Shown here: in pieces, positions 1-64,000 of the stretch | Layout of the letters: every line of letters starts with the position of its first letter | How positions within the stretch are numbered: position 1 is the first letter of the stretch | Assembly (NCBI RefSeq): GCF_008065115.1 | Contig: NZ_CP042913.1 | Location: 5,343,257 to 5,407,256, forward strand | Direction of reading: 5' to 3' | DNA length: 64,000 nucleotides | Origin: Bythopirellula goksoeyrii | GTDB taxonomy: Bacteria > Planctomycetota > Planctomycetia > Pirellulales > Lacipirellulaceae | Translations under genes and position numbers: made by a program | The notes under the pieces: model-generated | Seen by the model: only the letters and a program-made list of their open reading frames with translations | Databases searched by the model: none | What the model was told of the DNA's origin: nothing

Positions 1-60
1 CGTGGTCAAGAGCATCCCGCACAGGTTGTTCCCCTACCCTTCTATGAGCGAGGGAAGTAG
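1..60 (+). CDS. gcvT: Aminomethyltransferase (glycine cleavage T protein), 3' end only
   Basis: Reading from base 1 gives a 19-residue tail, RGQEHPAQVVPLPFYERGK, followed by TAG. It closely resembles the usual GcvT C-terminus (a basic stretch then VVPLPFY-[KR]). T protein transfers the methylene group from the H-protein aminomethyl arm to tetrahydrofolate and releases ammonia. The position immediately before gcvH fits a gcvT-gcvH-gcvPA-gcvPB operon. Only the tail is visible, so the call rests on this motif plus the neighbours. Confidence 0.75.
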   Translation, partial: RGQEHPAQVVPLPFYERGK

Positions 61-170
61 GTGAAGATTGAGAGTTGAGAGTAAAAAAAAGATGACGGCG
101 GCACGCACTTCAGTGCGTCTGCGAACCAACTACAACATCAGTATTTATTAGCGTCTGGGGAGACAGTATT

Positions 171-566
171 GTGAAGCAAGAAGAATTGCACTACGCGAAG
201 ACCCACGAATGGGTTGCCGTTGCCGAAGAAGGGGGCGCTCAAATCGCCACGGTCGGAATCTCAGCGTTTGCCGTCGAAGCACTCACCGACTTGGTGTTCA
301 TCGAACTGCCTGCCGTCGGCAAACAGGTAGAAGCCGAACAACCCTTTTGTGAGGTGGAATCCGTCAAGGCCGTTAGCGATATCTATGCCCCCGTCGATGG
401 CGAAGTGGTCGCAGTGAACACAGCCCTGCCCGATGCGCTAGAAACGCTAAGCAGCGATCCCTATGGCGCAGGTTGGATCGCCAAGATCAAAATTACTAAC
501 GATGCAGGCTTGGCTAACCTACTCGACTACGCCGCGTATCAGAAACAATGCGAAGAGGAGAATTAA
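171..566 (+). CDS. gcvH: Glycine cleavage system H protein
   Basis: The 131-residue product is the lipoylated shuttle of the glycine cleavage complex. It carries the aminomethyl group from the P protein to the T protein and is reoxidised by the L protein. The length is normal for the family. The lipoyl-attachment motif ESVKAVSD is present, with the modified lysine at residue 66, and the N-terminal YAKTHEW motif is typical. The start is GTG, preceded at a suitable distance by GGGGAGA. It sits between the gcvT tail and gcvPA, and a lipoyltransferase-like gene ends the operon. Confidence 0.97.
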   Translation: MKQEELHYAKTHEWVAVAEEGGAQIATVGISAFAVEALTDLVFIELPAVGKQVEAEQPFCEVESVKAVSDIYAPVDGEVVAVNTALPDALETLSSDPYGAGWIAKIKITNDAGLANLLDYAAYQKQCEEEN

Positions 567-578
567 GTGAACAATGTT

Positions 579-622
579 CAATGACCAATGCTCAATGGGA
601 ATTCCTTGGTCATTGGTCATTG
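579..622 (+). repeat. 12-bp perfect inverted repeat between gcvH and gcvPA
   Basis: CAATGACCAATG at 579-590 and its exact complement CATTGGTCATTG at 611-622 enclose a 20-base loop. The hairpin lies in the short gap between the gcvH stop and the ATG of gcvPA at 645. It is not followed by a T-run, so a simple terminator is unlikely. It looks like a dispersed palindromic unit or an mRNA processing element. Confidence 0.8.
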
Positions 623-644
623 CAAATTGGTTCTTCCCCCAATT

Positions 645-2018
645 ATGCCCTACCACTACAACACTCCTGAAGACAAGCAGGCCATGCTCGCGGCAATTGG
701 TGCCGAGTCCGTGGACGTACTGTTTGATGCGATTCCCTCCGAGCTAAAGCTCGACCGCCCTCTGGATCTGCCTCCTGCTTTGTCGGAGATGGAACTTGAT
801 CAGCACATGCGTGAATTGGCTTCGCACAACACACCGGCTGGCGAAGCGGTCTGCTTCCTTGGTGCGGGGAGCTACGACCATTTTATCCCTGCAGTGGTTG
901 ACACGATCGGCTCACGAAGCGAGTTCTACACTTCCTACACCCCCTATCAGGCCGAAGCGAGCCAGGGCAACTTGCAGGTGATGTTCGAATATCAATCGCT
1001 CATTTCCGAATTGACTGGTCTCGACGTCTCCAATGCCAGCCTCTACGACGGTGCGAGCGCCGCGGCTGAAGCAGTGCTGATGGCCATCAGCGCGACCGGT
1101 CGGCATGGCAAAGTTATCGTGCCTGAGTCTCTGCACCCCGAATACCGCGCCACCATTGCAACCTACTTAGAAAATCTCGAAACCGACCTGGTCACGATTC
1201 CCACTCCAGGAGGCGTCGTCGATCCGGAAACTCTGGCCGAGGCCATCGATGAAGCCACCGCTGCAGTCGTCCTCCAACAACCCAACTTCTTTGGCTGTGT
1301 CGAAGATCCGGATGCCGTGAGCAAGATTGCCAAGGGTGCGGGGGCACTCCTAATCGCTGCTTTCGATCCGTTGAGTCTCGGCGTCCTCAAACGTCCGGGG
1401 GACTATGGCGCAAACATCGCCGTTGCAGAGGGCCACACGCTTGGCTCGCCGATGGCATACGGCGGTCCTTACTTGGGGATCATGGCCTGTGAAAAAAGCC
1501 TGGTTCGTCGCATGCCGGGTCGCATTGCCGGACAAACGGTCGACCGCCGCGGCAACACTTGCTATGTACTCACCATGCAGACACGCGAGCAGCACATCCG
1601 CCGCGAGAAAGCCACGAGCAACGTTTGCACGAATCAGGGGCTGTTCGCTCTGCGGGCAACTGTCTATCTTGCCCAGCTAGGACCGCAAGGCCTGCGCGAA
1701 ACAGCAAGCCTCTGCTTGCAGAAGTCCCGCTATGCTGCAGAGCAACTTTGTCTGCTCGAACGATTTTCTTTGGCGTTTGACGAACCGACTTTCAAAGAAT
1801 TCGTTATTCGCGATACGGAGAATCGTGTGGAAGAGTTATTGAATTTTGGACTCGACAAGGGATACTTGGCTGGCCTGCCGCTGGGAAGATGGTACCCAGA
1901 ACTTGCGGACTGCTTCCTCGTCGCGGTAACAGAGAAACGAACGAAGGCGGAAATCGATGGATTAGTTACAACGCTCGCAAATGCATCTACGCTCACTTCG
2001 ATACCAGCCACCGCATAG
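645..2018 (+). CDS. gcvPA: Glycine dehydrogenase (decarboxylating) subunit 1
   Basis: This is the alpha half of the two-subunit glycine decarboxylase (P protein). With GcvPB it decarboxylates glycine and loads the aminomethyl group on lipoylated GcvH. The chosen start, MPYHYNTPEDKQAML, matches the family N-terminus. The frame is open upstream to 588, but those 19 codons come from the palindrome and were left out. Conserved family segments include ELDQHMRELA near the N-terminus and TREQHIRREKATSNVCTNQ near residues 320-340. The length of 457 residues is normal. gcvPB follows 10 bases after the stop, so the two are probably co-translated. Confidence 0.96.
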   Translation: MPYHYNTPEDKQAMLAAIGAESVDVLFDAIPSELKLDRPLDLPPALSEMELDQHMRELASHNTPAGEAVCFLGAGSYDHFIPAVVDTIGSRSEFYTSYTPYQAEASQGNLQVMFEYQSLISELTGLDVSNASLYDGASAAAEAVLMAISATGRHGKVIVPESLHPEYRATIATYLENLETDLVTIPTPGGVVDPETLAEAIDEATAAVVLQQPNFFGCVEDPDAVSKIAKGAGALLIAAFDPLSLGVLKRPGDYGANIAVAEGHTLGSPMAYGGPYLGIMACEKSLVRRMPGRIAGQTVDRRGNTCYVLTMQTREQHIRREKATSNVCTNQGLFALRATVYLAQLGPQGLRETASLCLQKSRYAAEQLCLLERFSLAFDEPTFKEFVIRDTENRVEELLNFGLDKGYLAGLPLGRWYPELADCFLVAVTEKRTKAEIDGLVTTLANASTLTSIPATA

Positions 2019-2028
2019 AAAAAGACAC

Positions 2029-3576
2029 ATGCGAAATAACCGCGATACTCAACTCTTGTGCGAACTCTCCAAACCAGGTCGCCGGGCCGCGAGACTGCCT
2101 GCCTGTGATGTGCCGGAGCGCGAGATCGCTGATTTGCTGCCCGCTGAATCAATTGCACCGAAGCCCCCTGCCCTGCCGGAGGTTACCGAGCCGCAAATCG
2201 TGCGGCATTTTGTGAACCTCTCGACGATGAATATGTCGGTCGATACGCATTTCTATCCGCTGGGAAGTTGCACGATGAAGTACAATCCCAAGCGAAATGA
2301 ACGAGCGGCGGCGATGCCGGGGTTTGCCGACTTGCATCCCTGCCAACCGGAGCAGTCCATCCAAGGAATGCTCGCCTTGCTCTATGAGATGCAAGAATAC
2401 TTCAAAGAGATTTCGGGGCTCGATGCTTGTAGTTTACAACCTGCGGCCGGTGCCCATGGTGAATTGACTGCCCTCTTGGTGGCTGCAGCTTATTTTCGAG
2501 ACAACGGCGAAAAACGCACCAAAGTGCTCGTCCCCGACAATGCCCATGGGACCAACCCCGCAAGCGCCGCGATGGCGGGATACAAATCGATCACAGTAAA
2601 AACCACCTCGGACGGTTTCGTCGATATGGCCGATCTGGCTGCTAAGCTAGACGATGAAGTAGCCGTCATGATGATCACCAACCCCAGTACACTTGGGCTG
2701 TTCGAGCCCCACATGCGCGAGATCGCCGATCAGGTCCACGCACGCGGAGGCCTGATCTATCTCGACGGTGCCAACATGAACGCCATCCTGGGAATCACGC
2801 GCCCAGGAGATTGGGGTGCCGACATGCAGCACTACAACCCCCACAAAACATTCAGTGGCCCCCACGGTGGCGGCGGCCCCGGCGCCGGCCCGATCTGCGT
2901 CACTGACAAGCTTGCGCCGTACTTGCCGACGCCGATAGTCAGGAAAGGTGGGAGTGGAGGGTCGAGTGTTGAGAACCGGAAGGGAACCGGTAAACTCAAT
3001 CCTTCACTCAACGCTCAACACTCAACACTCAACTCGCACTACTCTCTCGATTTCGACATGCCAAAAACTATTGGTCGCGTACGCTCCTTCTTTGGCAATG
3101 TCGGAGTCTTGGTGCGGGCCTACGCCTATATTCGCACACATGGTCCGGATGGCTTGCGCGCAGTTTCTGAGAATGCGGTCCTCAACGCCAATTATTTACT
3201 CAGTCGTGTAAAACACATCTTGCCGGTTCCCCAGGGGAATCGCTGCATGCACGAATTTGTCGCTTCTGCCAACACGCTGAAAAAAGAAAAAGGGATCACG
3301 GCGATGGACATCGCCAAACGACTCTTGGACTACGGCTTCCATGCTCCGACAGTGTACTTTCCGTTAACTGTTCCCGAGGCGATGATGTGCGAACCAACTG
3401 AGTCAGAAAGCAAAGAATCCCTCGATGCTTTCGCCGAGGTACTGTTCCGGATCACGGAGGAAGATGCTGATTTGCTGCATGACGCACCGCACACCACTTC
3501 TGTGAGTCGACCCGATGAGGTCCGTGCAGCCCGCCAACCGGTGCTGACCTGGGCGGCACTGGTTGAGGCCAACTGA
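2029..3576 (+). CDS. gcvPB: Glycine dehydrogenase (decarboxylating) subunit 2, with an in-frame repeat insertion
   Basis: This is the PLP-binding beta half of the P protein, 515 residues. The motif HYNPHKTFSGPHGGGGPG carries the PLP lysine at residue 273. The start MRNNRDTQLL was chosen because it fits the family N-terminus; the frame extends upstream into gcvPA. Between the conserved APYLPTPIV segment and YSLDFDMPKTIGRVR there are about 30 extra codons (roughly residues 307-337), rich in S, N, G and H. They come from a palindromic DNA repeat, and the frame is kept. The insert sits between conserved blocks, plausibly on a surface loop, so the enzyme may still work; that is inference. Confidence 0.94.
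   Translation: MRNNRDTQLLCELSKPGRRAARLPACDVPEREIADLLPAESIAPKPPALPEVTEPQIVRHFVNLSTMNMSVDTHFYPLGSCTMKYNPKRNERAAAMPGFADLHPCQPEQSIQGMLALLYEMQEYFKEISGLDACSLQPAAGAHGELTALLVAAAYFRDNGEKRTKVLVPDNAHGTNPASAAMAGYKSITVKTTSDGFVDMADLAAKLDDEVAVMMITNPSTLGLFEPHMREIADQVHARGGLIYLDGANMNAILGITRPGDWGADMQHYNPHKTFSGPHGGGGPGAGPICVTDKLAPYLPTPIVRKGGSGGSSVENRKGTGKLNPSLNAQHSTLNSHYSLDFDMPKTIGRVRSFFGNVGVLVRAYAYIRTHGPDGLRAVSENAVLNANYLLSRVKHILPVPQGNRCMHEFVASANTLKKEKGITAMDIAKRLLDYGFHAPTVYFPLTVPEAMMCEPTESESKESLDAFAEVLFRITEEDADLLHDAPHTTSVSRPDEVRAARQPVLTWAALVEAN
2950..3040 (+). repeat. Palindromic repeat inserted in frame inside gcvPB
   Basis: The left arm contains GAGTGTTGAG (2964-2973). The right arm contains tandem copies of CTCAACACT (about 3013-3033), the reverse complement. 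The centre holds a second small inverted pair, ACCGG/CCGGT. A related GAGAGTTGAGAGT lies upstream of gcvH near base 70, which suggests a dispersed family. Translated, it adds about 30 low-complexity residues to GcvPB. Confidence 0.75.
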
Positions 3577-3584
3577 GTCATCTT

Positions 3585-4373
3585 GTGAGTGATGCACATC
3601 CTGGTCAGTTGATCTTGGACCCCCCCGGCGACGGTGCCTGGAACATGGCCGTGGATGAGGCGCTACTGCACCTCGCCGCTGAGGAGGGAATTGCCACTTT
3701 ACGATTCTACCAGTGGCAAGAACCAACGCTCTCGCTGGGTTACTTTCAACAGTTCTCCGACCGCCACCAGCATCCTGCAAGTCTCTCAGCAACCGTGGTG
3801 CGCAGGCAAAGTGGCGGGGGAGCAATTCTGCATGACCAGGAATTGACCTACAGCATTTCACTTCCTGCGACGCATCCCTTCGCCAAGAACGCTCAATCTC
3901 TGTACGACTCCGTTCATACGATATTGGTATCCATTTTGAAGAGGCATCTATCAAACGCGAGTCAAATTCGCCTATGGGAGAAGGCAATAACTCTCGGCGA
4001 GGACGAGCCCTTTCTTTGTTTCCAACGCCGCGCATTGGGAGATATCGTTCTCGACACTTCACTAGCGACTTCCCAACAGGTGGCAACGCACAAAATCGTC
4101 GGCTCTGCGCAGCGCCGCAACCGGGGAGCTGTCCTGCAGCATGGCAGCATCTTGCTCGATAATTCGCCGCACAGTCCCGAGCTTCCTGGCGTCAACGATC
4201 TCTGCGGATCCACTCTCTCGGCAATCGGGCTTACGGAAGAATTGCGGGATATATTGCCTCCAGCCTTGGCTCTAAGTTGTTTGCACGTCGAAATTAACCG
4301 AAAAGTACACACCTTGGCGGAGCGATGGTATAATGAGAAATACGGAAGGGCACAGTGGACGACAAGACGTTAA
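3585..4373 (+). CDS. Lipoate-protein ligase / octanoyltransferase family protein (LipM-like)
   Basis: The 262-residue protein belongs to the BPL/LplA/LipB fold. It would attach octanoyl or lipoyl groups to lysine of acceptor proteins such as GcvH. Visible motifs are the RRQSGGGAILH loop (about residues 73-83), the lysine of THKIVGSAQRR (Lys170) and LQHGSIL. A cysteine at residue 145 (FLCFQ) lies where LipM-type octanoyltransferases carry their acyl-accepting cysteine, so LipM-like activity is more likely than an ATP-dependent ligase, but this was not proved. The GTG start lies 8 bases after gcvPB, so it is the last gene of the glycine cleavage operon. That context supports a role in GcvH lipoylation. 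Confidence 0.85.
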   Translation: MSDAHPGQLILDPPGDGAWNMAVDEALLHLAAEEGIATLRFYQWQEPTLSLGYFQQFSDRHQHPASLSATVVRRQSGGGAILHDQELTYSISLPATHPFAKNAQSLYDSVHTILVSILKRHLSNASQIRLWEKAITLGEDEPFLCFQRRALGDIVLDTSLATSQQVATHKIVGSAQRRNRGAVLQHGSILLDNSPHSPELPGVNDLCGSTLSAIGLTEELRDILPPALALSCLHVEINRKVHTLAERWYNEKYGRAQWTTRR

Positions 4374-4782
4374 GCGCGCGTTGCCCACTATGCCGATGAT
4401 GTTTTTGTCGACTCTTGGTAAGAAGCATACTTCTTTTCCAATGAGAAGCTTAAGTAGCCTCACCCCTCTTGCGAGGGGTTATCCAAGAGTTGGCATGGAT
4501 TAAAATTCCCTGAGTCATCAGATCATTATTCATAGAATATTTCATATTGGTCTCATGACTTGCTCGTGATATCCTGCGTTTATTAAGGGGTCCTGGGGGG
4601 GAGTTACCTTATTCGCGCGTTTTGCTGCTTTGGTATGCGAAATGCGGAGGATCAAGGTGTCTTCGTTCCAGCCCTCGATGGTTTGCTCTGAGGTAGAGAT
4701 TGCCACGGCTTTCTCTTCACTTGAGCGACAGACTTTTTACTTCGGGCTTTGCCACTTTAGGTGGCCACGGACAGGTGGGGCA
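4374..4782. other. Non-coding gap with one small hairpin
   Basis: No convincing gene is seen. A hairpin ACCCCTC-TTGC-GAGGGGT at about 4462-4480 lies some 90 bases after the lipoyltransferase stop. It lacks a T-run, so it is at best a weak terminator. The remainder probably holds the promoter of the FHA gene. The frame of that gene is open from 4630, but the extra residues have no domain character. Confidence 0.5.
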
Positions 4783-5502
4783 ATGGACGTTATTCTCAAA
4801 GTTATGAAAGGCGCTAAGGCCGGCGCTAAGATTGCCGTCAAGAAGGATGAATTCTTGATCGGTCGTAGCCCCGAGTGCAATCTCTGCTCGGGGAGCACTT
4901 CGATTAGCCGCAAACACTGCGCGATCCGGCGCAGTGGTACCAAAGTTACAATCAAAGACATGGGCAGCCGCAATGGGACGCTAGTCAACGGTACAAAAAT
5001 CACTGAAGAAGTAGAACTGTCCTCCGGTGATACACTTAACATTGGCAATCTTGAATTCTTGGTAACGCTTACCTCTGGCATTAACAACGAAAAGAAACCT
5101 CAAGTAAAATCTGTTGCAGAAGCGGCCCAACGAACTGCTACCAAGGCAAGTGGAAGTGATATCGGGGACGACGATATTTCGAAGTGGCTGTTAGAGTCCT
5201 CCGATGCCAATGATGGAGTCCTCAGCGAAGAGGCAACCGAAACTCAAACAATTCGACTCGACGACACGAAGGCGAGCGAATTGCGAGATGCTATCAAAGA
5301 GATGCGTGCGGAATCTGGTGATGTGATTGATCCTGCTCCAGAGCCAGAAGACCCCGCCTCAGAATCATCCAAAGGTGACGACAAAGGCTCAAAAAAGAAA
5401 CAAAAACCCGGCAAGCTTCCCCCAATCGATAAGAAAGCTGGTTCCAAGAATAGCGTTGAGGCGGCGGCCGATGCCCTCCGCTCCTGGAGCCGTCGTCGCT
5501 AA
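4783..5502 (+). CDS. FHA domain-containing protein
   Basis: The 239-residue protein has one forkhead-associated domain at about residues 15-95, a module that binds phosphothreonine peptides. Diagnostic residues are visible: the LIGRSPEC strand-loop, the SISRKH segment and the MGSRNGTLVNG turn. After the domain the chain becomes acidic and Lys/Ser/Pro-rich, probably disordered. The ATG at 4783 was chosen over the upstream in-frame ATG at 4630 because the domain begins directly after it and GGTGGGG precedes it. No membrane segment is seen. It may read the output of Ser/Thr kinases of the type found at 27.2 and 60.3 kb, but no direct link is visible. Confidence 0.9.
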   Translation: MDVILKVMKGAKAGAKIAVKKDEFLIGRSPECNLCSGSTSISRKHCAIRRSGTKVTIKDMGSRNGTLVNGTKITEEVELSSGDTLNIGNLEFLVTLTSGINNEKKPQVKSVAEAAQRTATKASGSDIGDDDISKWLLESSDANDGVLSEEATETQTIRLDDTKASELRDAIKEMRAESGDVIDPAPEPEDPASESSKGDDKGSKKKQKPGKLPPIDKKAGSKNSVEAAADALRSWSRRR

Positions 5503-5630
5503 GTGGTTTCGTCTTTCCATCCTAGCCTTTGGCGGAACCCAATGGTTGAAATCCAAGAACCGTGGGCTTCCGCCGACGGATATTTAAAAGATACCGTGCC
5601 TTCCAAAATCCCTTCAATTTTCCACCTGCT

Positions 5631-5882
5631 ATGAAATCTCGCCTCCCCCAAGCTCCTAAGTCAAAAGCTTCGCTCCTTGGCCTGGCCTTCGATGCCGAAG
5701 ATGATCAGAAGCGAATCACCCGTGGACCCAACTTCTTTCTGGCAGGGGGTTCACAAGACACGCATGGCCGGATGCAAGAAACGGCCATCAAGATTAACGA
5801 GCATTTGACTCGCCAAGGAAAAGAAATGGCGGACATTTCGGTCCACGAATTGCGCGATATTGTCAGCGAGATCCACAAATAG
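5631..5882 (+). CDS. Conserved small planctomycete protein, function unknown
   Basis: An 83-residue product starting MKSRLPQAPKSK. It is hydrophilic with no signal peptide. The second half (MQETAIKINEHLTRQGKEM then ISVHELRDIVSEIH) looks helical. I associate such short proteins with Pirellulales genomes, but I know no function. The frame is open from 5562; ATG at 5631 gives the sensible N-terminus. It is followed by a converging gene. Confidence 0.65.
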   Translation: MKSRLPQAPKSKASLLGLAFDAEDDQKRITRGPNFFLAGGSQDTHGRMQETAIKINEHLTRQGKEMADISVHELRDIVSEIHK

Positions 5883-5940
5883 AAATTGCGGCTCGCTCGC
5901 CACCAGCGCAGACTGGTGACGAGCGAATCCACGTTTTGAA

Positions 5941-6423
5941 TCAGACTGTCTCCATCTCGAATTCTTCTTCAGCAGCAGCTTCATCGGCGGAGACTTCAGC
6001 ATCTTCCTCAGTCTCAGGACGCACTACGGCCAACTCGGCTGGAGAAAGCTTCACATAGCCCAGGCTTCGAATTACTTCGAGTACTTCGCTGCAAGTCGGA
6101 AACATCCGGCCATTCTTGCGCTTGTATTCGTCTAAGGCACTCATGAAGGTGACTTCTTCATCTGAGTAGTCTCGCTCGCATGTGGTCGGGTCGATCTGGC
6201 GACGTCGTTGTACTTTGGTCCGACGCTCCAGCTGTGGTGCCGTGCTAGCATCTTCGCAGTTATCTGCCTTGCGACGATCGATCGTTACTTCCTGATCACC
6301 GGCTTCTCTCTCGGCATCGATTGCCTTGGGTGACTTGGACTTAGCAGTGCGGCTCTTGGGGGAGGTCTTCGCTTGCTTGGAACTCGATGACTTCTTCGAG
6401 GTTTGGCTTGTTTTTGTCGGCAT
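5941..6423 (-). CDS. Conserved planctomycete protein with basic N-terminal tail, function unknown
   Basis: The 160-residue product has a disordered Lys/Ser/Thr-rich N-terminus (about residues 1-40), a basic middle, then a compact block near residues 80-125 ([21 protein letters not shown] and [16 protein letters not shown]), and an acidic tail ending EEEFEMETV. The compact block is the part I recognise from other planctomycete proteins. The histone-tail-like N-terminus could bind nucleic acid, which is inference only. A Shine-Dalgarno-like GGAG lies about 10 bases before the ATG. Confidence 0.7.
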
Positions 6424-6762
6424 GGGGGAGGTGCTCCTTGTTAGGTAGCCCTGTGGCAGGGCAGGTCACTAAGGGGAAGGGGACGCTAGCAATCATCGGA
6501 ATGCCGACTGGGCAAAATAGAACAACCACGGAAAATAACCGATTTCCGTAAAGATGACGCTTAGTACGGATATTCCGGCTTGGGGAAACCTTCCGGCCAT
6601 GACAGCACCATGTGGGAATCTTTCCGTCACAACTGTCAGGATTTGTCTTTTGGGTTGCGTAGACCTGCAGAGACTGCTATTTTTCCGCCCCGTTGAAAGA
6701 GTCTCCTGACCAGACAGTCCATCTCATGCTCGAGAGGAACGCGCGACAGTGCGGCACCTATC
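6424..6762. other. Divergent intergenic region
   Basis: This gap separates the minus-strand gene starting at 6423 from the plus-strand TPR lipoprotein gene at 6763, so it should contain both promoters. No clear operator, RNA or repeat was recognised. Several CCGGAA/TTCCGG half-sites occur at 6540-6600. Confidence 0.4.
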
Positions 6763-7488
6763 ATGCACCAAACACTCCCTACCTGCTGCTTGCTCATCGT
6801 TCCGCTCACGCTGTTGGCCGGCTGTAACAACATGAATTCGCAAGCGCTCAATTCCGAGGGAGTGCGCCTCTACCAGAATGGCAACTACCAACAAGCCGCC
6901 AGCCAGTTTCAGCGAGCGATCGCTACCAATCCGCAGTCGGCCAGTGGGTACTACAACCTCGCATCAGCGCTGCATAAGACAGGGAAACTCCAGAACAATC
7001 CTCAAGACTTAAAACAAGCTGAGCAATTGTACAATCAATGCCTCGACTACGATCCGAACTATACGGAGTGTTATCGTGGGCTAGCCGTGCTGCTCGCGGA
7101 AACGGGTCGGCAAGACGCGTCTTATCGACTCCTGGAAGGCTGGGCGGAGCGGAATCCGCACCTGGCTGACCCTCGCATTGAACTGGCTCGCATGTACGAA
7201 GAAAACAACAACCTACCGCAAGCATCAGCGAAGCTGGAAGAAGCAATCACCGTCGATCCCTACAATAGCCGGGCACTCACTGCCTTGGGGCGCTTACGTG
7301 AATCCTCGGGAGACACTCAACAGGCTTTGGCAAACTACCAACGCTCATTGTCTCTCAACCATTATCAACCTGCCATCGAAGCCCGTGTCGCTTCGTTGCA
7401 AGCTACTCAGGCTGGGGGAGCACCGGTCGTAACGCCTCCCAATGGCACACGTACCGTACAGCAGCCACCGCCGAACACACGGTACTAG
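6763..7488 (+). CDS. TPR-repeat lipoprotein
   Basis: The 241-residue product has a lipoprotein signal (about residues 1-20) ending in the lipobox LLAGC, so the mature protein should be lipid-anchored. It is followed by about five tetratricopeptide repeats (residues 30-210), for example EGVRLYQNGNYQQAASQFQR and AIATNPQSASGYYNLASALH. TPR arrays are protein-docking scaffolds. The C-terminal 25 residues are Pro/Thr-rich. It converges on nadB, whose stop is only a few bases away. Partner and process cannot be named. Confidence 0.88.
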   Translation: MHQTLPTCCLLIVPLTLLAGCNNMNSQALNSEGVRLYQNGNYQQAASQFQRAIATNPQSASGYYNLASALHKTGKLQNNPQDLKQAEQLYNQCLDYDPNYTECYRGLAVLLAETGRQDASYRLLEGWAERNPHLADPRIELARMYEENNNLPQASAKLEEAITVDPYNSRALTALGRLRESSGDTQQALANYQRSLSLNHYQPAIEARVASLQATQAGGAPVVTPPNGTRTVQQPPPNTRY

Positions 7489-7495
7489 CCGATTA

Positions 7496-9112
7496 CTAAG
7501 TGCGAACGGGCCGCGTTACACTTAAATGCCGCTGCCAAGTCTCGCCCCCATTCTCGGGGAAATCGCTCCGCAGATGTACCCCTCGGGATTCTTCACGTTC
7601 GAGTGCCAACTGAATCATAACCCGAGAGACCAAGAGCATGTTCTGTAGTTCCCAACCTGTCGGGTCGGAGAACTGACGGCTTAAAGCATACTGGCACCAG
7701 CCGTCGATGGTCTTCCCGGCGTTTTGCAGATCTCCTCCATCGCGAAGGACTCCTGCGGATCGCCACATCAGGCTCTTAAGCGAGTTGCGGATATCAGCGA
7801 GGTCCAGTGGTTCGCCACTTGGCTCACTCTCGGGGTTGCCCAGCGGAATCGCTTGGAAGTTGTCGGGGACCTCCAGCGCGGCTGCAGAAGCAGACTCGCC
7901 GGCGTGGGCTCCGTAGACCAAACCTTCGAGTAAGCTATTCGAAGCCAAACGGTTGGCACCATGCAGGCCACTGCTAGTGACTTCCCCAGCAGCCCACAGT
8001 CCTGGCAAAGTAGTTGCCCCTTGCTGATCGACCGACAAGCCACCAATCATGTAGTGAGCTCCGGGCCGCACGGGAATACGGTCCTGAGTGACATCGATCC
8101 CAAATTCGGCGCAACTTCTGGTGATCCCTGGAAACCGACTCCGCACATGTGCAGAATCAAGTACTGTGAGATCGAGATAAGCACACGGATGGTGCGTCTT
8201 ATGCATGCGGTCCACGATGGCTTGACTTACCACATCGCGCGGGGCCAATTCTCCTCTCTCATCGTAGCTCGGCATAAACCGCTCGCCATTGGCATCGACC
8301 AGTATGGCGCCCTCGCCTCGCACTGCTTCAGTGATTAGCGTGCGACTGCTCCCTGCAATGTAGAGCACCGTGGGATGAAATTGCATAAACTCCATATCGC
8401 GGAGCTCCGCCCCGGCACGAAAGGCAATCGCATGGCCATCCCCTGTGGCTACGGGCGGGTTGGTCGTCTCACGATAGATTTGACCGACGCCTCCTGTGCA
8501 GAGAATCGTTTGTTTCGCCCACACAAAAGTGCGGCCATGGTTTTGATGCCACACCAATGCCCCGCGACACTGTCCCTCATGGGTCAACAAGTCGATCGTA
8601 AACGTGTCCTGCCACATCTGGGCACCAAGCTCTTCGCGGGCCCGCTGAATCATGGCCCGCATGATTTCTTTGCCTGTCGCATCCCCCAAGGCATGTACGA
8701 TGCGATGATGGCTGTGCCCTCCCTCACGGCCAAGCAAAAGCTCGCCATCCGATTCTTGATCGAACACGGTACCCCACTCGATTAACTGTCGAATGTGTGC
8801 AGGAGCCTCACGGATAACCATCTCCACAACCTCTCGATTACAGAGGTCGGCACCCGCAATCAGTGTATCGGTTATGTGGTCTTCAAACCGATCCTCCGGA
8901 GCGAGCACCCCAGCTATTCCACCCTGGGCATACGCCGAGTTGGATTCATTCCAACGATCCTTTGTTACCACCAACGCCGACAACCGAGGATCGATCGCCA
9001 TCGTCGCCCGCAGGCCAGCGATCCCCCCGCCAATGACGAGTACATCAACAAAGTGATGCGGAATCCGTTTGGGATCGAATGAGACGAGGTAACGGGGGAT
9101 GGACGAGTTCAT
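7496..9112 (-). CDS. nadB: L-aspartate oxidase
   Basis: FAD-dependent oxidation of L-aspartate to iminoaspartate, the first step of de novo NAD synthesis. The Rossmann motif VIGGGIAGLRA is near residue 30. Also visible are the SAYAQGGIAG loop, the HRIVHALGDATGKEI segment and the AAGEVTSSGLHGANRLASNSL substrate/FAD region. The length of 538 residues is normal. ATG at 9112 was chosen; the frame extends six codons to a TTG at 9130 without support. nadA and nadC are not adjacent. Confidence 0.96.
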   Translation of the reverse strand: MNSSIPRYLVSFDPKRIPHHFVDVLVIGGGIAGLRATMAIDPRLSALVVTKDRWNESNSAYAQGGIAGVLAPEDRFEDHITDTLIAGADLCNREVVEMVIREAPAHIRQLIEWGTVFDQESDGELLLGREGGHSHHRIVHALGDATGKEIMRAMIQRAREELGAQMWQDTFTIDLLTHEGQCRGALVWHQNHGRTFVWAKQTILCTGGVGQIYRETTNPPVATGDGHAIAFRAGAELRDMEFMQFHPTVLYIAGSSRTLITEAVRGEGAILVDANGERFMPSYDERGELAPRDVVSQAIVDRMHKTHHPCAYLDLTVLDSAHVRSRFPGITRSCAEFGIDVTQDRIPVRPGAHYMIGGLSVDQQGATTLPGLWAAGEVTSSGLHGANRLASNSLLEGLVYGAHAGESASAAALEVPDNFQAIPLGNPESEPSGEPLDLADIRNSLKSLMWRSAGVLRDGGDLQNAGKTIDGWCQYALSRQFSDPTGWELQNMLLVSRVMIQLALEREESRGVHLRSDFPENGGETWQRHLSVTRPVRT

Positions 9113-9163
9113 GCAAGCATTGTGGGGCAAATCGGGAACAATTACCAGCCACCGCTACAACAC

Positions 9164-12100
9164 TCAATCCTTCTCCCCAGATGTCGCCGTTCCTTTGATG
9201 TATGCCCGTACTTGGTCGGCATATTCAATTGGCGTTTGCCCACGATAGGAATCCTTCAACTCACGAAGCTTGTCCTGAATGGCTTGCGACTGGTATCCTC
9301 GATGTCCGGGGCGTAAGCCGAGGCTGAGGAGGGCATCGTTAAGCTTCTGCTGGGCCTCATCCCCTTCGGGGCCTTCCTGTTCAGCGGCATTTATGAGTCC
9401 CTTCCACCGATCGACAAATTTCTTCAAGTCCTCTTTACTCCAGCCAAGTTTGTCTAGCAATTCCTGATCGACATTGTCTTTGCCGAGTTGATCTTCCAAT
9501 CGGTCGAGTACCAAGTCACTTTGCTGGCGAGCGAACTCCAAATTTGCTTCGTCCCCGGGTTGAAGTTCACCAGCAGGTGGAGGCGAACTCGATCCCCCCG
9601 TTCCCCCACCGGGTGGCTGTTGGCCTGCCGTATTCGACGGGTTGGCTTGGTCTGACATTTCCGGTTTGCCTTCGCTGCCCGAAGCCTCGTTGCCGGGATC
9701 TTGAGACTCTTCACCGGCGGCAGTTTGTCCCTCTTCGCCACCCGGCTCGCTGCCGCTAGCCTCGGCTGACTCTTTGCTGCCCTCACCCGATTGGTCTTCA
9801 GCAGACTCGCCGGTGGGTTTGTCGGAAGCACCGTCGGTTCCGGGTCGGGCGGAATCCTCGCCAGCACCTGGCTCAGCTGCCTGTCCAGCACCATCGTCGG
9901 CAGCCGTATTCTCGCCTGCCGCGCCGGTTCCTTCAGAGTCTGCCTGCTGACCAGCGCCTTCTTGACCGCCACCTGAGCGATCTCCCCCCTGCCCTCCTTG
10001 GGAATCGGATTCTTTGTTGCCACGTCCTTGGCCGGGGGCTTCTTGATCGTTTTCTTGCGGATCCTGAGAGTCTTCGCCAGGTTTGTCGTTTGGTTTCTTT
10101 TCAATTGCATCTGGGGAACCTTGTTCCTCGCCGGGGTTTTCACCCGCCCCAGGATCGCCTTGCTCGCCAGACATTTCTCCGGTCGGAGCCTCTTGTTCTT
10201 TGTCGGACTGCTGGGTCTCCATTGGCTGCTCGCTTTGTTCCTCGCCAGCGGGATCCCCGTCCGCCCCTGCGCCCTGCGACTCGCGATCTTGCTCCGCGCC
10301 CTCAGATCCAGACTCCCCTTGCTGGGAATCAGATTCCTCCGCATCCGCGGAGTCCGAAGCATCACCAGTTTGATCAGAGTCAGGCGTCCCTTCGCTACCT
10401 TCTCCGCCAGGCTGAGTTTCGGCCTCTCCTTCCTGCCCCTCCTGGGACTCACCTTCCTGCGGCTGTCCCCCTTGTTGATCCTGAGAGTTCGCGTCCTCCT
10501 CGGCAAAGTGATCAGAAATCCTATCAAAGGCCTCGCCGTCGTCATCTCCCTCGGCAGAGACATCTCCCGGCTGTTGCTGTTCGCTCTGCTCTGAATTCTC
10601 GCCGCCGCCACCCTCCTGGTTTTCCTGCTGATCTCCAGACCCCCCTTCTGACTCTTGATTTTCTCCGCCTCCTCCTTCACCACCTAATTGCTGTTCACCT
10701 TGGCCTTCGCCTCCTTCACCCTCTGCGCCTTCTCCACCCTCACCTTGCTCGCCTTCTTCACCAGATTCACCTCCAGCACCGCTTGCCTCACCCTGTTCGT
10801 CGCCACTCTCACCTCCTTCGCCCTGTTCACCCTCTCCACCTCCTTGACCTTGTTCTTGGCCCTCACCGTTTTGGTTCTGTTGATCGAACTGCGGTGGACC
10901 GACGACCCGGATTTTTAGCCGCTCTGTCTCGGCAACATTCGCCTGCGGGCGACGATTGTCCGATGCTGTAGCCCAGTATTCCATAATGTCGCCCGGCTTG
11001 AGTTCCAACTCTTCAGGTGTTGCCGTGAAGCTGCCGACAAAGCGTCCTTCATGGTCTGCTTGGAGCAACCCATGATCGAGCATCTTTTTTCCCTCTAATT
11101 GGCCCAGGAGTGACACCTTGCTTAGAAGGAAATCTGGATCACGTGCCTCGATCTCGACAGTGAACTGCTGATTCACTGGCACGTCGAGCTGTTCGACTAA
11201 TTGGCCCTCCTCGTCACGCGGTGCAAGGATTTGAATCTCGGGAGCGTAGTCAGGTGTGACGTCGATTTCGTACTTCGGCGGCAGGTTGTTCGTGCGGCCA
11301 CTCTCGGTCTTGTAGCGGAGCACATAGCTCTCGTATTTTGGCGTCCGGCGATCTTCCTTGAGTTCCAAAGTGAAATCGGCACTGGCTTTCTCGCCTTGGG
11401 ACTTCATCGTCAGGTCATGTCGCCCATCAGCTGCGAAATCGACGTGGGCACTGGCGATCTCCTGATTTGCCTGGGCATGAAGAATGACCTTCGTTCCTTC
11501 CAGTGCGTGGATGTCACCTGTTCCCTCAACTTCGCGCGACGCAAGTCCCGTGTAGGCAGGAAACTCATAACGAATCCGTTCAACCACAATCGTTGGACGT
11601 GCAAAAACCGTCGCCCGATACTTGGACGACCGCGCATCACCTGCCGTGATCCAGTAATCCAAATCTTGCTGCACTCCCCCACCATCGCCGCTGGAGAAAC
11701 GGTCTGGTATTTTCCCTTCGTAGCGCAAACCACCGGCGGCTGGAGACATCGCAATCACCCGGTCCTCCGCCTGACCATCGAGAGTCGAGTAATGCACTTC
11801 GACCGGTTCGTCTTCGTTGAGTCCCAGCACCTCTGCAGAGATCGGCAACGGTTCCCCCCGAGCGAGCGAAGTCTCTCCAGGAGTAACGTCCAAAATCTCC
11901 ACACGGCTGGGCACCGCGATTTCCGACCATGGCATCAGTACTCGCGATATTGAGGTCGTCAGATTCTTCGGCGAAAGCACACGATACAAAGCACACAGTG
12001 CCACCACCGCTACCAGCACGTAACCAAGTCGCAACAGGACCGAACGGTCGACAACTGTATCCATCGACACCTCCGACAATCGCTGAGCCGCCTGGTGTTC

Positions 12101-12517
12101 AATGGCTTGATAGACTTTTTGTGAGAGTTGTCGCCGGTGCGTGCGGAGCAACAGGAAATTGAGCAAACTGTTTTTCAGCGAGGGAGTATTTCTCTCGATG
12201 AGCTGCGCCGCATAAGCAGGGTTGATCGACCGCGACATCAGCGGCCAAAAAGCTCGCCAACTGTACCACCCCACGCCCACCAAAAGCAGGCCGAGCAACA
12301 CTAGGCGTGCGGTGCCACTCCACCCCCCGGGGATCACCCACTGATCGAGCACCGCGGCGGTCAACAAAAAGGCCAACACGCCGATGACCAGCGTGATAAT
12401 ACCCGCCATCAGGTCGAGCAGTTTGAGCGAGCGGAGAGTACGTCGAATCTGCTCATCTACTAACCGTTCTTCAGCCCGACTCGCAGAGGACGGCGTAGAT
12501 TCGGTAACACTGGCCAT
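9164..12517 (-). CDS. Very large membrane protein with a long acidic low-complexity region (DUF4175-like)
   Basis: The 1117-residue protein has three N-terminal transmembrane segments (about residues 34-56, 70-90 and 160-180) and an extracytoplasmic beta-rich region to about residue 540. Then comes a remarkable stretch of about 430 residues made mostly of E, G, Q, S, D and N. The C-terminal 130 residues are ordered and helical (LEFARQQSDLVLDRLEDQ, GLRPGHRGYQSQAIQDKLRELK). The N-terminal layout resembles DUF4175-type proteins found near MoxR/DUF58 genes in planctomycetes, but those neighbours are absent here. Function unknown. The long antisense frames over the repetitive part are compositional shadows. 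Confidence 0.85.
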   Translation of the reverse strand: MASVTESTPSSASRAEERLVDEQIRRTLRSLKLLDLMAGIITLVIGVLAFLLTAAVLDQWVIPGGWSGTARLVLLGLLLVGVGWYSWRAFWPLMSRSINPAYAAQLIERNTPSLKNSLLNFLLLRTHRRQLSQKVYQAIEHQAAQRLSEVSMDTVVDRSVLLRLGYVLVAVVALCALYRVLSPKNLTTSISRVLMPWSEIAVPSRVEILDVTPGETSLARGEPLPISAEVLGLNEDEPVEVHYSTLDGQAEDRVIAMSPAAGGLRYEGKIPDRFSSGDGGGVQQDLDYWITAGDARSSKYRATVFARPTIVVERIRYEFPAYTGLASREVEGTGDIHALEGTKVILHAQANQEIASAHVDFAADGRHDLTMKSQGEKASADFTLELKEDRRTPKYESYVLRYKTESGRTNNLPPKYEIDVTPDYAPEIQILAPRDEEGQLVEQLDVPVNQQFTVEIEARDPDFLLSKVSLLGQLEGKKMLDHGLLQADHEGRFVGSFTATPEELELKPGDIMEYWATASDNRRPQANVAETERLKIRVVGPPQFDQQNQNGEGQEQGQGGGEGEQGEGGESGDEQGEASGAGGESGEEGEQGEGGEGAEGEGGEGQGEQQLGGEGGGGENQESEGGSGDQQENQEGGGGENSEQSEQQQPGDVSAEGDDDGEAFDRISDHFAEEDANSQDQQGGQPQEGESQEGQEGEAETQPGGEGSEGTPDSDQTGDASDSADAEESDSQQGESGSEGAEQDRESQGAGADGDPAGEEQSEQPMETQQSDKEQEAPTGEMSGEQGDPGAGENPGEEQGSPDAIEKKPNDKPGEDSQDPQENDQEAPGQGRGNKESDSQGGQGGDRSGGGQEGAGQQADSEGTGAAGENTAADDGAGQAAEPGAGEDSARPGTDGASDKPTGESAEDQSGEGSKESAEASGSEPGGEEGQTAAGEESQDPGNEASGSEGKPEMSDQANPSNTAGQQPPGGGTGGSSSPPPAGELQPGDEANLEFARQQSDLVLDRLEDQLGKDNVDQELLDKLGWSKEDLKKFVDRWKGLINAAEQEGPEGDEAQQKLNDALLSLGLRPGHRGYQSQAIQDKLRELKDSYRGQTPIEYADQVRAYIKGTATSGEKD

Positions 12518-12627
12518 GGCAGTTGGTGATTCTCAAGTTCCTTGGAAAGCAAGCGGGGACTTATTTCATTATAGGGTCCCCGCTCCAGAAATAAGGCCGC
12601 TGTCCTGAGATTTTGAAGATACGAAGC

Positions 12628-12698
12628 CCGGAGGACGTGGTCCTCCGGCTTGGGGGAGCATCGCTTCCCCCCTAGCCGGACCCGCCACGCGGTCCGGG
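12628..12698. repeat. REP-like palindrome pair upstream of the RAYT gene
   Basis: Two palindromes in tandem: CCGGAGGACGTGGTCCTCCG (about 12628-12648) and a CCGGACC...GGTCCGG palindrome (12676-12697), joined by a short linker. The same pair recurs at 13304-13374, 15160-15227, 42879-42948 and 44838-44886, with single palindromes at 22641 and 23772. Confidence 0.9.
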
Positions 12699-12802
12699 AA
12701 AAACGGCATTTCGCCAAAAAACACTTGCACTACAATATGCACATGGGTACAGTACTGGCTTATTGAGTATCTCTCCCCATTTACCTCAGGAAACCCAAAG
12801 CC

Positions 12803-13285
12803 ATGCCGTGCTTCCTTTTCACTTGCCACGCACATGGCTCTTGGATGCCCGATCGCGAGCAAGGTTATGTCAAACGGGGCAAGGGCATCTTGCCAACTGA
12901 TCTACACATGAATCGACTCTATACCGAGTCCATAGTAGAAACCTTTGTGTTGTTCGACAGCAATATGCAAATCGCTTTGATTGAAAGCCTGCTCGAGTCC
13001 GCACCGAAACAGAAATTCGAGCTCTACGCGGTTGCGACCGATAGAACTCATGTTCACGCCTTGTTGAGTTGGTGTGACCAACGAAAGGGGACAAAGTTAC
13101 GCGGTCTAGTGAAAGGTTCCCTGTCTCGCTATCTCAACAAGAAGTCGGAACGTCGCACCTGGCTTGCCGAAAAAGGGAGTTGTAAGCAAGTAAAGCATCG
13201 AGGGCATTTCGATCACCTCAAAGTGATTTACTTGCCGATGCATCGAGGGTGGAAGTGGGATCGCGAAAGAGGATTTTATCGTTGA
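12803..13285 (+). CDS. REP-associated tyrosine transposase (RAYT, Y1/HUH family)
   Basis: The 160-residue protein has the HUH signature as HVH (residues 83-85, in ATDRTHVHALLSW) and the early GSWMPDREQGYVKRG block of RAYT-like proteins. Tyr110 (SLSRY) is a candidate nucleophile. Such enzymes nick and join single-stranded DNA at REP palindromes and are domesticated relatives of IS200/IS605 transposases. Matching palindromes lie on both sides of the gene (12628-12698 and 13304-13374), the classic RAYT/REP arrangement. The ATG is preceded by AGGAAA. The frame is intact and no key residue appears to be lost. Cognate repeats are scattered through the window. Confidence 0.85.
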   Translation: MPCFLFTCHAHGSWMPDREQGYVKRGKGILPTDLHMNRLYTESIVETFVLFDSNMQIALIESLLESAPKQKFELYAVATDRTHVHALLSWCDQRKGTKLRGLVKGSLSRYLNKKSERRTWLAEKGSCKQVKHRGHFDHLKVIYLPMHRGWKWDRERGFYR

Positions 13286-13303
13286 GCAACGCTTGCTGCT
13301 AAT

Positions 13304-13374
13304 TCCCGGTGGGCAGTGGCCCTCCGGCTATGGTTTCTAATCTCTTCCCTAGCCGGACCGCCACGCGGTCCGGG
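13304..13374. repeat. REP-like palindrome pair downstream of the RAYT gene
   Basis: A degenerate first palindrome (CCGGTGGG...CCCTCCGG, 13304-13328) is followed by the well-kept CCGGACCGCCACGCGGTCCG palindrome (13353-13373). Together with the upstream pair it brackets the RAYT gene. It is close to the 3' end of the converging PEP-CTERM gene. Confidence 0.85.
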
Positions 13375-13402
13375 ACCAACCCAGGAGTGCGAGACATCTC
13401 GG

Positions 13403-14953
13403 CTAGGGCCTCCGGCAATGCAACAGCAAGGTCCCACCGAGCAACAGCAACACTACCGAACTCGGTTCGGGGATCGACCACAACGCGATGCCACTACGGC
13501 CGTCGGCAAGATTAAAGGTGTAAGCAACTTGGCCGTGATTGTTAAATCCCTTTTGTGCAAAGCCGACTTGCCTGATAGTACTTCCAAGAAATTCATCATC
13601 CACCTGGGCAAGGGGAATGAGGCCCAGCGAATCGTCATAAAAAAAGATGCCTCTACCGAAAGAACTGTAAGAGGCATAAAAAACCATTTGCCCCGCTTCA
13701 TTGATGGCAGGATCGGTGAACGACAAGAAGTTGCCCGTACCCTTTGGTACGGGCTGCCCTTCGCGTGCTATTTGAACCAGCGAAGCACCATCGCTGCGGA
13801 AGATGCCACTATCGTCGGAGAGACCTCCTGTGGTGTCGTTGAGATCGGAATGAAATGCCACCTGCCCCATGTTGTTGAGAGAGGGGAACTGGAAATCGGA
13901 AAAGATACCGTTTCCGTTGGGAGCCGATTCTCCCTCACGAACCATCTGGACAATCGTCGATCCATCGCCCAAAAAAATTCCGCGGTCGTCTATTGTCCCT
14001 CCACTGGTGCTATCGAGGAAACTGAGAAAAGCCACTTGCCCGGCGTCATTGATTGCGGGAGGTGCGATACTGGAACTGAACAACAAAAAAGTTCCATTGC
14101 CATCGGGGGCGTTCTGCCCCTTGCGCGCAATTTCTGTGAGTGACTGGCTATCACTTCGAAAGATACCACTATCGTCACTGTCACCACCGCTCGTGCCTGT
14201 GAGCAATCCGACAAAAGCTGACTGACCCGCGTTGTTGAGAGTTGTGTCACTGGGCGAAGCATTGCCGGCGATACGGGAAAAAGTTCCGTTGCCGTCGGGT
14301 ACCATCTCGCCGTCGCGCACGACCTGGCTCAGCATCGAGCCCATATGGCCATAGATTCCGCTGCCTAGACCATCGAGATCGGAAAGAAATGCTACCTGCC
14401 CCGAATCGTTAAGTGCAGGATCTCCTAAATTCTGGTAGACGTTGTTGCCATCAGGTGTCGTCTGACCGGTCCGAACGATCTGGGTCAGCGCGGTACCATC
14501 CCCCATGAAGACGGCACGATGGGTTCCTGGATCCGGAGTATGCACTGCTACTGAACTATTGAAAGCCACTTGCCCGGCGTCGTTGAAAGAAAACGCACTG
14601 AACAAGGGGTTGGCGAAGGATGACAACGTGTTACTCCCCCCGGGAACGGTTTGGCCTTCACGTACAATTTTTGTCAGCGTTGTGCCATTGCCGTAATAAA
14701 TACCAGTATCGTCTGCCCCCCCGCCACTGGTACCGGCAAGAAGTGCAGTGAAAGCCACCTGCTCGGCATTGTTAAGGACAACAGAAGAAAAACCACCAGC
14801 ACGGCCAACACTAAAAACACCATTCCCATCGGGGGCCGGGTCTCCAGTGACGACGATTACCTTGACACCTGCAAGTGCGGGCGAAATGACTAGTCCAATC
14901 AGCATCGCTGAGGAGGTCAACAGATGGACTAAGTTCCACGAAGATCGATTCAT
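13403..14953 (-). CDS. PEP-CTERM protein with tandem NxxGxxAF repeats
   Basis: The 516-residue secreted protein has a signal peptide (about residues 1-28, ending SPALAG). It has eight or so repeats of about 55-60 residues built around N[ND]xGQVAF, each with a DGNGxF and a GIF/GIYxG-DG motif (for example LNDSGQVAFLSDL and INDAGQVAFLSFL). This is the family named for its NxxGxxAF repeats. The C-terminus is a sorting tag: IPEPSS, then the hydrophobic VVLLLLGGTLLL, then HCRRP. PEP-CTERM proteins are processed by an exosortase and delivered to the envelope. The tag ends in basic residues as expected. Ligand unknown. Confidence 0.9.
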   Translation of the reverse strand: MNRSSWNLVHLLTSSAMLIGLVISPALAGVKVIVVTGDPAPDGNGVFSVGRAGGFSSVVLNNAEQVAFTALLAGTSGGGADDTGIYYGNGTTLTKIVREGQTVPGGSNTLSSFANPLFSAFSFNDAGQVAFNSSVAVHTPDPGTHRAVFMGDGTALTQIVRTGQTTPDGNNVYQNLGDPALNDSGQVAFLSDLDGLGSGIYGHMGSMLSQVVRDGEMVPDGNGTFSRIAGNASPSDTTLNNAGQSAFVGLLTGTSGGDSDDSGIFRSDSQSLTEIARKGQNAPDGNGTFLLFSSSIAPPAINDAGQVAFLSFLDSTSGGTIDDRGIFLGDGSTIVQMVREGESAPNGNGIFSDFQFPSLNNMGQVAFHSDLNDTTGGLSDDSGIFRSDGASLVQIAREGQPVPKGTGNFLSFTDPAINEAGQMVFYASYSSFGRGIFFYDDSLGLIPLAQVDDEFLGSTIRQVGFAQKGFNNHGQVAYTFNLADGRSGIALWSIPEPSSVVLLLLGGTLLLHCRRP

Positions 14954-15243
14954 AATCTCACCTCCAGTTCCGAACAGCCAGCGAGAGAATTCGCCTTAGA
15001 AATTCTCTTCTCTCGTTCCCGACAGCAATTATGACCATTTCGCGACGACTTGTCCAGAAAATCTAAGTTAGAACCTGGGGTAGTGGTGAACCCATTTTTC
15101 CCAGAGAATCGCTCACAGGTGATCCACTCCGAGAAGCCTAAATAGGCCTACTCTCCTAGCCGGACCGCCACGCGGTCCGGGAATTACTGTCGCTCGTACA
15201 TTGACCCCGGAGGACGTGGTCCTCCGGCTAAGATTATACCCAT
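14954..15243. other. Intergenic region between divergent genes, carrying a REP pair
   Basis: It separates the PEP-CTERM gene (minus) from lpxK (plus). The REP-like palindromes at 15160-15180 and 15207-15227 end 17 bases before the lpxK ATG, so the lpxK promoter must lie among or before them. Confidence 0.6.
15160..15227. repeat. REP-like palindrome pair upstream of lpxK
   Basis: CCGGACC...GGTCCGG at 15160-15180 followed by CCGGAGGACGTGGTCCTCCG at 15207-15227. This is the same two units as around the RAYT gene, in the opposite order to the 12.6-kb copy. Confidence 0.9.
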
Positions 15244-16299
15244 ATGCTATTCCCCTCTGAATTTCGTGCATTGGTTAGCGGCCAACAGACTGGCCCACGC
15301 GCCGCCATACTGCGGGGAGTATTGCGTCTTGCAGAGACTCCTTACACGTTGGCCATGCGCTACCGCAACCATCGCTACGACTCCGGCACTGCGGAGTCCC
15401 ATGCAGTCAGCGTGCCTGTGATAAGTGTCGGGAATCTGACCCTCGGTGGGACGGGCAAAACTCCTTTGGTCGAATGGTTGGCCCTCAAGTTGGCTGAGTC
15501 AGAAAAACGAGTCGCCATTGTGAGCCGAGGCTACGGAAGTGAAGAAGGCAAACCAAACGATGAAGCCTTGGAACTGGCATTGGCGATACCTAACGTGCCG
15601 CATATTCAGAACCCCGACCGATTGGCGGCGGCCAAAACCGCCATCGCCGAGCATGCCGCACAAGTTGTCCTACTCGACGACGGTTTCCAACATCGACGCT
15701 TGAAGCGCGATCTCGATATCGTACTGCTGGATGCCACCGAGCCCTTTGGTTTCGATCACGTGTTTCCTCGTGGTACTCTGCGTGAACCGGTGAGAGGACT
15801 TGCTCGTGCAGACGTAGTGATTCTCAGTCGAGCCGATCTACTGAGCGATACGATGCGTCAAACAATCCGCGCGCGGGTCACCCAATTGGCACCACAGGCA
15901 ATCTGGTGCGAAGTGCGCCACCACCTCTCTCGGCTCACTAACAGCGATGGCCATCAAGTCGACTCGAACATTCTCTCGGGAAAACGAGCTGCCGCCTTCT
16001 GCGGCATTGGCAACCCGGCAGGCTTTCGACATACACTCGACGCGCTTGACTGCAAGAACATCCGCCTGCGCGAGTTCCCCGATCACCACAACTACTCCCG
16101 CGAGGACATCGCGGAACTCAGTGCATGGTGCCAAGGCTCCGACATACTGCTCACCACCCGAAAAGACCTGGTCAAAGTAAGCGTGCCTACCCTCGGTGGC
16201 ATCCCGCTCTGGGCCGTAGAAATCGAGATCGATTTTCTCACCGGCCAAGCGGCATTGGAGGAACAACTCTTGTTAGCCGCGATGCGGAGCGCATGTTAG
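15244..16299 (+). CDS. lpxK: Tetraacyldisaccharide 4'-kinase
   Basis: LpxK phosphorylates the 4' position of the lipid A disaccharide at the inner membrane, a late step of lipid A synthesis. The kinase P-loop is GNLTLGGTGKTPLVEWLA (about residues 61-78). The LDDGFQHRRLKRDLDIVLLD segment (about residue 140) is diagnostic. The length of 351 residues is normal. The last eight or so residues (LAAMRSAC) and the TAG stop are encoded by copies of a palindromic repeat, so the native C-terminus has probably been replaced. No other lipid A gene is adjacent. Confidence 0.95.
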   Translation: MLFPSEFRALVSGQQTGPRAAILRGVLRLAETPYTLAMRYRNHRYDSGTAESHAVSVPVISVGNLTLGGTGKTPLVEWLALKLAESEKRVAIVSRGYGSEEGKPNDEALELALAIPNVPHIQNPDRLAAAKTAIAEHAAQVVLLDDGFQHRRLKRDLDIVLLDATEPFGFDHVFPRGTLREPVRGLARADVVILSRADLLSDTMRQTIRARVTQLAPQAIWCEVRHHLSRLTNSDGHQVDSNILSGKRAAAFCGIGNPAGFRHTLDALDCKNIRLREFPDHHNYSREDIAELSAWCQGSDILLTTRKDLVKVSVPTLGGIPLWAVEIEIDFLTGQAALEEQLLLAAMRSAC

Positions 16300-16381
16300 C
16301 CGCGATGCGGAGCGCCAGGGCAGCAGAGCGCGTCTTGCCCGGACCGCGCTCTGCTGCGCTGGCGCTGCGCATTGCGGCTAA
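16272..16381. repeat. Large palindromic repeat between convergent lpxK and the CotH gene
   Basis: A unit TTAGCCGCGATGCGGAGCGC occurs at 16272-16291 and again at 16296-16315. Its near-complement GCGCTGCGCATTGCGGCTAA lies at 16362-16381. Inside, GCAGCAGAGCGCG (16320-16332) pairs with CGCGCTCTGCTGC (16345-16357). The whole folds as a long hairpin of about 86 bases. It could terminate transcription from both sides, though there is no T-run. The first copy lies inside lpxK. Confidence 0.85.
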
Positions 16382-16389
16382 CGTGACTG

Positions 16390-19300
16390 CTACACGCCGA
16401 ATTCGGAAAAAACTGCGTCAAATTCGAGCGAGAATTCCTCACCCTGCTTCTCATCTTCTCGATGCGAAGTTCCTGACTGACTGCTCGCGCGGAAGCTCTC
16501 AGTCGGCGGATTGGTCTCAGCCAATTTTGGGGCAGCCTCCCAAGAATCGAACACTGTTTCCTGGAGTTCCCAACCCTCGACGTCCGACTCCGCATTGAGG
16601 GCCAGCAAGTCAGGAGCAAGCCACAAGTTTCCAGAAGAGAACAAACTTGTGTCAGACTCCTGCTCACTCGACGCCAAGAAGGTACCCAAGGGTTCGCCAA
16701 CCGGCAGACTCGTTTCGGTTCCGTAGGTGTCGCTCCACAGTTGCAAATCCTCCCCGTCCACCATACCACTGTGATCTCCGTCGGCCCCACTCCCGATTGG
16801 AGTGATCGATGTACCGTATGATCGCTGCCAAACCAGGAAATCGCGTCCATCGACGTCTCCATCCCCGTCGTAGTCTCCCGAATAAGCGGGAATATCTTCG
16901 GTATCGACGATCACATGGGACTCGTTGCGAAGCTCAAGCGTTTCGCCGGTCGTGGAAAGTCCCCCTTTGTAGTTGCCTTGAATTACCAGCCCCTGCCCTG
17001 TGCTGGGGCCGGTTGTCCGTGCGCGGAAATCAATCAAATCGCGAACCACATACAAACTACCCTGGGCAGGAATTACGCTGCCTGGGACGAAAGTATGTTC
17101 GACTGCATTGGCAAGTGACCAACCCGAGATATCAACTGCGAAGTTGTTGGGGTTCACAATTTCGATGTATTCCTCGCCCTGATTTCCCGAAACAGGGTCC
17201 GCGTCGAAGTCACCGATAGTTAGGTTGGTCACCACGGCTTGCGCAGATGGTATGATTCCTAGTGAATAGAGATAGTCACGACGATCGTCAAACCGGTTCT
17301 TCAGGTGACTAACTCCCTGAGTCAGGGAGGTGAGGTTCCCCCAGCTAAAGGCGTCGGTCCGCGTCCCCCAGGCCGCGATCGTTGCGTTGGCTTCGGCAGC
17401 GAGTGTGGAAACCAGTTCGTCGACCCGATTCTCTAGCACACGGTTGGCCAGGGGCGTTCCCGGAGCCTGCAGGATCTGATCCATCAAGGTTCGCAGGCGG
17501 CGCAGATAGAGTTCCCGCGTCAGCGGGGAATCGACCACCGCGTCGATCAGCTTGTTCCAGTGATTGCTGCTCCAACTTGGCACACTGGAACTCCCAATGA
17601 ATGGGTGCCCACTAAAGTAGAGTCCAAATACTGGTTCGTACAATCGATCCCAAATAAGGTCCACATCCCACGGTATCAACCTCCACAAACCATCTCCATC
17701 GCTATCCCGATAGACGTAATAGTTGTGCGTGGCGCTATCATAGTGCTTCGTGATGGTGTACATCGCCAACGTATTGAAGAATTCCGGCAGATCGACATTA
17801 TCCAACAAATACTGTTGTCGATTAGGATTCGCCGGCGACACGCCCGTGATCAGGTCTTCCAAATCACTGAAGGAAGGATCGAGATCATCGCGGTTGGTTT
17901 TCTCCATCCCCGCTGTGGTCCCGATATCAGCCCCCGGCAACAGTGAGGTATTGTTGGCGGCATAGACTCCGTCGGCCTTGTAGACAGCCCCCTCCCGATC
18001 CAACCCCGTGCGCTCCAAGAAGGGCTTGTTGATTCGTTCCACAAAGATGGAAAGCCGATAGAATTGACCGTTGACACGTGTATGAACTGGAAATGCTAGC
18101 GGCGCATTAGAGCCGGCTTCCCGAAAGAATTCGAATCCCAGTGTTACGCGCGACGCAGAAGGATCCTGATAAATTGATCCCAGATCAAATTTCTTGACGG
18201 ATTCCTGCTCATCCGCATAGACGAATTCCTTGTCGGAGGCAGCGGTGAATTCAATCTTGGGTGTAACGTCTTGCCCACTCGTGCGTCCTTTGGTATTCAC
18301 GATCACGTTGTCATACAGCTCACCGTTCAGAAATACTGACGCGGACTGCTCATCGTAATTATTGGTGCCGTTACCATTCTGGAACCAAGTAGGGTCCTCA
18401 ACAAACCAATGATAGATGGGCAATTGTGAACTGACTCCTGGATCCGCAATGACCGTCCCAGCATATTCGGTGGCTTCGGTATTCTGAAAAAAAGGAAATC
18501 GAGAACTCCCCCCGTTCGCATCCATGGCAGTGACATAGTAGCGGACCATTTCGCCAGGATCGGATAAGGTGTGCGAAATGCTCGCTCCATATATTCCATC
18601 GCCTGCATCCTCGTCCCCATGCAGCCCGTCGTCGAACATGACAGTGGAGGCTTCGGAGCCGAACATGATACGATAGTGCAACCTCACCTCATTGATCGCG
18701 GCTCCCTGAGGAACAGCCATGGTCGTGACCACGATATCCTGGTTGTTTGCCACCATCCCGCCCCCGTGAGATAGCTCGGAAAGAAATGGGGCCGTGTTGA
18801 GCGAAGCTGCGAAATTTGATGCCCCAGGGCTCGGATCAACAAAGTAGCGATCACTGCCAAGGGTGGTTTGAGATACTTCGAGACTGGCATCGATCAAAAA
18901 ATCGCTACTGGTGCTGACGACATTCAAGCCATGAATTGCCAACACATTGGAACCATCCACCAGTAATTCGGCGTAAGCCGAGAGGTCAATCACTTCATCC
19001 TCGATCGCAGTCGAATCGATTCGATCTAACGGGGCAGAAGAATTCCAGGTTGGATTCGCAGGAGCATTGCGACTTAAGATCGGCTGGCCGTTCAGATAGG
19101 CAGCAAAGCCATCGTCGTACTTGATCCGTAGAGTCAGATTCTCAGAGTTTGCTGACGTGTGATTGAAAGGGACTCGAATATAGACGGAGCTATTCTCGGA
19201 GAACATCTGAGCGCCGACGTCTGTGTCGATCAATGAGAGATAGGTAGGATTATTGTCATACCCTACTCCCATGGTCGAACCACTGGTCCAGCTTCCGTCA

Positions 19301-19881
19301 GGCACAAAGCCGATCTCCGTCCAGGAGGTGCCTAACGAATCATCGGTCGGTACAAAGGTTTGTACCTCCGTCGAACTATCAATAAGCATAGTTGCCGTCG
19401 TGGCAATTTCGGCAACGCCATAGGAGACATCCGTGAACTGCACCGGGTACTCTGGAGAAAACTGGTCGATGATGGTAGACCCATCCACGTCAATCAGGCC
19501 GAGATACTCGCCGCCTGCACCCAAGGCAAAACTAGTATGCACTTCACCATTGGGCTTTACCGTATCCTTGTTCGAAGCAAATACAACTTTGTATTCTCCT
19601 CCCGCGATAGTGGACCCAGAGGGAAATGCCCACTTTGTGAGATTGTCGCCTTTGTCCGTTAGATATATTCCCGAGAGATCAACTTCGTCCGTTCCCGCAT
19701 TGTAGATTTCCACCCAGTCGGAGGAGTCGCCATCGTAGTCGTCGAGGGTGTCATCATTCGAGGCCATGAACTCGGTAATTTGCAGCATCGACGCATCGAG
19801 CGCGATCCGTGATTCCAAAGTCTCAAATCCAAGGGATCGTCTTTGGTAAGTTGTCTTGCGAAGGGTGTTACTGGTTGACAT
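16390..19881 (-). CDS. Secreted CotH-kinase / lamin-tail / dockerin protein
   Basis: A protein of 1163 residues from the chosen start MSTSNTLRKTTYQRR. The N-terminus carries the planctomycete surface signature FETLESRIALDAS. A lamin-tail domain follows (about residues 30-140: ITEFMASND, DWVEIYNAG, GGEYKVVFAS). A CotH-type kinase-like region lies around residues 510-800 (KFDLGS, YYVYRDSDGDGLWRLIPWDVDLIWD). A second lamin-tail lies near 910-1010 (EEYIEIVNPNNFAVDISGWSL). A type I dockerin follows, with two Ca-binding repeats (DYDGDGDVDGRDFLVWQ and DGDHSGMVDGEDLQLW). Dockerin and lamin-tail modules suggest envelope attachment. The frame is open to 19983, but the signature fits the later ATG. Confidence 0.88.
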   Translation of the reverse strand: MSTSNTLRKTTYQRRSLGFETLESRIALDASMLQITEFMASNDDTLDDYDGDSSDWVEIYNAGTDEVDLSGIYLTDKGDNLTKWAFPSGSTIAGGEYKVVFASNKDTVKPNGEVHTSFALGAGGEYLGLIDVDGSTIIDQFSPEYPVQFTDVSYGVAEIATTATMLIDSSTEVQTFVPTDDSLGTSWTEIGFVPDGSWTSGSTMGVGYDNNPTYLSLIDTDVGAQMFSENSSVYIRVPFNHTSANSENLTLRIKYDDGFAAYLNGQPILSRNAPANPTWNSSAPLDRIDSTAIEDEVIDLSAYAELLVDGSNVLAIHGLNVVSTSSDFLIDASLEVSQTTLGSDRYFVDPSPGASNFAASLNTAPFLSELSHGGGMVANNQDIVVTTMAVPQGAAINEVRLHYRIMFGSEASTVMFDDGLHGDEDAGDGIYGASISHTLSDPGEMVRYYVTAMDANGGSSRFPFFQNTEATEYAGTVIADPGVSSQLPIYHWFVEDPTWFQNGNGTNNYDEQSASVFLNGELYDNVIVNTKGRTSGQDVTPKIEFTAASDKEFVYADEQESVKKFDLGSIYQDPSASRVTLGFEFFREAGSNAPLAFPVHTRVNGQFYRLSIFVERINKPFLERTGLDREGAVYKADGVYAANNTSLLPGADIGTTAGMEKTNRDDLDPSFSDLEDLITGVSPANPNRQQYLLDNVDLPEFFNTLAMYTITKHYDSATHNYYVYRDSDGDGLWRLIPWDVDLIWDRLYEPVFGLYFSGHPFIGSSSVPSWSSNHWNKLIDAVVDSPLTRELYLRRLRTLMDQILQAPGTPLANRVLENRVDELVSTLAAEANATIAAWGTRTDAFSWGNLTSLTQGVSHLKNRFDDRRDYLYSLGIIPSAQAVVTNLTIGDFDADPVSGNQGEEYIEIVNPNNFAVDISGWSLANAVEHTFVPGSVIPAQGSLYVVRDLIDFRARTTGPSTGQGLVIQGNYKGGLSTTGETLELRNESHVIVDTEDIPAYSGDYDGDGDVDGRDFLVWQRSYGTSITPIGSGADGDHSGMVDGEDLQLWSDTYGTETSLPVGEPLGTFLASSEQESDTSLFSSGNLWLAPDLLALNAESDVEGWELQETVFDSWEAAPKLAETNPPTESFRASSQSGTSHREDEKQGEEFSLEFDAVFSEFGV

Positions 19882-20146
19882 TAAATTCTCTAGTTGCTGC
19901 ATCAAAGATATGTGAAACAGGCAGCGAGACCCGGAAGAGTTCTCCCCATTACGCCAATCGCCCCATTGTACCAAGAATGGCACTGAATTGAACTTTCCGG
20001 TACAGAAAAACTAAGAAGGAACGGGTAGAAACAAACTGGCATACAAGCAAATAGGAAATCAGCGATCTTGGTCGAAATCGCGGAATCAATCAGAGTTCGC
20101 CCTTAGAGGCGTATGCAGAAGTGAAGTTTCAGCTCGAAGAAGCCAA

Positions 20147-20488
20147 TTATTTCGCCTTGAGAACCGCCAACTCATTGACCAGCCGTTCGCAACTGAGGAC
20201 TTCCATCGCCACATGCTGTGCCAATTGCTTGGTGTAATACGAACTGCACGCCCCGGTAAGGACAATAGAATTTTCAGCTGAGCTCACCTTGAGTTGGCGG
20301 ATACGCCCAGGAAGCTGGGACTCCAATTGCTCTCGGACCAAGTGGGCGACTTCCTCCCCTACTAAACCCGTGCGGAGTTGTCCCTGAGGATTCTCCATGG
20401 TTGCGACCCCTGATACAAAGCTTGCTTCGTATTCTCGCGAGGTCTGATTCTCTTCGCTCGTGGGAGATTGCTGGAAAATGGTACCCAT
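20147..20488 (-). CDS. Small BON-like domain protein
   Basis: The 113-residue product has a Ser/Thr/Glu-rich N-terminal 35 residues. Its C-terminal half resembles a single BON-type domain: VAHLVREQLESQLPGRIRQLKVSS, ENSIVLTGACSSYYTKQLAQH, then VNELAVL. BON domains are thought to bind membranes or hydrophobic ligands. No signal peptide or membrane segment is seen. GGAG lies a few bases before the start. The match is by pattern only. Confidence 0.65.
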   Translation of the reverse strand: MGTIFQQSPTSEENQTSREYEASFVSGVATMENPQGQLRTGLVGEEVAHLVREQLESQLPGRIRQLKVSSAENSIVLTGACSSYYTKQLAQHVAMEVLSCERLVNELAVLKAK

Positions 20489-20756
20489 GGTTGATCCTCC
20501 GTGTGGTGGATGAAAAGCCGAGACTCCACACTTCTATGCAATCTAGTCCTCTCAACGGCCTGCGGTCAATGTTGATTGCATATATCGAAGATATCCGCTA
20601 TCAGTTTGCACAATTCTCTTGCGAAGCCACCTGAAACAGCAAGAGGAGCCAAGAATTGAATTCAGATCTACTTGTAATATGTGCTCAAACGGGAACTATC
20701 CACAAAAAAGAAACCAAGATTCCACGATTCTTGACACTCATTGCCATTCAGTCGTG

Positions 20757-21425
20757 CTATTTCATTTCTTTGAGTTTTCCAGCTTTTTCAAGAAATTCGA
20801 TCACTTGCTCAGCAAGTTCTGCGGGGGTGAGGCGGTTTGAGTCGAGTACGAGTTCTGCATTCTCAGGAGCTTCATACGGGGAGCTGATCCCCGTGAAATT
20901 TCCGATCTCGCCCGCGCGAGCTTTCTTATACAATCCCTTCGGATCTCGCGACTCGCAGGTCTCTAGGGAAGCATCGACAAACACTTCAACGAAATCGCCC
21001 TCCGGCAGCCCGGCGCGCACGGCATCACGATCGGCTCGGTATGGGCTTACGAAGGCCGTGAGCGTCACCAAACCGGCATCACTCATTAGTCCCGCCACGG
21101 CTCCTACGCGACGGATGTTCTCCTCGCGGTCCTGTTGCGAAAAACCGAGGCCAAATCGCTTGCCAAATTCCTCGCCAAAGCGGGCTCCGAGGATCTCCGG
21201 CGTGGCGTTGAGTCCATGACGCACGTTGTCGCCGTCGAGCAAGTAACTGTGGACGCCACGCTCGTAAAGCATTTGGTCCACGACATTGGCTATCGTACTC
21301 TTGCCGCAACCACTCAGACCGGTGAACCACACCACACAGCCGCGATGATTATTGAGCGTCTCACGATCGGCGCGCGAGACACTATGTTCGTGCCAAACAA
21401 CTATCGGTTTTTCAGAATCGGCCAT
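20757..21425 (-). CDS. cysC: Adenylylsulfate kinase
   Basis: APS kinase converts adenylyl-sulfate plus ATP to PAPS, for sulfate assimilation or sulfation. Visible features are the P-loop GLSGCGKST (residues 36-44), the [12 protein letters not shown] motif, the [20 protein letters not shown] helix, and [10 protein letters not shown] with the [24 protein letters not shown] region. The length of 222 residues is slightly above the usual 200. No cysN/cysD partner is next to it. The 36 bases before its ATG are almost entirely four copies of an octamer, leaving no normal ribosome binding site. Confidence 0.95.
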
Positions 21426-21430
21426 GGTGT

Positions 21431-21462
21431 GAGTAAGTGAGTAAGTGAGTAAGTGAGTAAGT
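21431..21462 (+). repeat. Tandem octamer (GAGTAAGT)4 directly upstream of cysC
   Basis: Four perfect copies of GAGTAAGT fill the gap between the upstream gene's stop (TAA, minus strand, 21464-21462) and the cysC ATG (minus strand, 21425). On the cysC strand the unit reads ACTTACTC. It is a short-tandem-repeat tract at the translation start, so it could vary in copy number. Confidence 0.95.
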
Positions 21463-22559
21463 TATTCCGCGATGCCAGCCAGTTCACACAGATTAGCGTT
21501 CACCACTGGCTGTGGACAACTCCACACAAGAAAGAACAACGCTTCGCGGCACCAACGTCCCACTGGATGTCCCAGCACATAGCCAGCCCCTTTGGCGGTG
21601 ACCAACGCCGCTTGAGTCGCCCGCAAGACTAAACTGTTGGCCCGCTGCCGCAACAACTCAGTCGAACACGTCGGCTCTCCCCGCACCACGGCAAACAATG
21701 CTTCATAGACTTCGTCGTAATCGCGAAGGAGGGCATCAAGCGGCACACCAAGTTCCGCGCGTTTGGCGGCTTCCGCCTCAATGAAATCGATTGCAGCCCG
21801 CGCCAGTCCGACGGCCAACGTCGATGTCTGAGCACCGCCTGTGCCGGCACCAGCGCCAAGCGACATCACGTTTTCTACGGGACCAGCAAGCAACCACCGC
21901 TCTTCGACAAATACGTTTTCGCAGAGCACCTGACCCGTATGACTTGCCGACAGACCAACCAACTGGGCCGGTTCGCCAGCCGCGACGCCAGGCAAATCCA
22001 TAGGCAGCGCCACAAGTAGCTGCTCATCCGTTGCCTTGCCATTTTTCATGAGCGTTGCACCGGTAACGACATGCTCCGCATGAGCTGCCCCTGTCACCCA
22101 GGGGCTAAACCCATCGAGTAGAAATCCGCCGTCGATGCGCTCGGCGCGCATCACGGGCGTCGCCAGATGCCGACGACTTGTGGTGAGATGTGAGATCCCT
22201 ACCGTGGCAAATCGATCCCCACTAGCCAGACCGGGAAGCAGCAGTGATTTGAGTTCGTCATTCTCCCCACTGGCAATCCGCCGGCAAGACCCCGATCGCT
22301 GAGTGATGATGAACGTTGTGGTGAGACACGCCTTGCTCAGGGCCAAGTATCCCCGCACTATCGCTTCTTGATCCCAGGACTGCCCGCCCCACTCCGGTTC
22401 GATAAACCACTCGAACACACCATACTCTCCACACAACCGCAACTGCTCCGCCGGCCACTGGCCCGTGATATCGGTTTCCCGAGCAAGCTGGTGAAGCTGT
22501 TCGCACAGCGATTCCAGCGCGGGGTCGTCAGGGGTGGTGATGGTTGTAGGCATGGACAA
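21462..22559 (-). CDS. Acyl-CoA dehydrogenase family protein
   Basis: The 365-residue protein has acyl-CoA dehydrogenase architecture. The N-terminal helical part ends in GQSWDQEAIVRGYLALSKACLTTTFIITQ. A middle beta domain includes DGFLLDGFSPWVTGA-like residues (GGFLLDGFSPWVTGAAHAEHVVTGA). The C-terminal helical domain (about 230-365) includes GAGTGGAQTSTLAVGLARAAIDFIEAEAAKR. It likely binds FAD. No catalytic glutamate could be assigned by eye, and the C-terminus is short, so the substrate may not be an acyl-CoA. It lies directly upstream of cysC on the same strand. Confidence 0.8.
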   Translation of the reverse strand: MSMPTTITTPDDPALESLCEQLHQLARETDITGQWPAEQLRLCGEYGVFEWFIEPEWGGQSWDQEAIVRGYLALSKACLTTTFIITQRSGSCRRIASGENDELKSLLLPGLASGDRFATVGISHLTTSRRHLATPVMRAERIDGGFLLDGFSPWVTGAAHAEHVVTGATLMKNGKATDEQLLVALPMDLPGVAAGEPAQLVGLSASHTGQVLCENVFVEERWLLAGPVENVMSLGAGAGTGGAQTSTLAVGLARAAIDFIEAEAAKRAELGVPLDALLRDYDEVYEALFAVVRGEPTCSTELLRQRANSLVLRATQAALVTAKGAGYVLGHPVGRWCREALFFLVWSCPQPVVNANLCELAGIAE

Positions 22560-22640
22560 TCGAGCCTTGAGTCACAAAGGACAGCAGTCTAATCGCTGCC
22601 ATTGTACCCCCAAAGCATCCATGTCGCCAACGCCCCCAGT

Positions 22641-22660
22641 CGGAGGCACACCTGCCTCCG
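22641..22660. repeat. Single REP-like palindrome (GGAGGC variant)
   Basis: CGGAGGCACACCTGCCTCCG, a relative of the first palindrome around the RAYT gene and of the CCGGAGGC...GCCTCCGG copy at 44865. It lies in the gap between divergent genes. Confidence 0.75.
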
Positions 22661-22735
22661 GGAACCAACAAATATCGCTCCCGCTCCGAAGAACGGATCG
22701 GCTGGGGACACAATTCATCTTATAATGGATCTACC

Positions 22736-23752
22736 ATGACTCAACTCAAATTCTACTTTCTTTGGCTGATTACCTGTTGCCTTATCACTGAGTCCCTCCA
22801 CAGTGCTGAATCTGCGGGAGACACAACCCACACGATCTCAGGAATTGTGATGGAACTTAGCTCGGGTACACCGAATGTGACCATCTGTTTGTGTGATGCA
22901 GCGACGGGTATGCCGCTGTCGAAGAAAAACTACGAGCCGATTGATTGGGCCAAGTTCGATGTGGATTCGACGACGACCGAGATGGCGATTATTCTATCTG
23001 ACGATAAAGGCAAATTCCGATTCGAAGAAGTTCCCTTAGGAACTTATCGGCTGATCGCCCAAAAGTGGACGGGGCCATACAAAGGCTTATTCAAGGTGCA
23101 TGGCACCATCATTCAGTTGCTGGGGGTTGCGGAAAATGTCGTCGTGCCCCGTCCCGCCGATAACTATCAGGCACAGATAGTATTAAGGCCTCCTGGGAGC
23201 GGCATCATTCAATTCGATCAAGACGTTGGTAACAACGAAACATTCATGTTTCTCAGTACCTCTCCCCCTGAGTTCGATCCTATCTTGGGCCTCCAGGCGA
23301 TGGGACCAGCGTTTCTCCAGAGGCTCATCGGCGTCAACCGCATGCCGCTGGGCAAGACGATCGTAGTCGGTGCTCCCGATCAACCTGTGTACGCGTTCTT
23401 CTTCGCACCTGACAACATTCCTGGGTATGCGACAGTCGAGGTTCCGACTGCTAAGACTGGACTGGTGCGTGTCCCACCCGAACCTTTTGTTGCCGGGTGG
23501 TCAGATGGTCGCAAGACTCCGCCACCCAATCTGGTTGAGCTTGGGGAATTCCTGGATGGGCATGCGCTCTCCCCACGTCAATTGCTCGATATCCCTAAAC
23601 TAAGCAATGCCACGTCAGAAGCGTACGATAAGCGCATGAAGGAACTCATGAGCCAACTCTCCAAAAAGATTGAGCTTCCTGAAGGTAGATCTGCTCTTGT
23701 GGGTGATATCCTGGCGGTGGAGTGGTATCGATGGCTAAACGGCAGAAGGTAA
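22736..23752 (+). CDS. Secreted protein with a carboxypeptidase-regulatory-like domain, function unknown
   Basis: The 338-residue product has a signal peptide (about residues 1-25, ending LHSAES). The stretch near residues 33-115 (HTISGIVMELSSGTPNVTICLCD then GKFRFEEVPLGTYRLIAQKW) has the beta-sandwich pattern of carboxypeptidase-regulatory or SpaA-like domains. The rest has no recognised motif. It is probably periplasmic or cell-surface. The flanking repeats at 22641 and 23772 belong to the REP family. Confidence 0.7.
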   Translation: MTQLKFYFLWLITCCLITESLHSAESAGDTTHTISGIVMELSSGTPNVTICLCDAATGMPLSKKNYEPIDWAKFDVDSTTTEMAIILSDDKGKFRFEEVPLGTYRLIAQKWTGPYKGLFKVHGTIIQLLGVAENVVVPRPADNYQAQIVLRPPGSGIIQFDQDVGNNETFMFLSTSPPEFDPILGLQAMGPAFLQRLIGVNRMPLGKTIVVGAPDQPVYAFFFAPDNIPGYATVEVPTAKTGLVRVPPEPFVAGWSDGRKTPPPNLVELGEFLDGHALSPRQLLDIPKLSNATSEAYDKRMKELMSQLSKKIELPEGRSALVGDILAVEWYRWLNGRR

Positions 23753-23771
23753 TTACGCGTCGAACTGCTTC

Positions 23772-23792
23772 CCGGACCGCGTGGCGGTCCGG
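23772..23792. repeat. Single REP-like palindrome (GGACC variant)
   Basis: CCGGACCGCGTGGCGGTCCG-G between convergent genes, only 20 bases after the upstream stop. It is the second of the two RAYT-associated palindromes, in reverse orientation, and is suited to act as a bidirectional 3' hairpin. Confidence 0.9.
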
Positions 23793-23818
23793 CTAGGATT
23801 AATAGCTACTCAACGCAA

Positions 23819-26023
23819 TTATCGCATGTTCATATCCGAACTCAGGCCTCCCGCGGCAACCAGATAGGCGCTTTTCACGTAATCCATCACCATGCGGTGG
23901 GCACTGAAGCGGGCTGCCAACGATGCAATCGAATTGCTCATGTGGCCGATCCATTGCTTTGGCAGGCCGTCGGCGTCGCGGTCGTAAAACAGGGGGATCA
24001 CTTCATCACGCAGCACACGCATCAGCTCGTCTGCATCGCGTTGATCTCCAAGGGCTGTGTCCACATGTTGCTTGCCCAAACCGATGGCAAAACCGTTCTT
24101 GCCGTTGTAGGCTTCTGCCCACCAACCGTCTAGCACTGAGCAATTCAGTCCGCCGTTGAGGACCACCTTCTGGCCGCTCGTGCCGGAGGCTTCCAGAGGG
24201 CGGCGGGGATTGTTGAGCCAAACATCAACACCCTGCGTCAAGTGTCGACCTACGTTGATGTCGTAGTCCTCGACAAACACGATCTTGTTCGCCAGCCGGG
24301 GATCGTGACGCAGGTTGGCTATCGCTTGGATGAGCTTCTTGCCGGGCTCGTCTGCTGGATGCGCCTTCCCAGAAAAAATGAATTGCACGGGATGATTCAC
24401 ATCGTCGATCAGTTCCGCGAATTGATCGAGGTTCTTCATGAACAGGTCGGCCCGTTTATAGGTGGCAAATCGCCTAGCGAAGCCAATCGTCAGGGCACTT
24501 GGGTCAAGCACCGTGCGAGCGGTCTCGACGGCAGCTTCATCTTCGTTGCGCCGGCGACATTGCCGACTCACACGGCGTCGCACAAACTCCAGCAACCGGC
24601 TCTTGAGGGCATTGTGTGTTTCCCACAATTCGCCCGGATCTATTTCATAAACCTTTTGCCATGTCTCTGAGTCACCTACATTGCCCAGCCAATCTGGGCC
24701 AAGGTAGCGATCGTAGAGCAATTGCATCGGGTGGGCCAGCCAACTTGGCACGTGGACGCCATTAGTGATATGTCCGATAGGAATCTCTTCCTCGACCCGC
24801 CACGGCCACAGGTTTGACCACATCCGCCGGGAGACCTGACCATGCAGGGAGCTAACAGCATTGGCCCTGCGGGAGAGCTTCAGGCCGATTACCGTCATGC
24901 AAAAGGTTTCTTGTTCGTTCTGCGGTTCAACTCGGCCGAGGCCCATGAGTTGATCATAGGAGATACCAAGGTGTTGCCGCAGGGGCCCCAGATGTTCCTC
25001 GATGAGCTTTCCTTCAAACCGATCGTGCCCGGCGGGAACGGGCGTATGTGTCGTGAAGACCGTGTGCTGAGCCACATCGCGCAGGGCATCATCAAACGAT
25101 AACCCATCGTCGCTCATGCGTTCGCGAATCACTTCCAAAGGTGCAAAACCACTATGCCCTTCATTGAGGTGATAAACACCCGGATGAATTCCAAGAGCCC
25201 GAAGGGCCTTCACACCGCCGACTCCAAGAACTAACTCTTGGCGAATGCGAGTTCGCAAATCACCGCCATAAAGTCGGCTGGTCAGCTCGCGATCCTCGGG
25301 ACGATTTCCTTCCACGTCGCAGTCCAGCAGATAGAGCGGCACGCGCCCGACACGCATCAACCACACTTTGGCCATGAGTTTGCCATCGAGAGTATCGATG
25401 GTCACCATGATCGGTTTGCCGTTTTTGTCGTTGGCCGGCTCCATCGCCAGGTTTTCGACCTTCGTATCCTGATACTCTTCGTTCTGCCAACCTTCGCGGT
25501 CGAGCTGCTGCTTGAAATAGCCCTGGTCATAAAACAGACCAATGGCCACCAACGGCACTCCCAATCCACTGGCACTCTTGATATGGTCACCAGAAAGCAC
25601 TCCCAAACCGCCCGAATAGATCGGCACTGATTCGTGGATGCCAAATTCCGCGGAAAAATAGGCGACGGGCATCGAGCCCAATACCCCTCCCTCACGGGCT
25701 CCCCAGGTACTCTGGGTATTCTTTAGATAGTCTCGCAGCCGACGGTGGGCCTGATTGATGCGAGTAAACAGCACCATCTCCGAGGCGCGCTGGGCGACTT
25801 GATCGGGAGTCATTTCCGCCAGCAGGGCCACCGGATTGTGGTCCAACTGTCGCCAACGCACGGGGTCCAAATCACGGAACAAGCTGACAACTTCGGGATG
25901 CCAACTCCACCATAAATTCCTGGAAACGGCAACCAACTTGTCATACATTGCTTGGGGAGTTACCTCGGTCCAAATGTCACGGGCAGGTTTCGATGTACTA
26001 CGGGGTATTTCAGTCTGACTCAT
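23819..26023 (-). CDS. glgP: Alpha-glucan phosphorylase (GT35, short form)
   Basis: The enzyme releases glucose-1-phosphate from glycogen or maltodextrin using PLP. The product is 734 residues, the shorter TIGR02094-like form rather than the longer animal/E. coli type. Visible features include the N-terminal NLWWSWHPEV motif, AYFSAEFGIHESVPIYSGGLGVLSGDH (about 125-150), HTPVPAGHDRF and GFARRFATYKRADLF. The PLP-lysine loop is GTSGQKVVLNGGLN, close to the usual GTGxMKxxLNG. The start was set at ATG 26023; a GTG four codons earlier is possible. No other glycogen gene is adjacent. Confidence 0.93.
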   Translation of the reverse strand: MSQTEIPRSTSKPARDIWTEVTPQAMYDKLVAVSRNLWWSWHPEVVSLFRDLDPVRWRQLDHNPVALLAEMTPDQVAQRASEMVLFTRINQAHRRLRDYLKNTQSTWGAREGGVLGSMPVAYFSAEFGIHESVPIYSGGLGVLSGDHIKSASGLGVPLVAIGLFYDQGYFKQQLDREGWQNEEYQDTKVENLAMEPANDKNGKPIMVTIDTLDGKLMAKVWLMRVGRVPLYLLDCDVEGNRPEDRELTSRLYGGDLRTRIRQELVLGVGGVKALRALGIHPGVYHLNEGHSGFAPLEVIRERMSDDGLSFDDALRDVAQHTVFTTHTPVPAGHDRFEGKLIEEHLGPLRQHLGISYDQLMGLGRVEPQNEQETFCMTVIGLKLSRRANAVSSLHGQVSRRMWSNLWPWRVEEEIPIGHITNGVHVPSWLAHPMQLLYDRYLGPDWLGNVGDSETWQKVYEIDPGELWETHNALKSRLLEFVRRRVSRQCRRRNEDEAAVETARTVLDPSALTIGFARRFATYKRADLFMKNLDQFAELIDDVNHPVQFIFSGKAHPADEPGKKLIQAIANLRHDPRLANKIVFVEDYDINVGRHLTQGVDVWLNNPRRPLEASGTSGQKVVLNGGLNCSVLDGWWAEAYNGKNGFAIGLGKQHVDTALGDQRDADELMRVLRDEVIPLFYDRDADGLPKQWIGHMSNSIASLAARFSAHRMVMDYVKSAYLVAAGGLSSDMNMR

Positions 26024-26322
26024 AACTAAGCTCACGGGATCGTGGAAAACTGGGCACCATCGCCTACCGAACGCAGATTATAGCGAATTGATCTCCCAAG
26101 TGGATAAAGAAAATGCTCGCGGCCAAAACATGTTTAATATTATGTCTGAGCAATTCTCCATAATTAAATGAAAGTGGCTTCGCTCTTGGCTTGTGGTTCA
26201 CCGCATGGCTAAAATGATACGCAACTGCACCTTCGTCGCATTTCCGTTCCATTTAGCCTATATTATCGCGAGTTGGTAGCAGATACCCCCAACTCGAAAC
26301 CTTCCTTTGGAGAACCCCTCTG

Positions 26323-27198
26323 TTGACGACCCTTGCCCAGGCCTATGGCCGCGATCGATTCGGCCTCTCCTTCGAGCTTTTTCCTCCAAAGACCGACGCT
26401 GGCGTCGAGAATCTGTGGTTCCATGTTGATCGGTTGGTGCAATACAAGCCCAGCTACATCACCTGCACCTACGGGGCGGGAGGTTCCACACAAGATCGCA
26501 CCCTGGAAGTGGTAGCCCACGTGCGTAGCAAATTCGAATTACCCGTCGCTACCCATCTTACTTGCGTCGGAAACACCGCCGATCAGTTGCGGGCCTACCT
26601 CCATCGCGCCCTTGACTTGGAAATTGACAACGTAGTCGCTCTCCGTGGCGATCCTCCCAAAGGAGAAACATCCTTCCGTAGCGTCGAGGGGGGATTTTCT
26701 CACGCTAATGAGTTAGTCAAATTCATCCGCGACGAATTCCATCACATGGGCATTGCCGTCGCTGGCTACCCCGAGACCCATCAGGAGGCCGTCAGCGCCG
26801 AGGCCGACCTCACCAACCTTAAACGCAAGGTCGACGCCGGGGCAGACATTGTCATCACGCAATTGTTCTACGATAACGCCGACTTTTTCGCTTTCCGCGA
26901 CAAGTATCAGGCAGCAGGGCTCGACGTGCCACTCGTACCAGGTCTGTTGCCCGTAACCAACGGAGCACAGATCCAGCGGATCTCGTCCCTCTGCGGGGCG
27001 AAACTTCCTCCCGATTTTCTCGCCGCGCTCAGCGAACACGAGGACGGATCAGAGGGTCAGTTCGAGGTAGGTGTCGAATTCGCCACCAAGCAAGCCGCCG
27101 AGTTGGTTGCCGCCGGTGTGCCGGGGATTCACTTCTATGTATTGAACAAGTCTGAGGCCACCGAGCGCGTACTCCGCGACGTCCAACTCCCCAGGTGA
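26323..27198 (+). CDS. metF: Methylenetetrahydrofolate reductase
   Basis: FAD-dependent reduction of 5,10-methylene-THF to 5-methyl-THF, supplying methyl groups for methionine. The 291-residue TIM-barrel protein shows FGLSFELFPPKTDAG at the N-terminus, with the catalytic-region glutamate, then ITCTYGAGGST, VALRGDPP, and AGADIVITQLFYDNADFF. The start is TTG with GGAG eight bases upstream. The kinase gene begins five bases after the stop, suggesting co-transcription. Confidence 0.95.
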   Translation: MTTLAQAYGRDRFGLSFELFPPKTDAGVENLWFHVDRLVQYKPSYITCTYGAGGSTQDRTLEVVAHVRSKFELPVATHLTCVGNTADQLRAYLHRALDLEIDNVVALRGDPPKGETSFRSVEGGFSHANELVKFIRDEFHHMGIAVAGYPETHQEAVSAEADLTNLKRKVDAGADIVITQLFYDNADFFAFRDKYQAAGLDVPLVPGLLPVTNGAQIQRISSLCGAKLPPDFLAALSEHEDGSEGQFEVGVEFATKQAAELVAAGVPGIHFYVLNKSEATERVLRDVQLPR

Positions 27199-27202
27199 TG
27201 CG

Positions 27203-28705
27203 ATGAACGATCCGTCACCGCTGCCTCCCAGTTCTGACCTAAGTGGTCGAACGCTCGGTGGCTATGCCGTACTTCGGAAGATCGGCTCCGGGGGCATGGC
27301 CGACGTCTATCTGGCGCTTCAGCAATCGCTCGAGCGCCAGGTTGCCCTCAAGGTGCTTCACTCCCAGCTGGCCGACAACCCTAGCTACGTCGAGCGATTC
27401 CACAACGAGGCCCGTGCCGCGGCTTCGCTCGTGCATCCCAACATCGTGCAGATTTACGAAGTCGGCGAGGCCGACGGGCATCATTTCATCGCACAAGAAT
27501 TTGTCGCCGGTAAGAACCTTGACCAAATCCTCAAGCGACAAGGGGCCTTGCCCCCCGGCACGGTGCTAGACATCCTCCGCCAGGTGGTGTCCGCCTTGTG
27601 CCAAGCCGCTGAGGCGGGGATCGTGCATCGCGACATCAAGCCCGCCAATATCCTGCTCACCCCAACCGGCGTTGTCAAAGTCGCCGACTTCGGACTGGCA
27701 CGCATACTGAGTGTCGATACTAAGACGCTCACCGAGGTGGGCGTCGCACTGGGAACTCCCCTCTACATGAGCCCCGAGCAAATCGAGGGGCGACCGGTGG
27801 ATGCCCGCAGCGACATCTATTCCCTGGGAGTCACCTGCTATCACCTCCTCTCGGGTGAGCCACCTCACTCCGGAGAGACCGCCCTCGCGATTGCCGTCGG
27901 CCATATCAATCGAGAACCGACTCCACTCGGCACAATGCAAGTTGGTTTGCCCGAAGATTTTGTCGCCATCGTGCATCGCATGATGGCCAAGCAACCTGCG
28001 GATCGCTGCCAAAGTCCCAGTGAGCTATTGAATGACCTCAAGACTCTCGCCTCGTCGGCTGCCAAGGAGGGTTGGGCGGCGGATTCCAATGAATGGTCCC
28101 TCTTGGAATGGATCTCCGCCGACGGCAATCGCTCCGCTGCCAGCACACAGCTAGGACAACTCATGCGCGAGCAGGCGCGATTAGAATCGAATCGCTGGAA
28201 TTGGCAGGGGATATTAGGAATGTTGGCAATTGCCCTGGTAGCCGGGGCAGTGATTGCCTGGGCCATCCGACCACGGTTTGTCCTCGAAGGAACTCCCCCA
28301 GCCGCCATCCCCAAACGCGATTCCCCTGCGGCCCAATTGTTCCACGCCAAGATGACCGAAAGCGAATCCGCTTGGCAAGCCGTTTGGAAGTATTTCCCCG
28401 AAGCGGATCCCTACTTCGAGCAACTCGCTCAGCAGGGTCTCGTGCGACACTTCTTGTTCGACTCACCTCAGTACGTCCAGTCTCTCGCGTGGGCACAGAA
28501 GCTTGCCGATGAAGGACAAACCGACGAGTCGCTCCGCGCCTTCGCCCTGGCCGCTCAATTCGTAAGCCTAGAGCAACTCGGCCGAGAGCGCGAAGCGCGT
28601 GAAGTCTATTCCCAGCTCACCCCCGCGATGAAGGACCAACTCAATCGCTTTGAGAACCAACTCTACGAATCGATGCAAGGTTCTCTGAGCCGACTCGGGG
28701 AATAG
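27203..28705 (+). CDS. Membrane-anchored serine/threonine protein kinase
   Basis: The 500-residue protein has a Hanks-type kinase domain at about residues 20-285: glycine-rich loop IGSGGMADVY, ATP lysine K50 (VALKVL), catalytic loop HRDIKPAN with Asp144, DFG with Asp162, and the GTPLYMSPEQ activation segment. One transmembrane helix is at about 334-356 (WQGILGMLAIALVAGAVIAW). A helical extracytoplasmic domain of about 140 residues follows, with no PASTA or TPR pattern. All catalytic residues are present. The gene overlaps no neighbour but follows metF by five bases. Confidence 0.94.
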   Translation: MNDPSPLPPSSDLSGRTLGGYAVLRKIGSGGMADVYLALQQSLERQVALKVLHSQLADNPSYVERFHNEARAAASLVHPNIVQIYEVGEADGHHFIAQEFVAGKNLDQILKRQGALPPGTVLDILRQVVSALCQAAEAGIVHRDIKPANILLTPTGVVKVADFGLARILSVDTKTLTEVGVALGTPLYMSPEQIEGRPVDARSDIYSLGVTCYHLLSGEPPHSGETALAIAVGHINREPTPLGTMQVGLPEDFVAIVHRMMAKQPADRCQSPSELLNDLKTLASSAAKEGWAADSNEWSLLEWISADGNRSAASTQLGQLMREQARLESNRWNWQGILGMLAIALVAGAVIAWAIRPRFVLEGTPPAAIPKRDSPAAQLFHAKMTESESAWQAVWKYFPEADPYFEQLAQQGLVRHFLFDSPQYVQSLAWAQKLADEGQTDESLRAFALAAQFVSLEQLGREREAREVYSQLTPAMKDQLNRFENQLYESMQGSLSRLGE

Positions 28706-29242
28706 AAAACTTGTTTTATCCGCAACGGTCGTCGCGATTCGCAAGCCGCGAGCGGTGCGCTAAACTTTCAAACGACATATCCACCGGACAGCTGCGCAAA
28801 GCCCACGGTCTTTACTCGAACCTGCGCACGGTGGCGGGGAGTTTTGGCGTGGCCATTTTCTCGAATCGAAGAAACACAAAACAAAACCCTGCGGGCTGAC
28901 CCTTGTTTTCTCGATGTTTTCCAACAATTTCCGGGTAGTTTTTAGAACAAAACTCACCTGCGGGCGTGCAAAACTATGAACTGCTTCGAGCAATCGACGG
29001 ACCTGAAGAATGTCGACGGACCCCTAGCGCCGGCGCAGCAACTGCACTCTCAGATCGCCAAGATTCTGCCACTCGACACTTGCTCTCAGCTTTATTTCAA
29101 TTATCAAAGACCGGCGGAGCATAAACGTATGCAATGCCGATTCTAACGAAACAGGTGGCCAAAATCTTGCGCAAAGTTTGGGGAATTGTCAGCGGAGACA
29201 AACTGCTTCGCCTGTTGGACCATTTCCCACGCATACATTTCC
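28706..29242. other. Non-coding accessory stretch
   Basis: No gene could be supported. A 56-codon frame from ATG 28976 (MNCFEQSTDLKNVDG...) is open but has no recognisable features. The stretch begins the repeat-rich, poorly coding block ahead of the broken RAYT gene. Confidence 0.4.
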
Positions 29243-29276
29243 CGTAGGCCGGAACAAGCCGTGCGCAGTTCCGGCA
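29243..29276. repeat. REP-like unit, left flank of the broken RAYT gene
   Basis: A 34-bp unit whose core GCCGGAAC...GTTCCGGC is palindromic. A copy with one mismatch lies at 30281-30314. The two bracket the RAYT remnant in direct orientation, as expected for the cognate REP of that transposase. Confidence 0.85.
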
Positions 29277-29385
29277 GGACTATTCAGAACGCGATGCCAA
29301 CTCATCCGCCATGAGGCAAAATCCGCGTTCCAATCCTCCGCACCAACGGTGCAGCCCAAATTCAGCCCAGGGCATCGCCCTGGGA

Positions 29386-30147
29386 AAAAGGCCGGCAATC
29401 CTGATTGGTGGCGTGGACGACCGCATCCACGCCCTGTGCTTGCTCTCGCGGAAGTTCGCGATCAAAGATGTGATCCAACTCAAACTGAAAAGGAGAACAA
29501 CGGATTGCACGAATTTCCGAGCGCGGCCTTGTGCCGCAACCAAACAAGGCTGAATTCAGCCGCCGACACCTAAAGAATGGCCGAATCAAGAGAATTCCAG
29601 GTTAATGATTAAACGCAGAGGTCGCCGAGACGCTGAGATTCGCAGAGAAAGAAAATGAGTAGCTTTCCTCTGCGTCTCGGCGAACTCTGCGTTTTAAGAA
29701 TAATTTGTGAAAGCTGCGAAGATTTGAATCGTTAGTAGCACGGATACGTTGAGACGAAACCGTACATTTATTCATCGAGTAGGTTTGAGCAGATGGTGGG
29801 TGTGATTTTGAACCATCGAATGAGTTTCGTCTCGTTTTCGTCGGACTTGCTCTATCCGAGAAATCCGTGCTATCCGTGGTTACCTAGTCTTGCTCTTCAG
29901 TTTGAGTAATCCAAGAGGCCAAAACAGAAACTTCCAAGTGGCTAAAAAACAAGGACCAGCCTTTGCGGATTTTCATTGGCAAGCAGGTTGTGGCATCTTT
30001 TCCGCGAGCGAGTCAAACGCCCCCCAAGTCAGAGAATACATTGCCTCTCAGGAGCAACATCATTCGCAGATGTCGTTTCAAGCCGAGTTTCGACTGTTGT
30101 GCAAACGCCATGGCATCGAAATAGACGAATGCTATGTATGGGATTAG
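29386..30147 (+). pseudogene. Broken RAYT/IS200-like transposase gene, interrupted by an inserted element
   Basis: The first part (29386-29478) reads RPAILIGGVDDRIHALCLLS and on to IKDVIQ, matching the HUH region of planctomycete RAYT proteins, but the first His of HxH is now Arg. The second part resumes at 29915 as EAKTETSKWLK and continues, after a one-base loss in an A-run (29944-29949), as QGPAFADFHWQAGCGIF through CYVWD at 30147. Removing the 428-bp insert and one target copy joins VIQ directly to EAKTETSKW. The N-terminus upstream of 29386 is degraded. The gene is inactive by interruption, frameshift and the His loss. Confidence 0.85.
29479..29906. mobile_element. 428-bp MITE-like insertion inside the RAYT pseudogene
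   Basis: The ends are perfect 11-bp terminal inverted repeats: CTCAAACTGAA at 29479-29489 and TTCAGTTTGAG at 29896-29906. They are flanked by 8-bp direct repeats TGATCCAA (29471-29478) and TAATCCAA (29907-29914), with one mismatch. The element encodes nothing recognisable. It contains two further hairpins: arms 29611-29637/29667-29694, and 29737-29760/29824-29871. It is non-autonomous, so a transposase elsewhere in the genome would have moved it. Confidence 0.85.
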
Positions 30148-30280
30148 TGTCGCCCCGTTGGGGCTTTCTGGTTGTTTGTTTCATTGCTACCCAGGGCGGC
30201 ACGCAAACTCGCTGTGGCTCGCTTGCGTTTGCCCTGGGCTGACTTAGCTCCGCCCACTTCGAGGCTCTTGCTGTCATAGC

Positions 30281-30314
30281 CGTAGGCCGCAACAAGCCGT
30301 GCGCAGTTCCGGCA
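30281..30314. repeat. REP-like unit, right flank of the broken RAYT gene
   Basis: Second copy of the 34-bp unit at 29243-29276, with one mismatch (G to C in the left arm). A stretch with the GCCCTGGG motif, also present at 29367-29386, precedes it. Confidence 0.85.
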
Positions 30315-30346
30315 ATTTCCGGTATGCATCGTCTGAATTCCGAAGT

Positions 30347-30420
30347 GGCGGTGGGTCGATAAAGCCGCGGTACTGATCGGGTGGAGCGAAACAGCGTAGG
30401 ACAATGAACCCGACACATGG
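30347..30420 (-). repeat. Accessory-block boundary repeat 1
   Basis: Contains GGTCGATAAAGCC (30353-30366), then GGAGCGAAAC (30383-30392) and ACAATGAACCCG, shared with the 32875-33000 copy. It lies 30 bases beyond the 3' end of the minus-strand gene at 30451. It is one of six related intergenic repeats in 30.3-36.8 kb. Confidence 0.7.
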
Positions 30421-30450
30421 TCAGAGATTTCAATCCCGGTACTTGCCTAG

Positions 30451-30711
30451 CTACGACGGGCCACAAATCCGTAGGATTATTCGAGTAATCCAGTAGGCTG
30501 TAAGCGACACCAAAGCTACCGGCGTGAGTATATAAACCGCTGACATTGAACCAGAGACGGGGCCAGAGAATCCAAGCAAGGCACACGCCAGTGCGATCAG
30601 TAGAAATACAACCGCAAGGGCAATCGTTAAAGCAGCAGTCCAGGCGAGTGTGCGGACCAAAGCGTTTTCAGCTTTCGGGCCATTGCTGTTTATTTCGTAA
30701 GCCAAGTTCAT
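30451..30711 (-). CDS. Small two-helix membrane protein, function unknown
   Basis: The 86-residue product starts MNLAYEINSNG. It has two predicted transmembrane helices (about residues 22-47, TAALTIALAVVFLLIALACA, and 57-78, VYILTPVALVSLTAYWITRI). The frame opens at 30729, but AAGGAG lies nine bases before the ATG at 30711, which decides the start. It is a single gene between two boundary repeats, so it looks like a stand-alone cassette. No family recognised. Confidence 0.6.
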   Translation of the reverse strand: MNLAYEINSNGPKAENALVRTLAWTAALTIALAVVFLLIALACALLGFSGPVSGSMSAVYILTPVALVSLTAYWITRIILRICGPS

Positions 30712-31079
30712 CGGATACATCTCCTTCATTGAAGTTGGTGCAATAGACTATCTTCTATACTATTCGCGTCGCCGGTGGTTATGTAGGCTAAATTCTCTTT
30801 AATGCCACAAAAGCCTTCCAGAAAGCGGAGCCAAACAGCAGCCTTTTTCATGGAAAAAGTATAAACAGTATCTAGCGGCGGTCGATAAAGCCGAGGAACA
30901 TAGCTCGATGCAGTTATCGCCTGAGGTCTTGACCACCTCCGTCAGTTAGCTGACGCCCAAATCTGCTGAAATTTGTGCAACCGCTGCGAATGCGAGGGTG
31001 AAGTTTCTGCGGTCGCAGGTGCACACCGCCATAAGAACCGAGTTACATAACTAGACTGACTTGGCCACCGGTTGCTCCT
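30712..31079. other. Gap with boundary repeat 2 and small hairpins
   Basis: It holds the repeat at 30873-30903 and the small hairpin CGTCAG-TTAG-CTGACG at about 30946-30961. No coding sequence supported. Confidence 0.5.
30873..30903 (-). repeat. Accessory-block boundary repeat 2
   Basis: TAGCGGCGGTCGATAAAGCC followed by GAGGAACATAG. It shares the GGTCGATAAAGCC core with the copies at 30347 and 32911 and lies on the 3' side of the beta-helix gene. Confidence 0.7.
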
Positions 31080-32627
31080 TTAGCAAACATCCGGTTGATT
31101 CGATCCGCCCAGACCGTTGAAGAGGCAAAAATTGTCGTCGAATAGGTTATCCATAACGGCGTCGACTAGAACGGCATAACCAGCATTAAGAATAGCCGTG
31201 TTCTTAAGCAGTGCGTTGTGATCGCTGCCATCGTCAAGGGAAAATCCATTGCCCTGGTTGAATAGTGCCCAGTTGCGAAGCAGAGTGTTGTCACCACTAT
31301 CATTAAATTGAAATCCATCCTCACCATTGCTGATAGCCCAATTTCCCCTGATCATGTTGCCGTCGCTCAGAGTAAACTGGAATCCACTAGAGCCGTTGCC
31401 ACTGGCCGCATTGCGATTAATCGTATTGTCATCGGACCCACTGAACCTGAATCCGTTGAGTATATTGTTGCTGGAAGAATTTCCGACGAGCGTATTGCCT
31501 TCACTATTAGCGATGATGAATCCGTAGCGGTTGTTGCTGGCCGTATTACGCTTGAGCGTATTGCCGTGGCCACCATTAAAGGAGAATCCGGTGGCCGAAT
31601 TGTTGATGGCAGAATTACTGACAAGTGTGTTGCTATCGCTAGTACCGAATCCGAATCCGCGTCGGTTGTTGCTGGCCGTATTACTCTTTAGCAAATTGGC
31701 ATCGCTGAGTCCGAAGAGAAACCCGTCACCTCCACTGTCGTAGGCAGAGTTGCCCTTGAGTGTATGGTTGCTGCTCTGATCGAGATGGAATCCGGCACTT
31801 CCGTTGCCCTGAGCCGTATTTCTAGTGAGTGCCCCGCCATCGCTTCCAAGACCGAGAAGGAACCCGTCGAAGGCATTTTTATTGGCGACATTGCCATTCA
31901 GGGAGTTGTTGACGCTTCTAATCAGACTGAACCCGCTGTAGTTGTCACTGGCTGTGTTGCCCTTGAGTGTGTTGCTGTGACTATCGACAAGGCGGAACCC
32001 CTCGCTCGAATTATCGCCGGCAGTATTGCCCTTAAGCGTGTTATTACTGCTGTTAGAGAGAGAGAAACCTACGGAGTTGCCAATGGCAGTATTGGCGACA
32101 AGCGTGTTATTCTCTGTACCTAAGAGGTAAAACCCGAAGACTGCACTATCACTGGACGTGTTGTCGATAAATGTATTGTTGTCACCTGTAACGAAGAAAC
32201 CGTTGCCGGTTCTGGACGTAAACCCGACACTAGTATCTTGTACCGTCAGGCCTTGGACAGTCACACCATTGGCATTTACCTCGACACCGTTTTCATGGCC
32301 AGGGTTGAGGTCACCATCAATGACTGGATTTGAACTGCGGCGTGCCTCGCGGATGGTCAAGTTGTTGGTGTTGATCACGATGGGGTTGTAGATGCCCGCG
32401 TGGACTTTGATTAAATCGCCTTCTGAGGCGGCATCGACGGCTTCTTGGATTTGGGCATATAGATTGTCACCCGGGTCGTTTGCCGCGGGGTCTGCAATGT
32501 CGACTGTGAGCGTGGTCAACATCGTGCGTTCTTCCAGCCGTTCAAAGGTAGGACGCCAAGGATTGCGAGGTCGTAATGAAGATGACCGAGTAGTGGATCG
32601 GTGGGCGGAGAACCAGCTTCTGAACAT
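31080..32627 (-). CDS. Right-handed parallel beta-helix (NosD-like repeat) surface protein
   Basis: A protein of 515 residues from the chosen start MFRSWFSAHRS. The N-terminus has the planctomycete surface signature FERLEERTMLT. After a short segment (DNLYAQIQEAVDAASEGDLIKVHAGIY) typical of pectate-lyase-like folds, some 14 tandem repeats of about 23 residues follow, built on the pattern NTL-x-x-N-x-A-x-x-N-x-x-GF. These form the rungs of a parallel beta-helix. It ends in SNQPDVC without a dockerin or PEP-CTERM tag. The frame is open to 32705, and the start is uncertain. The coding DNA is itself repetitive and could vary by recombination. Probably extracellular, possibly polysaccharide-binding. 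Confidence 0.8.
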   Translation of the reverse strand: MFRSWFSAHRSTTRSSSLRPRNPWRPTFERLEERTMLTTLTVDIADPAANDPGDNLYAQIQEAVDAASEGDLIKVHAGIYNPIVINTNNLTIREARRSSNPVIDGDLNPGHENGVEVNANGVTVQGLTVQDTSVGFTSRTGNGFFVTGDNNTFIDNTSSDSAVFGFYLLGTENNTLVANTAIGNSVGFSLSNSSNNTLKGNTAGDNSSEGFRLVDSHSNTLKGNTASDNYSGFSLIRSVNNSLNGNVANKNAFDGFLLGLGSDGGALTRNTAQGNGSAGFHLDQSSNHTLKGNSAYDSGGDGFLFGLSDANLLKSNTASNNRRGFGFGTSDSNTLVSNSAINNSATGFSFNGGHGNTLKRNTASNNRYGFIIANSEGNTLVGNSSSNNILNGFRFSGSDDNTINRNAASGNGSSGFQFTLSDGNMIRGNWAISNGEDGFQFNDSGDNTLLRNWALFNQGNGFSLDDGSDHNALLKNTAILNAGYAVLVDAVMDNLFDDNFCLFNGLGGSNQPDVC

Positions 32628-32999
32628 AGGAGGCCTATTCGTGCGAGTGTGTCTTAAGGAGTATCGAGACGGAATGTTGAATATGCAAGCACTCCCCATT
32701 ATCAACTAAGACTACGAACAATGCCAGGAAGATTACCGGCATCGGGGATCTCGAGCACTTGAATTTGGCGTAGTGCTAACTGCTGGCTGTGTATCTGACC
32801 TCTCCCAGAAGCGATTTCCCCGAATCTGCGTCGGTGAAAATGGCCGCCGCTAGATACGGCAAATGCCAGACCGTGGCGGCGTGCCAAACCCCGGAACTTA
32901 GCCGTTAGTAGCGGCGGTCGATAAAGCCTCTGTACTTGGGTGGGCGGAGCGAAACTTCCCAAGACGATGAATCCTGTGCAGGTTATGCGAGCCCGCTAG
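32628..32999. other. Gap carrying boundary repeat 3
   Basis: Holds the presumed promoter of the beta-helix gene and the composite repeat 32875-32999. No gene supported. Confidence 0.5.
32875..32999 (-). repeat. Accessory-block boundary repeat 3 (most complete copy)
   Basis: It contains all three modules of the family: GCCAAACCCCGGAACTTAGC (32883-32902), GGCGGTCGATAAAGCC (32913-32928), and GGAGCGAAAC with GACGATGAATCC and GTGCAGGTTATG (32945-32987). Read on the minus strand it runs from GCATAAC-CTGCACAGGA to TTCCGGGG-TTTGGC. The AACC/GGTT ends and the AGGA/TCC inner arms can pair, like the R/L boxes of integron attC sites. It ends at the stop of the gene at 33000. Confidence 0.7.
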
Positions 33000-33278
33000 T
33001 TAATCCCCTTGGCGAGTACCAGCCGCCAAATACAATGCACTTCCAACTAATAATAGTGGAACCGCAATGCCACAGATTGCATCGAGTGAAACAGATTCCA
33101 CTGAACGCCCAAGAATGCCGGAGTTTGAGCCAAAAGGCACGATAGTGAGTGCACCCCCGCCATTCACTGTTGAATCCAGTGCTTCAGGACTGCTCACCCA
33201 ATCGCAGAAGAAGAAATGCATAAACGCGGCAACACAGACCAGCGTTGTGACACCAATAATTTTCTGAATGACATTCAT
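33000..33278 (-). CDS. Small two-helix membrane protein, function unknown
   Basis: The 92-residue product has a transmembrane helix at about residues 4-24 (IQKIIGVTTLVCVAAFMHFFF) and another near 66-86 (AICGIAVPLLLVGSALYLAA). Between them lies a Gly/Ser-rich outside loop. No family recognised. It lies between boundary repeat 3 and the LRR gene. Confidence 0.55.
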   Translation of the reverse strand: MNVIQKIIGVTTLVCVAAFMHFFFCDWVSSPEALDSTVNGGGALTIVPFGSNSGILGRSVESVSLDAICGIAVPLLLVGSALYLAAGTRQGD

Positions 33279-33375
33279 TTTCAGCTACTCACTTTACACG
33301 AAAGTATTCGTTGCCATAGCAGATGCCCTCGCGAATCGCCTCAGGATAAGCCCACATATCACTACAAGTTCTCTC

Positions 33376-34095
33376 CTAGAATCCGGGCAGTTGCGGCAGC
33401 TTCAGTGAACGCGAATTTTTAAGTTGGAACTTCTTACTCAGTTCTTTCGAATCTTCGGCTAATGTCGGTTCCTCAAGATGCACAATGCAATCCGGCAAGT
33501 ATTGTTTCAGCTTAGCAACTCCAACTGCCGTAACTGAAGTGTTGATTACATTTAACTGCTTGAGACTTTCCAGGGAATGCAAATATGCGAGTCCCTCGTC
33601 AGTTACTTGATTGTCTCGAATCACTAACAGTTCGAGCTTCTTGAGCTGACCAATAACTTGTAGGTCCGAATCAGAAATACCGGTACGCATCAAGTACAAC
33701 TCTTCCAAATTGGCTTGGGAAGCAATCTGCTCAATGGCAGATTCGCTTATTTCCCCGCGTTTTTTGAATCGAATCCCGACCACTGTTTGAAAGTACTCAT
33801 TACCTATCAAGCGACGCAACCATACGGGTCCACTAGGCTCATACTTTGGAGGCGGTAGCCAAGAAGTTTCTGCTTGATACGTGAGCCAAGCATCTTCCAT
33901 AACATGTGGTTGATAATCGTATCGTATTTCACCACCTAGTTCTTGAATTGTGTTTACCAATGCTACTTGACGTTTGGCCTGATGCACTTGCACTGCAAGC
34001 CAGACACTAGAAAACGTGACCAGCAATAGCAGTGCACGAAGACTGAATCTTATTCTCGGATGCCATTTCACACGGTCTACGCTTGAATTCAACAT
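33376..34095 (-). CDS. Leucine-rich-repeat protein with N-terminal membrane anchor
   Basis: The 239-residue product begins with a basic segment and the helix RIRFSLRALLLLVTFSSVWLA (about residues 14-34), an anchor often seen in planctomycete proteins. Two to three LRR units follow in the second half (ANLEELYLMRTGISDSDLQVI, KKLELLVIRDNQVTDEGLAYL, ESLKQLNVINTSVTAVGVAKL). The repeat style is the ribonuclease-inhibitor-like short LRR found in planctomycetes. Role unknown. The DNA is visibly more AT-rich than the 26-28 kb region. Confidence 0.78.
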   Translation of the reverse strand: MLNSSVDRVKWHPRIRFSLRALLLLVTFSSVWLAVQVHQAKRQVALVNTIQELGGEIRYDYQPHVMEDAWLTYQAETSWLPPPKYEPSGPVWLRRLIGNEYFQTVVGIRFKKRGEISESAIEQIASQANLEELYLMRTGISDSDLQVIGQLKKLELLVIRDNQVTDEGLAYLHSLESLKQLNVINTSVTAVGVAKLKQYLPDCIVHLEEPTLAEDSKELSKKFQLKNSRSLKLPQLPGF

Positions 34096-34449
34096 GACAT
34101 TTTTTTAGATACCCGAAAGCAATAAGTGAATTGCTCGATTAGCCGAGTAAAGTATTTTAGAAACAGCAGAATAAATGTAGCGATTCTGGTCCAAGCTGTC
34201 AAAGTCTGTATAGTAGATAAACCTATACCTAGCGGCAGCGTGCCAAACCCCGGAACTTAGCCGTGGCTATGTTTGACAGCGGAAGACGATGAATCCGGTG
34301 CAGTTTTTGGGCGTTCTCCTGCTACAGGCTCATTGTTTCCGCCCCGCCCGCTGGAAGCTAGGCGGTACAAGGCGAGGCGCTGTATAATCCCGTCTGTTCG
34401 AGAGATATACGGCGCTGCGCCGTAGAATTCTTGTTCCTCGCCAAGGGGT
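34096..34449. other. Divergent gap carrying boundary repeat 4
   Basis: Between the LRR gene (minus) and the thioredoxin gene (plus). It holds the boundary repeat at 34232-34303. Nothing else recognised. Confidence 0.5.
34232..34303 (-). repeat. Accessory-block boundary repeat 4
   Basis: GCCAAACCCCGGAACTTAGC (34243-34262) is identical in its core to the 32883 copy. It is followed by GGAAGACGATGAATCCGGTG (34281-34300). On the minus strand CACCGGA and TTCCGGGG-TTTGGC can pair. Confidence 0.7.
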
Positions 34450-34980
34450 ATGAGCACCCACGCATCAATGAATAAATCGTCATCCCAATTGCCATCGTCC
34501 GGCAACTCCGAACCGCCGCCGGCCCGAAAGAGAATCTTCCATTTCTGGCGATGCTTCTGGCTTACATTCCTCGTTGTCTCACTTGCTTACGCCTGGTACT
34601 GCTTCTACGTCCCCACCAATAACATCGCTTGGGCTGACAATTACACTTCGGCTCAGCAACATGCCGCCGACTCTGGCAAACCGATTATCCTCTACTTTAC
34701 GGGAGAGTGGTGTGTTCCCTGCCGAGTAATGAAACGTCAAGTGTGGGCTGATGAAGAGGTGAAGACATCGGTCAATGCACAATTCATCCCAGTGGCAATT
34801 GACGTGGATAACCCAGACACTGCTGCGGTGTTATCCCGTTACAACGTCGGCGGCGCGCCAGTCACGATCATTACCGATCCACAGGGAAATGCTTTGCGTT
34901 GGCGAGCAGGGGGAATCGGTAAATCTGAATTCCTCGAATTGCTAAACGCGCCGAATCCATCGGCCACAAAGGACTTGTGA
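34450..34980 (+). CDS. Membrane-anchored thioredoxin-family protein
   Basis: The 176-residue product has one N-terminal transmembrane helix (about residues 37-54, FWLTFLVVSLAYAWYCFY) after a hydrophilic Ser/Pro-rich tail. A thioredoxin fold faces outward (about 60-170), with the redox motif GEWCVPCRVMK and the cis-proline region GGAPVTIITD. It would act in disulfide exchange in the periplasm or at the membrane. An in-frame ATG at 34468 is an alternative start. It is one of two plus-strand genes in this block. Confidence 0.85.
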   Translation: MSTHASMNKSSSQLPSSGNSEPPPARKRIFHFWRCFWLTFLVVSLAYAWYCFYVPTNNIAWADNYTSAQQHAADSGKPIILYFTGEWCVPCRVMKRQVWADEEVKTSVNAQFIPVAIDVDNPDTAAVLSRYNVGGAPVTIITDPQGNALRWRAGGIGKSEFLELLNAPNPSATKDL

Positions 34981-35094
34981 TTCCAAACGGCAAGGTCGCC
35001 ATCCCACCACGAAAACATCGACGAACAATTGCGTGAGCTGGAGCGGCGAAATCCGGCGACATCTAGAATCGACGTATATCGCCGCCGCTCGGTT

Positions 35095-35149
35095 ACGCTG
35101 GTCGATCGCTGCACCGGCGTGAAACGCCGAGTGCAGTTAGGAACTAGCG
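35095..35149. repeat. Hairpin with GGCGTTTCACGCC loop, downstream of the thioredoxin gene
   Basis: On the minus strand TGCACTCGGCG-TTTCA-CGCCGGTGCA forms a stem with one bulged T, next to CCTAAC. A relative with the same TTTCA loop lies at about 35814-35850. These may be the other type of boundary element in the accessory block. Confidence 0.55.
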
Positions 35150-35176
35150 TCGAACGGTGAAGTGGAAGTGCCTCTA

Positions 35177-35629
35177 CTAGTCAGCCGCACTCTCGAAGAG
35201 ATTCTCAGCTGCGGCCATGATTTCCGCCTGGGTCATGTCGTGTAAACGCATAGTTACACCCCATTCGTGTCCAAAGGGGTCTCGCACTCGTGCGAATCGT
35301 TCTCCCCAAAACACATCTGTTGGCTCCATGACAACCTCCGCACCGTGTTTCTTCATTTGGGCCACCATTGCGTCGCAATCATCCACGTAGAGATGAATGG
35401 CCACCGTTGTTGCACCTAATGACGCGGGGCTCGGCGTACCACCGTGTTCGGGTAGTTCTTCGCTCAAGAAGAATCTCGCTCCATCAAAACAAAATTCGCA
35501 ATGCATGACTTTACCATCGGGCATTTTCAACAGCAGCGAGGGCTCTGACTCGAATACACGTGAGTAAAACGCAACCGCTTCATTGGCGTCGGTGACGCTC
35601 AGATAGGGCACGAATTCTCGGGTTGTCAT
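35177..35629 (-). CDS. VOC-superfamily (glyoxalase/PhnB-like) protein
   Basis: The 150-residue protein starts MTTREFVPYLSVTDANEAV; GAG precedes this ATG, and the frame is open to 35680. It shows the vicinal-oxygen-chelate fold: FVPYLSVTDANEAVAFYSRVF, VMHCEFCFDGARFFLSEE, TTVAIHLYVDDCDAMVAQMKKHGAEVV, and RFARVRDPFGHEWGVTM. The last motif places it with PhnB-type proteins. The substrate cannot be told. VOC proteins are common passengers of mobile cassettes. Confidence 0.85.
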   Translation of the reverse strand: MTTREFVPYLSVTDANEAVAFYSRVFESEPSLLLKMPDGKVMHCEFCFDGARFFLSEELPEHGGTPSPASLGATTVAIHLYVDDCDAMVAQMKKHGAEVVMEPTDVFWGERFARVRDPFGHEWGVTMRLHDMTQAEIMAAAENLFESAAD

Positions 35630-35857
35630 GGCAATCTCACTTTTATCATGAATCGATTGAACTTGTCTTTTTTCCACCACAAGCTTCTGTTTTCACGAGC
35701 CAGAATACAAGGGCAATACCTGTGGGTTCGACACAGCTGGGGGTTAGTTCATTCCATTTATCCACCGAATCTGGGCCATAGATTTGCTTCAAGGCTAGTC
35801 TTCATATCGAGCTTCGGCGTGAAACTCCGAGGCAGGTTGCAGAGCTAGCCATATCCA

Positions 35858-35887
35858 GCGGCGGTGAGCCAAACCTCGGAACTTGTG
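35858..35887 (-). repeat. Accessory-block boundary repeat 5
   Basis: GCGGTGAGCCAAACCTCGGA then ACTTGTG. A diverged copy of the GCCAAACCCCGGAACTTAG module, 15 bases beyond the 3' end of the minus-strand paiB-like gene. Confidence 0.65.
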
Positions 35888-35901
35888 ACAAGCTCTTGAA
35901 T

Positions 35902-36510
35902 TTAGATATTTTTCTCCATCAAAGAAGCGACCTGACGGTCCATTGGAGAACTGGATTGCCTCAATTGATGCATCACACTCTTCTGGTCTTCTAAGCTTTT
36001 ATTCTGATTGAGCTTGAAGCTTGTCTCCACCTCTGCAACTTCAACTTGGAACGCAACGATACTTGAAAGCAGTTGCATATATCTTTCGTCAGAATGGTTA
36101 AGTGACCAGGGGGCGCTCTTCTCATCTTCATAGTGAGATACCAAAGAGTCAATAAAATTCACTACTAGCTCTTCTTCGCTGAGGATGGAAAGTGGGCCTC
36201 TCACAGTAACGGCAGTGTAGTTCCAGGTTGGAACATTAAAGTCTGAAGCATAATAAGATGGGGAGATATAAGAGTGAGGGCCTGTGAAAATAACCGTCGC
36301 TGTTGTATGTAGGTCCCAACTTTTCCACTGAGGGTTTGCCTTGGCGATATGGCCGCAAAGATAGCGTTCATCATCCGTCAGAAGAAAAGGTGTATGAGTG
36401 TCATGTATCCTGCCTCCTTCCGTAGTTAACAAAAGGCCAAAACTCTGCTCTCGGATGAAAGCATTGGTCAGAGAGGGATCGGTCACTCGAAAACTTGAGG
36501 GTGTGTACAT
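35902..36510 (-). CDS. FMN-binding PaiB-like protein
   Basis: The 202-residue product matches the PaiB family: MYTPSSFRVTD at the N-terminus, HTPFLLTDD, LCGHIAKANPQWK, the GPHSYISPSYYAS motif and NVPTWNYTAVTVRGPL. It ends in a PaiB-type helical tail (LNQNKSLEDQKSVMHQL). The fold is an FMN-binding split barrel. B. subtilis PaiB is described as a transcriptional repressor of sporulation and degradative enzymes, and a heme/flavin role is possible. Its paiA acetyltransferase partner is absent, so this is an isolated copy. Confidence 0.88.
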   Translation of the reverse strand: MYTPSSFRVTDPSLTNAFIREQSFGLLLTTEGGRIHDTHTPFLLTDDERYLCGHIAKANPQWKSWDLHTTATVIFTGPHSYISPSYYASDFNVPTWNYTAVTVRGPLSILSEEELVVNFIDSLVSHYEDEKSAPWSLNHSDERYMQLLSSIVAFQVEVAEVETSFKLNQNKSLEDQKSVMHQLRQSSSPMDRQVASLMEKNI

Positions 36511-36900
36511 TTGCTAATCTTAGGTTGGGATGTTCTTTGGGAGTCAGTATCTTATCGAATCAATTAGGATGATAATTCAGTGCCCAAGGTTCACTCCCAC
36601 CTACGCAGGTAACAACTTTTTAGTGTAGCATTCCGATCCTAGTTCGCCGTGCAAGATGGCGGTGAAACTGGCGTTGCCAGGACGCGGCGGCCTGCCAAAC
36701 CCAGGAACTTAGCCGCGGCTGCCGTAAGCAGCGGGGGGTCGATAATTCCGCGAGGGTGCCACTTGCCGCCAATAAGTCCATGCCACACAGGCACAAGGTT
36801 GCCGGCTCGGGCAGCGGCACTAGTACTGACTATCTGACGGTTGCGGCAGGTCACGATCAGCGAGTCTGGCAAAATCTAGGAATCTTGCGATATTGGAAGA
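36511..36900. other. Divergent gap carrying boundary repeat 6
   Basis: Holds the promoters of the PaiB-like gene (minus) and the lipoprotein gene (plus), and the composite repeat 36686-36752. No gene supported. Confidence 0.5.
36686..36752 (-). repeat. Accessory-block boundary repeat 6
   Basis: GCCTGCCAAACCCAGGAACT with TTAGCCGCGG, then GCGGGGGGTCGATAATTCCG. It has the first two modules of the family in the same order and orientation as 32875-32928. Confidence 0.65.
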
Positions 36901-37542
36901 ATGCAGCTTCATTCACAAATCTCTTGCCGCGTTCCCATTCTTGTTTTCCTGTGCTTGCTTTCTAATCTCGGTTGTGAAGCTCAAGAGGATGTGAATTTTG
37001 GTGCAAAGGTGAAACCACCGCCAGAGGTGGACGAACCCGAAGCAACTGGATCGAGCAATACTGTTGAGCTTCAGCAGATTGATATCCCTGCCCGAGAACA
37101 TGGTTATCAGCATTTCGACACATGCTTAATCAATTCTGCGGCGGAGTTGCAAACATTTCTTGAGTCTGTAGCCGAGGAGCCTCATTGGAACAAAAAGCCA
37201 GAGTTCATCGAGGCAATAAATAAGTTCGATCTCGACTTTAGTACAGAATCCTTGCTGCTTGTTCGAGACACAGAGGGTTCCGGATCAATCAAAGTCTGGC
37301 TTCAGACACCAGTACTCCTCAACCGCACGCTCGTCATTCGCATTGGAAAAGAACGCCCTGGAATTGCCACGTTGGACATGGCCTATTACTGCTTTGCATT
37401 GGTTGTGCCACGCGGAATGGCCGACTCGGTGAAGATATTCGGCTCCAACACCAGCTCAAGATTTATGCATGACAAAGATGGGAAACGTAAACATCGGCAA
37501 GGACATCGCAAAGACATTGAGCTTGCCCTTGAGGACAATTAG
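36901..37542 (+). CDS. Lipoprotein, function unknown
   Basis: The 213-residue product has a lipoprotein signal ending in the lipobox LSNLGC (about residues 20-25). A charged Pro/Glu linker and a compact domain follow (about 60-190), containing QHFDTCLINSAAELQTFLESV, DFSTESLLLVRDTEGSGSIKV and LDMAYYCFALVVPRG. The C-terminus is Lys/His/Arg-rich. No family was recognised. It is the last gene of the accessory block. Confidence 0.65.
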   Translation: MQLHSQISCRVPILVFLCLLSNLGCEAQEDVNFGAKVKPPPEVDEPEATGSSNTVELQQIDIPAREHGYQHFDTCLINSAAELQTFLESVAEEPHWNKKPEFIEAINKFDLDFSTESLLLVRDTEGSGSIKVWLQTPVLLNRTLVIRIGKERPGIATLDMAYYCFALVVPRGMADSVKIFGSNTSSRFMHDKDGKRKHRQGHRKDIELALEDN

Positions 37543-37874
37543 CACGGATTCTTCACGCCAGTATTCTCTCCAGATCGGCAATTTCTGGAGCAACGCACAA
37601 TCCAACTCCGCGCAGATCAATTCAATCCGCGATCGTCCGCGTTCTATTTCTTGGCCTTAGAAATTCTTGAACAGGAGCGACCAGCGGCAGCTGAGAGTAA
37701 TGCCTCTGTTTGATCTGCTGGTGTATTGGGTCCAAAGGCATCAAAACTAAATAATCAGATATTGCCACAAATTGCTTGATCCGACGGCGCATCGCTGTTA
37801 TCGTGGGGGGCCCAGGGACTTTTACCCCTACAGGTCATGCTAATGCGAGCCTACAACCTCACCCACTCAGAAGC

Positions 37875-37924
37875 CCACTGACGGTCTGCGTACAAAGTTG
37901 CGCAAACCGTCAGTGGTTTTTTTT
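37875..37924 (+). terminator. Strong rho-independent terminator with no evident gene
   Basis: CCACTGACGGT (37875-37885) and ACCGTCAGTGG (37906-37916) form a perfect 11-bp stem, extended by TGCG/CGCA. T8 (37917-37924) follows. It reads on the plus strand. The nearest plus-strand gene ends 330 bases upstream, so it may end an unannotated small RNA or belong to the vanished PEP-CTERM gene. Confidence 0.85.
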
Positions 37925-37939
37925 GTGCTTATCACCTCC

Positions 37940-38008
37940 GATCCCGCGTCATTAGTGCTGCTGGCGTTTGGTGGCCTAGTGGTGGGACTGCGGCGACACC
38001 TGAAGTGA
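37940..38008 (+). pseudogene. Relic of a PEP-CTERM gene (C-terminal tag only)
   Basis: The frame reads SDPASLVLLAFGGLVVGLRR and then HLK-stop. This is a PEP-CTERM tail in which the PEP has decayed (DP in place of EP), with the hydrophobic segment and basic end intact. No upstream coding sequence remains. An intact PEP-CTERM gene starts 65 bases on. Confidence 0.65.
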
Positions 38009-38072
38009 GACTTAATACGCACCCAACTCCTACTCTTTTCTCAATTTTTACTCACACAGAGAGAACTGTCTT

Positions 38073-39077
38073 ATGAACCTCTTGAATTCCACATCCTCCG
38101 CCATCGTCGCCGCCGTCGGCCTCTCGTTCCTCGCCGCCTCGGCCCACGCCAACACGGTTTACTACGCCGAAGTCGGCTTCGGCGATGCCATCGAACGCCA
38201 ACTCATCCCCACTACCCTCGCCGCCAGCACAAATGAGGACATCGTGAGCCTTCCTGGACTCGACCCGCGGGCCGTCGCGCTCGACGTCGACGCGGGTAAG
38301 ATCTACTACACCTTTGGCACCAGTATCGGTCGGGCCAACCTCGATGGCTCCTCTCAGGAAACTGTCATTTCCGGCCTCTTGGGCGGTTCGGGCGACATCG
38401 AGCTCGACACTACGACCGACACGCTCTACTTCTCCGTCGACTCAGGCACCAATGCCGATCGCTCCATCAGCCGCGTCCAGACCGACGGCACGGGCTTGGC
38501 CACGGTCCACACGAACACTAGTCTCGCCCCCAACAACGGCGGCGGACTGACCTACACGATCAACGACGTCGCTAATATCTCCCTCGACACCGACGCCGGG
38601 CGCCTCTACTGGACCAGCGACAACGGCGCCAACGCGGGTAGGATCGCCCTGAACTCCTCCACACTTGCCGGAGGAGGCGTCACCCGCCAATTCACCGCCA
38701 GCGGCCGCGCCGACGCCATTAATAAGATGGACATCGACTTCGACACGAGCACTGTCTACTACACCGTCGGCAGCGATACCCAAGAAGTCCGCTCCTCCAC
38801 ACTTGGCGGCGGGAGCATCACCACCCTCGCCTCCGGCCTCGGCAGCCCGCGCGCCATCGGCATCGATACGACCGATGGTCTCATGTACTTCAGCGTCGGC
38901 GGCACCCTTTACAAGGCAAACCTCGATGGCACCGCTCGCACGTCCGTCTCCGTCAACGGCAGTTCGCTCTACTCCATCGCCGACATCCAGGTCGACACAA
39001 CTCCCATCCCTGAACCGACCTCGCTCTCGCTCCTAGCCCTCAGCGGGCTGGCGCTGTTGGGCCGACGAAGAGTGTGA
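38073..39077 (+). CDS. PEP-CTERM surface protein with YWTD-like beta-propeller repeats
   Basis: The 334-residue product has a signal peptide (about 1-27, ending ASAHA). Its repeats resemble LDL-receptor YWTD propeller blades: ALDVDAGKIYYTFG, ELDTTTDTLYFSV, SLDTDAGRLYWTSD, DIDFDTSTVYYTVG, GIDTTDGLMYFSVG. The C-terminal tag is IPEPTS, then LSLLALSGLALL, then GRRRV. It is predicted to be exported and sorted by an exosortase. Third codon positions are strikingly rich in C compared with the neighbouring genes, suggesting a different expression level or origin. Confidence 0.88.
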   Translation: MNLLNSTSSAIVAAVGLSFLAASAHANTVYYAEVGFGDAIERQLIPTTLAASTNEDIVSLPGLDPRAVALDVDAGKIYYTFGTSIGRANLDGSSQETVISGLLGGSGDIELDTTTDTLYFSVDSGTNADRSISRVQTDGTGLATVHTNTSLAPNNGGGLTYTINDVANISLDTDAGRLYWTSDNGANAGRIALNSSTLAGGGVTRQFTASGRADAINKMDIDFDTSTVYYTVGSDTQEVRSSTLGGGSITTLASGLGSPRAIGIDTTDGLMYFSVGGTLYKANLDGTARTSVSVNGSSLYSIADIQVDTTPIPEPTSLSLLALSGLALLGRRRV

Positions 39078-39786
39078 GCAGTTCTTGCTTTCGGCACCAT
39101 GCCGAAACGCGCTGTCAGAGAGTCGAAATGGATTTCCGATAGCGCAGTGGAATTCACGGACGGGATGACAAACTGCTGATTGTCAAACTCCCCTATCGTT
39201 GCAGCGGTGAGCACAATCTGGTCCAGTTTTGGTTTCCTCGAATCAAGGGCGGTTGGACAATCCTCAGTGCGATGTTACATCAGCATCTCCCACGAAAAAC
39301 TCACTCGGCAGCGCTGTGAGCTTAGGTATCCCGGAAACTATTTCCTCGCCGTCACTTGCATACCATTGGGCACTCGACCAATGTCAATCCACGGACTCTT
39401 TGCAGAGTCTTCGTCGCACTAGGCTGAAATGTGGGTACTCGATCGCAGCCTCTGGAATGGGACACCTATTCATTCATCAGATACAGTTGGCGCAAGCCCT
39501 TACGATGACTCTTGATACATCGAAATAAAAGATGGCTTTCCTCGTTGCTCGACTCAATCGCTCCCCTGCGGGTTGCGGCTATAACTAGCCGCGCTTTGTC
39601 TAGGGAGCATATTGAGACCTGCGCTTGGCCTATTTCTCGGAAAAACCGCCCACAGAAACCCTACAGAAAAATACTGTACATACGTATAGTTTTTGGCCAC
39701 CTGTTCTGCTAGGTTTTTGCTTGTCAGGCAACGCTCCCTCGGGAGCCCGTTTTAGAGCAGAAACCGCATTCTGGAGGGCCCGTTCT
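39078..39786. other. Long non-coding region with a palindromic operator-like site
   Basis: No gene supported. A 99-codon frame at 39229-39528 is low quality. The stretch 39661-39700 holds the palindrome listed separately. CTCCCTCGGGAG (39731-39742) is a small perfect palindrome. Confidence 0.5.
39673..39690. promoter_or_regulatory. Imperfect palindrome upstream of the HTH gene pair (LexA-like spacing)
   Basis: ACTGTACATACGTATAGT fits ACT.TAC....GTA.AGT and lies between A5 and T5 runs, about 97 bases before the GTG at 39787. It is close to CTGT-N8-ACAG, the E. coli LexA box, with one mismatch (ATAG). It could equally be bound by the HTH protein encoded downstream. Confidence 0.4.
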
Positions 39787-40002
39787 GTGGAAAGGCTATT
39801 CTCATCTCGCACCGATCCGCCTCCTTTTGAGAACGGCGAACCGCCCTGGAATGATGACCCCTGGGAGGTGTTTGTTCCCGACGAAGACCAGCGAGATCCG
39901 CTCCCGGAGGTTGGGGATTTTTGGACCGATGACGACGGAGACGAGGTCGAACTGGCACCTTCCCAGCAACGCCGAAGGGAGCCCCAGTCATGTTGGCATT
40001 AG
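39787..40002 (+). CDS. Small acidic protein, first gene of an HTH/zinc-ribbon unit
   Basis: The 71-residue acidic protein has Trp/Pro/Asp-rich composition (PPPFENGEPPWNDDPWEVFV, EVGDFWTDDDGDEVEL). The frame is open from 39625, but GGAGGG lies eight bases before the GTG at 39787, which decides the start. No family known. The next gene overlaps its end by 13 bases, so the two are translationally coupled. Confidence 0.6.
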   Translation: MERLFSSRTDPPPFENGEPPWNDDPWEVFVPDEDQRDPLPEVGDFWTDDDGDEVELAPSQQRRREPQSCWH

Positions 40003-40298
40003 AGCAGGTCCTGGAAATCCGCCGCCTGTTGGATGCGGGGCAACTCTCGCAGCGCAGGATTGCGCTGAAGCTGGGAGTCAGTCGGGGCGTCGTGAATTCC
40101 ATCGCCAACGGTCGCCGTGGTCTGCATGGGCGCGAATCGTGTGTGAGTTATTCCAGGGACGCACCTGAGGTAGTCGCCCACCGCTGCCGAGGCTGCGGGG
40201 CCATGGTCTACATGCCCTGCTTATTGTGCCGGGCTCGCCAGTATCGGCTGAGAAGAGAAGAACAACCACTGGGGTCCCCCAAGTCGCGAGTCGCCTAG
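39990..40298 (+). CDS. Helix-turn-helix protein with C-terminal zinc-ribbon-like motif
   Basis: The 102-residue product has an HTH (about residues 5-42: VLEIRRLLDAGQLSQRRIALKLGVSRGVVNSIANGRRG) and a four-cysteine motif, CRGCGAMVYMPCLLCR (about 67-82), suited to bind zinc. GGGAG precedes the ATG. The family looks like a DNA-binding regulator with a metal site, and I associate similar proteins with many loci in planctomycetes. The target is unknown; the palindrome at 39673 is a candidate. Confidence 0.75.
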   Translation: MLALEQVLEIRRLLDAGQLSQRRIALKLGVSRGVVNSIANGRRGLHGRESCVSYSRDAPEVVAHRCRGCGAMVYMPCLLCRARQYRLRREEQPLGSPKSRVA

Positions 40299-40776
40299 CC
40301 GATTGACAACCGGCATTGCATCGAAATCAGAAGAGCAAGTCTCGACCGCCTCTCGTGGAAAGGTCTCAAATCAGTTGTCAAAGTAAGAAATAGAACACGG
40401 ATGGTCGCGGATTGCGCGGATTTGCGCAGATCAAATCAGAATAGTTACTTTCTTCATCCGCGACGATCCGCTGAATCCGTGTTCTTCCGCGATCTATTTC
40501 TTCTCGCTTCGACTCTTCCCAACAGGCCAGCTTCTCGTTGTATTCGTCACAGACGGAATATGGCAGCGCGTCTGGAGGCCCCGCTAGCCAAATTTTTCTT
40601 TGCTTTTCCTCCCGAGGCTATCGTTTGACATAGGTTTACAGTGGAGCCTTCTCCTCACTCCTACTTTTTCACTCTATCAACGTTTTCATCCAACCTACTT
40701 ATTGCCAGCAGTCACACACTGTCGAGCGATAACTTGTTCCAACCAACCCTATTAATTCTCTGCTGAAAGTTCAGGC
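40299..40776. other. Non-coding gap with inverted repeat
   Basis: Contains the 40384-40505 inverted repeat. The rest, ending in pyrimidine-rich DNA before the pseudopilin gene, should hold its promoter. Confidence 0.5.
40384..40505. repeat. Inverted repeat of the CGCGGAT family
   Basis: AGAAATAGAACACGGATGGT at the left and its imperfect complement at the right (ATCCGTGTTC...GATCTATTTCT) enclose short GCGGATT repeats. A second copy lies at about 48155-48268 and a decayed one at about 37550-37655. Confidence 0.7.
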
Positions 40777-41199
40777 ATGTTGATACATCGTCGACGAGCA
40801 AGCCAGGCAGGATGCCAACAATCGCACCGCGGTGTCGCCGCCACGGAGTTGGCACTTGTTCTGCCCCTGTTTGTCATGCTGGTACTGGCCTCGATCGAGG
40901 CGTGCACAATGGTTTTTCTGAATCACAGTCTTTCGATCGCCAGCTATGAAGCAGTTCGTGTAGCAATAAATTTCGACTCAACCAATAGTGACGTGATAGA
41001 TAGGTTTGATACGCTTATCGATGCGCGGGACGTCGCAGGTGCTGCTCTGGCGATTTCGCCAGCGAATGTCGCCACGACGCCTCGTGGAACACAAATCTCA
41101 TTAACTGCCACTGCTCCTTGCGACCAGAACGCTCTATTGCCGCCTTGGTTTTTCGGAGGAAAAACGTTATCGGTCACGACAACGATGGTCAAAGAATAA
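40777..41199 (+). CDS. TadE-type pseudopilin-like protein
   Basis: The 140-residue product has the N-terminal segment GVAATELALVLPLFVMLVLASIEACTMVF (about residues 20-48), which includes the TadE pattern G-x-x-x-E-x-A/L followed by a hydrophobic helix. The rest is outside. TadE/F proteins are minor pseudopilins of Tad (Flp) pili. It is the first of three related genes on this strand. Confidence 0.82.
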   Translation: MLIHRRRASQAGCQQSHRGVAATELALVLPLFVMLVLASIEACTMVFLNHSLSIASYEAVRVAINFDSTNSDVIDRFDTLIDARDVAGAALAISPANVATTPRGTQISLTATAPCDQNALLPPWFFGGKTLSVTTTMVKE

Positions 41200-41237
41200 C
41201 CTTTACTCTCTGCTTTTCTAACCTTGAGGTTCCTGCC

Positions 41238-42392
41238 ATGTTATCCAACTACCAAACAACTCATCGCTTGATCAAATCCGAGAACTGTCGGAAGGGAACC
41301 ATCTCTGTCCTGGCAAGTTTCTTGATTATCGTTTTCTTGGCAAGTGTCGTCCTTTCGGTCGACGTAGCCTACATGCAGTTGTGCCGCACGAGACTTCGCT
41401 CGGCAACGGATGCCGCTGCGCGAGCAGCTGGTGAATCGCTCTCTCGACAGCAAGATCTGGACGCTTCGCGTGAAGCAGCCAAAACGCTTGCCCAAGCCAA
41501 CCTGGTTGCGGGCACTCCGTTGGTGTTAGATGACAGCGACATTGTCTTTGGCAATTCCGAACAGCAGGCAGGTGGCGCCTGGGACTTTGTGGCGGGTGAG
41601 GAACCAATCAATGCGGTCCGAGTCAACGGCCGACGCACGCAAACGGCCCCCTCAGGTAGCATTCCTACGTTGTTCGGTAGGGTCTTTAGTGTGTTTGACT
41701 TCGAGCCAACACAGCTTGCCACCGTGGTCCGCTTGGACCGAGATATTTGCCTTGTCGTGGACCGCTCAAGTTCGATGAAACTCTACCTCACCGATACGGC
41801 ACCTGTAATGTCAACGGGCGATTCGCGATTCTGCCAGACACCGAACATGTCGTTGAGCCGGTGGGGCGCTTTGTCCGTGGCGGTGACCCGTTTCAAGGAT
41901 GCCTTACTCACAACACCACAAACTGAGCATCTGGCACTAGTGTCTTATGGAAGCAACTACTCCGCTTGTGGTCACACCAACTATGCCGCAACAACCAACC
42001 AGGTGCTAAGCGAAAACTACACAGATGCAACAAACGCAATGCAAACTCTTTCGAACACCAAGTTCAACGGCATGACTGATATTTCGGCCGGCATTCTCAG
42101 GGGAATCGAGGTATTGACTTCGGCCCAGGCAAGACCCTATGCCGCGAAGACGATGGTGCTAATGAGTGACGGGGCTTACACACAAGGTGTGCAGCCTAGT
42201 ACGGTAGCACCCCAGGCGGCTGCCGAGGATATCGTCATCCATACCATTTCATTCGGCGAAGCCAATCCGACTGAAATGCAGGCAATTGCCGATGCCACGG
42301 GTGGCAACCACTACATCGCCCCCAACGCCGCGGCCTTACAGGATATCTTTGAAGAGATCGCGTTGACTCTGCCTGTGATGTTTACCGATTGA
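41238..42392 (+). CDS. Tad-type protein with von Willebrand factor A domain
   Basis: A protein of 384 residues from ATG 41238. It has a TadG-like N-terminus: KGTISVLASFLIIVFLASVVLSVDVAYM (about residues 19-46), then LRSATDAAARAAGESL, typical of the Tad domain. A vWA domain follows (about 175-370), with the MIDAS motif DRSSSMKLYL, a conserved Thr/Ser region and the late LMSDGAYTQ. The vWA binds metal and ligands outside the cell. The frame extends upstream to 41118, but the hydrophobic helix fits this start. Confidence 0.85.
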   Translation: MLSNYQTTHRLIKSENCRKGTISVLASFLIIVFLASVVLSVDVAYMQLCRTRLRSATDAAARAAGESLSRQQDLDASREAAKTLAQANLVAGTPLVLDDSDIVFGNSEQQAGGAWDFVAGEEPINAVRVNGRRTQTAPSGSIPTLFGRVFSVFDFEPTQLATVVRLDRDICLVVDRSSSMKLYLTDTAPVMSTGDSRFCQTPNMSLSRWGALSVAVTRFKDALLTTPQTEHLALVSYGSNYSACGHTNYAATTNQVLSENYTDATNAMQTLSNTKFNGMTDISAGILRGIEVLTSAQARPYAAKTMVLMSDGAYTQGVQPSTVAPQAAAEDIVIHTISFGEANPTEMQAIADATGGNHYIAPNAAALQDIFEEIALTLPVMFTD

Positions 42393-42433
42393 GCAAAGCT
42401 CCGTGCGATCTAAAGAATACTCCAGGGGAAACC

Positions 42434-42865
42434 ATGCGTATAAGCAGTAGACAATTTGAAAGAGGCAGTAGCCGCCTTGGCGCTACAGTAGTAGAGTTTG
42501 CGATCTGCTGTCCCGTGCTTTTCTTGTTTACCTTCGCCGCGCTAGAATTCTCGCGGGTGAACATGATTCGGCAAACTGTGGAAAACTCGGTGTACGAAGG
42601 TTGTCGGCGAGGCATCGTTCCCGGTGCCACAGCGGCAAACGTTGAAGCCGCCGCGCGATTCGTGCTCGATGCAACATTGATTTCAGGTGCCCAGGTTACC
42701 GTAACTCCGAGCGTAATCACCGAAGACACTACGAACGTTAGTGTCGCGGTCATGGTTCCTACCAATGCAAATTCCTGGGTGGCGCCGTTCTTCTTTACCG
42801 ACACGCAAATCGCCAGCAACCTGACCATGCGACGCGAACGCGGGCTCAGTAGCAACATCGACTAA
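42434..42865 (+). CDS. TadE-type pseudopilin-like protein
   Basis: The 143-residue product starts MRISSRQFERGSSRLGATVV. GGGGA lies five bases upstream and decides the start; the frame opens at 42389. The hydrophobic segment with the GATVVEFAICCPVLFLFTFAALEFSR pattern (about residues 15-40) is the TadE signature. Downstream it resembles the first TadE-like gene. No ATPase, platform or secretin gene is nearby. Confidence 0.82.
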   Translation: MRISSRQFERGSSRLGATVVEFAICCPVLFLFTFAALEFSRVNMIRQTVENSVYEGCRRGIVPGATAANVEAAARFVLDATLISGAQVTVTPSVITEDTTNVSVAVMVPTNANSWVAPFFFTDTQIASNLTMRRERGLSSNID

Positions 42866-42878
42866 CGGTCAACCCAAG

Positions 42879-42948
42879 CCGGAGGACTATGTCCTCCGGG
42901 ACCGGCTTGAACGCTCTCTCACTATTCCCGGACCACGTGGTGGTCCGG
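42879..42948. repeat. REP-like palindrome pair after the pseudopilin genes
   Basis: CCGGAGGACTATGTCCTCCG at 42879-42899 and CCGGACCACGTGGTGGTCCG at 42928-42948. The same two-unit arrangement as at the RAYT gene. It is placed 3' of the last TadE-like gene. Confidence 0.9.
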
Positions 42949-43019
42949 CTAGTGAGTAGGTGTAGCAGTGAATTGCCAAGGTAGCTGCTCAAGCATGGTC
43001 TCATGGACCAAGATGGGCT

Positions 43020-44798
43020 ATGATTCTCTCCATGAATCGCACCCTAATTCCCCTCGTTTGTCTCGGCTGGTTGGCCGTCTTACCTTTCTCACGTGCTGAG
43101 CAAACTGATCAGGTGACCTTCGATATTCTAGTCGAAGACTACTGGCAGTACCGCCTACGTGAATCACCACTCTTCGCCACGGCCACCGGCGACCGACGAT
43201 TCAATGATCAATTGGGGGAAGTTTCGCTGGCCGACGCCGAGCGACGCAACAAGGCGGAGCAGGAGTTTCTGAACCAACTGAAGGCAGTCGATGCTCAGAA
43301 GCTTTCAACTGACGATCAGATCAACCATGCCATTCTGGTTCGCTTGCTCAACGACGACCTGGCCGAATACCGGTTTGGCACCCATCTGATGCCGATCACG
43401 CAGCGCAACGGATTCCACATTTCGTTTCCCCAACTCTACCGCGACGTTCCTTTGGAATCGCTCGTCGATTACGAAAACTACCTTGCCAGGCTGCGGGCCT
43501 TTCCCCAATACACGGACGGGCATCTCGAATTGATGCGCGCCGGGGTCGCCTCAGGAAAGGTCCTTCCCGCCGTCGTGCTGGAAGGCTGGGAAACCGCCAT
43601 CGATGCCCAGATCGTTGCCGATCCAGAACACAGCACACTCTTCGAACCGTTCAAGAAGTTTCCCACTACCGTTGCAGAATCTGAACACGACCGTTTACGA
43701 GCTTCTGCCCGCGATGCGATTTCCACCGCCGTTGTTCCTAGCTATGAAAAACTAAGATCGTTCATGGCCGAGGAATACGTGCCCCGAGCGCGCGACACAA
43801 TCGCCGCCTCGGCATTGCCCGACGGCCGTGAGTTCTATCGCCATCGCGTACGGAGCTTCACTACAACCGACATGACCCCCGACGAAGTCCACCAATTGGG
43901 GCTTGCCGAAGTAGAGCGAATCCGCGGTGAGATGCAAGCCATCATTGATCAGCTTGAATTTGATGGAGACTTCGCCGAGTTTGTCGAGTTCCTGCGCTCC
44001 GATCCCCAGTTCTATGCGACGAGCGAAGAGCAATTGATGAAAGAGGTGGCCTTGGTTCTAAAAACTATGGACGGCAAGCTGCCCCAGTTGTTTGCAAAAT
44101 TGCCGCGGACGCCCTATGGAATTCGCCCCGTTCCCGAATACATTGCTCCCCGCACGACGGCTGCTTACTACCAAACTCCTACCGGTGACGGCACCAAGGC
44201 AGGATTCTATTATGTGAATACCTACGACCTGAAGAGTCGGCCCTTGTTCAACATCGAAGCTCTCTCATTGCACGAAGCCGTTCCAGGGCATCATTTGCAG
44301 TTGGCGTTGCAACAGGAGATGGAGGGCATGCCTACGTTTCGACGGTTCACTGATTTCACGGCCTTCGTCGAAGGCTGGGGACTCTACTCCGAACGGCTGG
44401 GATTGGAGGCTGGATTCTATCAAGACCCCTACAGTAACTTCGGTCGGCTCACGATGGAAATGTGGCGCGCCTGCCGGCTAGTTGTTGACACCGGGATGCA
44501 CTACTTCGGCTGGACCCGCGCTCAGGCGATTGAGTTTCTCACCGAGAACTCCGCCCTGGCCAAACACGACATCCAAGCCGAAGTCGATCGCTACATCAGT
44601 TGGCCGGGGCAGGCACTGGCGTACAAAGTCGGCGAACTAAAAATCCGCGAGCTTCGTGCCCTGGCCGAAGAGCAATTGGGAGAGAACTTTGATGTTCGAG
44701 AGTTCCACAACGTGGTACTGAGCGCGGGAGGCGTACCGCTGGATGTTCTCGAAGCGAACGTGAAGGGGTGGCTGGAGACTCAAAGCACCGCCAAGTAG
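43020..44798 (+). CDS. DUF885-family metallopeptidase-like secreted protein
   Basis: The 592-residue product has a signal peptide (about residues 1-26, ending SRAE). It is otherwise helical. The zinc-site motif HEAVPGHH (residue 418) and the later FTAFVEGWGLYSERLG are diagnostic of DUF885. Further family segments are WQYRLRESPLFATATGDRR at the N-terminus and WPGQALAYKVGELKI near the C-terminus. These proteins resemble M3/M32-type peptidases and are presumed metalloproteases. ATG at 43032 is an alternative start. Confidence 0.9.
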   Translation: MILSMNRTLIPLVCLGWLAVLPFSRAEQTDQVTFDILVEDYWQYRLRESPLFATATGDRRFNDQLGEVSLADAERRNKAEQEFLNQLKAVDAQKLSTDDQINHAILVRLLNDDLAEYRFGTHLMPITQRNGFHISFPQLYRDVPLESLVDYENYLARLRAFPQYTDGHLELMRAGVASGKVLPAVVLEGWETAIDAQIVADPEHSTLFEPFKKFPTTVAESEHDRLRASARDAISTAVVPSYEKLRSFMAEEYVPRARDTIAASALPDGREFYRHRVRSFTTTDMTPDEVHQLGLAEVERIRGEMQAIIDQLEFDGDFAEFVEFLRSDPQFYATSEEQLMKEVALVLKTMDGKLPQLFAKLPRTPYGIRPVPEYIAPRTTAAYYQTPTGDGTKAGFYYVNTYDLKSRPLFNIEALSLHEAVPGHHLQLALQQEMEGMPTFRRFTDFTAFVEGWGLYSERLGLEAGFYQDPYSNFGRLTMEMWRACRLVVDTGMHYFGWTRAQAIEFLTENSALAKHDIQAEVDRYISWPGQALAYKVGELKIRELRALAEEQLGENFDVREFHNVVLSAGGVPLDVLEANVKGWLETQSTAK

Positions 44799-44837
44799 CA
44801 TTTCGTCGACTCGATACGCTTTGAGTACATTTCCTAG

Positions 44838-44886
44838 CCGGACCCGCCACGCGGTCCGGAAATCCCGGAGGCATGTGTGCCTCCGG
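44838..44886. repeat. REP-like palindrome pair between convergent genes
   Basis: A CCGGACC...GGTCCGG unit (44838-44859) and a CCGGAGGC...GCCTCCGG unit (44865-44886), only six bases apart. It lies between the DUF885 gene and the converging serine hydrolase. Confidence 0.9.
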
Positions 44887-44954
44887 CTAAGGATTGTGCG
44901 ATCGATACGTACAAACTCTGAAGCCATAAAACTTCTGCGATCCCAACCGAGGAG

Positions 44955-46223
44955 TTACTCTAGCGATTCCGCCACAGCATCACAGAACAACCAGTCGTCA
45001 ATGATGTCCTCTGCCATTGGCTCAGGCCGCGCACCCCAGGCCACGACCACCACCTTCGCGACGGGGTTCACATAAAGCGTTTGCCCGTGGATACCCATGG
45101 CCATGTAGGCACCGTCCTCGCGTGAAGACGGGGTCGTGCCCGTCCACCACAGGTATCCGTACTCCAAGGGGGTTCCCCCCTTGAGGACCTTCGGTGTGGT
45201 TGCCTCGTGTATCCAGCCTGCGGGCAGAATGGTTTCGCCATCGGCAATTCCTCCGTTGAGGAGGAACAGGCCAAAGCGACCATAGTCGCGCAAGGTTGCA
45301 CTGAATCCGCTCCCTCCAATCTCGATCCCGTCCTCAGATTCAAGCCACCAGTTCGCGTCGGACTCCATCCCGAACTTGCTCCAGATTCGCTCCGAAAGAT
45401 ACGTCGCCAGTGGTCGATCAATTGCTCCGCGCAAAACTTCACCCACCACTTGCGTTTCGCCCGTGTTGTAGTTGTTCAGCGTGCCAGGCTCTGCCACCCT
45501 GGAGAGGCTCTTCATCACGGCCAGGGCCCCGCCAGGCTCTTGCGAGATCTGCGCCTCGAGCAGCCGCCGGCGATCGGACGCAGAGTCCGTATACTCCTCG
45601 CTCCAGCCGACTCCCGACGCCATCATCAACACGTCTCGGATGCTGACCCCGTCGTACGCGCTCCCGGCAAGTGCCGGCACGTACTCGGTCACATCGTCGG
45701 AGAGACTCTCGATAAAACCCTCTTTGAGAGCAGCACCGATGAGTGTGGAGGTAATCGACTTCGCTACCGACATCGACATCCAGCGGGTCTGTGGCGAATT
45801 GCCGAAGCGATACAATTCCAGCTTCACCCGCCCCTCCTTCAGCACCAATAGCGCGGAGATCTTGTTCACGTAGAGGTAATCAATAAGGTCGTAGCGTTTG
45901 TCCCCGTCATGGAAGCTGACATTCACGAGCGGAATCTCCGCCGGTGGCAACGGCATTGGCTCGACTGATCGTGGAACCGTCCGCGTGTGAAACAGCCGAT
46001 CGATGTTCCGAAAAGTATTGACGGCCATTTCCGGCGAGAGCACGCCATCGTAAATCTCCCGTACCGAGCCGATCGGTTCGGTGGCATGAGGATAAGAGAT
46101 AAGAGCTGCTGCCGGTGCTGGTTGCTCAAGGGTGGTGACTTGACCAAGCGCTGTTGTTGCCAGCAGCGCTGCCGACAGTACGAAAGCGGCGATTGATTGT
46201 ATGCACATAGTGATTTTTCTCAA
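44955..46223 (-). CDS. Serine hydrolase of the beta-lactamase/class C family
   Basis: The 422-residue product has a signal peptide (about residues 1-27, ending TTALGQ). The active-site motif SVAK (Ser152, Lys155, in RWMSMSVAKSITST) follows. The YxN-type motif is NYNTGETQV, and GIHGQTLYVNP is the usual third element. Such proteins are penicillin-binding-like hydrolases, esterases or D-aminopeptidases; the substrate is not evident. All catalytic residues appear present. Confidence 0.9.
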   Translation of the reverse strand: MRKITMCIQSIAAFVLSAALLATTALGQVTTLEQPAPAAALISYPHATEPIGSVREIYDGVLSPEMAVNTFRNIDRLFHTRTVPRSVEPMPLPPAEIPLVNVSFHDGDKRYDLIDYLYVNKISALLVLKEGRVKLELYRFGNSPQTRWMSMSVAKSITSTLIGAALKEGFIESLSDDVTEYVPALAGSAYDGVSIRDVLMMASGVGWSEEYTDSASDRRRLLEAQISQEPGGALAVMKSLSRVAEPGTLNNYNTGETQVVGEVLRGAIDRPLATYLSERIWSKFGMESDANWWLESEDGIEIGGSGFSATLRDYGRFGLFLLNGGIADGETILPAGWIHEATTPKVLKGGTPLEYGYLWWTGTTPSSREDGAYMAMGIHGQTLYVNPVAKVVVVAWGARPEPMAEDIIDDWLFCDAVAESLE

Positions 46224-46311
46224 CGCTACCCCTTCGGAACTAGTTGGCAGATTTGCACGTTGAATAGCCTCAATGAAAATGAAATGCTAAATCGAATGCC
46301 TTTCCGGACGG

Positions 46312-46722
46312 TTAACTGCTTCGATTCGTGAAGCTCGACCGCATCCATTGAGCGAGCCGGAGTGTGCTAGAAATGAATAAATCCGCAGACGCACCGTAAG
46401 CAATTCCCAAGGGAATGAGTGCGACGCCCAACCCGCCAGGTAACCCTTGCACCCTTCGAAGCGTCATCTCGACAATCAGTGTGATGAAAAGTCCTGTCCC
46501 CATCGATATGAGCCGAGGATGGTTGAGTCCGAGGAAAACAAACCTCGCAGCACCTACTGAAACTAATAATAGCGAGACGAAGGCAAAGCCGAATGGTGGG
46601 ATACCAATAAGCCTCATCGCAGTAAGAAGTATCCCCCACATTGTGAGGACACTGAATACGGTGAGTAGATCAAATCTTAAAGTATCAGTGAGAGGGGTAC
46701 GAAGGTCTTTGTTCATTTTCAT
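46312..46722 (-). CDS. Small multi-helix membrane protein, function unknown
   Basis: The 136-residue product has about four hydrophobic segments: LLTVFSVLTMWGILLTAMRLIG, GFAFVSLLLVSVGAARFVFLG, LISMGTGLFITLIVEM, and GLGVALIPLGIAYGASADLF. No family recognised. It ends SFTNRSS. The start ATG has AGTATGAA upstream but no strong Shine-Dalgarno site. Confidence 0.6.
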   Translation of the reverse strand: MKMNKDLRTPLTDTLRFDLLTVFSVLTMWGILLTAMRLIGIPPFGFAFVSLLLVSVGAARFVFLGLNHPRLISMGTGLFITLIVEMTLRRVQGLPGGLGVALIPLGIAYGASADLFISSTLRLAQWMRSSFTNRSS

Positions 46723-46779
46723 ACTTAAGCCTACTTGAGTTTGAAAGAGCCGTCAGGCTACCCCTTGCATCTTGTTCGC

Positions 46780-46971
46780 CTAGTTGCGTCCTGAGGTTGG
46801 CAACGGGAGAGGTTTACCATCTTGTCGATACAACTCAATCGTCTCATCCACGATCTGACCGAGATGCTCAAATACCTCTCGCTCATCAGTTCCATGGCAT
46901 TCTCCAAATAGCAAACCCGGTGGACTGCCAACGTAGCAAGCATCTTGCCTAGACCACTCCACTATCTTCAC
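46780..46971 (-). CDS. HicB-like antitoxin
   Basis: The 63-residue product MKIVEWSRQDACYVGSPPGL... has the HicB beta-strand layout: KIVEWSRQDACYVGSPPGLLFGE, then EVFEHLGQIVDETIELYRQDGKPLP. These partially RNase-H-like domains neutralise HicA mRNA interferases. The start is GTG. No HicA gene is adjacent, so it may be solitary or part of another small system. Confidence 0.7.
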   Translation of the reverse strand: MKIVEWSRQDACYVGSPPGLLFGECHGTDEREVFEHLGQIVDETIELYRQDGKPLPLPTSGRN

Positions 46972-47019
46972 TTTCCGAGCACTTCATGATTAAGATTCCT
47001 CCGTCATCTTGCAATGATG

Positions 47020-47217
47020 CTATTCGGTCGACTTTGTGGAATCCATTGCAACAGCAGGTCGAGCAGGATAGCGAACGTAGTTGCGACCGGATGATTTCTG
47101 GTGATGCTGGATGTTTTTGAATATCTCTTTGAGGTCATAACTGAACTGGGCTGCATGTTTTTCTCTCACCGCCCGGACTTCGGCAACAATTGGATCATTT
47201 GTCATCGTTTTCATCAT
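47020..47217 (-). CDS. Small conserved protein, function unknown
   Basis: The 65-residue product starts MMKTMTNDPIVAEVRAVREK and includes AAQFSYDLKEIFKNIQ and RNYVRYPARPAV. I associate such short proteins with cyanobacteria and planctomycetes, sometimes next to toxin-antitoxin genes. The start ATG overlaps the stop of the 39-residue ORF upstream, so they are coupled. Confidence 0.6.
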   Translation of the reverse strand: MMKTMTNDPIVAEVRAVREKHAAQFSYDLKEIFKNIQHHQKSSGRNYVRYPARPAVAMDSTKSTE

Positions 47218-47333
47218 TCCGGTTCCATGAGTTCGGCAGGCGTACAGATAATGGTTGGCTCGTAGCCCGAATTGCGGCAGATCCGTTCGATCTGAGACCG
47301 CGTGGTTGCATTCGCGATATATTGATCGGCCAC
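47214..47333 (-). CDS. Very small ORF coupled to the 65-residue gene
   Basis: 39 codons from GTG 47333 (MADQYIANATTRSQIERIC...), ending in ELMEPE before TGA. The stop overlaps the next gene's ATG as ATGATGA. The sequence has no repeats, and residues such as QIERICRNSGYEPTII look like a genuine protein tail. Preceded by GGGGGGGTAGG. It could be a small real gene or the truncated end of a longer one. Confidence 0.4.
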   Translation of the reverse strand: MADQYIANATTRSQIERICRNSGYEPTIICTPAELMEPE

Positions 47334-47334
47334 C

Positions 47335-48075
47335 CTACCCCCCACTCCCCCCCGCAAAGAAAATCGCCCAGACGCTCATCACCAAGTAGAGCACCAATAG
47401 GATCCACCAGCCGAAGACCACGATTCCGGGCAACTCGACTCCTAGGATCTGAATCACGAGGCCAACGACCGCGATCGCGCCCAACAAGAGGGCGGCCCCT
47501 TCGGCACCGAAGTAGTTAGCCAGAGTCAGCAGCACCGCGGCAACTGCCATCGTGCCGAGGATTTGTTTGATTGAAAACGAAAAACTTAGTGCCGGCTTTC
47601 TCGGGAGCACTTCATCTGGCTCAACAAACGTGGGCTCTACCTTAGCGGCAATGAGTTCGCCATCGTCGTTCTTCTGGGCGGCCAGTCGATCTGCAGCCTC
47701 TTGCAGACGGCGACGCCTCGCTTCTTCTACTGCGCGTTCTTTGCGTGTTACCCACCACCAACCAGCGCCGAGAGCTGCCAGCCACACGATCAAGATCACG
47801 CCACCACCCATTCGCACATAAAACGCCATCGCAATCGCCAACAGTGCCGTGGCGATCAACAGATGCCGCGTCGAGAAGCGAATTGCTTTGAAATCATCCA
47901 GCGTGAAGGGATCGCTCTGTTCTGGCTGTTCATAGATTTCCAACCGCGCGGCACGAGTTTCGGTATCGCGAATCTGCCGCTCGGTTCGGCGGCGGCTATG
48001 CTCGAGTATTTCAGGATCGACCGCTTCGAGTTCGAATTCGTCGTCGCTGTCGTCGGGTAGCGTTGGGTCGGCCAT
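47335..48075 (-). CDS. Membrane protein, function unknown
   Basis: The 246-residue product has an acidic N-terminus and a coiled, charged segment (about residues 25-60). Two helices follow near 71-110 (LLIATALLAIAMAFYVRMG, GVILIVWLAALGAGWWWV), then a Lys/Glu-rich linker. Three helices lie at the C-terminus (about 175-243, for example ILGTMAVAAVLLTLANYFGA and IVVFGWWILLVLYLVMSVWAI). No family recognised. Confidence 0.65.
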   Translation of the reverse strand: MADPTLPDDSDDEFELEAVDPEILEHSRRRTERQIRDTETRAARLEIYEQPEQSDPFTLDDFKAIRFSTRHLLIATALLAIAMAFYVRMGGGVILIVWLAALGAGWWWVTRKERAVEEARRRRLQEAADRLAAQKNDDGELIAAKVEPTFVEPDEVLPRKPALSFSFSIKQILGTMAVAAVLLTLANYFGAEGAALLLGAIAVVGLVIQILGVELPGIVVFGWWILLVLYLVMSVWAIFFAGGSGG

Positions 48076-48437
48076 AAGAGATCTGTTCCAGGCTTGTCTA
48101 GATTCTGACGTCGAAGTTCAGTACACGTTGCATTGCATGAGATAGTAAAGGAAGAAATTAGCCGCGGATATTCGCGGATTGGGCGGATATGCGCGGATCC
48201 TTGATTGTTCTCCAATCCATCTGCGAGTATCCGCTAAATCAGCGTTCATCCGCGGTCCATTTCTTCAATTCGTTGGTTGCGGCCGAAGTCTACAATTGGG
48301 AGTGTATCACAGTCTTCATTGTGATTTGTCGAGGCTATCATCGCAACTCCGCTCCCCTTGCCACATGGGTTTCGCACTGCAACGATGCTTGTACTCGAAA
48401 TGGGAATTTCTTCGATTCACTCTCTAACAGGCCGTAG
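48076..48437. other. Divergent gap with CGCGGAT-type inverted repeat
   Basis: The inverted repeat lies at about 48155-48268. The remaining DNA to 48437 should hold the promoter of the glycosyltransferase gene. The two overlapping 82-codon frames over the repeat are shadows. Confidence 0.5.
48155..48268. repeat. Inverted repeat of the CGCGGAT family, second copy
   Basis: GAAGAAATTAGCCGCGGATA at the left and GTCCATTTCTTC at the right, with GCGGAT/ATCCGC units between. The composition and order match the 40384-40505 copy. Confidence 0.7.
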
Positions 48438-49685
48438 ATGCGATTCTTGATTTCCGCCCTGGGCAGCTACGGCGATGTTTTTCCAATGGTCGGACTTGGC
48501 TCGGCGCTCCGTAGCCGCGGCCATCAGGTGACGCTCGTCACCAATCCCCATTTCCAGGCAATCGTGGAGTCGGTCGGCCTTGAGTTTCTGCCCGTGGGTA
48601 CGACCGAAGAGTATGACGAGTTGACCCGCCATCCGGATCTCTGGCATCCCATGAAGGGCCCCATCTTGGTCGTGGGCAAGAGCTTCTCGAAGTCCCTGCG
48701 AGAACTCTATGACATCATCGCGGCAAACACCAAAGCGGGCGAAACTATTCTGGTTGCTCACTGTTTGGACTTGGCGAGCCGAATTCATCACGACAAGTTT
48801 GGCACGCCACTGGCAAGTGTGCATTTCGCGCCGATTGCACTGCGCAGCTTTCACCAGTCCCCGCAGATGTTTGGCATGCTTATGCAGAATTGGGTCCCTC
48901 GATCGTTGCGGAGGTTTCAGTTTTGGCTGGCAGACAAAATGGTCGACTACCTCGTCGGCAGTGAGTTGAATGGCCTCCGAGGAGAATTGGGACTTCCTCC
49001 GGTGCGAAGGGTCATGCACGAGTGGTATTTTTCTCCAAAATTGGTACTGGGATTGTTCCCAAAATGGTTTGCCCCGCCGCAACCCGACTGGCCTCCGCAA
49101 ACACAACTCACGGGGTTCCCCTTATGGGACCAGTCAGGACAAGAAGAACTTCAGCCAGAGGTACAAGACTTTTTGCAGAGTGGCAGTCCGCCGATTGTAT
49201 TTGCCCCCGGGTCGGCGATGACGGCTGGTGAAAAGTTCTTTGCCGCAGCCATCGAGGCCTGCCAACGACTGGATCGCCGAGGAATCCTTCTGACCAAGTA
49301 CCCTGAACAACTCCCCACGGAGCTCCCCCCGACAATCAAACATTGCCACTTTGTGCCGATGAGCAGTCTTCTGCCGCAGTGCGCAGCCCTGGTGCATCAC
49401 GGCGGGATTGGCACTTGTGCTCAAGGCCTGGCGGCAGGGTTACCACATATCGTCATGCCCATGGCCTACGATCAACTCGATAATGCCATGAGGCTGAAAA
49501 ACCTGGGAGTGGCCGACATTCTGCGTCCCAAACGGTTTACGGGGGAAAATCTGGGAAGTGCATTGAGCCGATTGCTCCATGATCCAGACGTCCAGAGCCG
49601 GTGCAGCCATTGGGTCCAAGAGATTGATGTCCCCGCGACTATGTCTGCTACCTGTGAAGCCCTGGAGAGTCTCTCGGCAGCTTAG
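48438..49685 (+). CDS. Glycosyltransferase of the GT1 (UDP-glucuronosyl/MGT-like) family
   Basis: The 415-residue protein has a GT-B fold. The N-terminal acceptor domain starts MRFLISALGSYGDVFPMVGLGSALRSRGHQV. The C-terminal donor domain includes PIVFAPGSAMTAGE, CHFVPMSSLLPQCAALVHHGGIGTCAQGLAAGLPHIVMPMAYDQLDNA, the GT1 donor-binding motif. Likely substrates are lipid or natural-product acceptors. No modification genes flank it. Confidence 0.9.
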   Translation: MRFLISALGSYGDVFPMVGLGSALRSRGHQVTLVTNPHFQAIVESVGLEFLPVGTTEEYDELTRHPDLWHPMKGPILVVGKSFSKSLRELYDIIAANTKAGETILVAHCLDLASRIHHDKFGTPLASVHFAPIALRSFHQSPQMFGMLMQNWVPRSLRRFQFWLADKMVDYLVGSELNGLRGELGLPPVRRVMHEWYFSPKLVLGLFPKWFAPPQPDWPPQTQLTGFPLWDQSGQEELQPEVQDFLQSGSPPIVFAPGSAMTAGEKFFAAAIEACQRLDRRGILLTKYPEQLPTELPPTIKHCHFVPMSSLLPQCAALVHHGGIGTCAQGLAAGLPHIVMPMAYDQLDNAMRLKNLGVADILRPKRFTGENLGSALSRLLHDPDVQSRCSHWVQEIDVPATMSATCEALESLSAA

Positions 49686-50000
49686 AAACCACGAACTCCG
49701 GTTTTTTCGGATTTTTTCTGGCCACCGGCGAACTTCCAGGAACCTTACGGCGTAGCGCTGCTTAGGTGGGTAGCGGACTAGACAAATCCCCTGGAATGGG
49801 GTTAATCTCTAGCCCATCACTTGCGGTCGGATTGCCTGCCGGGAGTGGTCTCGTTGGCGGGCACCTCCTGCCAAGCGTGGTTGAATCCCGCCTCAGCTAC
49901 CTCCTACGCCTGAATTCCTGCTCGGCGGATGGGGTCCCCGTCACGTTGTAGTTCGAGTTTTTACATATATTTTGATCCTCTCTCCGACTGTGAGAACTTG
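49686..50000. other. Gap ahead of the ABC/GldG operon
   Basis: TCCGGTTTTTTCGGATTTTT (about 49697-49716) just after the glycosyltransferase stop may act as a weak terminator. The rest is G/C-rich with no repeat recognised. It should carry the promoter of the ABC operon. Confidence 0.45.
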
Positions 50001-50765
50001 ATGAGCCAAACAGAGCCAAACCAAGCCACCACGATTTCAACCGCCGGTGAACCGATGATCGAGGCTATCGGCCTCTCGAAGTTCTATGGCAGCTTTGCGG
50101 CGGCGCGAGATGTATCCTTCGCCATCAACAAAGGAGAAGTCGCCGCATTCCTGGGTCCTAATGGTGCTGGCAAGAGTACCACGATGAAACTCTTGACTGG
50201 TTACTTGGCCCCCTCGGAAGGCTACGCCAAAGTGGCCGGCTACAACATGGCTACCGACCGGCTCAAAGGTGCCGATCGCTTGGGGTATCTTCCCGAAAAT
50301 GGCCCGCTCTATCCCGATATGACACCCCGTAGTCTATTGACTTTCTTTGGGAACTTGCGCGGCATGGGCCCAACAGAACTCGACAAGCGAATCGAAGCCG
50401 TTGTGAAGACATGTAATCTCGCATCCGTGATCGGCAAGCCGATCGGCAAGCTCTCCAAAGGCTATCGTCAGCGCGTCGGCATGGCCCAAGCCCTGCTGCA
50501 CAATCCCGACGTACTGATTCTCGACGAACCCACGGCAGGACTCGATCCCAATCAGATTCGCGAAGTACGCAAGATGATTCGTGAGCTAGGCGAAACGAAG
50601 ACAATCCTGCTCTCAACACACATCCTGCAAGAAGTGGAAGCGATGTGTAATCGAGTTGTGTTTATCAATGAAGGCCGACTCGTGTTTGACGGCACACCGC
50701 AAGAACTGGCTTTTGAACATAACAACCTCGATGACCGCTTCCACGCATTAACCGTTGCAAGCTAG
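50001..50765 (+). CDS. ABC transporter ATP-binding protein (GldA-like)
   Basis: A protein of 254 residues from ATG 50001. ABC ATPase motifs are present: Walker A GPNGAGKST (about residues 52-60), signature LSKGYRQRVGMAQAL, Walker B VLILDEPTAGLDP, H-loop LLSTHILQEVE. It is the first gene of an operon with an ABC-2/GldG-like fusion and a DUF4340 protein. In planctomycetes and Bacteroidota such sets are related to Gld (gliding) and NosF-type transporters. The frame extends to 49929 with no support. Confidence 0.95.
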   Translation: MSQTEPNQATTISTAGEPMIEAIGLSKFYGSFAAARDVSFAINKGEVAAFLGPNGAGKSTTMKLLTGYLAPSEGYAKVAGYNMATDRLKGADRLGYLPENGPLYPDMTPRSLLTFFGNLRGMGPTELDKRIEAVVKTCNLASVIGKPIGKLSKGYRQRVGMAQALLHNPDVLILDEPTAGLDPNQIREVRKMIRELGETKTILLSTHILQEVEAMCNRVVFINEGRLVFDGTPQELAFEHNNLDDRFHALTVAS

Positions 50766-50817
50766 CTTACCACTTGGATTATAGAGTTACTCAGAGACCG
50801 ACAGGATCTATACCGAT

Positions 50818-53601
50818 ATGAATTGGAACGTTCTGAAGTCGATTTTCAAACGCGATTTTGTGAGCTACTTTTCCAACCCCACGGGCTACGCATTTATTTG
50901 CGTTTTCGTGGTGTTGAGTTCTTTGGCTACCTTCTGGCCCCCCGAGTTTTTCTCGAGCAATCTGGCAAATCTCGACCAACTCAGTCGCTGGCTGCCATTC
51001 ATTATGTTGGTCTTCATCCCGGCGATCACCATGAGCATCTGGGCCGAAGAACGCCGCCAAGGGACCGATGAATTGTTGCTAACCTCCCCAGCGAGCGATT
51101 TCGACGTCGTGCTTGGCAAGTACCTTGCCGGTGTGGCAATCTTTACCGTATCGCTATTGTTCTCCGCATTTTCAATTTTTCTGGTCTTCAAATGGGGCCT
51201 CGGAGACCCCGACGGGGGACTCTTTGTCAGCACCTACATCGGTTACTGGTTCATTGGCTTGGCTATGATCGCGATCGGTATGGTTGCCTCGTTCTTGACC
51301 CAAAATCTCACCGTGGGTTTCATCCTCGGTACCCTGTTCAATATGCCGCTGGCACTCTTTGGCGTGTCGGACTGGTTCATCAAGAATCCCGCGATTGCAC
51401 AAACGGTTCGCCAGTGGGGTGCCTTGGAAAGATTTAAAGACTTCGAACGGGGCGTGATTAGCCTGGGTGGAGCCACCTACTTCATCATGCTCGCTGTGGT
51501 CATGCTCTACATTTGCATGGTGCTGATCGGTCGACGTCACTGGAGTTCTCAGGAAGATGGGAACTCACTGGTCGGACACTATGCGATACGGGCGCTGGCA
51601 CTGCTGGCAGTCGCGATTGGGCTGACCCAATTGGCCAACAACCGTAATTTCCTGCGTGCGGATGTGAGTAGTGCCCAGCTTAGTTCGCTCTCCCCAGACA
51701 CGGTTGAACACATAAAGGAGATCAAAGACGATCCTGAGGCAAATACGATCCAAATCGATGCCTATGTGAGCCCTCAAGTTCCGGCGGAATACACGTCGAC
51801 GAAGCTCAACCTTCTTACCACTTTATCAGAACTCGAAGCTCTCAGCGGCGACAAGGTGCAGGTCAAAATTCACGAGATCGAAAACTACGGCCCCGAAGCC
51901 GTCTTGGCCGAGCAAACTTATGGCATCACTCCCCGCGAGGTTGTCATTACCAAAGGCCGCGAACGGACGCAAGAATCTTTCTTCCTCGGTGCAGCGGTGA
52001 CCTCCGGCCTCGGCAAAGTGGTGATCCCCTTCATGGACAAGGGCATCCCGGTGGAATATGAACTCGTGCGATCCATCGCCACCGTGACCCAGGAAGAAAT
52101 GCTCAAAGTGGGAATTGTCGACACGGGGATTCCGTTTCTGAATCCTGGTGCGGATCGCGCCCGAGAATGGCCGCTGATTACCGAACTCCGTAAGCAATAC
52201 GACGTGGACGACCGAGCCGTCGATCTCGCGCAACCTCTCAAAGGCAATTACGATGTGCTGCTGGTGATTCAACCTTCGATGCTCGGCCCCGAAGAGATGG
52301 ACCACCTGGTCGACGCCGTGCGTAGCGGAACCCCCGCCGCGATTCTCGAAGACCCGCATCCGCATTTCTTTCCCCAGGATATCGCCGGCACAGCCGAGCC
52401 GAAACAATCCCCTGGCATGGGGATGTTTGGAGGCGGTCAGCCGATGCCTAAGGGGGATATCGAACAACTCTGGCGCGTTCTGGGCGTCAACGTCGAACCG
52501 ATGGAAGTTGTCTGGCAAGACTACGCTCCGGACCAAACCGTGAGAGCCTATGCTGACCCCCAATGGATCTTCATCGATTCGGGCAACGGGGCCCAGGAGC
52601 CCTTCAATCTGGAAAGTATTATTTCCTCTGGCCTCAATCAATTGCTGTTGATCTATCCTGGTTCGATCACCAAGGCAGAAGGATCGAAACTCAACTTCGA
52701 GCAACTCGCCGTCACAGGCAGTGGGAATGCCGGCACTGTGGACGCCCTGGCAGTCCGACGACAGGCCCAGAACTCCCAAGTCTTCAGCCGTCAACTCACC
52801 AAAAACTCATACATCATGGCCGCCCACGTCTACGGCAAGCTCACTGACGACGATCTGGAACTAGCCGGCGTCACAGCTCCCAAGCTTGACGACGGCGGGG
52901 TCGCTTCAGCGTCCGGCGAAGAAGATGACAAATCCAAGGATGAAGAATACACCGACGACGACATCGATACCACGGAAGTGAAAGAACGAGAAATCAATGC
53001 CGTGGTCGTTGCTGACATCGATTGGATGATCCCTGACTTCTTCTTCATCCGCCAGAGCGGCGACGGCGAGATTCTTCCGGCGACGCAAAATGTGACTTTC
53101 ATCTTGAACATCATCGATGCCCTGGCTGGCGACGACCGGTTTATTGAGATTCGCAAGAAAACCCGCGAGCATCGCACTTTGGCAAAGGTCGATGAATCAA
53201 CTCAAAAATATCGCGACGAATCGCTCAAGCAGCAAGAAGATTTCGTCAACGAGATTCAAAAAGAAATCGAAGAGGCTCAGAAGCGTTTTGAGGAAAATCT
53301 TGCCGCGGTAGACAAGATCGAGGGCCTGAGTCCCACCGCTCGCGATCAACGCAAGGAAGCCGTCCGCATACGCGAACAAGAACGCCTTGAGAACCAGATG
53401 AAGTCCATTGAGACTCGGCGGAGCCGTAAGCTGAAGCAGATCAGCTACGCCACCGAACAGGAAGTACGCGGTGTGCAGGATCGCTATAAACTCTATGCGA
53501 TCCTCATCCCGCCGATTCCCCCGCTCTTGGTGGCACTCTATGTTTTCTTCCGCCGCCGCGGTGCTGAACAAGAAGGCATTGCCAAAACAAGATTACGCTA
53601 A
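50818..53601 (+). CDS. ABC-2 permease / GldG-like fusion protein
   Basis: The 927-residue protein has an N-terminal ABC-2 permease of about six transmembrane segments (residues 1-265, for example FICVFVVLSSLATFWPP, MLVFIPAITMSIWAEERRQGTDELLLTSP). The GldG-type auxiliary region follows (about 285-780: EVVITKGRERTQESFFLGAA, VGIVDTGIPFLNPGADR). It ends in a coiled coil (about 790-895) and a terminal helix (LYAILIPPIPPLLVALYVFF). It fuses what are separate GldF and GldG proteins elsewhere. It probably pairs with the upstream ATPase; the transported substrate is unknown. Confidence 0.9.
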   Translation: MNWNVLKSIFKRDFVSYFSNPTGYAFICVFVVLSSLATFWPPEFFSSNLANLDQLSRWLPFIMLVFIPAITMSIWAEERRQGTDELLLTSPASDFDVVLGKYLAGVAIFTVSLLFSAFSIFLVFKWGLGDPDGGLFVSTYIGYWFIGLAMIAIGMVASFLTQNLTVGFILGTLFNMPLALFGVSDWFIKNPAIAQTVRQWGALERFKDFERGVISLGGATYFIMLAVVMLYICMVLIGRRHWSSQEDGNSLVGHYAIRALALLAVAIGLTQLANNRNFLRADVSSAQLSSLSPDTVEHIKEIKDDPEANTIQIDAYVSPQVPAEYTSTKLNLLTTLSELEALSGDKVQVKIHEIENYGPEAVLAEQTYGITPREVVITKGRERTQESFFLGAAVTSGLGKVVIPFMDKGIPVEYELVRSIATVTQEEMLKVGIVDTGIPFLNPGADRAREWPLITELRKQYDVDDRAVDLAQPLKGNYDVLLVIQPSMLGPEEMDHLVDAVRSGTPAAILEDPHPHFFPQDIAGTAEPKQSPGMGMFGGGQPMPKGDIEQLWRVLGVNVEPMEVVWQDYAPDQTVRAYADPQWIFIDSGNGAQEPFNLESIISSGLNQLLLIYPGSITKAEGSKLNFEQLAVTGSGNAGTVDALAVRRQAQNSQVFSRQLTKNSYIMAAHVYGKLTDDDLELAGVTAPKLDDGGVASASGEEDDKSKDEEYTDDDIDTTEVKEREINAVVVADIDWMIPDFFFIRQSGDGEILPATQNVTFILNIIDALAGDDRFIEIRKKTREHRTLAKVDESTQKYRDESLKQQEDFVNEIQKEIEEAQKRFEENLAAVDKIEGLSPTARDQRKEAVRIREQERLENQMKSIETRRSRKLKQISYATEQEVRGVQDRYKLYAILIPPIPPLLVALYVFFRRRGAEQEGIAKTRLR

Positions 53602-53618
53602 AACACAATTCCTTATAG

Positions 53619-53639
53619 CCATGGGCGCCAGGCCCATGG
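53619..53639. repeat. Palindrome between the GldG-like and DUF4340 genes
   Basis: CCATGGGCGCCAGGCCCATG-G, a short inverted repeat in the 104-base gap. Its sequence differs from the REP-like family. Confidence 0.7.
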
Positions 53640-53705
53640 TTCTGAAAATCACAGTCGCAGGCTCCCGCTAGCGGCTACCAAAGAAATTAGACGGACAGAA
53701 AAACC

Positions 53706-55496
53706 ATGAGTGAAATGGCAAAGACGCTGGCATTTGTTGCCGCTGCCGCGCTGGCATTGATGGCTGCTTTTGTGGTAGCTCCTCGCGAGAATACATTCGA
53801 CGTCGAATCACTTGTCGGCCAACGGCTTAATGAATTCGATATCGATGCGCCCAAACGCCTCAAGATCGTCAAGTTTAATCCCGAAACAGCGTCGACGAAT
53901 GAATTTGAGGTCGCCGAAGAGAATGGTCTCTGGACCATTCCTTCCAAGCAAGGCTATCCGGCGGATGCGGCGAAGCAGATGGCCGAAGCCGCCACGTGCT
54001 TAATTGATCGCGAGGTACTCCGTGTTGCCGCTTCAAGTGCAAGCCAACATGCCGACCTTGGAGTGGTCGATCCCACTTCTTCAAACCTTGATTCTCAAGA
54101 TGAGGGAGTCGGTATTCGGGTGACCATGTCGGACAACAACAACGACAACCTCACAGACATGATCGTCGGCAAACCGGTCAAAGATGCCGAGGGGCAATAC
54201 TATGTCCGTCGCACCAATCAAGACGTGGTCTACGTCGTAACACTCGATCCAGAGAAACTCTCGACCAACTTTCAGGATTGGATCGAGGATGATCTGTTGA
54301 AGATCAACTCGTTCGATATCCGCAAGGTCGCGATCAAGGATTATTCGGCCGAGATGATGATTACCTTGGCAGGTATCCAAATGGATTGGGACCGCCGAGC
54401 GGAGATGACACTCACCTATGACGCCGACACCTCGGAGTGGCAGGCTGAGTCTCTTCAAGAGTTCGACAAAGACGGTAAAAAATATATCGACTTTACAATT
54501 GCCGACGACGAAGAGTTGAATCAAGAAGCACTGAAGGATCTCGCCGATGGACTGGACGATCTGCTGCTTGTCGACGTTGAACGCAAACCCGCCGGACTGA
54601 GTGCCGACTTGAAAGCGGGCGACGATTTCATGAAAGATAACGCCGCCGCCACCAGCTTGATGGCCCGAGGCTTCGCGCCTGTCGCCATTGGCCCGAACAA
54701 GCAATCGGACATTCTCTCCAGCGAGGGAGAAGTGACCGCTTCTTTGCAGGATGGCGTGGAGTATGTCCTCCGTTTCGGCAACTTGCAAATGGATACCGAG
54801 ACCGGAGAGACCAAACCGGTGGAGACCGAGGAGGGTGCAGCACCCTCGGGTGACAATATCCACCGGTATCTCTTTGTCATGGCACGGTTCAATGAAAACA
54901 TGATCGAGAAACCAGAGCTCGAAGAACTCCCCGCCCTCCCAGAAGACTCCAAGGAAGATGCCGATACCGAATCCGGCGAGGATGCTTCAGCAGCCGAGGA
55001 GCCCGCCTCCGACGAATCAGCATCCGACGATTCCGAAGCAGAAGAGTCTGACGAAGCATCTACTGACACAGAGACTCCGCCTACGGACGAGGCCACCCCT
55101 GAAGACGAATCCAACGCCGAAGATTCTGAAGATGCTGACGAGAATGCCGATGCTGAATCCGACGAGACTGATTCCGAAGAAACATCCAAAGACGAAGAAC
55201 TCGCTGATATCATCGAAAAGCGTAAATCCATTGAGGAAGAAAACCAGCGTCGGCTCGATGAATACCAAGCGAAAATCAAAGAAGGCAAGGAGCGCGTTGC
55301 CGAGCTGAATGAGCGTTTCGGTGATTGGTACTACGTGATCTCGAACGACGTCTACCAGAAGATTCACCTCGGTCTCGATAAACTCGTCAAGAAAAAAGAA
55401 GCCGAGGGCGAGACCGGCGAGGCTGCTTCAGCAGCCGATGAAGGAGTCCCAGGCCTACCGAATCTCCCACTCGGCGGAGCTCCAGCACCCCAGTGA
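53706..55496 (+). CDS. DUF4340 domain protein with acidic low-complexity region
   Basis: The 596-residue product has an N-terminal hydrophobic helix (about residues 5-21, TLAFVAAAALALMAAFVVA) and a DUF4340-type extracytoplasmic region (about 30-400). An acidic E/D/S/A/T-rich stretch follows (about 410-500), then a charged coil (IEKRKSIEEENQRRLDEYQAK). The C-terminus is GAPAPQ. It is the third gene of the ABC/GldG operon, in the usual planctomycete order. Function unknown. Confidence 0.88.
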   Translation: MSEMAKTLAFVAAAALALMAAFVVAPRENTFDVESLVGQRLNEFDIDAPKRLKIVKFNPETASTNEFEVAEENGLWTIPSKQGYPADAAKQMAEAATCLIDREVLRVAASSASQHADLGVVDPTSSNLDSQDEGVGIRVTMSDNNNDNLTDMIVGKPVKDAEGQYYVRRTNQDVVYVVTLDPEKLSTNFQDWIEDDLLKINSFDIRKVAIKDYSAEMMITLAGIQMDWDRRAEMTLTYDADTSEWQAESLQEFDKDGKKYIDFTIADDEELNQEALKDLADGLDDLLLVDVERKPAGLSADLKAGDDFMKDNAAATSLMARGFAPVAIGPNKQSDILSSEGEVTASLQDGVEYVLRFGNLQMDTETGETKPVETEEGAAPSGDNIHRYLFVMARFNENMIEKPELEELPALPEDSKEDADTESGEDASAAEEPASDESASDDSEAEESDEASTDTETPPTDEATPEDESNAEDSEDADENADAESDETDSEETSKDEELADIIEKRKSIEEENQRRLDEYQAKIKEGKERVAELNERFGDWYYVISNDVYQKIHLGLDKLVKKKEAEGETGEAASAADEGVPGLPNLPLGGAPAPQ

Positions 55497-55500
55497 TTCG

Positions 55501-55818
55501 CTAGGCCTGCACCTCACCCAACTCACGCAGCAAGTCCAATGTAAAAAGCCCCGTGTTGTGACCATCGCTGAAATCGATGGCATAAGCGTAGCGGCCTTGC
55601 GGCTCCATTCTGGTGATCGCCAGCGGCTGCGTCTCCTCAGGCTTGAGAATGGGCATCAGCTCGGTCGGTGCAGGCTTGCTACGTTTTTCAATGCAAGTCG
55701 CACAGGGACAATTCTCCCTGAGTTCCCGAATCGTATAGCGAATAACGATCTCATCGCTCCAGGAAATCTGCAACGTATCGGGGTCTAACAGCGTCAACTC
55801 AATCGGTTGCGGAATCAT
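55501..55818 (-). CDS. DUF971 domain protein
   Basis: The 105-residue product shows the DUF971 pattern: LTLLDPDTLQISWSDEIVIRYTIRELRENCPCATCI, with the paired cysteines, and RMEPQGRYAYAIDFSDGHNTGLFTLDLLREL. The domain also occurs at the N-terminus of gamma-butyrobetaine hydroxylases and is linked to iron-sulfur biology. The ATG overlaps the stop of the upstream gene by one base (TGATG), so they are coupled. Confidence 0.88.
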   Translation of the reverse strand: MIPQPIELTLLDPDTLQISWSDEIVIRYTIRELRENCPCATCIEKRSKPAPTELMPILKPEETQPLAITRMEPQGRYAYAIDFSDGHNTGLFTLDLLRELGEVQA

Positions 55819-57095
55819 CAATCACTCTTTCGCTCGTCAATAAATCGACGTCCTTTGCCTTCGTATCGAGGCAAAGACTGGGGTTCTGCCTGTTGGACTT
55901 CAACTCGAAGACCTAAACGTAAATTCAATGCTTCCGCAATTCGACTTGGCTGCTGAAGTAGGTCTTCCACTTCAAGTAGCATTTCATCCAGCTCACCCCG
56001 TTTTCCAATGGTAAACCGATATTCGGCTACCTCGGGAAAACTATGCAGAATTTCTTCGATAGAGCTTGGAAAGATATTCACACCCCGCACAACAAACATA
56101 TCATCGGTGCGCCCCAGCACTCCACCGGAAAGCAGCACGAATCGATTCTCCCCCTCAGTCGGCCAATAAGGTCGCACGAGGTCTCCTGTTTGATAGCGGA
56201 TCACCGGCATGCCGGATCGACCCAGCGGGGTCAAAACCAATTGTGCTAACTCCCCTTCGGCTGCGCTCTTACCAGTTTCAACCGAAATAAACTCGGCCAC
56301 GAATTCGCTTTCCAGCACATGCAAGCCCGTGCCACGAGTGTCGCCGAAACCCCAAGGGCCAACTTCACTTGCACCACTATGATCCGTAACTTGAGCCCCC
56401 CAAGCCGCCTCAATCCTAGCACAAGTTGCAGGGATCGATCCCCCTGGCTCACCCGCGACGACAATCTTGCGAATTTGCAAATCGGCCGCGAGGTCGAATC
56501 CGTTTTGTTTGGCTACTTCACCCAGATGCAAAGCATACGTCGGCGTACAGAATAGCACTGTCGCACCAGTGCGCTGCATCATCTCCAGTCGCCCCAGGGT
56601 GCTCATCCCTCCCCCAGGAATTGCCAGCGTCCCGCGATCGACGAGCGCATCATGGGCACTCCAGAATCCAATGAACGGGCCAAATGAAAACGCCAACATC
56701 GCTCGATCGCTCTCGGTCACCTGCGCGGCATCAAGCACATACTGCCAACAATCGACCCACCACTGCCAATCTTCGCTCGTGTCGAGCACAGTCAGAGGTC
56801 GACCGCGCGTTCCGGAGGTTTGGTGGTAGCGCACGTAGCGATCCAGTGGCCAAGTGACATTCGTCGGGTTGCCATTTTCTCCAACCAGTTCCTCCTTGGT
56901 TGTCATCGGCAACTCGGTGAGCTGCTCTAGTGACTCCAATTGCTGCGGGCAATCGACTAACTTGGTGGCATAGAACTTGTTTTGCGGACGTATCGTTGAA
57001 AGCAAGTTGTTGACCCGCGCCAACTGATGCTCTTCAAGGAGTTCACGGTCCAAGCTCTCAAACTGGCGACGCTGCTCGATGGAAAGATGTGACAT
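55818..57095 (-). CDS. Phenylacetate-CoA ligase-like AMP-dependent enzyme
   Basis: The 425-residue product is of the PaaK family of AMP-forming ligases. Visible motifs are the ATP loop YHQTSGTRGRPL, HSGASEVGPWGFGD, YQTGDLVRPYWP and GRTDDMFVVRGVNIFPSSIEE, with the C-terminal domain ending RRFIDERKSD. The acid substrate cannot be told. The start at ATG 57095 is preferred over a TTG 12 codons upstream, which overlaps the regulator's stop. Confidence 0.9.
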   Translation of the reverse strand: MSHLSIEQRRQFESLDRELLEEHQLARVNNLLSTIRPQNKFYATKLVDCPQQLESLEQLTELPMTTKEELVGENGNPTNVTWPLDRYVRYHQTSGTRGRPLTVLDTSEDWQWWVDCWQYVLDAAQVTESDRAMLAFSFGPFIGFWSAHDALVDRGTLAIPGGGMSTLGRLEMMQRTGATVLFCTPTYALHLGEVAKQNGFDLAADLQIRKIVVAGEPGGSIPATCARIEAAWGAQVTDHSGASEVGPWGFGDTRGTGLHVLESEFVAEFISVETGKSAAEGELAQLVLTPLGRSGMPVIRYQTGDLVRPYWPTEGENRFVLLSGGVLGRTDDMFVVRGVNIFPSSIEEILHSFPEVAEYRFTIGKRGELDEMLLEVEDLLQQPSRIAEALNLRLGLRVEVQQAEPQSLPRYEGKGRRFIDERKSD

Positions 57096-57120
57096 GAGTA
57101 CTTTCGATTGCAACGTGCTG

Positions 57121-58965
57121 CTAGCGGTCAATATTGTAAAGCTCGATCTTTCGATACAACGTCGCCCGACCGATGTTTAGCAGTTTGGCTGCCTCGGGGA
57201 CATTGTTGTCAGTTCGCTTGAGTGCTTCGATGATCAGCTTTCGCTCCCAACGATCAATCTCCAACGTGTCGAGCTCCTGGTCTCCCACGTCGTGCAGGCC
57301 CAGATCACGCGGACGGATCCCTTCGTCATCCGCCAGCACGACCGCACTATCGATCACGTTACGAAGTTGCCGCACATTGCCGGGCCAACGATACTCTAGT
57401 AACTTCGCACGAGCTTCATCGCTCATCTCTAGCTGCGGTCGGCCTCGTTGCTTGCGATAGTGGTCGAGGAAGAAATCGATCAAGAGGCTCACGTCGCCGT
57501 CCCGGTCTCGCAACGGCGGCAAGTGCAATTCAAAAACACTCAAGCGGTAATAGAGATCCTCGCGAAATCTCTTCTCGCGGACATAACTCTTCAGATCCTG
57601 ATTCGTGGCAGCAATCACGCGCACATCGACCTGCACTTCCTGGGTCGAACCGACAGGCAAAAAAGGATGCCCTTCGAGAATCCGCAGCAACTTGGCCTGG
57701 CCCTCCAGCGGCATTTCGCCGATTTCATCGAGAAACAAAGTCCCCAAGTCACATTGCTCGAAGAATCCGATATGATCGCGGTCAGCTCCCGTAAAGGCAC
57801 CGGCCTGATGTCCGAAGAGTTGACTCTCCATTAATTCCTCAGGAATCGCCGCACAGTTGACCGACATCATCGGTCGATCAGATCGGTGGCTCGCGCGGTG
57901 AATCGCCCGGGCAACTAGTTCTTTGCCCGAGCCACTTTCTCCACGGATCAGCACACACCCAGGTGCCGCTCCGACACGTTGGATCTTCGTCTGCAGTTCC
58001 TGCATGGCCCGGCTTTCACCGACAAGCTCGTCGTAGCCGGGCGAAGCATTGACCAAATGCTGAAAATCGGTCCGCATGCTCGCCTGCGACCGCGCTCGCA
58101 CCAACGAAATAGCAGCTAGATTTGCAACCGCAATAACAAAATCAAAGTCTGATTGCCGAAACCTCCCGTCGCGTAGATAAACGTGAATTGCGCCCAAGGT
58201 TCGCCGATCGCCATTGGCCTTTTTCTGGACCAACGGTGCGCATACAGCATCGGCAAAAGTGACGCTGCTCTTGGGAGTCTCACCGGCAGACTGATTCGCT
58301 ACCCACACCGCGTGCCCCTGGCGCATCACCAATTCCGTAAGCGACTGGCTCAGTCGAACACATTCCGCCCGTTCTTTGGGAATGACGACCTTTGGCTTGA
58401 GCTGGTCCTCATCATCCACCCACAAGAAGCCGACCACGGCCGCCTTCGTCCTCTCTCGCAATAACTCCAAAGAGATGCGGATCACTTCATCCGGTTCTTC
58501 GCAACCCAGCAAATGAATGCTCAGTTGGTAGAGCAACATCAACTCTTGCACTTGCTCTGGAGTCGGCAGGGCAGACAGCACCTCCTGATTCGTCTGCTGC
58601 ACAGCAATCGGTTTGTCCTGAACAATTGTCTGAGTTTGGCTCAGATCATTCGTATCGGCCGTGGCAGGTTGGTCTGAGAGATGAAACTCAAAGGCATAGG
58701 AGCCAATTTGCAATTTGTGCCCATCTCCCAGGGTGGCTTCTTCCACCTTTTGTCCATTGACGAGTGTCCCATTGCGACTGCCATGATCTCGTACAACCCA
58801 ACAGTCATCCTCAAAGTTAATGACCGCGTGGACCCGCGAACACATCGGATCTGGAACACTGATATGGCAATCACTCCCTCGCCCCAAGAGCATTTTGATG
58901 CTGGGGTCCAAAGTATAATTGGTACCCGCCTGCTTGCCCGTTTGGATAGTGAGGTATGCGTACAA
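57121..58965 (-). CDS. FHA-GAF-AAA(sigma-54)-Fis transcriptional regulator
   Basis: The 614-residue protein has an N-terminal FHA domain (about residues 26-85: LLGRGSDCHISV, CSRVHA, DHGSRNGTLVNG) and a GAF-type middle region (about 150-290). The sigma-54-interacting AAA+ domain follows (about 315-545), with Walker A GESGSGKE, the GAFTGAD loop and LFLDEIGEMP. A Fis-type HTH ends the chain (NVPEAAKLLNIGRATLYRKI). It would activate sigma-54 promoters in response to a phosphothreonine ligand. The only in-frame start at the domain boundary is TTG 58965. Its gene precedes the ligase gene. Confidence 0.93.
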   Translation of the reverse strand: MYAYLTIQTGKQAGTNYTLDPSIKMLLGRGSDCHISVPDPMCSRVHAVINFEDDCWVVRDHGSRNGTLVNGQKVEEATLGDGHKLQIGSYAFEFHLSDQPATADTNDLSQTQTIVQDKPIAVQQTNQEVLSALPTPEQVQELMLLYQLSIHLLGCEEPDEVIRISLELLRERTKAAVVGFLWVDDEDQLKPKVVIPKERAECVRLSQSLTELVMRQGHAVWVANQSAGETPKSSVTFADAVCAPLVQKKANGDRRTLGAIHVYLRDGRFRQSDFDFVIAVANLAAISLVRARSQASMRTDFQHLVNASPGYDELVGESRAMQELQTKIQRVGAAPGCVLIRGESGSGKELVARAIHRASHRSDRPMMSVNCAAIPEELMESQLFGHQAGAFTGADRDHIGFFEQCDLGTLFLDEIGEMPLEGQAKLLRILEGHPFLPVGSTQEVQVDVRVIAATNQDLKSYVREKRFREDLYYRLSVFELHLPPLRDRDGDVSLLIDFFLDHYRKQRGRPQLEMSDEARAKLLEYRWPGNVRQLRNVIDSAVVLADDEGIRPRDLGLHDVGDQELDTLEIDRWERKLIIEALKRTDNNVPEAAKLLNIGRATLYRKIELYNIDR

Positions 58966-59155
58966 AGATTCGAACCGACGAGTGGTGCTAAGTATGGAAA
59001 CTACAATGCTTCATCCTAACGAACCATCCGCAATCTGGAAGAGCACCCCCCTGCACTTCCAGGCAAGAAACCACTTCGCTGCAACGCACTTCTTGTGACC
59101 AAAACATCGCTCTGGTACACTTACTAGCTTCCCTGGCGGCATCCACAACCGCCCT

Positions 59156-59230
59156 CGGGCTGTAGCTCAGCTTGGCTAGAGCGCTGCGTTCGGGACGCAG
59201 AGGTCGCAAGTTCAAATCTTGTCAGCCCGA
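59156..59230 (+). tRNA. tRNA-Pro(CGG)
   Basis: A 75-nucleotide cloverleaf: acceptor CGGGCTG (59156-59162) pairs with CAGCCCG (59223-59229), and A is the discriminator. The D-arm is GCTC/GAGC, the anticodon stem CTGCG/CGCAG encloses TTCGGGA (anticodon CGG), and the T-arm is GCAAG/CTTGT around TTCAAAT. CCA is not encoded. Confidence 0.95.
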
Positions 59231-59259
59231 CTTTACGTAAACCTCGGCGTGCAGAATCA

Positions 59260-59979
59260 CTACTGGGGAAATTTTAGCAGCGGCAGAGGTAGTTCTTCAG
59301 CGGGCTGTTCGCCTGGAGCTGGAATCTCGACTGGCGGCTGATCCATCGCCTCGGGTTCAAGAGGATCAGGAGCTTCGGTTGGCAAACTCAGCAGCGAGAC
59401 ATACTCCCGCAATAAGCGGTGTGTTGAGCGGAATGAGTTCAGTTGCGCGATCTTCCGCGATTGTCTTTCGCTGGCAACCTGATCGAAATTGTCGAGCGCC
59501 GATTGTACCGCCTCCGGATCGGGCTGAACCTGTTCACCACTTTCGGCAGGGAGATTTCCCTGCCTAAATTCAGACGGCAATTGCAATACCGATTGCCAAT
59601 GACTTCCCGAGCGGAACCCGGCCAGATCGCGATCGAGTCGCCAGGCAGACTTGGCAACGAGGCGACGTTGACGCTCCAACAGCGAAAGTTCGGCAACGTC
59701 CTCAACATGGTTGCCGCTTCTGCTCTGCACATTCGCATGTGTTTCTGCAGAAGGGGGTTGATAGTATTGACGGCCGAAAGTCGGTGTGCCGCCATCAACT
59801 CTCGTAAACGGAGCCCGCACACTCGTGCCATAGGGAGTCCGATAGACACGCACAAACGGCGCCTTCACATAACCGGGCCCAACTTGAACCAATTGAGCCT
59901 CAGCAACATTCGCGGCAGCAAGAAAAAATGTCAACAGTGCCAGGAGAGAAACGCAAGAATGGGAGAGCATTCGCTTCAT
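59260..59979 (-). CDS. Secreted protein, function unknown
   Basis: The 239-residue product has a signal peptide (about residues 1-28, ending NVAEAQ). It continues VGPGYVKAPFVRVYRTPYGTSVRAPFTRV, a pattern I have seen in planctomycete exported proteins. A helical part (ELSLLERQRRLVAKSAWRL) and a Pro/Glu-rich tail (EPEAMDQPPVEIPAPGEQP) follow. No family recognised. It starts near the tRNA on the other strand. Confidence 0.65.
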   Translation of the reverse strand: MKRMLSHSCVSLLALLTFFLAAANVAEAQLVQVGPGYVKAPFVRVYRTPYGTSVRAPFTRVDGGTPTFGRQYYQPPSAETHANVQSRSGNHVEDVAELSLLERQRRLVAKSAWRLDRDLAGFRSGSHWQSVLQLPSEFRQGNLPAESGEQVQPDPEAVQSALDNFDQVASERQSRKIAQLNSFRSTHRLLREYVSLLSLPTEAPDPLEPEAMDQPPVEIPAPGEQPAEELPLPLLKFPQ

Positions 59980-60265
59980 AGAGAACTCCGATGATCGTTG
60001 TCAGCGTGAAGTGCCCCCTATAAGTACGTCGGTGCCTGCTCAAGGCGAACTTGACCTTCATCGACTCTCGACTCACACTTGCCGGCACACCTACAACGAT
60101 TATGCGGACTGGCCCAGCACTGCCGGCCCTACAGAGGGGCCACGATTGTCGTGCCTCGATATCGCAAAAGCCAACAAACCAATAGCTGCTAAGCTAGTCG
60201 AATTGATCAGTGCGACGGGGGGGGGACTGCTACCTTAAGCAACGTCTGGCCCCGACGCCGTTGCG

Positions 60266-62035
60266 TCAGCGGATTTGAGCTTTTTCTATTTCGTCGAGCG
60301 CGAGATACGCGGCCGCGATGCTCTCTCCAGAGAGTTTCCTTCTCCAAGACTCAGCAGACGGGTTATCTGCTCTCAGTGCGCGCCAGTACAACCAAACCGA
60401 GGCTACGAATCCCACGATTCCGATTACTAACGACGAAACAAGCGCATTTCGGTAGAGCACCACGGCGTCGAAGCCCAGGGCAACGGCCACGGGAATCCAC
60501 ATCAGCCACCACACAAACCCGATGATGACGCCGGCACGCAGGTAACCAGATTGCAGGCTGTCGAGTTTGCTGCGGATTTCGAGAACAGATTTCGAGTAGT
60601 CGATTTTTCGGATTCTCGTGCAGATGAGCAGCCCTTGAGCTATCACGATCACGCCGTACACATGCAATATCACTCCGCTGATAACGCGATGCGAAATCTG
60701 TGTATTGCGAGCCCAGCACTGCGCTCCAAGCACCACCAGGGCAATGCCAATCAGCACCTGGAGCATTTGTCCGCGGAAGAGTGGACGCAGTGAGTTTTCG
60801 ACACGTTCCATAAGCTGGCGACGTGTCAACAACATCCGCCCGGCGAGTTCCTGCTGTGCCAAACTTGCAGTTGGGGTTGCTTGGTCGTCCTGAGGTTTTG
60901 CCTCGTAGACGACGGTAGGAGCAAGCGCTGAATTGCTTGTCGAAGTAATCGATTGCACGTCAGATTTAATCTGGCTGGCATGCTGATAGCGGCGCTGCGG
61001 CTCTTTCTCAAGCGTACGGAGTACGACTTCATCAAGCCGGACGTCGATTTCGACTTTCTTCGACGGTGCTGCAAAACGTCCAATCGGGAGTTCGCCGGTC
61101 AGCATTTCGTAAAAGACCACACCCAGCGAATAGATGTCCGCGCGGTGATCGACGTTGTGAGAGCCTTCCAACTGTTCGGGCGCCATGTAACGAGGTGTGC
61201 CCATGACTTGGTGCGTTCCTGTGAGCATCTCCTGTTGGCTCTCATTGCCGAGTATCCGCGAGAGACCGAAATCGGCGATCTTCACGACGCCGTCAACGGC
61301 AATCAGGATGTTCTCGGGCTTGATGTCGCGGTGGACGATTCCCTTGTCGTGTGCGTACTGCAGTGCGTCGCAGAGGTGCGGCACGATGGCGAGCGCGTGC
61401 TCGGGTGCGAGTTGCCCCGCTTTAACAATATCTCGGAGCGTTGAACCATCCACGAATTCCATAAGAAAGTAGTAGGTGTCTTCCACACTTCCAAATTCAT
61501 AAACGGAGACGATGTTGGGATGACTCAGCTTTGCCAGCGTCCGAGCTTCCCGCGTGAATCGCAGGGCAAACTTAACATCGTGACCAAATTCCTCCGGCAG
61601 AATCTTCAATGCGACAATACGGTCGAGCCCTGATTGGCGAGCCTTGTAAACGGCGCCCATGCCTCCCGCACCAATCAGCTCAATGATTTCCAGCGACGGG
61701 AAAAGCTCGGCTAGACGGGGTACAGACGGCGGTTCAAACTCACCTATCCGTCGATCACCTTCGTTGAGAACGTCACGGACGACTTTCGAACTTTCCGGAA
61801 AACGTTCAAGGTATTCCTGCTTTGTCGGAGTTTCACCACGACGTCGCCGGTAGTCGATGTCCAGAACGATGAGTTCAGCCAGCAAGACCTCTTGCTCGAC
61901 GGGTGAGATATCCTCAACAAGCATGGATTCGATCGTCGGTTGCTCGTTGGACTGCAACTTTCGTTCAAAATCCGCGCAGAGATCATCAATGCGTTCCAGG
62001 GCTGCAATCGGTAGTTTTTTCTTACGGATGCTCAT
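60266..62035 (-). CDS. Membrane serine/threonine protein kinase, overlapping an ECF sigma gene
   Basis: The 589-residue protein has a Hanks-type kinase domain (about residues 115-365) with IGAGGMGAVYKAR, the VALKIL lysine, HRDIKPENIL, a DFG motif and GTPRYMAPEQ. It is followed by four transmembrane segments (about 420-565, for example QVLIGIALVVLGAQCWA and LVIGIVGFVASVWLYW). The N-terminal 110 residues (ERIDDLCADFERKL, EQEVLLAELIVLDIDYRRRRGE) are those seen in planctomycete ECF-linked kinases. The ATG overlaps the sigma gene by 14 bases, so the kinase is co-translated and probably acts in the same signalling unit. Confidence 0.95.
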   Translation of the reverse strand: MSIRKKKLPIAALERIDDLCADFERKLQSNEQPTIESMLVEDISPVEQEVLLAELIVLDIDYRRRRGETPTKQEYLERFPESSKVVRDVLNEGDRRIGEFEPPSVPRLAELFPSLEIIELIGAGGMGAVYKARQSGLDRIVALKILPEEFGHDVKFALRFTREARTLAKLSHPNIVSVYEFGSVEDTYYFLMEFVDGSTLRDIVKAGQLAPEHALAIVPHLCDALQYAHDKGIVHRDIKPENILIAVDGVVKIADFGLSRILGNESQQEMLTGTHQVMGTPRYMAPEQLEGSHNVDHRADIYSLGVVFYEMLTGELPIGRFAAPSKKVEIDVRLDEVVLRTLEKEPQRRYQHASQIKSDVQSITSTSNSALAPTVVYEAKPQDDQATPTASLAQQELAGRMLLTRRQLMERVENSLRPLFRGQMLQVLIGIALVVLGAQCWARNTQISHRVISGVILHVYGVIVIAQGLLICTRIRKIDYSKSVLEIRSKLDSLQSGYLRAGVIIGFVWWLMWIPVAVALGFDAVVLYRNALVSSLVIGIVGFVASVWLYWRALRADNPSAESWRRKLSGESIAAAYLALDEIEKAQIR

Positions 62036-62633
62036 GAGGGTCGACCAATTCCTGCTGACATTTTTCTCGAATCAGGTTCAGACGACGTTCTATCGTCCGT
62101 TCAGAGCATCCCAAACGCTGTGCGATTTCCGCGTTGGTATACCCCTCTAACTTAGCAACCGCTAAATCCCGAATCTGCCCGACACCTAAATGAGAAAAAA
62201 GTTGTTCCACAGATTCCTGCATCATGAGCACCATTTCCGGAGACGGCTCGTCGCCGATGGCTTCGATGACTTGCTTATCCTCACCAGCGTGGTCCAAAGA
62301 ATGGAGCTGTACGTTACCGCCACGTCTCTGCCGCCGATCATGTCTTCGTTTGTCGACTACTTTCCTGGCTGCCATTCGAAGTAACAGCCGCCACAGATCG
62401 TCTCGATCGGTCAAGTTGGGAAAACGCCCGTTTTCAGCCGCGTTGTAAAAGCTGTCGAACACGCTCACCACGATATCGTCCTCATCCGAGATGGCGAGAT
62501 TCTGCCCTTGCAACCGGGCTCGTACGCTGCGCACAAGACGATCAAAGTAGTGCTGCCAGATGCGATTCGCGGCGGCCGAATCACCGGCCTTCACGAGTTC
62601 AATCCAGTGGCTGACATTCGTGCTTTTGGACAT
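62022..62633 (-). CDS. ECF-type RNA polymerase sigma factor
   Basis: A protein of 203 residues from MSKSTNVSHWIEL. Region 2 is seen in AANRIWQHYFDRLVRSVRARLQG and the helix FDSFYNAAENGRFPNLTDRDDLWRLLLRMAARKVVDKRRHDRR. Region 4 ends with QIRDLAVAKLEGYTNAEIAQRLGCSERTIERRL. It belongs to the planctomycete group linked to Ser/Thr kinases, and no anti-sigma gene is adjacent. The frame is open to 62711, but the family N-terminus fits ATG 62633. Confidence 0.95.
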   Translation of the reverse strand: MSKSTNVSHWIELVKAGDSAAANRIWQHYFDRLVRSVRARLQGQNLAISDEDDIVVSVFDSFYNAAENGRFPNLTDRDDLWRLLLRMAARKVVDKRRHDRRQRRGGNVQLHSLDHAGEDKQVIEAIGDEPSPEMVLMMQESVEQLFSHLGVGQIRDLAVAKLEGYTNAEIAQRLGCSERTIERRLNLIREKCQQELVDPHEHP

Positions 62634-63095
62634 ACGCAAAGATCGACAGAGGCAGAATGGACGGGGAATAGCGGTACGAACCTTCAATAGTACCACATCG
62701 TTCGTCGACATCGAACGCGAATGTCGCCTTGCCAGATGGAGTTGCTAAACGATCCGCCCAAGAACTACCTTTGATTCGAGGTCTCCTGCCCTCCAATCGG
62801 GAACGATATTGGTGGATGAGGTTGCCTCCGTCGGGTGATAGAACGCCTCCACAGAATTGCGTCAGTGGAGAAACCTCCTGCATGATCGGTAATTGGCTAT
62901 CTGAGGGTGTCCGGGAATTTGTTTTCTGTCATTTCGAGGTACTGGTGAGAAACCTGGCTAGATCCCTCGGAGTACCTCGGGATGACAATTCGCTTTGTCC
63001 TTGAATATAGCGGGTGCAATTCCCGGACACTCTCGGCTATCGACGTAAGGTTTAGAACCACCGCCGACTTTAACTGCACTTGATAGAAGTCATGC
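62634..63095. other. Gap carrying a MITE-like element
   Basis: The promoter of the sigma/kinase operon should lie near 62640-62720. The 132-bp element 62903-63034 occupies much of the rest. No gene supported. Confidence 0.55.
62903..63034. mobile_element. 132-bp MITE-like element with target duplication
   Basis: The ends are 17-bp inverted repeats with one mismatch: GAGGGTGTCCGGGAATT (62903-62919) and its complement AATTCCCGGACACTCTC (63018-63034). The inner arms TGTCATTTCGAGGTACT (62927-62943) and AGTACCTCGGGATGACA (62971-62987) pair over 15 of 17 bases. GGCTATCT (62895-62902) and GGCTATCG (63035-63042) form an 8-bp direct repeat with one mismatch. It has no coding capacity. Confidence 0.85.
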
Positions 63096-64000
63096 TCAGT
63101 TCGAAGAGAAACGTTTGACCGCTAGGTACACCACTATCCCCGACAGCAAAGTGACTGCAGTCGCGATTGCTTCATACGGACGATGATAGGCAGCCAACGC
63201 AGCCAGTATCAAGGTTGAACTTACAAAGATACCTGGCGCAAGAAGACCTTCAGTTTTTGGCACATCGCCATGGGATTCGTTCGATAGAATGAATAATGTC
63301 GAAACGGTAAGAGCCGCAAACAGCGAGAGGGTGAGCCCTAAATAGGAAAGCAGGGATTGGAGCCCAGAAAAGTAAATCACGAGCAAAACTCCAGTCCCTT
63401 GCAGAAGTACCGCATTCGTCGGGGGCGAATCTTTGGTCGCCAACTGGCTGGGAAGCAAGCGATCGGCGGCCATTTTGGCATAGACCCGCGGGCCTGCTAC
63501 CAATGCCGATGACACGCTGCTGGCTAATCCCAGGCAGATCATTGCCCGCGTGAGCCAAGCGAACCATTCCCCGGCCAACGCCTGCGCAGTGATGGCAGCA
63601 ACATCGCTTTTACCTGCGATGGCCTGCACTCCCGGCGCAAACAGAAACGCCGCATTCAGCAGCAAGTAAAAAAACGTGACTACGACAGTCCCGTAAATCA
63701 TTGCTCGAGCAATCGTTGCAGAACCACCCCGCGCTTCCTCTGTAACATACACGGCAGCATTGAAACCGCTATAGCTCAATGAGATCCACATTACCGAGCT
63801 AGCGAAGTCTAAGAGGACATTGGGAGGCGGTGAATCCAACGGTCGGCTGAGCGCTGCTCCTCCCTGCCAATTTCCAAACAGGGAGTATGCAACCAACAGG
63901 AAGGCGACCAAAAGCACCAACTTGAATCCCACCAATAAGTTCTGACCAATTGCTCCTGATTTGGTGTGGAAGGCGTGGAATACTGTAACCACCAGTACAA
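63096..64000 (-). CDS. APC-family amino acid permease, 5' end beyond the window
   Basis: The visible 301 residues contain about seven membrane segments: VGFKLVLLVAFLLVAYSLFG, SSVMWISLSYSGFNAAVYVTEE, IYGTVVVTFFYLLLNAAFLF, AMICLGLASSVSSALVAG, LLSYLGLTLSLFAALTVSTLF, and the C-terminal IATAVTLLSGIVVYLAVKRF. The SYSGFNAAVYVTEEAR segment is typical of amino acid-polyamine-organocation permeases. The frame stays open to the window edge, so the N-terminal half is missing. The substrate is unknown. Confidence 0.9.
   Translation of the reverse strand, partial: VLVVTVFHAFHTKSGAIGQNLLVGFKLVLLVAFLLVAYSLFGNWQGGAALSRPLDSPPPNVLLDFASSVMWISLSYSGFNAAVYVTEEARGGSATIARAMIYGTVVVTFFYLLLNAAFLFAPGVQAIAGKSDVAAITAQALAGEWFAWLTRAMICLGLASSVSSALVAGPRVYAKMAADRLLPSQLATKDSPPTNAVLLQGTGVLLVIYFSGLQSLLSYLGLTLSLFAALTVSTLFILSNESHGDVPKTEGLLAPGIFVSSTLILAALAAYHRPYEAIATAVTLLSGIVVYLAVKRFSSN

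Follow-up and report, generated by a model that had tools for sequence, protein, structure and literature searches.

A nested locus in Bythopirellula goksoeyrii: a Y1 transposase gene remnant interrupted by a MITE that itself carries a PATE-like element

Positions 29386-30147 of the window (the whole stretch of 64,000 nucleotides analysed here, from a genome consisting of a single contig of 6.47 Mb) hold the remnant of a Y1 (HUH) transposase gene. The initial annotation had this gene split by a single 428-bp MITE-like element. Comparison of copies within the genome shows that the block is instead composite, being a 208-bp MITE (M) with a 222-bp element (X) nested inside it. We propose, with a probability of about 0.78, that the locus has three layers: a dead Y1 gene, the MITE M, and a PATE-like element X that would have been mobilised in single-stranded form by a Y1 transposase acting in trans. 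An apparent single insertion can in this way conceal two element classes of different chemistry.

Table 1. Features of the nested locus in window coordinates, with the basis on which each was delimited.
Feature	Position	Strand	Remark and basis
REP-like hairpin, CAG-CCCAGGGC(ATC)GCCCTGGG	29361-29384	.	Abuts the gene remnant; repeat listing and hairpin test
Y1 transposase remnant, piece 1	29386-29478	+	Residues 43-73 of the L073 paralogue; HUH reads RIH, not HIH
Target duplication, left, ATCCA	29473-29477	+	Sequence and copy comparison
MITE M, left part, 39 bp	29478-29516	+	Holds TIR 29478-29492; copy comparison
Element X, 222 bp	29517-29738	+	Inserted in M directly 5' of CAC (29739-29741); empty sites in X-less M copies
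X hairpin near first end, GCGGC(CTTGT)GCCGC	29523-29537	+	Family comparison
X palindromic core, AACGCAGAG arms	29602-29703	.	Arms 29602-29637 and 29668-29703, 83% complementary; repeat listing and family
Conserved other end of X	29699-29738	+	Weak hairpin at about 29704-29722, then TTTGAATCGTTAGTAG; family comparison
MITE M, right part, 169 bp	29739-29907	+	Holds TIR 29893-29907; copy comparison
Target duplication, right, ATCCA	29909-29913	+	One extra A before it; sequence and copy comparison
Transposase remnant, piece 2	29915-29943	+	EAKTETSKW..., frame 3; alignment to L073
Transposase remnant, piece 3	29944-30147	+	3' of the A-run frameshift; YIASQEQHH catalytic motif; stop is TAG
Downstream stem, CCCAGGGC...GCCCTGGG, 33-nt loop	30190-30238	.	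Inverted partner of 29361-29384; repeat listing

The transposase gene remnant and its REP-like hairpins

The remnant was reconstructed against an intact paralogue, L073, a protein of 150 aa that matches PF01797 with 91 bits and that NCBIfam (NF033573) names an IS200/IS605 transposase. Beyond the first piece, residues 71-83 of L073 align from 29906 in frame 3 and residues 84-150 align with 29944-30144 in frame 2, and the alignment runs continuously over the insertion junction with a single frameshift, located in an A-run. Two readings of the initial annotation are thereby confirmed: that a TIR-bearing MITE-like element with a short target duplication, of which nine copies have now been delimited, interrupts an HUH transposase gene, and that the frame is restored over the VIQ-EAK junction apart from one later A-run frameshift. 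The nearest relative found for the remnant is L193 of genome G008, with 57% identity across the last 67 residues. Upstream, homology starts two bases after the end of the REP-like hairpin, and residues 1-42 of L073 gave no significant match there among the matches listed (best other E value at least 0.22). The HUH motif of the remnant reads DDRIH where its kin have DDHIH or EDHVH, so that the first HUH histidine is lost. The further claim that the element disabled the gene, which then decayed, holds as far as the interruption goes; the order of these events cannot be established, because the N-terminal 42 residues and the first HUH histidine are also gone, and inactivation of the gene by M is therefore possible yet unproven. 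P0001 and P0002 had no Pfam family match, and P0002 had no NCBIfam family match either. A 35-bp direct repeat (97%), CCGTAGGCCG..AACAAGCCGTGCGCAGTTCCGGCA, is present on both sides of the remnant, at 29242-29276 and 30280-30314.

The catalytic motif allows the gene to be placed by class. In the scheme of Quentin et al. 2018 (PMC6006769), class 1 enzymes carry Y---Q, the RAYTs of class 2 carry Y---NP and class 3 enzymes carry Y----Q, with Y---Q--HH as the signature of subclass 1.2. TnpA_IS200 proteins of this subclass are described there as mostly from Cyanobacteria and Bacteroidetes, with a low copy number and with typical terminal IS200 structures generally absent. The motif YIASQEQHH of the remnant fits the subclass 1.2 signature, and the RAYT motif is absent. 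Among 21 Y1 frames of the genus, chosen by their HUH and tyrosine motifs, 14 have Y---Q--HH, one has a near form and two have Y---NP. The RAYT identity that had been assigned to the gene thus fails on class, although REP-like hairpins do flank it.

The association with REP-like sequences is real. The hairpin test listed nothing 3' of the remnant, where the 33-nt loop of the downstream stem exceeds its loop limit. Exact hairpins resembling CCCAGGGC, of at least 8 bp and within 220 bp, adjoin 10 of 14 kin genes examined, these being our own selection among the Y---Q--HH genes; by comparison, of 600 random windows of 220 bp taken from this genome, 20 contain any such hairpin. In six genes the hairpins lie on both sides, and are then inverted, and most are preceded by TAG, CAG or AAG. 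In kind these are REP-like hairpins, not IS200 ends. As in the RAYT/REPtron arrangement described by Di Nocera et al. 2013 (PMC3733652), a Y1 gene lies between tagged palindromes; that account reports GTAG repeats in the PVC superphylum and names it and R. baltica, rich in tyrosine transposase genes, as hosts. The present genes differ from it in that the class 2 motif is missing and the tag is not uniformly GTAG. They resemble TnpA_IS200 subclass 1.2 in their motif and in their length of about 150 aa, and depart from the subclass as described in PMC6006769 in belonging to a planctomycete genus and in mostly adjoining REP-like hairpins. Genes with a subclass 1.2 signature, for which the printed description generally gives no typical terminal structures, thus adjoin REP-like hairpins here.

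MITE M and the composite block

The perfect 11-bp ends of the initial annotation are exact: the inverted 11-mers CTCAAACTGAA (29479-29489) and TTCAGTTTGAG (29896-29906) span 428 bp, and the 15-nt arms of the block are 93% complementary. When 29478-29907 was searched against the genome, a full match was returned only at the locus itself; eight other places match the first 40 and the last 169 bases, with the middle absent. The expectation of further copies was accordingly borne out for M, with eight more, and disappointed for the 428-bp block, with no other full-length copy. M measures about 208-209 bp, with a 15-bp TIR, ACTCAAACTGAAAAG (the end sequence also being given as ACTCAAACTGAAAA), and a target duplication of 5-6 bp. 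Other copies place its ends one base further out, an A...T being part of the TIR, so that ATCCA, with an additional A on the right, is the better reading of the duplication at the locus; in strict register it comprises 6 bp with one mismatch. The flanks annotated as an 8-bp duplication, TGATCCAA and TAATCCAA, are present and identical at 7 of 8 positions, and it is their length that comparison with other copies corrects, to 5-6 bp.

Counting the locus, the genome contains nine copies of M, seven of them without X; one of the eight others is 477 bp long and carries an insert of its own. The flanks of the copies at 3643637 and 453525 are 97% identical over about 1 kb, so these two were counted once, leaving 8 independent loci. 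That stretch (L057 954-1947 and L058 1042-2035, at 453525 and 3643637 respectively, with an M copy in both) contains no frame of at least 110 aa in L057 and is perhaps a larger repeat of its own. Exact repeats of 5-6 bp (TAAGT, TGGTT, AAGATA, ACTTT, ACTCT) flank M at five of the 8 loci, the locus under study not among them; at two, including this one, the repeat is of six bases with a single mismatch, and at one it is absent. Among 19 delimited M-type copies in relatives (G002, G008, G010), whose ends lie 162-285 bp apart around differing cores, or 408 and 444 bp apart where X is inside, 10 have exact 4-6-bp repeats. An exact repeat of at least 4 bp is accordingly absent at 3 of 8 loci here and 9 of 19 copies there.

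M is a genus-wide MITE. With one mismatch allowed, the 15-base TIR pattern has 21 matches in this genome against 3 for the reversed control, and it occurs in 12 of 14 genus genomes, eight of which have at least 8 matches against at most 1 for the control. Counts are well above control in G000 (the genome under study), G002, G003, G007, G008, G010, G011 and G012, reaching 73 against 0 in G008 and 142 against 0 in G003 (14-base pattern); they are at or near control level in G001, G004, G005 and G006, and G009 and G013 have no match. A search of 38 relatives with the 430 bp matched short pieces only. The transposase gene with the same TIR that had been anticipated was not found: among TIR pairs at up to 2 mismatches in the genome under study, and among the pairs listed in relatives, there was no autonomous partner of M. 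Three pairs considered as a parent transposon were rejected, one 2.9 kb apart (6334843/6337722) that spans genes for a thiolase and a DUF11 protein, one in G003 at 0.63 kb that consists of two MITEs around a SlyX gene, and one in G003 at 2.48 kb that encloses polysaccharide deacetylase and acetyltransferase genes. At L338 293-921 (G003:C45), the SlyX-family reading frame is bracketed by M-type MITEs in opposite orientation. In its 15-bp TIR, 5-6-bp duplication, shortness, lack of coding sequence and many copies M is like the MITEs of DDE transposons, and it is unlike them in that no parent transposase was found.

These data bear on two other accounts of the locus. The block might be one 428-bp MITE with internal palindromes, of which the 209-bp copies would be internal deletions, and its exact ends and near-duplicated flank would suit such an element. 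However, the 222 bp of X also lie outside M, at 936319 and 672830, and other M copies have X-type inserts at two more sites (L060; L239/L241), for each of which an empty counterpart exists. Because each part has independent copies we reject the single-element reading, to which we give next to no chance. The gene, in turn, might be a true RAYT (TnpAREP) inactivated by M alone. M does interrupt it, and REP-like hairpins bracket it as they adjoin 10 of the 14 kin genes; this is nonetheless quite improbable given a Y---Q--HH motif in place of Y---NP, the IS200/IS605 name that NCBIfam gives to the intact paralogue, and the additional loss of the N-terminus and the first HUH histidine.

Element X, its ends and its target sites

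Comparison with empty sites shows that X has neither a TIR nor a target duplication. Besides the locus and the two places outside M at which its 222 bp recur, X-type elements occur at 13 more places in the genome, which gives 16 places in total, one without an end; the 12 of these 13 that have both ends measure 155-268 bp. Copies are also present in relatives. What the family shares is its ends only: CCCAGCGCGGCC-loop-GGCCGCAACC at one, and a weak hairpin followed by TTTGAATCGTTAGTAG at the other. The cores are palindromes of several kinds and highly variable, whereas the arms and ends are kept. Read on the strand opposite to the gene, the ends are GTG|CTACTAAC... and ...GCGCTGGG: X starts just 3' of GTG, with its weak hairpin some 16 nt from that end, and the strong hairpin lies 6 nt short of its other end.

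The strong hairpin is supported by pairing across copies: 117 of 138 pair cells are standard, and sliding the arms leaves no more than 44 (LE rows not 25 nt long were left out of the pairing counts, and 23 distinct ones kept). Support for the weak hairpin is no more than moderate: the seven pairs that remain when two mostly non-pairing positions are left out give 269 of 329 standard cells against 207 when slid by 2; with these two stem positions, which pair in 15 and 22 of 47, the figures are 306 of 423 against 230 when slid. Single-strand folding energies were modest: folding was better than most shuffles for one of three weak-end sequences and no better for the other two, and for one of two strong-end sequences, the other again being no better. 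Assignment of X to an Rfam RNA was discarded, the only matches being two weak microRNA ones far below the gathering scores. Twenty GC-skew samples gave no usable pattern for a strand bias of X relative to replication.

Clean paralogous empty sites, with neither duplication nor loss, are provided by L052 and L060 against L055 and by L239 and L241 against L237. The X-type inserts in M lie at two different sites in this genome (L052, L060) and at a third that is common to two copies of G002. Since L239 and L241 share one site, M and X may move as a unit, and M may have arrived in the gene with X already inside. The M copy of L239 (G002:C190) carries, in addition to X, a further insert with X-type hairpins in inverted orientation at its two ends, a REPIN-like form.

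X is placed directly 5' of CAC. This trinucleotide follows the X end in 40 of 50 rows, and in 30 of 38 once the 12 ends from loci fetched with a CAC-containing pattern are set aside; 10 of the 50 are without it, and the second base after the X end is A in 49 of 50. The rows allow 7 mismatches in 25, and at least one (L144, minus strand) is likely a chance match. The surroundings of X were compared in 28 of the 50 rows, after removal of those with repeated left flanks and of those whose first end was either not located or more than 350 bp distant. A second CAC lies 5-14 nt before X in 21 of these 28, against 8.7% of other 10-base windows, and inverted outer arms with up to 2 mismatches surround X in 11 of 28 (four of the 11 in M), against 6.5% in shuffles. 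The placement of X is therefore not random: it prefers the CAC-bearing arms of other palindromes. In the interior of M, as in other host palindromes, the arms contain CACGGAT- or CACRAAG-like units in repeated form, and these would account for the preference.

Likely mode of movement and wider distribution

We are now able to propose how the locus may have been assembled. The outermost layer is a dead Y1 (HUH, PF01797-type) gene of the Y---Q--HH kind, of which the 3' two thirds are left between inverted REP-like hairpins. Into this gene M would have been inserted with a 5-6-bp duplication, in the manner of cut-and-paste (DDE-type) elements, probably mobilised by a transposase in trans. X, the innermost layer, is inserted in M without duplication, precisely 5' of CAC, and would have travelled as single strands through a Y1 transposase in trans; the order gene, M, X is likewise presumed. 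The asymmetric layout of the X hairpins is that of IS200/IS605-type elements and of PATEs, which makes a non-autonomous element moved by Y1 in trans the most likely identity of X. PMC3119063 describes the PATEs of Haloquadratum as elements that have near-terminal palindromes and lack both TIRs and duplications; their 5' end shows a targeting sequence of 4-5 bp together with a longer spacer. Like the PATEs of H. walsbyi described there, X is too short for a transposase, lacks TIRs and duplications, has near-terminal palindrome(s), a longer spacer at the target end and a short fixed target, and is nested with other elements. Unlike them, it targets CAC/GTG in a bacterial host, its palindromic cores vary and one of its hairpins is weak, and no matching IS605-type parent was found. 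X can thus be viewed as a PATE-like family with ready-made empty sites.

A search for Y1 homologues in 79 X loci (304 kb) matched only the remnant in the window, with no X containing a gene, and no convincing X ends were seen around 30 of the 84 Y1 loci listed for the 14 genus genomes; action of Y1 in trans is on this account what we infer. X might instead be moved by a non-Y1 enzyme that makes no duplication, for example a DEDD recombinase of the IS110 type. IS110-type elements also mostly lack TIRs and choose short targets, and X, without TIR or duplication, has a fixed short target, and no Y1 gene was found between its ends. We nevertheless hold such an enzyme to be unlikely, given that a near-terminal hairpin with a longer target-side spacer is the IS605/PATE layout and that Y1 genes abound in the genus (84 matches listed in 14 genomes, a count of Y1 only). 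The great variation of the cores between conserved arms and ends would also agree with a remodelling of X-bearing palindromes by replication slippage or by gene conversion between dispersed repeats, with no transposition of X; this is quite unlikely in view of the identical X copies in unrelated flanks at 2028647 and 5828371 and of the precise joins at CAC.

More broadly, X might represent a planctomycete class of single-strand elements that land on the CAC units which other palindromes carry in their arms, so building hairpins inside hairpins, and that are moved in trans by the REP-bracketed Y---Q--HH transposases of the genus. We offer this as a conjecture that is possible but doubtful. Were it true, REPs, PATEs and subclass 1.2 would be tied into one system, and if enzymes with the subclass 1.2 signature move X, the question of the subclass 1.2 substrate would become directly testable.

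Of 43 genomes of the family, 6, the one under study included, contain the 18-base X end at one mismatch. A scan of 85k genomes matched 22 stretches, 14 of them in Planctomycetota; the other 8, in which the rest of the X end is missing, look like chance and were set aside. A viral scan gave 3 stretches, none with an X end beyond the 19-mer. In a Mariniblastus MAG a 19-base form of the X end is followed by CACGGAT and lies between CCACGGAT and TTCCGTGG arms, its first X end not being recognised. A search of 199 genomes of the phylum with one exact pattern found arms of three CACGGAT units in 6 of them, the genome under study included, from four families, and the control matched in none of the 199. 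Such three-unit CCACGGAT-type arms, recurring in distant planctomycete families, surround unrelated inner sequences at G000:C1 1348746, 1653227 and 5442103 (L321, L332, L336), and are also present in G104, G163, G177, G201 and G216. A limited literature search found no published description of M or X; in a text search for the repeat letters, all the matches listed were for a 9-letter term alone, which we take to be part of a common cDNA primer. Elsewhere in the window, at 31080-32705, a long reading frame of repeated ..NTLxGNTA.. units presumably encodes a right-handed beta-helix protein.
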